This document shows, one piece after another, positions 1 to 32,272 of a DNA stretch of 32,272 nt. Below the pieces are notes generated by a model, which was given only the letters and a program-made list of their open reading frames with translations, did not search any database and had not been told where the DNA came from. Numbering within the stretch: position 1 is the first letter of the stretch; each line of letters begins with the position of its first letter. The stretch comes from Selenomonadaceae bacterium (GTDB taxonomy: Bacteria > Bacillota > Negativicutes > Selenomonadales > Selenomonadaceae), in the NCBI GenBank assembly GCA_017476425.1, contig JAFUZV010000160.1, forward strand, positions 1 through 32,272. Direction: 5' to 3'. The translations under genes were made by a program, and so were the position numbers.

Positions 1-211
1 GGACAATGAACGCGCCAACAAATTTTATGAGAAAGTCGGCTTTTCTTACGAAGGAAAATTCATAAAACACTTGTATTTTCAAGAAGAAAAAGAATTAGGG
101 GGGGGGGGGGCATTCAAAAATCTAAATTGGTATGCAATGCTTAGAGAAAGGTTTTTGATTTTATATGCAGGATATAACTTTAGAGACAGCGATAAAAATT
201 TTGACTTCTAA
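1..211 (+). CDS. GNAT-family N-acetyltransferase, C-terminal part (5' end outside the window)
   Basis: The frame is open from base 2 and ends at TAA 209-211. The visible residues contain NERANKFYEKVGF, the usual end of the acetyl-CoA-binding region in RimI/RimJ-type GNAT acetyltransferases, and later NWYAMLRE, a common C-terminal motif of the same family. These enzymes transfer an acetyl group from acetyl-CoA to an amine; the substrate cannot be told from this fragment. Between the two motifs lies a run of 13 G (98-110) read as four glycines plus the first base of an alanine codon. The NWYAMLRE motif is restored only when the tract is 13 long (or differs by a multiple of three), so the gene is in frame as given. 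The end overlaps the start of moeA by 47 bp. Confidence 0.75.
   Translation, partial: DNERANKFYEKVGFSYEGKFIKHLYFQEEKELGGGGAFKNLNWYAMLRERFLILYAGYNFRDSDKNFDF
98..110 (+). repeat. 13-base poly-G tract inside a coding region
   Basis: Thirteen consecutive G lie in the GNAT reading frame of an AT-rich genome. One extra G would bring a TAG at 142-144 into frame and one fewer a TAA at 123-125, so slippage would remove the conserved C-terminal motif. Tracts of this kind are known contingency (phase-variable) loci in other bacteria, and they are also places where sequencing and assembly can err. Confidence 0.9.
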
Positions 212-1340
212 TGTTGATGTGATTAACGATTTTGAAGAAGTTGATTTGATTGATTCACTTGGACGTGTAACGGCTGAAAATTATTTTGCAAAGTTCGATA
301 ATCCGCCGTTCGATAGAAGTCCGCTTGATGGTTATGCTGTTAATTCAACTGAAACGCCGGGCAAATTTAAAATTGTTGGTGAAGAATGCGCCGGTGATTT
401 TTTTAGTGAAGAATTGAAGAACGGTGAAGCGTTGAGAATTATGACAGGCTCAGCAATGCCGAAAGGTTCTGACTGCGTGATTCGTCAAGAAGATGTAACT
501 GTTGACGGCGATATTTTGAATGTGCCTTACAAGTTGAATCATTATGAAAATTATTGCTTTGCCGGTGAGGATATTAAACAAGGCACTTTAATGGTTGCTA
601 AAGATCAGAAGTTGCAGGCGGCACATATTGCAGTTTTAGCAAGTCAAGGATTTTCGACAATCAAAGTTAAACGTCAAGTGAAAATTGCCGTTGCCTCAAC
701 CGGCGATGAATTAGTTTTACCCGGTGAAGAATTAACGAATGGAAAAATTTATAACAGCAATTTATATTTGATCGTTTCACGGTTAAGAGAAATGAATTTT
801 GATCCAAAAATTTTGGGAATTTTGCCTGATGATGTTGATAAGGCGGCTGAAGTTATCGAAAGCCATAAAAATTTTGATCTTTTCATTACAACCGGCGGAG
901 TCAGCGTCGGTAAAAAAGATATTATGCACGAAGTCGTCAAGAAGATCGGTGAAAAATTATTTTGGCGGATCAAGATGAAACCCGGCGCACCGGCGATCGG
1001 TTATAAAGTTGGAAATATGCTCGGTGTTGCATTGAGTGGAAATCCATTTGCGGCTTATGCAACTTTTGAACTTTTACTGCGCCCGGTACTTGCAAAACTT
1101 AGCAGTCGAAATGAAATTATTTATCGTCGTGATAAAGGCATTTTGATCGATGAATTTCCAAAAATCAGTAAAGGTCGTCGTTTCATTCGTGCTAAATTCG
1201 TTGATGGTAAAATTTCTCTGCCGGATCAACACGCTTCAGGATCACTTTTCAGTGCGGCGAATTGTAATGCACTTGTTGATATTCCGGCTGGTAGCAGTAA
1301 ATTATCAGTTGGTCAGAAAGTTGAAGTTGTGATTTTATGA
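165..1340 (+). CDS. moeA: Molybdopterin molybdenumtransferase MoeA
   Basis: MoeA inserts molybdate into adenylylated molybdopterin, the last step of molybdenum cofactor synthesis, in the cytoplasm. The 391-residue product has the usual length. Near residue 48 it carries the family signature PPFDRSPLDGYAV, followed by IMTGSAMP and CVIRQED. The central MoCF-binding domain has STGDEL and TTGGVSVGKKD, and the end has the small beta-rich MoeA C-terminal domain. The ATG at 165 overlaps the preceding acetyltransferase and has only a distant purine-rich stretch upstream, so translational coupling is likely. Its stop overlaps the moaA start as ATGA, which places both in one operon. I am confident of the family. 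Confidence 0.95.
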   Translation: MQDITLETAIKILTSNVDVINDFEEVDLIDSLGRVTAENYFAKFDNPPFDRSPLDGYAVNSTETPGKFKIVGEECAGDFFSEELKNGEALRIMTGSAMPKGSDCVIRQEDVTVDGDILNVPYKLNHYENYCFAGEDIKQGTLMVAKDQKLQAAHIAVLASQGFSTIKVKRQVKIAVASTGDELVLPGEELTNGKIYNSNLYLIVSRLREMNFDPKILGILPDDVDKAAEVIESHKNFDLFITTGGVSVGKKDIMHEVVKKIGEKLFWRIKMKPGAPAIGYKVGNMLGVALSGNPFAAYATFELLLRPVLAKLSSRNEIIYRRDKGILIDEFPKISKGRRFIRAKFVDGKISLPDQHASGSLFSAANCNALVDIPAGSSKLSVGQKVEVVIL

Positions 1341-2329
1341 TCGATCAGTACGGACGGAAAATCGAATACGTTAGAATATCTTTGACGGATCGCTGCAATT
1401 TACGTTGTCAATATTGTATGCCGGAATGTGGAATTGAAAAAATTTCTCACGATGATATTTTATCGCTTGAAGAAGTGTTGCACGTTGTCAAGCTGCTTGC
1501 TGATTGTGGTATTCGTAAAGTGAGATTAACCGGCGGTGAGCCGTTGCTTCGTCGTGGTATTGTCGATTTGATTCGTGAAATAAAGGCGATTGAAAATATC
1601 GAACAAATTTTTTTGACAACTAACGGAGTACTTTTATCAAATATGGCTGATGATTTAATTAATGCCGGTGTTAATGGTTTTAATATCAGCCTTGACACTC
1701 TCAACGAAAAAACTTTTGAAAAGATCACTCGACGAAATTTATTTAAAAAAGTTTTTGAGAGTATTCAAAAGCTCATTGATAGCGGCGTTGAGATCAAATT
1801 AAATTGTGTTCCGATCGCCGGAGTTAATGAAGAAGATATTTTGAAGATCGTGGAGCTTGCAAGAGATAATTTTATTAAAGTTCGATTTATTGAGTTAATG
1901 CCGATCGGCTGTGCTGTTGATTTTAAAGGAATACCGATCGGCGAAGTTAAATCAAAAATCGAAAGTATTTACGGAAAATTAATTTCGCATTCCGCATTCA
2001 TAATTCCGAATTATCAAGGTCCTGCGAAATATTTTACATTGAATGGTTTCAAAGGTCAGATCGGCTTTATCGATGCGATCGATCATAAATTTTGTAATTC
2101 TTGCAATCGAATCAGATTAACGGCGAATGGTTTTTTAAAATTGTGTCTTAATTCAAACGCCGGACTTGATATTAAATCGCTGTTGAGATCGAACGCTGAC
2201 GATCAAAAAATATTCGAAGCGATCAAGCAGGCAATTTATAACAAACCGAAAGAACATCATTTTAATGTAGAATGTAGAATGCAGAATGCAAAATTAAATT
2301 TTAATGCAATGTATCAGATAGGCGGTTAA
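1337..2329 (+). CDS. moaA: GTP 3',8-cyclase MoaA (radical SAM)
   Basis: MoaA is the radical S-adenosylmethionine enzyme that turns GTP into 3',8-cyclo-GTP, the first step of molybdopterin synthesis. The radical-SAM cluster cysteines are C20, C24 and C27 in CNLRCQYC. The second, substrate-binding cluster is given by C253, C256 and C270. The protein ends in the family's typical Gly-Gly tail (MYQIGG), which is needed for activity. Two short stretches are odd: residues 217-225 and 311-319 are encoded by 7-bp tandem repeats of a family also found in the spacers of this window. The second lies between the conserved EHHFN and the Gly-Gly tail. A second copy of the last codons, also reading MYQIGG-stop, sits about 250 bp downstream at 2564-2584. 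The start overlaps moeA by 4 bp. Confidence 0.95.
   Translation: MIDQYGRKIEYVRISLTDRCNLRCQYCMPECGIEKISHDDILSLEEVLHVVKLLADCGIRKVRLTGGEPLLRRGIVDLIREIKAIENIEQIFLTTNGVLLSNMADDLINAGVNGFNISLDTLNEKTFEKITRRNLFKKVFESIQKLIDSGVEIKLNCVPIAGVNEEDILKIVELARDNFIKVRFIELMPIGCAVDFKGIPIGEVKSKIESIYGKLISHSAFIIPNYQGPAKYFTLNGFKGQIGFIDAIDHKFCNSCNRIRLTANGFLKLCLNSNAGLDIKSLLRSNADDQKIFEAIKQAIYNKPKEHHFNVECRMQNAKLNFNAMYQIGG
1985..2012 (+). repeat. Four 7-bp repeat units inside moaA
   Basis: The units TCGCATT, CCGCATT, CATAATT and CCGAATT run in perfect 7-bp register. They are the reverse-complement form of the GAATNNN heptamers found at gene ends elsewhere in the window. They encode MoaA residues 217-225, a surface-like segment before the conserved GPAKYF. 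Confidence 0.6.
2268..2295 (+). repeat. Four 7-bp repeat units at the 3' end of moaA
   Basis: The units TAGAATG, TAGAATG, CAGAATG and CAAAATT follow one another without gaps. They are translated as part of MoaA and run into the left copy of the direct repeat at 2281-2325. Confidence 0.75.
2281..2325 (+). repeat. Left copy of an imperfect direct repeat (true end of moaA)
   Basis: This 45-bp stretch matches 2536-2581 at about 38 of 46 aligned positions, including the shared core AAAATTAAATTT and ATGTATCA. It codes for the MoaA tail MYQIGG, followed by TAA. Confidence 0.75.
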
Positions 2330-2381
2330 TAATATAAAAATTTTAATTTAGAATTAATAACGGACGCGGGCGATGAGCGCA

Positions 2382-2508
2382 GTCACGACGCTAGTTTCGT
2401 GACAAGCGGAGTTGATTAAGCCGCTGAATTAAGGCGCGCAGCAGTTTTGCTTACTTTTCTAAAAGTAAGTGACTTCTTTGCAACTTTCTTGGTCAGTCAA
2501 GAAAGTTG
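2382..2508 (+). other. GC-richer intergenic element with four successive hairpins
   Basis: The 257-bp gap between moaA and the next gene has no convincing reading frame but is rich in inverted repeats. GTCACGA (2382-2388) pairs with TCGTGAC (2397-2403). AGCGG (2405-2409) pairs with CCGCT (2421-2425). CTTACTTTT (2450-2458) pairs with AAAAGTAAG (2461-2469). CAACTTTCTTG (2481-2491) pairs perfectly over 11 bp with CAAGAAAGTTG (2498-2508). The start of the element (2361-2440) is visibly richer in G and C than its surroundings. It could be a non-autonomous repeat element, a structured RNA or an attenuator; none can be chosen from one copy. No long U-run follows any of the stems, so a simple terminator is unlikely. 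Confidence 0.7.
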
Positions 2509-2535
2509 AACAAAAAAAGCAGAATGATTCAGAAT

Positions 2536-2581
2536 GAAGAATAAAAAATTAAATTTCAATGTTAATGTATCAAATTGGAGG
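2536..2581 (+). repeat. Right copy of the imperfect direct repeat (second moaA tail)
   Basis: This is the partner of 2281-2325. It and the next bases read ATG TAT CAA ATT GGA GGA TAA, again MYQIGG-stop, with synonymous changes. Here the GGAGG at its end serves as the ribosome binding site of the next gene, five bases before the ATG at 2587. Confidence 0.75.
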
Positions 2582-2586
2582 ATAAG

Positions 2587-3516
2587 ATGAGCAAGATCAA
2601 AGCAATTTGTATTAGTGAAAAGCGTGGAACAAGAAAATTTATGATCGAAGAGGCAAATTTTATAACTGAATTTGGAATTGAACACGATGCACACGCCGGT
2701 GATTGGCATAGACAAGTAAGTTTTTTGGGATTGAATGAGATTGAAGAATTTCGCAATCGTGGCGGCAATGTGAATTTTGGTGACTTCGGTGAAAATATTG
2801 TTGCTGATGAAATTACTTTTAAAAATTTGCCGATCGGAACTCGTTTAAAAAGCGGTGAAGTTTATTTTGAGATCACTCAGATCGGTAAAGAATGCCATTC
2901 ACATTGTCAAATTTACCATCAAGTCGGCGATTGTATTATGCCTCGTGAAGGTGTCTTTGCAAGAGTTTTGCACGGCGGAAAGATCAAAGTTGGTGACGAA
3001 TTAGAAATCACAACTGAAAATATTCCGCTTGACGCGGCGATCATTATTTCAAGTGATAAAGGCTTTACCGGTGAACGTGAAGACTTAAGCGGCAAAAAGT
3101 GTGAAGAAATTTTAACGGCGGCGAATTATAAAATTATTGACAAAAAAATTCTGCCTGACGAAAAAGATCAACTCGTCAAGCAGATGAAATATTATTGTGA
3201 TTTAGGCGTTGGTTTAATCGTAACAACCGGCGGAACAGGTTTTTCAGTTCGTGATGTTACGCCTGAGGCAACGATCGAAGTTTGTGATCGAATGGCTCCG
3301 GGAATTGCTGAAGCAATGAGATCAAAATCTTTAGAAATTACTCCTCGTGCAATGTTAAGCCGTGCAACTGCAGGAATTTGTAAACGATCGTTGATCGTCA
3401 ACTTGCCCGGCAGTGTTAAGGCTGTTGATGAATGTTTAAATTTTGTTTTGCCGACACTCAAGCACGGAATTGAAATTTTGCGTGGAGAAAGTGGTGAATG
3501 TGGTAACAAAAATTAA
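2587..3516 (+). CDS. MOSC domain - MogA/MoaB fusion protein
   Basis: This molybdenum cofactor protein is made of two parts. Residues 1 to about 143 form a MOSC domain (EHDAHAGDWHRQVSFLG, then GKECHSHCQIYHQVGDC and GVFARVLHGG), a fold that binds or sulfurates the cofactor. From about residue 148 to the end is a MogA/MoaB domain with TTGGTGFSVRDVTPEAT and NLPGS, which adenylylates molybdopterin so that MoeA can insert molybdenum. The fusion joins consecutive steps of the pathway and sits in the moeA-moaA operon. I chose the ATG at 2587 because GGAGG lies five bases upstream; an in-frame TTG at 2575 would bury that site. The protein has 309 residues. The domain calls are secure; the exact role of the MOSC part is not. 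Confidence 0.9.
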   Translation: MSKIKAICISEKRGTRKFMIEEANFITEFGIEHDAHAGDWHRQVSFLGLNEIEEFRNRGGNVNFGDFGENIVADEITFKNLPIGTRLKSGEVYFEITQIGKECHSHCQIYHQVGDCIMPREGVFARVLHGGKIKVGDELEITTENIPLDAAIIISSDKGFTGEREDLSGKKCEEILTAANYKIIDKKILPDEKDQLVKQMKYYCDLGVGLIVTTGGTGFSVRDVTPEATIEVCDRMAPGIAEAMRSKSLEITPRAMLSRATAGICKRSLIVNLPGSVKAVDECLNFVLPTLKHGIEILRGESGECGNKN

Positions 3517-3518
3517 TT

Positions 3519-4847
3519 ATGATAAAACTTTCTGATCATTTCAATTATAAAAGATTATTCCGATTTACTTTACCATCAATCTCAATGCTGTTATTCTTAT
3601 CGATCTATGGCGTTGTTGATGGTTTTTTTGTATCTAATTATGTCGGAAAAATTTCATTTAGTGCATTAAATTTTGTAATGCCGTTTTTGATGTTCTTAGG
3701 TTTCATAGGATTTTTATTTGGAACCGGTGGCAGTGCATTAATCGCTAAAACTCTCGGTGAAGGTGATCGATCGCGTGCAAATAAAATTTTTTCTCTGCTG
3801 ATCTATGTTTCGATCATCTGCGGGATCATTTTTACCATTGCAGGTTTTATTTTATTGCCGAACGTTGCAGAATTTTTAGGTGCTGACGGTGAATTTTTGG
3901 AACAAAGTATAATTTACGGTCGAATTGTGATCCTTGCCTTGACGTTTGATATTTTGCAGGTTGAATTTCAAACGCTTTTTGTTACTGCTGAAAAGCCTCA
4001 ACTTGGATTTTATATGACGGTGGCGGCAGGTCTGATAAATATTTTTCTTGACGCAATTTTTATCGTCGGTTTTGATTTTGGTATTGAAGGTGCTGCAGCG
4101 GCGACAGCGATAAGTCAATTTTTCGGTGGCGTGATATCGTTTATTTATTTCACTCGTCCTAATTCAAGCCTTCTGCGATTAACGAAGACAAATTTTGATC
4201 TCAATGTTTTGATCAAAACTTGCAGTAACGGAGTATCAGAATTAATGTCAACCGTTTCAATGTCGATCGTTGGAACTCTTTATAATGTTCAACTTTTAAA
4301 ATATGCCGGTGAAGATGGTGTTGCGGCTTTCGGAATTTTGATGTATATCAATTTTATGTTTCATTCGATCTTCATAGGTTATTCAGTTGGTTCTGCGCCA
4401 TTGATCAGTTACCATTTCGGCGCAAAAAATTATTATGAATTGAAAAATCTTTTGAAGAGAAGTTTTATAATGATCGTCGTCTTTGCAATTTTAATGTTTA
4501 CTTCAGCGGAAATTTTTGCAAGATCGCTTGCGATGATCTTTGTAAGTTATGATCAAAATCTTCTTGAAATGACTGTGCACGCCTTTAGAATTTATTCATT
4601 TGCATTTTTGCTTGCAGGATTCACAATTTTCACTTCGTCATTCTTCACAGCACTTAATGACGGTGTAACTTCAGCGATAATTTCATTCTTGCATATGATG
4701 ATCTTTGAAACGTCAGCAATTTTGATCTTGCCTTTGATCTTCGGCTTGAATGGAATTTGGTTTTCAATGATCGTTGCAGAGTTTATGGCGATAATAATTT
4801 CAATTTTCTTTTTGAAGAAGTATCGATCCAAATTCAAATATTATTAA
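3519..4847 (+). CDS. MATE-family multidrug/cation efflux transporter
   Basis: The 442-residue product is very hydrophobic, with about twelve membrane-spanning segments in two similar halves. It has the MATE-type openings FTLPSISMLLFLSIYGVVDG near the N-terminus and ATAISQFFGGV in the first half. MATE proteins export drugs or organic cations using sodium or proton gradients. The gene begins two bases after the stop of the MOSC-MogA gene without a clear ribosome binding site, so it is probably translated by coupling and belongs to the same transcript. Nothing in the sequence links it directly to molybdenum; a fluoroquinolone-type or metabolite export role is equally possible. Confidence 0.88.
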   Translation: MIKLSDHFNYKRLFRFTLPSISMLLFLSIYGVVDGFFVSNYVGKISFSALNFVMPFLMFLGFIGFLFGTGGSALIAKTLGEGDRSRANKIFSLLIYVSIICGIIFTIAGFILLPNVAEFLGADGEFLEQSIIYGRIVILALTFDILQVEFQTLFVTAEKPQLGFYMTVAAGLINIFLDAIFIVGFDFGIEGAAAATAISQFFGGVISFIYFTRPNSSLLRLTKTNFDLNVLIKTCSNGVSELMSTVSMSIVGTLYNVQLLKYAGEDGVAAFGILMYINFMFHSIFIGYSVGSAPLISYHFGAKNYYELKNLLKRSFIMIVVFAILMFTSAEIFARSLAMIFVSYDQNLLEMTVHAFRIYSFAFLLAGFTIFTSSFFTALNDGVTSAIISFLHMMIFETSAILILPLIFGLNGIWFSMIVAEFMAIIISIFFLKKYRSKFKYY

Positions 4848-4859
4848 AAAAATTTTTTG

Positions 4860-4892
4860 CCATCAATCGATCAATATCGTTGATGGTTTTTT
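4860..4892 (+). terminator. Rho-independent terminator after the MATE gene
   Basis: CCATCAA (4860-4866) pairs with TTGATGG (4880-4886), with three more pairs inside after a bulge, and is followed by six T. It closes the molybdenum cofactor-MATE transcription unit. Confidence 0.85.
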
Positions 4893-4964
4893 ATTGCGTC
4901 AAAATTTATCATTAACAGAAGGAAAAATTTTTGTAAAGTAGAAAAATGATTTTGAGGTGATATA

Positions 4965-7820
4965 ATGTATAGACAGATTAGTCATATAGAAGTTGCCGAG
5001 ATCAACGGCACAATTTTTGAATATGAACATAAGAAGACCGGCGCAAAAATTATTTACATTAAAACGGAAGATGATAACAAAGTTTTTTATATTGCATTTA
5101 AAACTCCGCCGGTTGATGATACAGGCGTTTCTCACATTATGGAACATAGCGTTCTTTGTGGATCAAAAAAATATCCATTGAGAGATCCATTTGTTGAACT
5201 TGCAAAAGGATCGCTGAATACTTTTTTGAATGCAATGACTTATCCTGACAAGACTGTCTATCCGGTTGCAAGCCGCAATGATAAAGATTTTAAAAATTTG
5301 ATGGACGTTTATCTTGACGCAGTATTTAATCCGCTGATTTATTTCGACGCAGGAATTTTCAAGCAAGAAGGCTGGCATCGTGAAGGTGACGGAATCAGCG
5401 GCGTTGTTTACAATGAAATGAAAGGTGCATTATCAACGCCGGAATCTAGAATGGAAAATTTAATTACTCGATCTGTTTTTCCTGATACTTGCTATAAATA
5501 TGAATCCGGCGGCGATCCGAAAGCGATCCCAAATCTTACTTACAAAATGTTTATCGACTTTCACAAGAAATTTTATCATCCGTCGAACTCAATAGTTTAT
5601 TTCTACGGCGATATGAATATTGATGAACAGTTAGAATATCTTGATAAAGAATATCTGTCGAAATATGATAAAATTGAAGTAGATTCTGAGATCAAAACGC
5701 AAAAGCCTTTTTCAGAGGCGATCAAAGTTGAAGGTAAATATCCAATCAGCGAAGGTGAAGATTCTAAGCAAAAAACTTTTCTGTCACTGAACTTTTTGAT
5801 TGACGACGAAAAATTTTCTAAGATCAAAAATAAATATAATATTTCTGATCAATCTGCACAAAGAACGATCGTATTAGGTTTAAAAATACTTTTGAAGGCG
5901 ATCGTTGATAATGATGCTGCGCCGATCAGAAAAACGATCATTGATGCCGGTTTAGGTAAAGATGTTAATTCCGGTTTTGAATTAGAAATAAAACAGCCGT
6001 TGATAAATATCAATGTTGACGGTTCCGAAGTTGAAAACGCTGATAAATTCAAAGAAATTTTACTTGCAAAACTTCAAGAGCTTTCAAACGGCTTGAATAA
6101 AATTCAGATCAACGCTACATTAAATACGATTGAATTTGCTTTACGTGAGGCTGATTTTGGTGCAACGCCGAAAGGTTTAATTTACGGCTTAACACTTCTG
6201 AGAAGTTTAATGTATGGTGATCCTGTTGATTCGTTCTTGAAATATGAAGATGCACTTGCAAAGATCAAAGCTGAAATGAATAACGGCTTTTTTGAAGACT
6301 TGATCAAAGTTTGTTTCTTGGAAAATACTCACGTTGTCAACGCCGTACTTAAGCCGGAAGTTTTCGACAGCGATCCGAAAATCGAAAATATCCCGGATGA
6401 TCCGACTGCAACAATTTCAGAGACTTCACCTTACACTGACAATTTAGAAGTCTTACCACTTTTGAAGTTGTCAGATATTAAGAAAGAAACTGATCGCCTG
6501 CCGATCAAATTCAGAGACCTTGACGGTGTTAGAGTTGTACATTCAAACGTTCAGACGAATGGAATAATTTATTTGAGAATGTATCTTGATGCGTCGAAAG
6601 TTCCGCAAAATTTGCAACTTACAGCATTTTTGTTGGTTGATCTTTTAACTCGTATTGATACAACTGAACATAATTATGAAGAACTCAACAACGAAATTAA
6701 TTTAAATCTCGGTGGAATTTCTTTTAACATTTCGGCTCATACTAAAGCCGGCAAAGCTGATTCATTTATGCCTAAACTTTTGGTTGGTACTAAAGTTTTA
6801 GCCAGCAAACAGCAAAAACTCAGTGAAATTGTCAGCGAAATTTTGACTAAATCGGTTTTCACTGACAAGAAACGAATCAAGGAAATTATCGAAGAAGAAC
6901 AACTTGATACTGAATTGTCCATTGAACGTTCGGCGCATCACGTAGCAGCATCAAGGCTTGCTGCTTACCAATCTAAAGCCGCTGCATACAATGATCAAAG
7001 TTGGCTGCCTTACAATGCTTATTTGAAAGATTTACTGAAAAATTTTGATGAAAAATTTGATGATCTTGTTGATGATCTCTATGAAGTCAAAGATCGTCTG
7101 ATTAATCGCAATGGAATAATTATCAGCGTTACGGCGACTGATGAAGTTTACAGTGAATTTAAGCCTCATTTATCTTATCTGTTGAAAAATTTGCCTGTTG
7201 ATGAATACGAAACAGCACGTTATTATTATCCAACTCCAACGCACAAAGAAGGTATTACAAGTCAATCAATGGTTCAATACGTTGGTAAAGGCGGAAACTT
7301 TGTTAAACACGGTCATAAGTATAGCGGTTATATGGACGTACTTGAAACGATTCTGCGCTATGAATATTTTTGGAAAGCGATCAGAGTTGAAGGCGGTGCA
7401 TATGGTGCATTTGTAAACTTCCATCGAAATGGTCAAATGATTTTTGAATCTTATCGTGATCCTAATCTTTCAAGGACGATTGATATTTTCAATGGCACGA
7501 CGGAATTTATCAAAAATCTTGATCTTGATGAACGTGAGATGAGAAAATATATTATCGGAACAATCAGTGGTCTTGATCACCCAAAAACTCCTGCAATGAA
7601 AGGAACAGCGGCGATCAGCAGTATCATTAATGAAGTTACTCACGAAGATCGACAACGTGAACGTGATGAAATTCTTTCTGCAACGATTGATGATCTTCAT
7701 AAACTTGCAGAAATTGTTGATGAGTGTATGAAAGAAGATAATATTTGTGTCTTCGGCAATGAAAAGATCGTCAATGAAAATTCTTCACTGTTCGATCGGA
7801 TCATTAAAAGCAAAGGTTGA
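4965..7820 (+). CDS. M16-family zinc metallopeptidase, presequence-protease (PreP) type
   Basis: This is a large peptidase (951 residues) of the insulinase family. The inverted zinc motif HxxEH is at H57-I-M-E60-H61, followed by SVLCGSKKYPLRDPF, a hallmark of the PreP/M16C subgroup. The remote zinc-binding glutamate is expected in the segment YNEMKGALSTPE. The second half shows the partner domain with YGAFVNFHRNGQM. PreP enzymes form a closing chamber and degrade short unfolded peptides. There is no signal peptide, so a cytoplasmic peptide-clearing role is likely. GAGGTGA (4954-4960) lies four bases before the ATG. The gene follows a terminator and is followed within 25 bp by the HPr-fusion gene, so the two may be co-transcribed. 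Confidence 0.92.
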   Translation: MYRQISHIEVAEINGTIFEYEHKKTGAKIIYIKTEDDNKVFYIAFKTPPVDDTGVSHIMEHSVLCGSKKYPLRDPFVELAKGSLNTFLNAMTYPDKTVYPVASRNDKDFKNLMDVYLDAVFNPLIYFDAGIFKQEGWHREGDGISGVVYNEMKGALSTPESRMENLITRSVFPDTCYKYESGGDPKAIPNLTYKMFIDFHKKFYHPSNSIVYFYGDMNIDEQLEYLDKEYLSKYDKIEVDSEIKTQKPFSEAIKVEGKYPISEGEDSKQKTFLSLNFLIDDEKFSKIKNKYNISDQSAQRTIVLGLKILLKAIVDNDAAPIRKTIIDAGLGKDVNSGFELEIKQPLININVDGSEVENADKFKEILLAKLQELSNGLNKIQINATLNTIEFALREADFGATPKGLIYGLTLLRSLMYGDPVDSFLKYEDALAKIKAEMNNGFFEDLIKVCFLENTHVVNAVLKPEVFDSDPKIENIPDDPTATISETSPYTDNLEVLPLLKLSDIKKETDRLPIKFRDLDGVRVVHSNVQTNGIIYLRMYLDASKVPQNLQLTAFLLVDLLTRIDTTEHNYEELNNEINLNLGGISFNISAHTKAGKADSFMPKLLVGTKVLASKQQKLSEIVSEILTKSVFTDKKRIKEIIEEEQLDTELSIERSAHHVAASRLAAYQSKAAAYNDQSWLPYNAYLKDLLKNFDEKFDDLVDDLYEVKDRLINRNGIIISVTATDEVYSEFKPHLSYLLKNLPVDEYETARYYYPTPTHKEGITSQSMVQYVGKGGNFVKHGHKYSGYMDVLETILRYEYFWKAIRVEGGAYGAFVNFHRNGQMIFESYRDPNLSRTIDIFNGTTEFIKNLDLDEREMRKYIIGTISGLDHPKTPAMKGTAAISSIINEVTHEDRQRERDEILSATIDDLHKLAEIVDECMKEDNICVFGNEKIVNENSSLFDRIIKSKG

Positions 7821-7843
7821 TTTAAAAATATCTGGTGAAAATT

Positions 7844-8728
7844 ATGGCGAGAAAAAATAAATTCCCGTTGAAAATGGCGAATGATATTGAAGTTCGCAGT
7901 CTTGATGAATTGCGTCAGCATTTCGATATAAATAAAATTGTTGAATATTTCAGAGACGGCAAGTTATTAGAATGGCTTAGCGATCGTTATTATGATGATG
8001 AGGCAGAGGCGATCAATAAACTTGATAAAGACGATCACAATTTTGGTCAAAAACTCTGCAATATTTTCGGTGTTGATTATGATGAGGCGGTTGATCCTGA
8101 ATTTGCTAAACGTGTCAAGCAAAAGCGATCGATCTTATCAACTAAGACAAAAGATAAAAATATTCTCAGCAAAGCAAAAATTATAGCGTTGACTCAAGAA
8201 GATTTAGCAGATTTACTTGATCTTGATGTGCCGGTGATTTATCTCTGCGGCGATTCGTTTAATGTTCCGATTCGTATTGCTAATAAAAAATACATTGGAA
8301 TATTAAGCAGTCCGAAAATTATTATCAATGCAAATTCACAAAATGATCTCAAAGCTAAAAATATTATTTTTGAAAATTGTATCTTGCCATTTAAACCAAA
8401 AATTGACACGACGAAAATTAATAAACCATTGGATGAACAAAAAATTATTTCTAATGGAAGATTCGCTGAAGTTCTTACTGTGATAAAAAATAAAGGCGGT
8501 ATTCACGCACGTCCGGCATCAATTTTTGTGCAAACGGCTTGTAAATTTAAATCTAAAATTCAGATTAAAGCAAAAGGCAAAACCATTGACGCAAAAAGTA
8601 TTTTAATGATAATGTCATTAGGACTTGTGAAAGGTACTCAAATTTCAATTATTGCTGATGGTTCAGATTCATTTCAAGCGGTTACTGAATTAAAAGCACT
8701 GATTGATAATAAATTTTATGAAGAATAG
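7844..8728 (+). CDS. Uncharacterised protein with C-terminal HPr domain
   Basis: The 294-residue protein has three parts. Residues about 15-80 are acidic and helical (VRSLDELRQHFDINKIVEYF, then WLSDRYYDDEAE and KLCNIFGVDY). Residues about 115-162 contain IYLCGDSFNVPIRI and YIGILSSPKIII, which look like beta structure. I associate both with uncharacterised Firmicutes proteins but cannot name a family. From about residue 207 to the end is an HPr fold, the phosphocarrier of the phosphotransferase system, with the intact active site H221-A-R223-P and the regulatory serine S252. Phosphorylation of H221 could make the N-terminal part respond to PTS state; this is inference. The ATG at 7844 was chosen over the GTG at 7835, which lies in the likely ribosome binding site TGGTG. 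Confidence 0.8.
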   Translation: MARKNKFPLKMANDIEVRSLDELRQHFDINKIVEYFRDGKLLEWLSDRYYDDEAEAINKLDKDDHNFGQKLCNIFGVDYDEAVDPEFAKRVKQKRSILSTKTKDKNILSKAKIIALTQEDLADLLDLDVPVIYLCGDSFNVPIRIANKKYIGILSSPKIIINANSQNDLKAKNIIFENCILPFKPKIDTTKINKPLDEQKIISNGRFAEVLTVIKNKGGIHARPASIFVQTACKFKSKIQIKAKGKTIDAKSILMIMSLGLVKGTQISIIADGSDSFQAVTELKALIDNKFYEE

Positions 8729-8745
8729 TAGAGGTGAAAAATATT

Positions 8746-9012
8746 ATGCACGAAGCTATAACGACGATAAAAAATAAAGCTGGTATTCACGCGATCCCGG
8801 CTTCAATTTTCATTAAGAAAGCAAGCGAATTTCAATCTAAAGTTCAGATTAAAGCGAAAGGCAAAACGATCGACGGCAAAAGCGTTTTTATGATAATGAG
8901 TCTTGGACTTTCAAAAGGTGATTCGATAACGATCAGTGCTGACGGCGTTGATGAGATCGCGGCGGTTAATGCTTTAAAAGAACTTGTTGATTCAAAATTC
9001 GGAGAAGAATGA
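8746..9012 (+). CDS. HPr-family protein with Arg17 replaced by Ile
   Basis: The 88-residue product has the exact size and numbering of HPr: His15, Ser46 and MSLGL all fall at the classical positions. The active-site loop reads GIHAIPAS, so the normally invariant Arg17 is isoleucine. In studied HPr proteins, Arg17 helps transfer phosphate between enzyme I, His15 and the EIIA partners, so this copy may be a poor PTS carrier or a regulatory form like Crh. It is closely similar to the HPr domain of the gene just upstream (shared KGKTID, MIMSLGL and other blocks), indicating duplication. GAGGTG at 8731-8736 sets the ATG at 8746 as start; the GTG at 8734 is part of that site. Seventeen bases separate the two genes. 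Confidence 0.9.
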   Translation: MHEAITTIKNKAGIHAIPASIFIKKASEFQSKVQIKAKGKTIDGKSVFMIMSLGLSKGDSITISADGVDEIAAVNALKELVDSKFGEE

Positions 9013-9014
9013 AT

Positions 9015-9101
9015 AATGCGGAATTAAGAATGCGGAATGCGGAATTGTTTCAATTAATAATTCTTAATTAATTCCTAATTCCGAATTCCTCATTCCGAAT
9101 T
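9015..9101 (+). repeat. Inverted pair of 7-bp repeat arrays between the HPr gene and dapA
   Basis: The left array is AATGCGG, AATTAAG, AATGCGG, AATGCGG, AATTGTT (9015-9049). The right array is AATTCCT, AATTCCG, AATTCCT, CATTCCG, AATT (9070-9101), the same family in the opposite orientation. The two halves could fold into an imperfect long hairpin. They fill nearly the whole 105-bp gap, leaving GAGGTGG as the dapA ribosome binding site. Confidence 0.75.
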
Positions 9102-9117
9102 AAATTGAGGTGGAAGT

Positions 9118-10002
9118 GTGAAGAAAAAAATTTTTACCGGCTCAGGCGTAGCAATAATTACTCCGTTCACTGAAAACGGAATTAATTTTGAAGAACTCGG
9201 AAGAATCATTGAAGATCAAATTGCAAATGGAACTGATGCGATCGTCATAACCGGCACAACCGGCGAATCAGCAACTATGAGTGACGAAGAACATCGACAA
9301 GCGATCAAATTTGCCGTTGAGAAAGTCAACAAAAGAATCCCGGTTGTTGCAGGCGCAGGATCAAATGAAACGGCTTATGCGATCGAATTAGCAAAGCACG
9401 CCGAAGAAGTTGGCGCAGATGCTTTGTTAGTTGTAACGCCTTATTATAATAAGTGTACTCAAAATGGTTTAGTTGCACATTACAATAAGATCGCTGATAG
9501 TGTAAATATTCCGCTGATCGTTTATAATGTTCCGAGTCGAACCGGCGTTAATATCAAGCCGGAAACTTATTTGAAATTGTCGAAACATCCCAGAATTGTT
9601 GCTGCTAAAGAAGCGAATGGCGATCTTACTTCAATTTTGAGGACAAGAGCACTTTGTGGTGATGATCTTTATATTTACAGCGGCAATGATGATCAGATCG
9701 TTCCGATTCTTTCACTCGGCGGCATAGGTGTGATTTCTGTGCTTGCTAATGTTGCACCAAAAGCAGCTCACGATATTTGTCAGTTGTACTTCGACGGAAA
9801 GATCAACGAATCAGCGAATTTGCAAATTGATTATTGCGATCTGATCGATGCGCTTTTCTGTGAAGTTAATCCGATCCCGGTTAAAACTGCTATGAGATTG
9901 ATCGGCTATAATGTCGGCGGTTTAAGAATGCCGTTGAGTGAAATGGAAGAATCGAATTTAAAAATTTTGAAAGACTCATTAAAGAGACATAAAATAATTT
10001 AA
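9118..10002 (+). CDS. dapA: 4-hydroxy-tetrahydrodipicolinate synthase DapA
   Basis: DapA condenses pyruvate with aspartate semialdehyde, the first committed step to diaminopimelate and lysine. The 294-residue product has the normal length and the class I aldolase motifs: ITGTTGESATM near the N-terminus, the tyrosine in YNVPSRTG, and the Schiff-base lysine in AAKEANGD. The tail has NPIPVKTAM. The start is GTG at 9118, preceded by GAGGTGG; no ATG fits better. No lysine riboswitch or T-box can fit in the short, repeat-filled leader, so any control must act elsewhere. It stands apart from other lysine genes in this window. Confidence 0.96.
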   Translation: MKKKIFTGSGVAIITPFTENGINFEELGRIIEDQIANGTDAIVITGTTGESATMSDEEHRQAIKFAVEKVNKRIPVVAGAGSNETAYAIELAKHAEEVGADALLVVTPYYNKCTQNGLVAHYNKIADSVNIPLIVYNVPSRTGVNIKPETYLKLSKHPRIVAAKEANGDLTSILRTRALCGDDLYIYSGNDDQIVPILSLGGIGVISVLANVAPKAAHDICQLYFDGKINESANLQIDYCDLIDALFCEVNPIPVKTAMRLIGYNVGGLRMPLSEMEESNLKILKDSLKRHKII

Positions 10003-10015
10003 AGGTGATGATTGA

Positions 10016-10588
10016 ATGAAATTGTTATCAAGGACGATCGCCGCACTGTTTATGTTAATGTGTTTATTGACTGGCGGAATAGTTGAAGCGGCATCAGCAG
10101 AAACGATTGTTAATGAAACGGAACTTGCAAGAGTTAAACGCTTGGCGATCATTTATCCTGACTACTTCAAAACTTTAGAGAAAGAGCCGACGATTAACGA
10201 ATTTATGACGGCGATTTTCGACGCAAGCAAAGTTGCAAAAGATACTTATGTTATTTCTTATGAAGATATGGCGACGAGAATTAAATCTGATACAGGAATT
10301 GATATTAGAGTTTTGCCGAAGATGGATGCACGAAAAATTTTCAAGGAACACGTTTATAAATATGCTGACGGTTATGTTATGGTTACGCTTGCTAACAATG
10401 CAAGAATAAATATGTTCTGCGACGTTTACGCCGTCAACTCTAATGAATTGCTTTACACGTTGAGAATTGAAAGCGGTAAACGTGACGAAGATAAAAACGT
10501 GAAGAATTACAAGACGATCGCTGAAGAATTTTACAGAACGTTTGACGCTGCTGTTAAATCAGCGGAGAAAAAGAAGAATAAAAATTGA
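10016..10588 (+). CDS. Small exported protein of unknown function
   Basis: The first 27 residues form a clear signal peptide: positive start MKLLSR, hydrophobic core, and a likely cleavage site around VEAASA. The mature part is about 160 residues, mixed helix and strand, with a charged lysine-rich end. A segment YVMVTLANNARINMFCDVY alternates hydrophobic residues as a beta strand would. There is one cysteine in the mature protein and no lipobox. I do not recognise the family. It begins 13 bases after dapA with AGGTGATG upstream, and is followed by a terminator, so it is probably the last gene of that transcript. The product should reach the periplasm or cell surface. Confidence 0.75.
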   Translation: MKLLSRTIAALFMLMCLLTGGIVEAASAETIVNETELARVKRLAIIYPDYFKTLEKEPTINEFMTAIFDASKVAKDTYVISYEDMATRIKSDTGIDIRVLPKMDARKIFKEHVYKYADGYVMVTLANNARINMFCDVYAVNSNELLYTLRIESGKRDEDKNVKNYKTIAEEFYRTFDAAVKSAEKKKNKN

Positions 10589-10621
10589 TCATAAATTGAT
10601 CGACACAATTAAAAATAAAAA

Positions 10622-10660
10622 TCTCTACTTGAAATTTAAATCGAGTAGAGAATTTTTTTT
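10622..10660 (+). terminator. Rho-independent terminator after the exported-protein gene
   Basis: TCTCTACT (10622-10629) pairs with AGTAGAGA (10644-10651), followed by ATTTTTTTT. Its right half is copied in the tandem repeat that follows. Confidence 0.85.
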
Positions 10661-10748
10661 GCACTGAAAAATTTTCAATGAATAAATTATTAAATCGAGT
10701 GGAGAATTTTTTTTTTTGCTTTAAAATTTTTTTCAATGAATACATTAT
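10637..10748 (+). repeat. Imperfect tandem duplication of 54-58 bp
   Basis: Bases 10637-10690 and 10691-10748 both run TAAATCGAGT-R-GAGAA, a T-run, TTTTCAATGAATA and TTAT. The second copy has the right arm and a longer T-run of the terminator but not the left arm, so it should not form the hairpin. The rest of the 260-bp gap up to 10848 holds the promoter listed separately. Confidence 0.7.
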
Positions 10749-10774
10749 ACTTTTATCAATGAGCTTATCAATGA

Positions 10775-10803
10775 TTGACATTGTATAACAAAATTTTTAT
10801 AAT
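10775..10803 (+). promoter_or_regulatory. Perfect consensus sigma-70 promoter of the glutamate synthase locus
   Basis: TTGACA (10775-10780) and TATAAT (10798-10803) are separated by exactly 17 bp. Two direct repeats ATCAATGA (10755-10762 and 10767-10774), 12 bp apart, end right at the -35 box and could be a regulator site. The predicted start near 10810 leaves a leader of about 40 bases. Confidence 0.85.
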
Positions 10804-10848
10804 TGCTTAAAATTATTGATATAAATTATATATTTGGAGTGAAAGCGT

Positions 10849-11955
10849 ATGTGCAGAATAGGATCAATCAAAAGTAAAAATCCAATTCAACCTTCGACGG
10901 CTTTAAAGTTAATGCTGCCTCAACAAGAAGGTCACGATAATTCAGGCTTTGCAATGGTAATGCAAGATTTATATGGAATTTTTTCAACTCACAAAGATAA
11001 ACCGTTGCTTTCAATGGCTTGCACTCAAAAAGGTGCACAATTAGTTGAAGATTATATGGACTCTCATAACTTCACACCGCTTGCTGAATGGATTCCAATT
11101 CCAAATAAGCAAAAAAATTTAGATATAAAAGCGATGCCGTATTATATTTTTAGAAATTACGATTATCCGGAAGACGTTTCAAATATGGACGACGATCAAA
11201 AAGAAAATCTTTTGCTTGATACTCGTCTTGCACTTAGAAAAATTCTTGAGGATTCAAATCAAGGTTTTGTATATTCATTTTGGCCTGACGTTCTGACATT
11301 GAAAGAGATCGGTGATCCTGCTGACATTGCAACTTACTTTCATCTTTGGGACGATAACGGTTGTTTAGCAGCGAAATCGATCGTTGCACAATGTCGTCAA
11401 AATACTAATTATGAGATTGTTCGTTATGCAGCTCATCCATTTTTCCTGCAAGGTTATACTCTTTGTGCTAATGGTGAAAATACTTTTTACACGAAGAATA
11501 AAGAATTTCAAAAATCACTTCATCGCGGTTACATAGGTTTTGAATCTGATTCGCAATGTTTTTTGAATACTTTGCATTATGTTCATCACGAATTGAAATG
11601 GCCTTTGTCTTATTATAAGCACGTGATCACACCGTTACCATTTGAAGAGATTGAAGAACGTGAAGACAAAGAAGTTTTAACGGCGATTCGTCAGACGCTT
11701 GCACATCTTGAGATCAATGGACCTAATACTGTGATCGGTGTCTTGCCTGCCGGTGAAATGATAACTTGCTGCGATTCAAAAAAATTGCGTCCGGTTGTCG
11801 TCGGCAGTGATCAAAATATGGTTGCGATCTCATCTGAAGTTTGTGGGATCAATGAAATAATGCCTGATCGTGATCAAACGAAAGATATTTATCCTAATGA
11901 ACGTGAGATCGTTGTAATTGATAATGAATTGAAGGTGCAAAGATGGAAGCAGTAA
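10849..11955 (+). CDS. Glutamate synthase, glutamine amidotransferase subunit (class II)
   Basis: This is the amidotransferase piece of a split glutamate synthase. It frees ammonia from glutamine for the synthase site. The protein begins MCRIGSIKS; Cys2 becomes the N-terminal nucleophile once Met is removed, as in all class II amidotransferases. GHDNSGFAMV follows, matching the usual loop. The 368 residues match the stand-alone amidotransferase subunits found beside archaeal-type glutamate synthase genes. GGAGTGA lies before the ATG. It overlaps the next gene by 13 bp, so the two subunits are translated together. The strong promoter directly upstream suggests high expression. Confidence 0.88.
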   Translation: MCRIGSIKSKNPIQPSTALKLMLPQQEGHDNSGFAMVMQDLYGIFSTHKDKPLLSMACTQKGAQLVEDYMDSHNFTPLAEWIPIPNKQKNLDIKAMPYYIFRNYDYPEDVSNMDDDQKENLLLDTRLALRKILEDSNQGFVYSFWPDVLTLKEIGDPADIATYFHLWDDNGCLAAKSIVAQCRQNTNYEIVRYAAHPFFLQGYTLCANGENTFYTKNKEFQKSLHRGYIGFESDSQCFLNTLHYVHHELKWPLSYYKHVITPLPFEEIEEREDKEVLTAIRQTLAHLEINGPNTVIGVLPAGEMITCCDSKKLRPVVVGSDQNMVAISSEVCGINEIMPDRDQTKDIYPNEREIVVIDNELKVQRWKQ

Positions 11956-13574
11956 GAACTCAAGATATAGGCGTTAATGATCTGCCTTGGAAAATTGAAT
12001 ATAAGCCGGAACGTTGTACAATGTGTGGAAGTTGTGTTGCAAGTTGTTCATTTAAAGCGATCAAAGTTGCTGTTGAAGCACAATCGATCACTGTTAGTGA
12101 AGAATCTCAACCGAAACCTATTCATAAACACATTGCAAGACCAGTTATCAAACAAGTTGCAAGTTTAACTGATTTTTGTCGCGGTTGTGGAATGTGTGAA
12201 AAAGTTTGTCCGAACAATGCAATTAAACCGGTTAGAAATCAAGATACAAGAAAATCACTTTTGAGTAGAGATAACGGACCGATCAAACGTGGCGGCAGAA
12301 CAAATTTAAATGCACAACGAACGCTTGATAATATAATTGTTGGCAGAATTTCACAAATGACTGATCCGTCACTTGATTCAGTTCGTCATACTTTCGATAT
12401 TCGATCGCCGTTCGGTAGAGTACTTTCATCAAAAGAATTGCCGTTTGAAGTTGTCGACGGAAAATTAATTCAAAAATCTAAAACTCCGCCGGTCAGATGG
12501 ATTTATCCGCTTGTATTTTCTGATATGTCGATCGGTGCACTTTCAACAAGAGCTTGGGAAGCAGTTGCATTAGCCGTCGGTTATCTCAATGAAAAATGTA
12601 ACATTCCGATCAGAATGAGCAGCGGTGAAGGCGGTATGCCTGCTAAACTTTTGCAGTCTGATTATCTGAAATATTTTATCATTCAGATCGCGTCAGGTCA
12701 TTTCGGCTGGAATAGAATTATTAAATCAATGCCGCTTATGAAAACTGATCCTGCAGGAATTTTGATCAAAATCGGTCAAGGTGCTAAACCTGGTGACGGC
12801 GGACTTCTTCAAAGTGCTAAAGTTGCTGAACATATTCAAGCAATTCGCGGCGTTCCTAAAGCAACTTTATCATCACCGCCTAATCATCAAGGACTTTATT
12901 CTATTGAAGAATCTGTACAGAAAATGCACTTGTCAATGAATGCGGCTTTTGGTTTTAGAGTTCCTGTTGCGATCAAATGTGCTGCGTCCTCAACAAGCGT
13001 TTCAGTTTATAATAATTTATTGCGTGATCCTTATAAAATTTGTGGAGGATTTTTTATTGACGGTATTCAAGGCGGTACAGGTGCGGCGAATGAAATTTCA
13101 CTTGATCATACAGGTCACCCGGTTGTAAGTAAAATTCGTGATTGTTATCTTGCGGCAGTCAAACAAGGTGCACAAGGTCAAATTCCGCTTTACGGCGGCG
13201 GAGGTATAGGAATGACAGGAAATGCTGCGGCTGATGCTTTCAAAATGATCTGTCTCGGTGCTAATGGTGTTTTCTGTGGAAAAATTTTAATTCAACTTCT
13301 CGGCTGTATCGGAAATGAACAAGGTCGCTGTAATGCTTGCAATACCGGAAATTGTCCGACTGGTATTTGTACTCAAAATCCAAGACTTGTTAAGAGACTT
13401 GATATTGATCGTGGTGCACAAAAGATCGTTGATTATGTACTTGCATTTGACGCTGAAATGAGAAAATTAATGGCTCCGATCGGAAATTCTTCATTGCCTG
13501 TTGGTAGAAGTGATGCTTTGATCTCAACTGATCATTCAATCGCTGAAAAGTTAGGTATTCAATATGTCTGTTAG
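11943..13574 (+). CDS. gltB: Glutamate synthase, FMN-binding synthase subunit with N-terminal ferredoxin domain
   Basis: This subunit joins ammonia to 2-oxoglutarate and reduces the imine to glutamate. Residues 20-95 carry two 4Fe-4S motifs (C25, C28, C31, C35 and C79, C82, C85, C89). From about residue 150 comes the FMN-binding barrel with MSSGEGGMPAKL, IGQGAKPGDGG and YGGGGIGMTGNAAADA. The cysteines in CNACNTGNCPTGIC probably ligate a further iron-sulfur cluster. The 543-residue size fits the archaeal-type form, which lacks the amidotransferase and GXGXG domains found in the long GltB of many bacteria; those are encoded by separate genes here. AAGGTG precedes the ATG, inside the end of the upstream gene. 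Confidence 0.93.
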   Translation: MEAVRTQDIGVNDLPWKIEYKPERCTMCGSCVASCSFKAIKVAVEAQSITVSEESQPKPIHKHIARPVIKQVASLTDFCRGCGMCEKVCPNNAIKPVRNQDTRKSLLSRDNGPIKRGGRTNLNAQRTLDNIIVGRISQMTDPSLDSVRHTFDIRSPFGRVLSSKELPFEVVDGKLIQKSKTPPVRWIYPLVFSDMSIGALSTRAWEAVALAVGYLNEKCNIPIRMSSGEGGMPAKLLQSDYLKYFIIQIASGHFGWNRIIKSMPLMKTDPAGILIKIGQGAKPGDGGLLQSAKVAEHIQAIRGVPKATLSSPPNHQGLYSIEESVQKMHLSMNAAFGFRVPVAIKCAASSTSVSVYNNLLRDPYKICGGFFIDGIQGGTGAANEISLDHTGHPVVSKIRDCYLAAVKQGAQGQIPLYGGGGIGMTGNAAADAFKMICLGANGVFCGKILIQLLGCIGNEQGRCNACNTGNCPTGICTQNPRLVKRLDIDRGAQKIVDYVLAFDAEMRKLMAPIGNSSLPVGRSDALISTDHSIAEKLGIQYVC

Positions 13575-14124
13575 TGAAGAAATTATTATTAGAAATGTCG
13601 ATCTTAATGACGCAAAAGAATTGTTGAGAATTTACGCTTATTACGTCAAGACGACGGCGATCAGTTTTGAATATGATGTGCCGACGATTGAAGAATTTAC
13701 TGAACGAATCAAAAAAATTTCTCTGAAATATCCTTATATCGTTGCTGAAATGAAGAATGCTACAATTTTTGGCGATGAAGTGATCGGCTATGCTTATGCA
13801 AATACATTTATTGATCGTGCGGCTTATGATCATTGTGTAGAGTTGACGATTTATCTCAATCATAAATTTCAAGGTCAAGGTATCGGCAAAAAACTTTATC
13901 AGTATTTGCAAAATGAATTGAAGGCAATGAAAATTTTAAATTTGTATGCTTGCGTTGCTTATCCACTGGTTGAAGATGAATTTTTGACGATGAACAGCGT
14001 AAATTTTCATAAACATTTAGGATTTGAAATTTGTGGACATTTTAAAAAATGTGGTTACAAGTTTGATCGCTGGTATGATATGGTTTATATGGAAAAGATT
14101 ATTAATTCAGAATTAAGAATGTAG
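13564..14124 (+). CDS. GNAT N-acetyltransferase, phosphinothricin-acetyltransferase-like
   Basis: The 186-residue protein has the Pat-type GNAT layout: IRNVDLNDAKELLRIY at the start, then YAYANTFIDRAAYDHCVE, the acetyl-CoA loop QGQGIGKKLY, and FHKHLGFEICGHFKKCGYKF near the end. Relatives acetylate phosphinothricin, methionine sulfoximine or related amino-acid analogues. Placement in a glutamate synthase locus makes a glutamate- or glutamine-like substrate attractive, but that is inference; methionine sulfoximine and phosphinothricin are inhibitors of glutamine synthetase. The ATG overlaps the gltB stop by 11 bp. The last residues NSELRM and the TAG stop lie in a 7-bp repeat array, so the repeat has set the protein's end. 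Confidence 0.85.
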   Translation: MSVSEEIIIRNVDLNDAKELLRIYAYYVKTTAISFEYDVPTIEEFTERIKKISLKYPYIVAEMKNATIFGDEVIGYAYANTFIDRAAYDHCVELTIYLNHKFQGQGIGKKLYQYLQNELKAMKILNLYACVAYPLVEDEFLTMNSVNFHKHLGFEICGHFKKCGYKFDRWYDMVYMEKIINSELRM

Positions 14125-14135
14125 AATGCAGAATT
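14108..14135 (+). repeat. Four 7-bp repeat units over the GNAT stop codon
   Basis: CAGAATT, AAGAATG, TAGAATG and CAGAATT run in register. The TAG of the third unit is the stop codon of the upstream acetyltransferase. Confidence 0.8.
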
Positions 14136-14172
14136 TTTTCTAATCCATAAAAAACTATTTTGAGGCAAAAAT

Positions 14173-14538
14173 ATGATTGAATGTATTTATGTTGGTATCG
14201 GCGGCTTTATAGGATCGGTTGCAAGGTATCTGATCGGACTTTTGCCGCTGACTTTTGAAAATGGTTTTCCGATCAAAACTTTTGTAATAAATATTTTTGG
14301 TGCATTGTTGATCGGAATGATCGCGGCTTTAGCGTCAAAGAATCCGGCGATTGATAATCGAATTGTCTTATTGATCAAAGTTGGAATTTGTGGAGGCTTT
14401 ACAACATTTTCAACATTTGCACTTGAGATCGGCGGCTTGATTGATAAAGGTTTTATTTCAACGGCGATAATTTACGCTGTTTTAAGTACCGTGCTTGGAG
14501 TACTTGCCTTTTATCTTGGACAAATTATTTTGAGGTGA
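14173..14538 (+). CDS. crcB: Fluoride ion channel CrcB/FluC
   Basis: CrcB proteins are small, dual-topology channels that let fluoride leave the cell. The 121-residue product has four membrane segments and the family motifs GGFIGSVARYL, FVINIFGALLIG and GGFTTFSTFALE, the last carrying the pore phenylalanines. One crcB gene is seen here; the family works as a homodimer or as a pair of genes. GAGGC precedes the ATG. There is no room for a fluoride riboswitch in the 48 bp upstream, so it probably follows the operon promoter. Why it lies between glutamate synthase genes is unclear. Confidence 0.94.
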   Translation: MIECIYVGIGGFIGSVARYLIGLLPLTFENGFPIKTFVINIFGALLIGMIAALASKNPAIDNRIVLLIKVGICGGFTTFSTFALEIGGLIDKGFISTAIIYAVLSTVLGVLAFYLGQIILR

Positions 14539-14544
14539 ATTTAA

Positions 14545-14850
14545 TTGAATCAAATTGAACGAATTGAACATATGGAAAAAATTCTTGATGAAAGCAATGA
14601 CGTTTTGAATAAACTTTTTGATGCGCTTGAAAATTATTCTGCATTGCGTGAAAAGTATCAAGAATTAATTGATTATTATAGCGGTGATCTTTGGATGAAA
14701 GATTTTGATTCTGATGAAGCCGGTAATTTACCCGACGATCTTAAACGTGGCGTTTTAAGTGAAGATGCTGTTTATGATCTTTTGACAAAAAATCGCTTGA
14801 TAACGATCAGAATGCTTGAACTTGCAACGGAGAATATCAAAAATGCTTAG
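14545..14850 (+). CDS. DUF4298-family small protein
   Basis: The 101-residue acidic, helical protein matches the pattern of DUF4298: an N-terminal coiled helix (IERIEHMEKILDESND), the middle block YYSGDLWMKDFDSDEAGNLP, and the following GVLSEDAVYDLL. No function is known for the family. The start is TTG at 14545; GAGGTGA (14532-14538) covers the crcB stop and stands six bases upstream, so coupling with crcB is likely. The end overlaps the YdcF-like gene by 8 bp. It is cytoplasmic, with no signal or membrane segment. Confidence 0.8.
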   Translation: MNQIERIEHMEKILDESNDVLNKLFDALENYSALREKYQELIDYYSGDLWMKDFDSDEAGNLPDDLKRGVLSEDAVYDLLTKNRLITIRMLELATENIKNA

Positions 14851-15610
14851 TCAACTTGCAAAACAAATTAACATTCTCGGTGATTTTCTTGGAGTTCGTG
14901 ATATTGAAACGTTGACGGCGGAAGAACTCAATAAAAAATTTCAGATTGAACAAGTTGACATTGCAGTTTTATTCGGCGGATCGATTCTTGCAGGTGGTAA
15001 TATTTTCGCTGAGGCGATCAAAAATCATATCGCTAAAAATTTTATAATCGTCGGTGGTGCAGGTCATACGACTGAAACATTGCGCCAAAAGTTTAATGAA
15101 ATTTATTCTGATCTTGACGTTAGAAATTTAACTGAGGCTGAAATTTTCAATGAATATATCAAGCGGCGTTATAATGTGGCGGCGGATCATCTTGAAAAAA
15201 ATTCTACTAATTGCGGCAATAATATAACTTTTCTGCTTGAGTTGATCGACGAGAAGAAAATTACTTGCAGAAGTATAATTTTAATTCAAGATTCGACAAT
15301 GCAACTTAGAATGTGCGCAGGCTTAAAAAAATATCGCTCGGAGATCACGGCGATAAATTATGCGGCTTATCAAGCTAAAGTTATTGAAAGCAACGGCGAA
15401 TTAGTTTATCAAGATGAAATTTTCGGAATGTGGAATATTGATCGCTATGTAAGTTTATTACTCGGTGAAATTCCACGCTTGACAGATGATCGAAATGGTT
15501 ATGGTCCTCAAGGAAAAAATTTTATTTCGCACGTTGATATAGATTCAGAAGTCCAAAAGGCTTTTGAGGAAGTCAGCAAGATTTATGAAGTTAGAATTGC
15601 AAAGAACTGA
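14843..15610 (+). CDS. YdcF/SanA-family (DUF218) protein
   Basis: This 255-residue protein has the YdcF layout: a core DUF218 Rossmann-like fold with VDIAVLFGGSILAGGNIFAEA, IIVGGAGHTTETLRQ and IILIQDSTMQLRMCAG. Relatives such as E. coli YdcF bind S-adenosylmethionine; SanA/ElyC members act on envelope polymers. This one has no membrane segment and is closest to the soluble YdcF type. I chose the ATG at 14843 because GGAG is 10 bases upstream and the start overlaps the DUF4298 stop; an upstream in-frame start at 14816 lies deep in the previous gene. The reaction is unknown. Confidence 0.82.
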   Translation: MLSQLAKQINILGDFLGVRDIETLTAEELNKKFQIEQVDIAVLFGGSILAGGNIFAEAIKNHIAKNFIIVGGAGHTTETLRQKFNEIYSDLDVRNLTEAEIFNEYIKRRYNVAADHLEKNSTNCGNNITFLLELIDEKKITCRSIILIQDSTMQLRMCAGLKKYRSEITAINYAAYQAKVIESNGELVYQDEIFGMWNIDRYVSLLLGEIPRLTDDRNGYGPQGKNFISHVDIDSEVQKAFEEVSKIYEVRIAKN

Positions 15611-15629
15611 ATAATTGGAGAGATGACGA

Positions 15630-17978
15630 ATGCTTAAGATAGAAACGATGAACGGCAAAAATCGAATGTCGACGCAAGAATTGTTATTGCAGATTAGCAC
15701 AGCAATTCAAAACGGCGAAAATGAATTTGAGATCGCGGCAAGTGGTCAACACGATATAGGCGGTCCGCTTTGGCATCCCGAAGGTAAGACGTTAAAATTT
15801 CACGTAACAAACGCCGGTCAACGTGTTGGATCAATGTGTCTTCCGAACACTGAAATTATCGTTGATGGATCAACTTCGGCGGACGTTGGCTGGCTTAATG
15901 CCGGCGGAATAATTACCGTTAAAGGTGATGCCGGTGATACAGCCGGACATTGTTCCAGCGGCGGAAAAATTTTTATCGGCGGACGTGCCGGTACACGAAG
16001 CGGATCATTGATGAAACACGATCCGCTTTATGAAGAACCGGAACTTTGGATTTTGAAGAATACAGGATCATTTTCGTTTGAATTTATGGGCGGCGGTAAA
16101 GCGATTGTCTGCGGCGTTGATTCCGATCAATTTGACAGCGTTTTAGGTGAACGTGCTTGCGTTGGAATGGTCGGCGGTGTCGTTTACGTCAGAGGAAAAA
16201 TTTCAACTTATCCAAAAGATATTAAATGCAATGAACTCAACGAAGAAGATATTAATTTCATTAACGGCGGACTTGATGAATTTTTAAATCACATTGATAG
16301 AAATGAATTGAGAAATGAATTAACGGATTGGACGCAATGGAAAAAGTTGACACCGTTGACATTTGAAGAGAAACAAAATTTAACGAATAATCGACCGTCG
16401 ATTAAAGATTTTAGAATGCGTGAATGGGTTAAAGGCGGAATTTTTTCTGACGTTGCAGTTGATGATTTTGAAGTTCATAATACGATCAGTCACGGCTTAT
16501 ATCGTTTGAGAGTTCCAAGCTGGGATAATGCAAAATTTGCCGCACCTTGTGAATTTAGTTGTCCGACTGGTATTCCGACTCAACGCCGCTTTGATCTGAT
16601 TCGTCTCGGAAAATTCGACGAGGCTTTTCAACTTGAATTAGAATATACACCATTTCCGGGATCAGTTTGTGGCAGTGTTTGCCCTAATCCTTGTATGGAC
16701 GGCTGTACACGTGCAACTATTGATGAAGCTATTCAGATCGGTGCACTCGGTTATAAATCTGCGTTTGAAAATGTTGAGCCGCCGAAAGTCAAAACCGGCA
16801 AAAAAATTTCTGTGATCGGCGGCGGTGTCAGTGGTTTAAGTGCGGCGTGGCAACTTGCAAGAAAAGGTCACGATGTTACAGTTTACGATGACGCAGAAAG
16901 AATAGGCGGAAAACTTGAACAAGTTATTCCACGTGGCAGATTGAGTCACGAACTTTTAGAATCAGAATTGAAACGCATTCAAAATATCGGCGTGAAATTT
17001 GTGACGAATTGCAAAGTTGATCGTGAGAAATTCAATCAAATCAGATCAGAAAGTGACGCTGTAATTTGTGCAACTGGTGGACACAAGCCGAGATATTTTA
17101 ATTGGGAAGGCATTGAACATTTAACAATGGGAATTGAATTTCTCAAAAAAATTAATCGTGGTGAAAATCCAAAAGTTGGTAAAAAAGTTGTCGTGATCGG
17201 TTGTGGAAATTCCGGAATGGATACTTGTCGCGGAGCTTATGAAATGGGTGCAGAAAGTGTAATTGCGATCGACGTTCAAAAACCGGCGGCATTCGCTAAA
17301 GAGATTGAATATATTGAAAGTCTTGGCGGAAAATTGATCTGGCCGTTTATGACGACAAAGATCACTGCTGAAGGAATTTATTCAAACGACGGTAGATTTA
17401 TAGAGGCTGATCAAGTTATCGTTTCGATCGGTGAAGCTCCTATTTTAGATTATTTGCCTGACGATCCGGCGATAAAAAAATTTCGTGATACGTGGCTTAT
17501 TCCGAACGCTGATAAATCAATTTTGCCTGGTGTCTATGCAGTCGGCGATACGATTAAGCCCGGAAGATTAACTGATGCGATCGGTGACGGAAGAAAGACG
17601 GCTTATTATGTTGATCGTTTTGTGATGAATGAACCTTTCAAAGCATTTCCGACAAAATTAAAAATTCCGGCGGAACGTTTAAGTAAAGCATATTTTGAGA
17701 AATGTCATCATTGCGAATTGAAAGATCCAGTTGACGATCATACTCGTTGCGTAAGTTGTGGAACTTGCAGAGATTGTAAAATGTGTCTTGAGAGTTGCCC
17801 GGAGAAAGCGATTAATAGAATTGAAAATCCAGACGGTTCTTGGACTTACGCAAGCGATCCTAATCGTTGCATAGGTTGTGGAATTTGCGCCGGAGTTTGT
17901 CCTTGTGGAGTTTGGAGCATTGAAGATAATCCTGAGCCGATCAAAATGTATCGAACTGGTGATAAAATCGCCTCTTAA
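15630..17978 (+). CDS. Glutamate synthase GXGXG domain fused to GltD-type oxidoreductase with ferredoxin tail
   Basis: This 782-residue fusion supplies electrons and structure to the glutamate synthase. Residues about 15-250 form the GXGXG beta-helix domain (NAGGIITVKGDAGDTAG, GGKIFIGGRAG, MVGGVVYVRG), which in long GltB proteins supports the ammonia tunnel. From about residue 300 comes a GltD-like NADPH oxidoreductase: cluster cysteines in CEFSCPTGIP and CGSVCPNPC, the FAD site VIGGGVSGLSAAW, the NAD(P)H site VIGCGNSGMDTCRGA, and YAVGDTIKPGRLTDAIGDG. The last 100 residues add two 4Fe-4S motifs (CVSCGTCRDCKMCLESCP, CIGCGICAGVCPC). GGAG stands nine bases before the ATG. It is separated from the other two subunits by about 2.1 kb with four other genes. 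Confidence 0.93.
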   Translation: MLKIETMNGKNRMSTQELLLQISTAIQNGENEFEIAASGQHDIGGPLWHPEGKTLKFHVTNAGQRVGSMCLPNTEIIVDGSTSADVGWLNAGGIITVKGDAGDTAGHCSSGGKIFIGGRAGTRSGSLMKHDPLYEEPELWILKNTGSFSFEFMGGGKAIVCGVDSDQFDSVLGERACVGMVGGVVYVRGKISTYPKDIKCNELNEEDINFINGGLDEFLNHIDRNELRNELTDWTQWKKLTPLTFEEKQNLTNNRPSIKDFRMREWVKGGIFSDVAVDDFEVHNTISHGLYRLRVPSWDNAKFAAPCEFSCPTGIPTQRRFDLIRLGKFDEAFQLELEYTPFPGSVCGSVCPNPCMDGCTRATIDEAIQIGALGYKSAFENVEPPKVKTGKKISVIGGGVSGLSAAWQLARKGHDVTVYDDAERIGGKLEQVIPRGRLSHELLESELKRIQNIGVKFVTNCKVDREKFNQIRSESDAVICATGGHKPRYFNWEGIEHLTMGIEFLKKINRGENPKVGKKVVVIGCGNSGMDTCRGAYEMGAESVIAIDVQKPAAFAKEIEYIESLGGKLIWPFMTTKITAEGIYSNDGRFIEADQVIVSIGEAPILDYLPDDPAIKKFRDTWLIPNADKSILPGVYAVGDTIKPGRLTDAIGDGRKTAYYVDRFVMNEPFKAFPTKLKIPAERLSKAYFEKCHHCELKDPVDDHTRCVSCGTCRDCKMCLESCPEKAINRIENPDGSWTYASDPNRCIGCGICAGVCPCGVWSIEDNPEPIKMYRTGDKIAS

Positions 17979-17981
17979 ATT

Positions 17982-18009
17982 AGGGCTAAAGGCTGAGGGC
18001 TGAAGGCTG
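17982..18009 (+). repeat. 7-bp tandem repeats, GGCTGA type
   Basis: AGGGCTA, AAGGCTG, AGGGCTG and AAGGCTG run in register just after the GltD-fusion stop codon. The unit length is the same as in the GAATNNN arrays but the sequence is different. Confidence 0.8.
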
Positions 18010-18022
18010 AGAATTTTATTTT

Positions 18023-18055
18023 AAATTCTACATTCTGCATTCTACATTCTGAATT
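18023..18055 (+). repeat. 7-bp tandem repeats, ATTCTNN type
   Basis: AAATTCT, ACATTCT, GCATTCT, ACATTCT and GAATT follow each other. This is the reverse-complement orientation of the GAATNNN family. Confidence 0.8.
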
Positions 18056-18065
18056 AAAAAAATAA

Positions 18066-18093
18066 CCGATACAAACATTTTTGAATGTATCGG
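18066..18093. terminator. Bidirectional terminator between the glutamate synthase locus and rpoD
   Basis: CCGATACA (18066-18073) pairs with TGTATCGG (18086-18093). T-rich DNA follows on the plus strand and A-rich DNA precedes it (TTATTTTTTT on the minus strand), so it can end both convergent transcripts. Confidence 0.85.
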
Positions 18094-18109
18094 CTATTTT
18101 ATTTTTAAA

Positions 18110-19339
18110 TTAATCTAGAAAATCTTTCAATTTTTTACTGCGTGAAGGATGACGAAGTTTTCTTAATGCTTTCGCTTCAATTTGACGGATTCTTTCACGT
18201 GTTACGCCAAAACTTTGTCCGACTTCCTCAAGCGTTCTTGCTTTGCCGTCGTCAAGTCCAAATCTCAACCTTAATACTCTTGTTTCTCTCGGCGTTAATG
18301 TTTGCAAAACTTCTTCTAATTGTTCTTTCAAGAGTAAAAATGATGCTTGTTCTGCCGGTGCAGGTGCTTCTTGATCTTCAATGAAGTCACCAAGATTAGA
18401 ATCTTCTTCTTCACCGATCGGCGTTTCAAGTGATACCGGTTCTTGTGCGATCTTCATAATCTCACGAACACGATCAACACTAACGTCCATTTCTTCGGCG
18501 ATCTCTTCAGCTGTTGGATCACGTCCTAATTTCTGCAAAAGATTTCTTGAAACACGAATCAATTTGTTGATCGTCTCAACCATATGAACAGGTATTCTGA
18601 TTGTCCTTGCTTGATCGGCGATCGCTCTTGTTATTGCTTGACGAATCCACCACGTTGCATAAGTACTGAACTTGTAACCTTTAGTATAGTCAAATTTTTC
18701 AACGGCTTTGATCAAACCTAAATTGCCTTCTTGAATCAGATCAAGAAAGAGCATTCCGCGACCAACATAACGCTTTGCAATGCTTACTACTAAACGCAAA
18801 TTTGCTTCTGCAAGCTGCTTTTGTGCATCTTCATCGCCGGCTTTCATTCTCTTTGCAAGATCAACTTCTTGCTGCGCCGTTAAAAGTGGAACTCTGCCGA
18901 TCTCTTTTAGATACATTCTAACCGGATCATCAATCGTTACACCTTCAGGAACAGTTAAATCGATCTCTTCAGCCGACTTTACACCATCAGCCGCAGTTAA
19001 TGTAGCATCGCTTGCAATGTCGTCAAGGTCTTCAACTGAAATATTAACGTCTTCTTCAGCTTTCGCCAACTCTTCATTAAAATCAGAATCATCAATATCA
19101 TCAAGTGACTTGCTACCTTCATCACCGTCAACTAGTTTTATTCCGGTTTGACTGAATGTCTCATACAATTCTTCAACATAATCCGGCGTTAATTCTTGAT
19201 TTTGCAATGCTTCTGCTAATTCACCGTAAGTAATTATACCGCCGTTTAGTTGACCTTTTCTCAATAAGTTGGCCACTATCTGCGAACTATGGCTTATATT
19301 TTCCTCAAATACATTCATCCTTTTATTTTCTTCTGTCAT
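18110..19339 (-). CDS. rpoD: Primary RNA polymerase sigma factor RpoD (sigma-70)
   Basis: RpoD directs RNA polymerase to housekeeping promoters. The 409-residue protein has the short Gram-positive-type layout: region 1.1 at the N-terminus, an acidic linker, then [15 protein letters not shown] (1.2), [17 protein letters not shown] and [12 protein letters not shown] (2), [17 protein letters not shown] (2.4), and the C-terminal [23 protein letters not shown] (4.2). The ATG at 19339 was chosen because GAGGAGG lies eight bases upstream. An in-frame ATG 33 bp earlier overlaps the dnaG stop but would bury that site. It follows dnaG with a 29-bp gap, the classic dnaG-rpoD arrangement. Confidence 0.97.
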
Positions 19340-19368
19340 ACAGCGGCCTCCTCTATAATTTGAATTAA

Positions 19369-21228
19369 TCATTTTGTTAATTTATTAAGTTCCCTCTTTA
19401 ATTCAAGTGATTTATTTACTTTCTGTATATATTCAGGATTATCTGCAAAATTTGAATCATATTTTTCAAGTGATTTTATTTCTTCAATGATCTTTGCATA
19501 ATTTTTTTTAATCATAATTGATTTAAGCGTTTTGATTGACTCAGCATATGCTTGAGATTTTTCTTCTTCTGCAAAATTATTTCCTTCTATCAGCAGATTA
19601 GAAATTTCAGATATTGCCTCGTCATTCAAATATTGACTAGCTGTTATATCACTTGGAGATTGATTTTTTTCAATACAGTTTTTTAGATAATGAATAATTT
19701 CTTGATGAACTTTTGCGAATGCCTCAATCTTAAGAACCGAAATTGCATATTGTAAAGTGTCTGTTTCATACCACGCCATATTTAAGATCATTCGTCCTGC
19801 CGTGAGTTGTAATTCATCAAGCGAACTCAATTTTTTTACGGGTTTTGGAACATTTTCAATCGGTGTAATTTGTTGAATAGGATTTTCTAAAAATTTTTTT
19901 GTCTCTGCAATGATAATATCTTCTTCTAACATTAATTCTTTAGCAATTCGCTTTCTATATTCACTCTGCATTGTAAAATCTTTGATCTTAACGAAGAATG
20001 GCAAAATTTTTCTAAGTGCGTTAATTTTACCTTCAAGCGTCATATGTTCAGTTGTCTTAAGTGAATATTGAATTTGATAATCGATCATGGATAACGCTTT
20101 ACTTAAGAGATTCCTAAAACTTTCTGCGCCATTTTTATGAATATATTCATCAGGGTCTTTAGCGTCCGGCACAACAACAATTTTTATTTCTGCACCGGGA
20201 TTTAAAAAAATTTCCAACGCTCTCATAGTAGCCTTTTGCCCGGCAGCGTCATTATCGTAACAGAATATAATTTTCTGCGTGAATCTCGATAAAAGTTTTG
20301 CCTGCTCTTCAGTAAATGCAGTCCCTAAACTTGCAACGACATTTTTGATCCCGGCACTATAAACTGATATAACGTCCATATAACCTTCAACGATTATCAC
20401 ATAACCTAAATTGCGAATTTCCGGCAATGCTTTATTTAAACCGAAAAGCAAATTTTTTTTATTGAAGATCAAAGTTTCCGGCGAATTTAAATATTTTGGT
20501 ACTTCAAAATTATTCTGATTTACAAAACTTTTTTGCTCATCTAAAATTCTGCCGCCAAAACCAACAACTTTACCATTAATATCAACAATCGGTATCATTA
20601 CTCTATTTCTAAAATTATCGTAAATATCTAAACCATTTTTTTTTAACTTTGCAAGACCCGCCATAATTAATTGTTCGGAAGTTTTGCCTTTCTTTTTGAT
20701 AAGTGCTTTAGAAAGTGCATTCCACGAATCCGGCGCAAATCCAATTTCAAAATCTTTTATCGCCTCGTCTGTTATTCCACGTAATTTTAAATATTTCCTG
20801 CCGACTTCACCATATTGAGTATTGACTAAACAGCTATGAAAGAAATTTTTAGCTAAAGTGTTGATCTCATATAAATCTTTTTTCTGTTGATCTAATTTCA
20901 ACTCGGAAGGCGTTTTATTTTGATTTGAAGTTGGTAAAGGAATATTCAAACGTTCAGCCTGTAACTTAACTGCTTCAAAATAAGTAATATGTTCAATGAG
21001 TGAAATGAATCTAAAAATATTTCCGCCGATATGACAGCCGAAGCAATAAAAAAAACCTTTTTCGGGGCTAACAGTAAATGACGGTGTCTTTTCATTATGA
21101 AATGGACAACATCCCCAATATTGACTGCCACGTCTTTTGAGTGCAACATATTTTGAAATAACTGTTAGAATATCTGAATTGTCTCGAACTTTATTTGTAA
21201 ATTCTTCTAATTCTCCTTTATCAAGCAT
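19369..21228 (-). CDS. dnaG: DNA primase DnaG
   Basis: DnaG lays down RNA primers for replication. The 619-residue product has the CHC2 zinc-binding N-terminus ([11 protein letters not shown] with C41 and H44, then YCFGCHIGG with C62 and C65), the catalytic core with the Toprim motifs [10 protein letters not shown] and [11 protein letters not shown], and a helical C-terminal region that binds the replicative helicase. The ATG at 21228 is preceded by GGAGG; an upstream in-frame ATG has no such site. It is the first gene of a dnaG-rpoD unit. I could not find a convincing -35/-10 pair for it in the AT-rich DNA upstream. Confidence 0.96.
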
Positions 21229-21579
21229 CTTTCTTTTGCCTCCGTGAAAATGTATATTCAATATTTAATTTCAATTTCCTTTTTTGTAAGATAATTTTTT
21301 GATTTTGAAATTGAAATAAACTTTTTTCTGATCAAATAAAAAAATTCTTTTAAAAAAATTCTTTTGAGTTGAAGAAAAAATTTTGATCAAAAAGTTTTTT
21401 ATTGATCGATCACAATTTATAAAATTTTATTCTCTTTAATGCCTCGAACAAAAAAATTTGACTTTAAAAAATTTCGTTGCTATTATATTCAAGTAAAAAT
21501 TTTTATCTTTTCAAAGTTTTTTCAAACAACCTTGCTATATTATTATCAGCAAAAAATATTTTTAAGAAAGGAAATGACA
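21229..21579. other. AT-rich divergent spacer between dnaG and the VanW-family gene
   Basis: This 351-bp spacer is very AT-rich, with many short A-runs and T-runs and an imperfect repeat of AAAAAATTCTTTT around 21340-21366. A plus-strand open frame starting at 21439 merely extends the VanW-family gene over its own promoter. Apart from that promoter (21458-21486) I see no gene, RNA or terminator in it. Confidence 0.6.
21458..21486 (+). promoter_or_regulatory. Promoter of the VanW-family gene
   Basis: TTGACT (21458-21463) and TATTAT (21481-21486) are 17 bp apart. This places transcription start near 21493 and rules out the longer reading frame from 21439. Confidence 0.7.
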
Positions 21580-22872
21580 ATGCAAAGTGCAAAAGCAGAA
21601 GCGTTTGATTGGAAGTCTCTATTTTCAATAAAAGTTGCTTCCGCCGCAACCGCTGCCACATTAACGATTGCAGGCGTAACAGCTTTTTCAATTTCAAAAT
21701 CCGTTACTGATAGTGATCGGGTAATTTTAGGCGTTAAGTCAGAAGGCATCGAAATATCCGGCTTGAGTGAAACCGGCACTCGAAAACATTTTGAAAAACT
21801 CGCCGCTGAAAAATCAAGACCGTTGAAATTCTCTTACGGTGAACAGACATTTTCAATCACGCCGGAGGAGATCAATCTCAAAGCTAATATCGACGACGCA
21901 ACTAATCAAGCCTTCAATTATGGACGAAGTAGCAACAGTGCTGTCACTAATATGGAAGATCAAATTAAATGTGCACTCAACGGTCGCAATGTTGTCTTGA
22001 CAGCAAATTATGATGAAAATCTACTTAATGAAAAATTAAATGCGATCGCTGCACAAGTCAATAGGCAGCCGGTTAATGCTTATTGTACGCTTGATGCAAA
22101 TGGTAACGTGCAAAAATTCGCCGGAATTATCGGCAAAAAATTAGACACGGAGAAAATCGCCGCGTCTTTGAAAGATCCACTTACAAAATTAAAATTGCCG
22201 AATAATATTGAACTTACTCCGGAAGATATTCTGCCATATGTTACAACTGAAGATGTTTTGCCGATTGATACGATCTTAGGTCAATATAGTACAAGTTTTA
22301 GTTGGGGTGCTCGTGGTGATAATATTGCGCTTGCCGCTGATGCTTTAAATGATAAACTTGTTAAACCTAGTTGGACATTTTCATTTAATACTACTGTTGG
22401 TGAACGAACTTATTCAGCAGGTTATCAAAATGCAGGCGTTATTATAAACGGTCGCCCGGATATTGATGTCGGCGGTGGAGTTTGTCAAGTCAGTTCGACA
22501 CTTTATAATGCTGTATTGCTTGCCGGACTTACACCGACTGAAAGAGTAGCACATTATGCGCCGTCAACTTACATTGCTCCAGGTCGTGATGCTACCGTTG
22601 CTGATGGTCAACTTGATTTCAAATTTAGAAATGATCTTGCTCACAATGTTTATCTTCTTTCAAGTACTTACGGATCAACTTTAACTGTTTATGTTCTTGG
22701 TACTCGTGCTGATCTTAACGGCGCAAGCATTCACCTTGAAACTGAAGGTTCTTATATGTCGCCGTCGCTTTACAGAGTTTATTCAAAAGATGGTCAAGTT
22801 ATCAAAGATGAATTTTTACATACTGATATTTATGACGAACTTAAACCGGCAAGAAATCAAGATCAAAACTAA
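21580..22872 (+). CDS. VanW-family protein with peptidoglycan-binding-like domain
   Basis: The 430-residue protein has one N-terminal membrane anchor (about residues 18-40), a middle region with two related lobes of the PG_binding_4 type, and a C-terminal VanW domain with FSFNTTVGERTYSAGYQNAG, DVGGGVCQVSSTLYNAVLLA and HYAPSTYIAPGRDA. VanW was named from vancomycin-resistance clusters but is widespread, with an undefined envelope role; no other van gene is here. AAGAAAGG stands eight bases before the ATG at 21580, which I prefer to an ATG six bases earlier that is too close to the site. Its stop overlaps the stop of the convergent gene. Confidence 0.9.
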   Translation: MQSAKAEAFDWKSLFSIKVASAATAATLTIAGVTAFSISKSVTDSDRVILGVKSEGIEISGLSETGTRKHFEKLAAEKSRPLKFSYGEQTFSITPEEINLKANIDDATNQAFNYGRSSNSAVTNMEDQIKCALNGRNVVLTANYDENLLNEKLNAIAAQVNRQPVNAYCTLDANGNVQKFAGIIGKKLDTEKIAASLKDPLTKLKLPNNIELTPEDILPYVTTEDVLPIDTILGQYSTSFSWGARGDNIALAADALNDKLVKPSWTFSFNTTVGERTYSAGYQNAGVIINGRPDIDVGGGVCQVSSTLYNAVLLAGLTPTERVAHYAPSTYIAPGRDATVADGQLDFKFRNDLAHNVYLLSSTYGSTLTVYVLGTRADLNGASIHLETEGSYMSPSLYRVYSKDGQVIKDEFLHTDIYDELKPARNQDQN

Positions 22873-23375
22873 ATAAATTTTTGTATTGAAGTCATTATAA
22901 AATTTTTTAATTGATCAAAATCGCCGAACCTTGAGAATAGGCAAATTGCAATTATAATTATTGAAAATAAATATTCTTTAAATGATCCAACTGTAAATAA
23001 TTTTATTCCATATTTCGTCGTCGGTGTGAATAGCGGAACTTTACCACAAATTGCATCTTCAGCGATATGAAGTAATGCACCGATCAAAACGTACATTCCA
23101 ACGTCAAACAGCGGCTCGATCATAGGATTTTGAATTATAATTAAGTCCTTTGCAAATAACAAAGCCGCCAGCAATGCAAAATAAATCACAGGATAATGTG
23201 ACCAAGTGCGATGATGTTTGCGCCATTCCCAATATGCTTTTGATTCTTTAGGCGGATCACCTTCAACGCGATCGGGTATGACGGCACCGACGATTGAACT
23301 TGCAACTGACAAAGCATTATCAGTCGCAGCAAATACAATGAAACCTGTTACTATTTGATGATTTATCCACTTCAA
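22869..23375 (-). CDS. YdjM-like membrane-bound metal-dependent hydrolase (DUF457 type)
   Basis: The 168-residue protein has about four membrane segments and the histidine-acid pattern of the YdjM/DUF457 family: NHQIVTGF near the start, AVIPDRVEGD, KHHRTWSHYPV, and ALLHIAEDAICGKVPLFTP. These residues could bind a metal ion. E. coli YdjM is SOS-regulated and its substrate is unknown; I saw no LexA-type site here. The start is TTG at 23375, chosen because GAGGTGA lies five bases upstream. The gene converges on the VanW-family gene so tightly that TAG and TAA share bases on opposite strands, with no terminator between them. Confidence 0.85.
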   Translation of the reverse strand: MKWINHQIVTGFIVFAATDNALSVASSIVGAVIPDRVEGDPPKESKAYWEWRKHHRTWSHYPVIYFALLAALLFAKDLIIIQNPMIEPLFDVGMYVLIGALLHIAEDAICGKVPLFTPTTKYGIKLFTVGSFKEYLFSIIIIAICLFSRFGDFDQLKNFIMTSIQKFI

Positions 23376-23452
23376 TTAATTCACCTCGTAAATCATTATT
23401 ATGAAAAATTCCTTGCCATTAGGCAATTAAAATAAATTTTTTAGGAGATTCT

Positions 23453-24628
23453 ATGGACGACTATACTTGGAAAAAGAGACTCGAGGCACGGCGAAAGCGT
23501 CGACAACAAGAACGCTACTTCGTCGTGTTTATTTTGGTTGCATTAGTATGTTCATTTTTATTATATATCGGAGTTTACACTAAAACGCCGGATTATGCAA
23601 TGAAAACTGCAAAAGCCGCATTGATCGACAACGATTCTGAAGAATTTAATCGTTATGTCGATCTTGTTTCTGTTACTTCTAAGGCTTATGACGATCTGAC
23701 GATCGATCTTTTCAAATATGATAAGCGGCTTTCTGATCGGGAACGATCGCTGTTTGAAAATTTTTATGTCTTGATAAGACCGCAGATCGCACAAGGTGCA
23801 GTTGACGTGATCGACTACAAGATCAAAAATAATGTTTGGACTTTACCTGATGGAATTTTGAAAGGTCGACAACTCGGAGTTGATTTTGATCTTTTGCTTG
23901 AAAGAAGTCTGATCAGACATACAACGATAACTGCTATCGGAAAAGTTGAATATACTGACGTTGACAAAGCAATAGTTGATCTTGAAGTTGTTGAGGATTA
24001 CACCGGCACGCCGTTTACTCTTGAACTTGAAGTGCAAAAAGGCGGAAGTTCCGGCTGGACTTTCGGCGGCTTTGAATTTGATTTTTTAAATCGTAAATGG
24101 AAAGTCGGCAGTGTTAATGTTAATCTCGGATCAAGTGATTGGCGTGTTGTCGGAATTACAAATTATCGTGATTATCTTGATATTGTTGCTCCGATTCTTC
24201 GTCAAGAACTTTATGATTATATCGATTCGACAAGTGAAATTGTAAATCGTTACAATGAAATTTTTTTGAGTCAACATAATGATTTTGTATCACTTCAACG
24301 AACACAAAACGGCGTTATGAACTCTCAACAGAAAGAAAGAGTTGCAGGGTATATTGAAAATAATATCATTCCGACTTTGCAGAATCGACAAATGGAACTT
24401 GATGAGATCGCTGCGCCGAACGGTGCAATTTATCTTTCAAAGTTGCGCCGTGAGTCGACAACTATAACTGTCAGTGCGTGGAGTTATTACATTAAAGGAC
24501 TTCGTGAAGGTAGCGTTGAGGCATTCAACACGGCGGAAAGTCTTCACAAGCAAGAATTAGCGATCGATCAACGAATTGAAGAAATTATTCACGATTCTGC
24601 TGTTAATCGTGATCGCCCGGAACTTTAA
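23453..24628 (+). CDS. Membrane-anchored protein with DUF2939-like region
   Basis: The 391-residue product starts with a very basic stretch (KKRLEARRKRRQQ) followed by one membrane segment (about 22-43), so most of it should lie outside the membrane. Just after it, TPDYAMKTAKAALIDND and FNRYVDL resemble DUF2939, in which a repeated unit of this type follows a signal anchor. Three tryptophan-rich beta-like segments follow (about 190-230), then a helical C-terminal half with SAWSYYIKGLREGSVEAF. No catalytic motif is visible. The TAGGAGA before the ATG supports the start. It has its own terminator and is followed by two more unknown genes. Confidence 0.75.
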   Translation: MDDYTWKKRLEARRKRRQQERYFVVFILVALVCSFLLYIGVYTKTPDYAMKTAKAALIDNDSEEFNRYVDLVSVTSKAYDDLTIDLFKYDKRLSDRERSLFENFYVLIRPQIAQGAVDVIDYKIKNNVWTLPDGILKGRQLGVDFDLLLERSLIRHTTITAIGKVEYTDVDKAIVDLEVVEDYTGTPFTLELEVQKGGSSGWTFGGFEFDFLNRKWKVGSVNVNLGSSDWRVVGITNYRDYLDIVAPILRQELYDYIDSTSEIVNRYNEIFLSQHNDFVSLQRTQNGVMNSQQKERVAGYIENNIIPTLQNRQMELDEIAAPNGAIYLSKLRRESTTITVSAWSYYIKGLREGSVEAFNTAESLHKQELAIDQRIEEIIHDSAVNRDRPEL

Positions 24629-24681
24629 AAAATTTTTTGTGATTATTTTTTAATTTGAAGAGTTAATAATTTAAGATAAAG

Positions 24682-24706
24682 AGCAGTTTAATCGACTGCT
24701 TTTTTT
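24682..24706 (+). terminator. Rho-independent terminator after the DUF2939-like gene
   Basis: AGCAGT (24682-24687) pairs with ACTGCT (24695-24700), followed by a run of T. Confidence 0.85.
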
Positions 24707-24739
24707 GTTGCAGGAAAAATTTTCAGATTGATTGAAAAC

Positions 24740-24768
24740 TTGTTGCAAGAAAAAATTTTTGATATAAT
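24740..24768 (+). promoter_or_regulatory. Promoter of the small unknown gene and the thioredoxin-fold gene
   Basis: TTGTTG (24740-24745) and TATAAT (24763-24768) are 17 bp apart. They lie between the terminator and GAGGTGA of the next gene. Confidence 0.75.
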
Positions 24769-24804
24769 TTCTTTCGATAAATAAAAATTTTTGAGGTGAA
24801 AGAA

Positions 24805-25089
24805 ATGGCATCAGATCAAATGAGAAATTCCGACGACATTGCAAAGTTAGTAGCATCTTACAATACGCCGCCGGAAAAAATGCGTCACGTTCAAGAAGTG
24901 TCAGCACGTTATAAATTGCGTTTAGATCAGTACAAGCAATTAAATTTAAGTCGATCAGATAATCGTGATCAACGGCTAATGATCTACAGCGAAATTAAAA
25001 CACTCGGCTGGGTACTTGGAAAAGCGGAGCAAGCAGTTTTGAAGGACATAAGCGAATGCACAAAAATGGTAGGTCCACTCGGACTGTAA
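24805..25089 (+). CDS. Small cytoplasmic protein of unknown function
   Basis: The 94-residue protein is hydrophilic and mostly helical, rich in Arg, Lys, Asp and Gln, with no signal or membrane segment. Its one cysteine is near the C-terminus. Short blocks such as YNTPPEKMRHVQEVSARYKL and MIYSEIKTLGWVLGKAEQ look conserved in style, but I do not recognise a family. The ATG at 24805 has GAGGTGA upstream; the GTG at 24796 is inside that site. A good promoter precedes it. It overlaps the next gene by 34 bp, which suggests coupled translation and a functional link. Confidence 0.7.
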   Translation: MASDQMRNSDDIAKLVASYNTPPEKMRHVQEVSARYKLRLDQYKQLNLSRSDNRDQRLMIYSEIKTLGWVLGKAEQAVLKDISECTKMVGPLGL

Positions 25090-26249
25090 ATTCAGATTCA
25101 CAACAAATAAAAAATTCGCCGTCGATCCGTTTAATGAAATTGCTTGAAAAGATCGAATCTGATAAATTTAAACCTTACGACATTGATAAATATACTATTG
25201 CAGTAACTTTTTTTCTGATTCTTTCCTTGATCGTTTGCTATCTTCAAATTGGTTTTAGTCATAAGGAAGAAGGCAACGGCTATCACGAAGAAATTTTGCC
25301 GAGTGATTCGATCTGTTATATCAAGGATAATCAAGCGATCCCATTAGCTGACGGAGCTTATCCTATTGCAATGCCTTCACAAGATTCAACGCTTGAGATT
25401 GACGGCGAGGAATTTTTTCCGCTGTTGTTAGTGCTTGTACCTGTTGACGATCATTTTGAACTTTATCCGATCAATATTGCTGATGATTCACTTTTGCCTA
25501 GACGTGGCAAGACGATCGCTTTACATATACTTTTTGGATTTACAAGTGATCACGCTGAAAATAAATTAGTTTACGCCGAAAAGGGAAATGACACCGCCGC
25601 CGAAGACTACAAGCGAAAAGCATTTTATTATCTCGTCGTTAAAAATGGTTATGGTGAAATGCAGCGTGATTATATGACTGCTGAAAATGCCGGTGAAAAT
25701 TTTCATTATTATCGCAATGTCGATCACGTTATGGAAGAATTGATCACGATTTATAAAATTGTCAACGCTCCTAATAAAAAATTTCCGGCTTTCAAGACAA
25801 CTGATCTCAACGGCAATGAATTTAGTGAAAAAATTTTTTCCGATCATAAATTAACCGTTGTAAATCTCTGGGTAAATTCTCAAACGTGTATAAATTTACT
25901 TTCAAAATTTTCAAGCCTCAATGATGAATTTGCTGACATTGCGATCGTTGGATTAGTTGGTGACGTTAAATCTAATGACGATGAAAAATTGAATAGTGCA
26001 AAAAAAATTATCGCTGATCTTCCAAGTGAATTTATAAACTTGAGAGTCAACGATAATTTTTATAACTTTCTTTCGACGGTGACGAATGCGCCGACAACTT
26101 TTTTTGTTGATAGTAACGGCTATTTGATCGGTCAGCCTGTTGTTGGTGATGAAATTAATTTGATCCGCCGTGAAATAATTTATCTGATTGAAAATAATTC
26201 AGCGAAATATAGAGACTTGAAATTTATTCAGCAAAAAATTTTTTATTGA
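25056..26249 (+). CDS. Membrane-anchored thioredoxin-fold protein with a single active-site-region cysteine
   Basis: The 397-residue protein has a cytoplasmic N-terminus of about 47 residues, one membrane segment (about 47-68), and an exported remainder. Residues about 245-380 look like a TlpA/redoxin fold: FPAFKTTDLNGNEFSEKI, VVNLWVNSQTCINLLSKF, IVGLVGDV, then the cis-proline loop in NAPTTFFVDSNGYLIGQPVVG. In active family members the segment after the tryptophan holds CxxC; here only one cysteine (in SQTCIN) remains, so a disulfide exchange role of the usual kind is doubtful. The middle region (about 75-240) is unfamiliar. It starts inside the preceding small gene. Confidence 0.78.
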   Translation: MHKNGRSTRTVNSDSQQIKNSPSIRLMKLLEKIESDKFKPYDIDKYTIAVTFFLILSLIVCYLQIGFSHKEEGNGYHEEILPSDSICYIKDNQAIPLADGAYPIAMPSQDSTLEIDGEEFFPLLLVLVPVDDHFELYPINIADDSLLPRRGKTIALHILFGFTSDHAENKLVYAEKGNDTAAEDYKRKAFYYLVVKNGYGEMQRDYMTAENAGENFHYYRNVDHVMEELITIYKIVNAPNKKFPAFKTTDLNGNEFSEKIFSDHKLTVVNLWVNSQTCINLLSKFSSLNDEFADIAIVGLVGDVKSNDDEKLNSAKKIIADLPSEFINLRVNDNFYNFLSTVTNAPTTFFVDSNGYLIGQPVVGDEINLIRREIIYLIENNSAKYRDLKFIQQKIFY

Positions 26250-26257
26250 TGCAACGC

Positions 26258-26284
26258 AAAAAGCCACGATCGAAATCGCGGCTT
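26258..26284 (-). terminator. Terminator-like hairpin after tRNA-Asn
   Basis: AAGCC (26261-26265) pairs with GGCTT (26280-26284), and inside it CGAT pairs with ATCG after one mismatch. On the minus strand the stem runs into a short T-run. It could also end the plus-strand thioredoxin-fold transcript. Confidence 0.6.
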
Positions 26285-26300
26285 GTTATTTACAAAGAAG

Positions 26301-26376
26301 TGGCTCCCCGAGCTGGACTCGAACCAGCGACTCCCTGATTAACAGTCAGGTGCTCTACCGACTGAGCTATCGAGGA
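26301..26376 (-). tRNA. tRNA-Asn (anticodon GTT)
   Basis: The minus strand folds as a complete cloverleaf: acceptor stem TCCTCGA with TCGGGGA, D-arm with AGCTCAGTCGGTAGAGC, anticodon stem CCTGA with TCAGG around the loop CTGTTAA, and T-arm with GGTTCGAGTCC. The anticodon GTT reads Asn codons. The CCA end is encoded (26301-26303). Confidence 0.97.
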
Positions 26377-26383
26377 ATTTTTA

Positions 26384-26401
26384 TGTCAGTCGTTGCTGAC
26401 A
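26384..26401 (-). other. Small hairpin at the predicted 5' end of the tRNA-Asn precursor
   Basis: TGTCAG (26384-26389) and CTGACA (26396-26401) form a 6-bp stem with a 6-base loop. The transcription start predicted from the promoter falls at about 26401, so the hairpin would be at or very near the 5' end of the precursor RNA. Confidence 0.55.
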
Positions 26402-26407
26402 GTTGAA

Positions 26408-26436
26408 AGTATATCAAACAAATTTATTTTTGTCAA
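26408..26436 (-). promoter_or_regulatory. Promoter of tRNA-Asn
   Basis: On the minus strand TTGACA (26431-26436) and TATACT (26408-26413) are 17 bp apart, about 30 bp before the tRNA. Confidence 0.85.
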
Positions 26437-26461
26437 CGCTTTTAAAAAAATTTTTGTGATC

Positions 26462-28345
26462 TTAGATCATATTTTTTTCGTAAGCATCATAAAGTGATTT
26501 CAATTCTTCGATCTTTTCGTAAACTTCAACTTGTAATTTCGACGCTTCGGAATAATTTCCGCTGTTAAGTGCATTGATCAGTTGAGTAAAGATCGATTTT
26601 TCATCAATCGAATCTTTAGCAAGAATTTCACGAAGAGATTTAATTTTATTCCAGTTATAAGAATCTTGATCCGTTCTGTAATCAGATTCGATCTTATGAG
26701 CACGACGGACAATTTTTCTCATCTCCGGCAAAATTCTTGCAATAATTTCAGTTTTCCATCTCAACAACGCACCATCTTTAAAAGCATTGATAATTTGATC
26801 TCTCAATGCTCCGCCGCTTGTAATAACTGAAACTTTATCAGGATATTTATCAAACGCCTGCATATTTTCCCAAACAGTTGCCGGTGGTGCTCCAAATAAT
26901 TTATCACGTTCTTCAGCAGTATAATCTTCAAATACATCTTCTTCACTGCGATAAGCACGATCTTTTTCAAGATAAAATCCTTCGTCACCGGCTTTTTTGC
27001 TAAGTTCATTCAAAAGTTCATCGGTTGATTTTTTGATCGTCGCTTTGATACCGTCAAGCACTGCTGAATAAACCGCCGCAAGTACAAGATAAGTATTTGT
27101 ATAAGGATTGCAGGCACGAAGTTCAAAACGTGTTGCCATAGGATTTTTGAGATCACGAATCAAGCCTGCTAAGATTGTTCTGTTACGTGAAGGAATTTTT
27201 GGAGTATGACCTAAACTTGTAACGATACAAACAGGAGCTTCAAAACCCGGCTTTAATCTGTTAAGTGAATCATTCGTCGCACTTACAAATGGATTAATGA
27301 CTTCATAATTCTTCAACAAGCCCATAATTGCGCCGTAACCGATCGCACTCATAAAATCAATTTCTGGATTTTTCGCAGCGAAGAGATTATGAATTTTACC
27401 GTCAGAAGTGATCGCCGCTAATCCAATGTGAGTATGTTCACCATTGCCGGCAAGTCCGATCATCGGCTTAGCTTTAAATGAAACTTCTAAACCATTTGCA
27501 CGGAAAATTTCTTTAACGATCGTCCTAACGAACATTTCATTATCAGCGGCTTGCACTGCATCAGCAAATCGCCAATCGATCTCAAGCTGTTCACAAACGT
27601 GAGTCATATGTCCGCTGTCGTCGATCTGTGCTTTCAAGCCGCCAACTTCTTTGTGACCCATTTCAACATTCAAGCCGTATTTATCAAGATCAAGAACGCA
27701 CTGTTCAAGAGCACAGCGAACAGCTCCGTGAGTCCTCTGCCAATATTGCTCCTGCATAACCTGCGATGCACTCATCTCTTCAATGATCGCTTCTTCACGT
27801 GGAGTTTTAACCCAAAATTCCAATTCAGTTGCAGATGTAAAACTAATATCAGTTACTTCTGAACCGTTGAGATCAAGCCCGGAAATTTCGGGATTTTTAT
27901 TTAAGAGATCAATCAGTTCCTTCTTAACATAAGAAAGCGTATCAGTTAAAACAGCACGAGCATCAACGCGTTTACCTTCGTGAATCAGAAAACTTGGAAT
28001 GCGTAAAGTTCCGACAGGTCGATTAGTTTCTTCGTCGTAGTGTTCAAAATTATAATCTACAAACCAGTTGACATTAGGATCGATCGGCATATCAACTTTT
28101 GCATTGTTAAGCGTTGCAATACCCGGCAAAACGACGCTTGATCCGTCAGTTTGCACTGCGGAACCTGCAAAAAATTCGTCCATATCCTTCAAAAAAATTC
28201 TCATCGGGATTTTTTCGTCAGTATCATTGCCCGCCATATCAATACCAACAAGCGAAACAAATTTAATTTCCGGGTGTTCTCTAAGTTGTTTAATAATTTC
28301 TTCTTTCGGAGTATTAGCTTTGATCGTGTAAAGTAAGTCTGACAT
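26462..28345 (-). CDS. glnA: Glutamine synthetase, large divergent form
   Basis: Glutamine synthetase makes glutamine from glutamate, ammonia and ATP; it supplies the glutamine used by the glutamate synthase in this window. The 627-residue product has SATELEFWVK and GHKEVGG (metal and glutamate site), GLAGNGEHTHIGL (ATP/glutamate site), NRLKPGFEAPV, and RFELRACNPYTNTYLVLAAV. It is longer than the usual 440-470-residue type I enzyme because of a charged, helical C-terminal extension of about 130 residues, and shorter than typical type III enzymes (about 700); I leave the type open. The ATG is preceded by AAGGAAGTG. No recognisable GlnR box was found, but the promoter is bracketed by inverted repeats. 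Confidence 0.93.
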   Translation of the reverse strand: MSDLLYTIKANTPKEEIIKQLREHPEIKFVSLVGIDMAGNDTDEKIPMRIFLKDMDEFFAGSAVQTDGSSVVLPGIATLNNAKVDMPIDPNVNWFVDYNFEHYDEETNRPVGTLRIPSFLIHEGKRVDARAVLTDTLSYVKKELIDLLNKNPEISGLDLNGSEVTDISFTSATELEFWVKTPREEAIIEEMSASQVMQEQYWQRTHGAVRCALEQCVLDLDKYGLNVEMGHKEVGGLKAQIDDSGHMTHVCEQLEIDWRFADAVQAADNEMFVRTIVKEIFRANGLEVSFKAKPMIGLAGNGEHTHIGLAAITSDGKIHNLFAAKNPEIDFMSAIGYGAIMGLLKNYEVINPFVSATNDSLNRLKPGFEAPVCIVTSLGHTPKIPSRNRTILAGLIRDLKNPMATRFELRACNPYTNTYLVLAAVYSAVLDGIKATIKKSTDELLNELSKKAGDEGFYLEKDRAYRSEEDVFEDYTAEERDKLFGAPPATVWENMQAFDKYPDKVSVITSGGALRDQIINAFKDGALLRWKTEIIARILPEMRKIVRRAHKIESDYRTDQDSYNWNKIKSLREILAKDSIDEKSIFTQLINALNSGNYSEASKLQVEVYEKIEELKSLYDAYEKNMI

Positions 28346-28377
28346 AATTACACTTCCTTAAAAAAATTTTTTCTGAA

Positions 28378-28429
28378 AACTATAACAAATATATCATAGT
28401 TAAAAAGTTTTGTCGATAATTTTGTTATA
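28378..28429 (-). promoter_or_regulatory. glnA promoter bracketed by inverted repeats
   Basis: On the minus strand, TCGACA (28411-28416) and TATATT (28388-28393) are 17 bp apart. TATAACAAA (28381-28389) and TTTGTTATA (28421-28429) are perfect 9-bp inverted repeats 40 bp centre to centre, one touching the -10 box and the other just upstream of the -35 box. A second inverted pair, AACTAT (28378-28383) and ATAGTT (28396-28401), surrounds the -10 box. Confidence 0.65.
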
Positions 28430-28460
28430 AGTATACAAATATACATTTAACTAAAGAAAT

Positions 28461-28493
28461 AGCAGGCGGCTTAAAAAAATTTTTCCGTCTGCT
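28461..28493 (-). terminator. Terminator after lpxD
   Basis: AGCAGGCGG (28461-28469) pairs with CCGTCTGCT (28485-28493) over 9 bp with one G-T pair. T-rich DNA follows on the minus strand, and a T-run also follows on the plus strand. Confidence 0.75.
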
Positions 28494-28505
28494 GAATTTT
28501 TTTGA

Positions 28506-29516
28506 TCATTTTTTTAATTCGCTTTCGATCTTACGAAATTTTTTTATAATCTCCGGCAGTTGTCTAAGTGCCGCTTGAGTTTTAAGCCAATCAGCGTGAG
28601 ATTGAATGGGAAAACCTGCGCAAAAAGAATTTTCCGGCATTGATTTTGATATTCCGGTTCTTGCGGCAAAGATTGAATTTGATCCGATCGTAAGATGTCC
28701 ACTAGTTCCAACTTGTCCGCCGAAAGTAACATTATCACCAACGATCGTTGAGCCACTCAAGCCCGTTTGTGCAACAATCAAACAATTTGCGCCGATCTTG
28801 CAATTATGACCGATATGAACAAGATTATCAATTTTCGTACCGTGACCGATCACCGTTGATCCCATTGCCGCACGATCAATTCCAACATTAGCACCGATCT
28901 CAACGTCATCTTGAATAACTACATTTCCAACTTGAGGCACTTTTGTATGAATACCATTTTTTGTAGTGAATCCAAAACCGTCAGAACCGATCACCGTTGA
29001 AGCGTGAATTACACAATTTTTTCCAACACGACAATACTCTCTGATCGTTACATTTGAATAAATGATCGTGTTTTGATCGATTTTTGCATATTGACCAATG
29101 TAAACGTGAGGATAAATTACAACGCCGCTTTCAATCTCTGCATTATCATCAACGACGGCAAAAGGCATTATCGTTACATCGTCAGCAAGTTTAACATTTT
29201 CACCGATATGTGCTTTATCACTAACGCCGGGCTTGATCTCTAATTTCGGCATAAAAATATTCATAAGTTTTGCAAAGGCAGCTCTCGGATCGTCAACGTG
29301 AATTGACGGCAACGGAAAATTTTCAACATTCAACGGCAAGATCACCGCTGAGGCTTTCGACTGTTTAGCCTCTTCAATATGTGGATCAACCGCAAAGATC
29401 AGATCGCCTTTTCTTGCACCTTCAATATTTTCAAGTCCATTGATCATTACGCTTTCATATTCCGGCGAAATTTTTCCACCGACAAGATCAGAAATTTCTT
29501 TTAAACTCTTCTCCAA
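28506..29516 (-). CDS. lpxD: UDP-3-O-acylglucosamine N-acyltransferase LpxD
   Basis: LpxD adds the second hydroxyacyl chain in lipid A synthesis, the third step of the pathway, and its presence means the cell makes lipopolysaccharide. The 336-residue protein has an N-terminal uridine-binding domain followed by a left-handed beta-helix of hexapeptide repeats ([29 protein letters not shown]). The catalytic histidine is H237 in [12 protein letters not shown] short helical tail ends the protein. The start is TTG at 29516; GGAGA lies seven bases upstream, and the nearby ATGs are out of frame. It closes a set with three Skp-like genes; the usual partners lpxC, fabZ and lpxA do not follow. Confidence 0.96.
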
Positions 29517-29534
29517 ATCATCATCTCCAAAAAA

Positions 29535-29957
29535 TCACTGCAATTTTTTAACAACTTCATCAGTCAGATCAATTCCGCCTTCAAAAACGATCTTTTGACT
29601 TTCCGAGCTGTCGATCACTACGTCAACATTTTTGCTTTTAACAATGTCTGCAAGTGCCGCATCTAATTTCTGCTTTAACTGCGACGCATAAGCCTGTTGA
29701 ATGCCCATTAACTTTCGCTGTGTTTCTAATTGTGCTTGTTGCTTTTCTTCGTCAGTTGCATTCTCTTTTGCTGTCAATTCTGCTATCGCCGCTTCTTCAG
29801 CTTCTTGTAATTTCTTTTCACCTTCATCTCTGATCGTCTTCAATTGCGGCGTATCCATTAACTTTTCACCGTCAACGTAACCGATATTTACTTCACCGCA
29901 GCCGCTGATTAACATTGTCATTAAAATTGTTGCTATCAATAAAAATTTTTTCATCAT
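29535..29957 (-). CDS. Skp/OmpH-family lipoprotein
   Basis: The 140-residue product starts MMKKF and has a lipoprotein signal ending in the lipobox LISGC, so the mature protein should be lipid-anchored at Cys. GYVDGEKLMDTPQL follows, the typical first strand and start of the coiled coil in Skp/OmpH chaperones; a long charged helical hairpin follows, and ILTDE-like IDLTDEVVKKLQ ends it. Skp keeps outer-membrane proteins unfolded in the periplasm. Most Skp proteins are soluble, so the lipid anchor is a variation. The ATG at 29957 follows GAAGTG by six bases; a second ATG lies next to it. Confidence 0.88.
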   Translation of the reverse strand: MMKKFLLIATILMTMLISGCGEVNIGYVDGEKLMDTPQLKTIRDEGEKKLQEAEEAAIAELTAKENATDEEKQQAQLETQRKLMGIQQAYASQLKQKLDAALADIVKSKNVDVVIDSSESQKIVFEGGIDLTDEVVKKLQ

Positions 29958-29977
29958 AAATTTCACTTCTTTCAAAA

Positions 29978-31090
29978 TTATTTTTCAAAGAGTGCTTGTT
30001 TTTTCAACTCTTCAATCAATTCATCAGTTAAATCGATCGCATCATTCACTGCTACTAATCCTGCGCCGGTTGTACTGATCTTTTCTGTATCCTCTGATTT
30101 TGGGAATGCCGACACATTTTCAATCGTTAAATCGTTAGCAAAATCAATTTTATAAACTTTTTCGTCAACTCTTAAATCTCTCGTCATTAAGATCAATTTC
30201 AATTTGTGAATCACTGCTAATTTCGCAGTCAGATCGCCGATCTTGTCAAATAATTTATTTTCAATCTCTTCTTGTTCATTCCTTACTTCTTGCAAACTCG
30301 CAATTAAAAATTGTCGATTTTCTTGACGTGCGATCATTTCTTTTTGTGCTTGTTCCATTTGCATTTTATTTCTTTCTTGTGCTGCTAATTGACTTCGTTT
30401 AGCCTCTTCAGTGATTCTTGCTTGTGATTCTGCGGCTTGCACTCTTAAACGTTCAACATCATCTTTGATCGCCTCTTCGGCGTGAGTGTAAATTTCTTGT
30501 GTCCACTGTTCGATTAATTCACGCTGTACTTGATTTCTTTCAATTCTAATTTCATTCTGTCGATTCTGCAATTCTTTAATCTCTTCTGCCGTCAATCTCA
30601 ATACATCGCTGTCTCTTAATTTCAGATCGATATTTAAGAGTTCATTTAAAAATTTGTTGTTGAGTTCATCACGCTTTTTTAAATATTCCGCTTCAGTTGC
30701 CTTTCGATAATCTTCAGCGGCTTTCTTCTTGCGAGTTTCAATTTCTGCCGCTTGACTTATGATCGTTTGTGCATTCTTTTGCCAGATCGAATCGTCAAAA
30801 GGTTTTTCTTCAATTTGCGGCGGCGTTATTATGATCGGTTTCATTGCATTCATTAATTCGATCTGCAAACGTTCTTCACGTTCTTGCAATTCATTTAATC
30901 TATCGCCGTCACCAAAATATTCCTGCAAGCGTTCAAAATTGATTATTCCAATGCCATTAGCGATCTCAAAATTCTTTTCAGATTTAATTTTTGGTTGAGG
31001 CGGCTCTTCAGAATTAAAATAATTGTATCCTCCAACGCCGACTGCTGTGATAAAAGCCGTCAACATTCCAATCAAAAATTTTTTTCTCAT
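29978..31090 (-). CDS. Long coiled-coil Skp/OmpH-like protein with N-terminal anchor
   Basis: The 370-residue protein has one N-terminal membrane segment or signal (about 4-26), then NGIGIINFERLQEYF, a strand and helix start like that of Skp. About 230 residues of highly charged, Glu/Gln/Arg-rich coiled coil follow, much longer than the 100-120 in ordinary Skp. The last residues AIDLTDELIEELKK match the Skp-type end of its neighbour. This could be a chaperone with longer arms or a spacer between membrane and peptidoglycan; I cannot decide. It is 20 bp upstream of the lipoprotein gene and probably in the same operon. Confidence 0.8.
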   Translation of the reverse strand: MRKKFLIGMLTAFITAVGVGGYNYFNSEEPPQPKIKSEKNFEIANGIGIINFERLQEYFGDGDRLNELQEREERLQIELMNAMKPIIITPPQIEEKPFDDSIWQKNAQTIISQAAEIETRKKKAAEDYRKATEAEYLKKRDELNNKFLNELLNIDLKLRDSDVLRLTAEEIKELQNRQNEIRIERNQVQRELIEQWTQEIYTHAEEAIKDDVERLRVQAAESQARITEEAKRSQLAAQERNKMQMEQAQKEMIARQENRQFLIASLQEVRNEQEEIENKLFDKIGDLTAKLAVIHKLKLILMTRDLRVDEKVYKIDFANDLTIENVSAFPKSEDTEKISTTGAGLVAVNDAIDLTDELIEELKKQALFEK

Positions 31091-31183
31091 AATTCGTCAA
31101 AAAATTAAAGGCTAGATTCAAAGACTGCAGGCGCAATTTATTTTTCTGCTTCCTGAGCCTTATCACCTAACCTTGCCGTTAAT

Positions 31184-31651
31184 TTATTTCTTCTGCAATT
31201 TGCCTAATACGTCTTGAGTGATGTCTTGTCCGCCATAAACAACTGCGCTTTTCTCAATTACTACACCTAAGCCTTTTGTTTCAGCTACTTTTTTTACTGC
31301 GTCTTTGATAGACTGCTCCAACGGCTCAAGCAAATCTTGTTGTTTCTTCATCAATCTTTGTTGACATTGTTGATAATAATCTGCTTTCTCTTGATCATTC
31401 ATTCCTGCGGATTTTTCATCAAATTCTTTTTTGACTTCTTCAACTGCGGCTTGCATTTGAGTTTCAAGCGATTGACGATCCGGATGCTGTCCAGTTACTT
31501 GACGATAATCAATAACACCAACTGCACCTTTATCAGCGGCACTTGCAAGACCACCGCTTTGAGTAAGTGCTATCGCTACAACACTACCAATAAACACCAG
31601 CGCAATAAGTATGCTGATGATTTTAACTTGTTTCTTCTCTAATTTGATCAT
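31184..31651 (-). CDS. Skp/OmpH-family periplasmic chaperone
   Basis: The 155-residue protein has a signal or anchor segment (about 10-30, followed by ASAAD), then GAVGVIDYRQVTGQHP, a Skp-type coiled coil rich in Gln, Lys and Glu, and the end VVYGGQDITQDVLGKLQKK. This is the closest of the three to the canonical length and form, and it is the likely general chaperone for outer-membrane proteins. AGGAGG stands 11 bases before the ATG and a good promoter lies further upstream, so this gene probably begins the transcript that runs through the other two Skp-like genes to lpxD. The 93-bp gap to the next gene shows no clear terminator. Confidence 0.92.
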   Translation of the reverse strand: MIKLEKKQVKIISILIALVFIGSVVAIALTQSGGLASAADKGAVGVIDYRQVTGQHPDRQSLETQMQAAVEEVKKEFDEKSAGMNDQEKADYYQQCQQRLMKKQQDLLEPLEQSIKDAVKKVAETKGLGVVIEKSAVVYGGQDITQDVLGKLQKK

Positions 31652-31682
31652 TCTGTTATCAACCTCCTATAAAGTTTTAACG

Positions 31683-31711
31683 ATTATATCAGACAAAATT
31701 CAGTTTTGCAA
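31683..31711 (-). promoter_or_regulatory. Promoter of the skp-lpxD gene set
   Basis: On the minus strand TTGCAA (31706-31711) and TATAAT (31683-31688) are 17 bp apart, about 30 bp before the first Skp-like gene. It lies about 80 bp from the predicted end of the IS element. Confidence 0.8.
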
Positions 31712-31792
31712 GAACTAATGAAAATTTTTAATGTTGATTTGATTTTTTTAATATTAAAACGGTGAAAGCCAAACGATTCTTTAATTAGAGAT

Positions 31793-32272
31793 TGAGCCCT
31801 TCTCGATTTAAAGGACAGTTTTTTCTTAAAAAAAACAAGTAAATCATAGAGATACTTCAAATTTTAAAAGAATGCACAAAAACAAAGGGAGAGAGCCAAT
31901 TAAGAGCACTATGAGGGCGAATGAGATTGTAATAAGCCTCAATGTAACGGAAGATGGCAGTTTTAGCCTCACTTCTAGTTCTGAACTCTTAGAAGAAAGT
32001 AAATTCGCACTTCAAGCAGCTAAAGAAATTCTCAGCAACGGCGTTATCATAAGGATTGCCCTTACGTGACATACTTTGTTTAATATTATTGATAGCCAGT
32101 AACTTCCTGAAGGCATAGGAAGAATATTGAGAGCCGCGATCGGAATGAAAGATGAGATTATCAGATGGTTTTTGACGATTTATCGCCATTTTAAGAGCCT
32201 CACAAACAAGTTTAGAATCAATTCTATTAGAAACTGAATAACCAACAATCTTTTTAGTGCATAAATCCTTGA
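31793..32272 (-). mobile_element. IS3-family insertion sequence, 3' part (runs off the window)
   Basis: The transposase remnant described separately ends at 31857. The likely outer end of the element is the stretch beginning TGAGCCCTTCTCGATTTAAA at 31793, which starts with TG and contains GGACAGTT like the terminal repeats of IS3-family elements. The other end is beyond the window, so the inverted repeat and target duplication cannot be checked. Confidence 0.65.
31857..32272 (-). pseudogene. IS3-family transposase (OrfB), interrupted by an in-frame stop and cut by the window edge
   Basis: Read on the minus strand, the fragment holds the last part of an IS3-family DDE integrase domain: KKIVGYSVSNRIDSKLV, IFHSDRGSQYSS with the second catalytic Asp, IKQSMSRKGNPYDNAVAENF with the catalytic Glu, then LKCEF. 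A TAA at 31989-31991 follows. The same frame then continues with EFRTRSEAKTAIFRYIEAYY and IRPHSALNWLSPF, the normal C-terminus, to TGA at 31857-31859. The stop replaces one codon in an otherwise intact frame, so this copy is probably inactive unless read through. The 5' part is outside the window. Confidence 0.85.

Follow-up and report, generated by a model that had tools for sequence, protein, structure and literature searches.

An apparently duplicated moaA tail on either side of a dispersed hairpin repeat in a Selenomonadaceae bacterium

Insertions at gene ends and dispersed short repeats

Tyrosine-integrase ICEs often insert at the 3' ends of protein genes, including guaA, rplL, rpsI, rpmG and lysS (PMC4701971). 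Their direct repeats span 12-54 bp, and in rplL and guaA exactly the 3' end of the gene is contained in these repeats (PMC4701971). Repeats of heptamer units have been described in Beggiatoaceae, cyanobacteria and Bacteroidetes (PMC4679880). REP/REPIN and MITE-type repeats are dispersed paired hairpins with compensatory changes (PMC3116915, PMC10969869), and Rickettsia palindromic elements are dispersed repeats that are tolerated in frame in protein genes (PMC10969869). In homology-facilitated illegitimate recombination, one joint is homologous and the other is illegitimate, and a displaced 3' remnant may be left behind (PMC3240628, PMC5361080).

The stretch of DNA analysed here, called the window, consists of 32,272 nucleotides of contig JAFUZV010000160.1 from the draft assembly GCA_017476425.1 (237 contigs, 96.7% complete, 5.84% estimated contamination). 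Its source is a rumen-type Selenomonadaceae bacterium, and the comparison set contains one genome per species. At the end of moaA, direct repeats that include the 3' end of the gene flank a noncoding insert of ~190 bp, and the gene itself is intact, as at ICE and IME target genes (PMC4701971). Unlike those elements, the locus encodes no site-specific integrase, and the other copies of its noncoding repeat are not found at like sites with the same att repeat. The first-pass annotation regarded such an arrangement at a protein gene as new. That wording is too strong, since ICEs produce it at guaA, rplL and rpsI (PMC4701971); what is unusual in comparison with ICEs is only the small size of the insert and its lack of an integrase.

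Two tails at the moaA-mog junction

The junction lies in a molybdenum-cofactor operon, and all of the features described in this section are on the forward strand. The upstream gene moeA (165-1340; Pfam MoeA_N, MoCF_biosynth and MoeA_C) is followed by moaA (1337-2329), whose reading frame and Pfam matches (Radical_SAM, Mob_synth_C) indicate an intact GTP 3',8-cyclase of 330 aa. Next comes mog (2587-3516), which by Pfam encodes a fusion of MOSC and MogA-type (MoCF_biosynth) domains. The moaA gene ends in a functional left tail, ATGTATCAGATAGGCGGTTAA (2309-2329), that encodes MYQIGG and a stop. It is preceded by a heptamer repeat, (GAATGYA)n with an AT spacer (2270-2305), that is in frame in moaA. 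Beyond the insert, which carries a structured hairpin repeat or 'core' (2358-2521), a right heptamer-type repeat and AT spacer (2525-2561) lead into a second tail, ATGTATCAAATTGGAGGATAA (2565-2585). A single G separates the stop codon of this tail from the mog ATG at 2587. Thus the insert separates two copies of a unit composed of heptamer repeat and tail, and both copies begin with heptamer-type sequence.

The two units form imperfect direct repeats, pairing 2276-2306 with 2531-2561 (87%) and 2308-2329 with 2564-2585 (82%). Aligned to each other by the Smith-Waterman method, the flanks of the core score 58, whereas 500 dinucleotide-shuffled controls average 19.3 and never exceed 30. This bears out the first-pass description of two imperfect direct repeats that each encode MYQIGG and a stop with synonymous codons. 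The duplication that it placed at 2281-2325 and 2536-2581 stands, but the first part of that repeat is a genome-wide heptamer repeat on which it did not remark. The tail part by itself scores 24 (shuffle mean 14.6, maximum 25), which is only moderately beyond chance. Between a shared ATG TAT and a shared TAA, the left tail reads CAG ATA GGC GGT and the right tail reads CAA ATT GGA GGA. All four differences fall at synonymous third positions (p=0.005 under random placement in 18 coding bases). Only the left copy is in the moaA frame; the right copy is offset by one base, has stops upstream and lies outside the MoaA reading. The moaA-specific part of the repeat amounts to ~22-27 nt plus the junction that is shared with the heptamer repeat. 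Duplication is much the likeliest reading of the tail similarity, because the right copy adjoins the mog start, the tail is kept in relatives, and its junction with the heptamer repeat is shared by both copies.

The check that had been proposed, a search for an uninterrupted junction with one tail, succeeded in 15 congeneric genomes (G076, G032, G036, G017, G014, G011, G012, G025, G024, G033, G003, G031, G020, G081 and G088). At all 15 junctions the tail is of the type M(Y/N)(Q/R)(I/V)GG, and mog starts 1-3 nt past the stop. The records of two of these genomes, G076 (L061) and G032 (L062), describe uncultured Selenomonadaceae sampled from red deer and roe deer. None of the congeners examined has an inserted element at the moaA-mog junction. 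When positions 2200-2700 of the window were compared as DNA with 66 congeners, eight matching junctions aligned onward from query positions 352-366, which correspond to 2551-2565. Congener DNA homology thus begins at about the right tail, which marks this tail as the ancestral copy at its native place. The earlier proposal that the right copy occupies the position where the moaA end belongs is upheld by the same observation.

The nearest empty site belongs to a different species, G076, with identities to the window of 67% for MoaA and 86% for Mog. The corresponding values between G076 and G032 are 64% and 82%, and by this measure the divergence of MoaA relative to that of Mog is nothing unusual. 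In the gene trees for moeA, for moaA and for mog alike, the window falls beside G076, and this agreement disfavours an exchange of moaA for a distant homologue. The trees also bear on a partial replacement, in which incoming moaA DNA would have brought its own tail and left the native tail stranded. Effector genes displaced through homology-facilitated illegitimate recombination are known to show the layout that this would produce, their original 3' part having been shifted downstream (PMC5361080). A donor from the window's own species or a closely related one would fit the gene trees too, but with the same sister for all three genes and a MoaA that is not unusually divergent, partial replacement appears very improbable.

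The hairpin repeat and the heptamer family

The core consists of a GC-rich conserved part followed by two covarying hairpins, the second at ~2474-2515. In this genome, a covariance model built from three copies recovers those three at 177.6, 167.0 and 159.6 bits and adds a fourth at 104.4 bits. Thus further copies of the interval, for which the first-pass annotation had advised a search, do exist. Weak and diverged copies occur in seven congeners, for example four in G076, and by DNA comparison across 300 genomes of the class the core is confined to this genus. In the 3'-side hairpins of 12 copies, 91% of cells pair compared to 39-51% in slid controls, and 34 of 49 pairs show two-sided change; these figures lean somewhat towards the model, to which the alignment had been fitted. 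Folded as a single strand, the interval does only modestly better than shuffled sequences (z -2.3). No open reading frame of at least 40 aa lies wholly within 2330-2530, and no terminator or promoter signal in the interval rises above chance. Rfam yields nothing at the gathering threshold for the interval, only chance-level matches with E up to 5.

The three other copies in this genome are intergenic. One (L105), closely followed by a heptamer repeat, lies next to the 3' end of an open reading frame that reads as threonyl-tRNA synthetase. Another (L101) is beside a gene reading like rplQ, and the third (L109) is between two open reading frames; neither has an adjacent heptamer repeat. The gene names near L105 and L101 are read from sequence alone. 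None of the three has a moaA tail or flanking direct repeats (best scores 19-21 versus 58 at moaA), and three core copies in G076 are also without comparable flanking repeats. On this comparison the duplication is a property of the moaA event and not of the element, because the other copies in this genome have no flanking direct repeat. The first-pass suggestion that the element itself carries in or creates a replacement tail was not sustained, given that L101, L105 and L109 show neither tail nor duplication.

These observations also bear on the idea that the core is a mobile miniature element with long (~60 bp) target-site duplications, for which moaA would be one target. Such an element could account for four copies in the genome with diverged relatives in congeners, for a structure conserved by covariation and for the direct repeat that flanks the moaA copy. 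The idea is quite improbable when set against the six copies, three in this genome and three in G076, without comparable flanking repeats. A repeat search reported no inverted repeat spanning the core and no terminal inverted repeats, and the combination expected of a MITE, terminal inverted repeats with target-site duplications at several copies, is absent. A RAYT (PF01797) is likewise missing from this 96.7% complete genome, in a search whose controls were positive. Assignment as a REPIN was rejected by the RAYT criterion (PMC3116915), as no such Y1 transposase was detected in the genome. Like REP-type structured repeats, the core is dispersed, and its copies retain their hairpins through compensatory change; it differs from REP/REPIN and MITE-type repeats (PMC3116915, PMC10969869) in having four copies in its genome, no RAYT found and no terminal inverted repeats.

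The layout of the locus could alternatively be that of an ICE, IME or prophage remnant. The moaA 3' end would then have served as attB, one tail each would represent attL and attR, and all but ~190 bp of the interior would have been lost. A replacement tail attached to the gene, a native tail at the distal end and synonymous differences between them are what is seen at guaA, rplL and rpsI (PMC4701971). Even so, a remnant of this kind seems distinctly unlikely. The interval contains no integrase or other gene and is almost entirely a noncoding repeat that is present elsewhere without the tail. The core is absent from pattern searches of phage, plasmid and IMG/VR sequences, and the moaA-tail pattern has one match in IMG/VR. 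Furthermore, the repeated stretch takes in a dispersed heptamer repeat, and the junction is free of any element in every congener examined.

The heptamer units are GAATGYA and GAATTAA, frequently arranged as inverted pairs. The pattern GAATGNNGAATGNNGAATG has 84 exact matches in this genome and none with a reversed-pattern control, and it is found few times or not at all in most congeners, except G032 (53). Short arrays of the 7-bp unit are thus far above chance genome-wide, as expected for a dispersed repeat family. The similarity upstream of the two tails is in part repeat-family similarity, as far as these matches indicate, because 2270-2305 belongs to this family. In MoaA the heptamers amount to ~7 extra residues (VECRMQN) relative to related proteins, located in a length-variable linker before the tail.

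With its many short arrays of 7-bp units, the family resembles cyanobacterial STRR sequences. Like the TAACTGA repeats of Beggiatoaceae (PMC4679880), it is found in a great many such arrays, for the most part between genes and close to ribosome sites, with some overlap into genes; unlike them, it has GAATGYA/GAATTAA units, frequent inverted pairs and several occurrences in frame in proteins. Toleration within reading frames is shared with Rickettsia palindromic elements (PMC10969869), which measure ~150 bp, whereas the heptamers here occupy ~20-30 nt in variable loops.

Heptamer runs are found at many other positions. A second run in moaA, in reverse orientation (1988-2006), lies in a loop that is 2-3 residues longer than in relatives. 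The moaA 3' end of G012 (L040) has an independent in-frame (GAATTNG)n run in the same MoaA linker. Among unrelated proteins of this genome, in-frame heptamers occur in a HemZ-like protein (L029), a radical SAM protein (L025), a CobB-like protein (L028) and at L020, L007, L016 and L024. They encode peptides such as ECRMQNAEF in one orientation and NSAFYILHS-like sequences in the other, and in the HemZ-like and CobB-like proteins they occupy loops of variable length among congeners. The last residues and stop of the open reading frame at 13564-14124, which may encode an acetyltransferase, are supplied by a heptamer repeat (14110-14135). More heptamer repeats lie outside long open reading frames, at 9021-9095 (an inverted pair) and 18024-18049. 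A second heptamer family, AGGGCTG, accompanies the GAATG family in the flanks of L012, L014 and L015. One 489-aa open reading frame region with a heptamer insert is present on two contigs (L006 on G000:C213 and L007 on G000:C40), which could reflect duplication, the assembly or a mixture of strains.

Heptamer arrays are expected to be prone to slippage, and both copies of the moaA repeat begin with heptamers. Unequal crossing over within the heptamers, or slippage there, might have duplicated the tail in tandem, and the hairpin repeat would then have come in between the copies as a separate event. This order is unlikely, as it needs two independent events, the second of which must hit the duplication junction.

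Division of a double function

In congeners, sequence comparison shows that the same ~20 bases encode the C-terminal Gly-Gly of MoaA and sit at the predicted mog ribosome site. The double glycine that ends MoaA/MOCS1A reportedly matters for function (PMC3602415). Of 13 congeners, 10 have GGA as the penultimate Gly codon, compared to 74 of 278 other Gly codons in the same genes, a bias that is indicative only, since the species are related and the statistic is uncorrected for this (Fisher p=3e-4). An excess of GGA is consistent with a Shine-Dalgarno constraint on this codon. Any such constraint would not be absolute, for the nearest relative G076, as well as G032 and G081, has GGTGGT instead of GGAGG.

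In the window, the right copy retains GGAGG (2577-2581) five bases ahead of the mog ATG, and the left copy has GGCGGT. Apparently, the right copy now acts only as the predicted ribosome-binding site of mog and the left copy ends MoaA, such that the two copies seem to have split the jobs of the ancestral tail. This division would explain the state of the locus: both tails may have been kept, and their codons may differ, because a double function was divided between them.

The best explanation, which we favour by a narrow balance of probability, is a one-off duplication of heptamer repeat and tail that accompanied entry of the hairpin repeat, after which the two jobs of the tail were divided. 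The hairpin repeat would have entered the moaA 3' end by a single recombination or template-switch event. One joint would pair through the heptamer repeat, and the other would be illegitimate, formed without homology immediately downstream of the moaA stop codon. The segment bounded by the two joints, heptamer repeat and tail, would thereby become duplicated. A single event could suffice, because a heptamer joint together with a non-homologous joint past the stop duplicates what lies between them. The left copy would then be held to its amino acids, permitting synonymous change only, while the right copy would keep the GGAGG that mog needs.

The heptamer repeat is probably the anchor of this duplication. 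The one precedent for such anchoring is L105, in which a hairpin copy is followed by a heptamer repeat; L101 and L109 have none. The combination of one homologous and one illegitimate joint is that of homology-facilitated illegitimate recombination (PMC3240628, PMC5361080), and we infer both this manner of joining and the order of events at moaA from the layout alone.

Overall, the locus looks like a one-off local rearrangement in the midst of numerous 7-base repeats, and not like a new class of mobile element. A broader proposal, that a mobile hairpin repeat repeatedly enters gene 3' ends beside heptamers, duplicating tails and splitting the functions of stop and ribosome site, strikes us as highly improbable. 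If true, it would give this lineage a general way to tolerate insertions in tightly packed operons. As a single case, the moaA-mog junction would be a natural example of a stretch with C-terminus and ribosome-site roles that was duplicated, each copy keeping one role. It illustrates how a compact operon can take an insertion, and how short repeats scattered through a genome may guide events of this kind.
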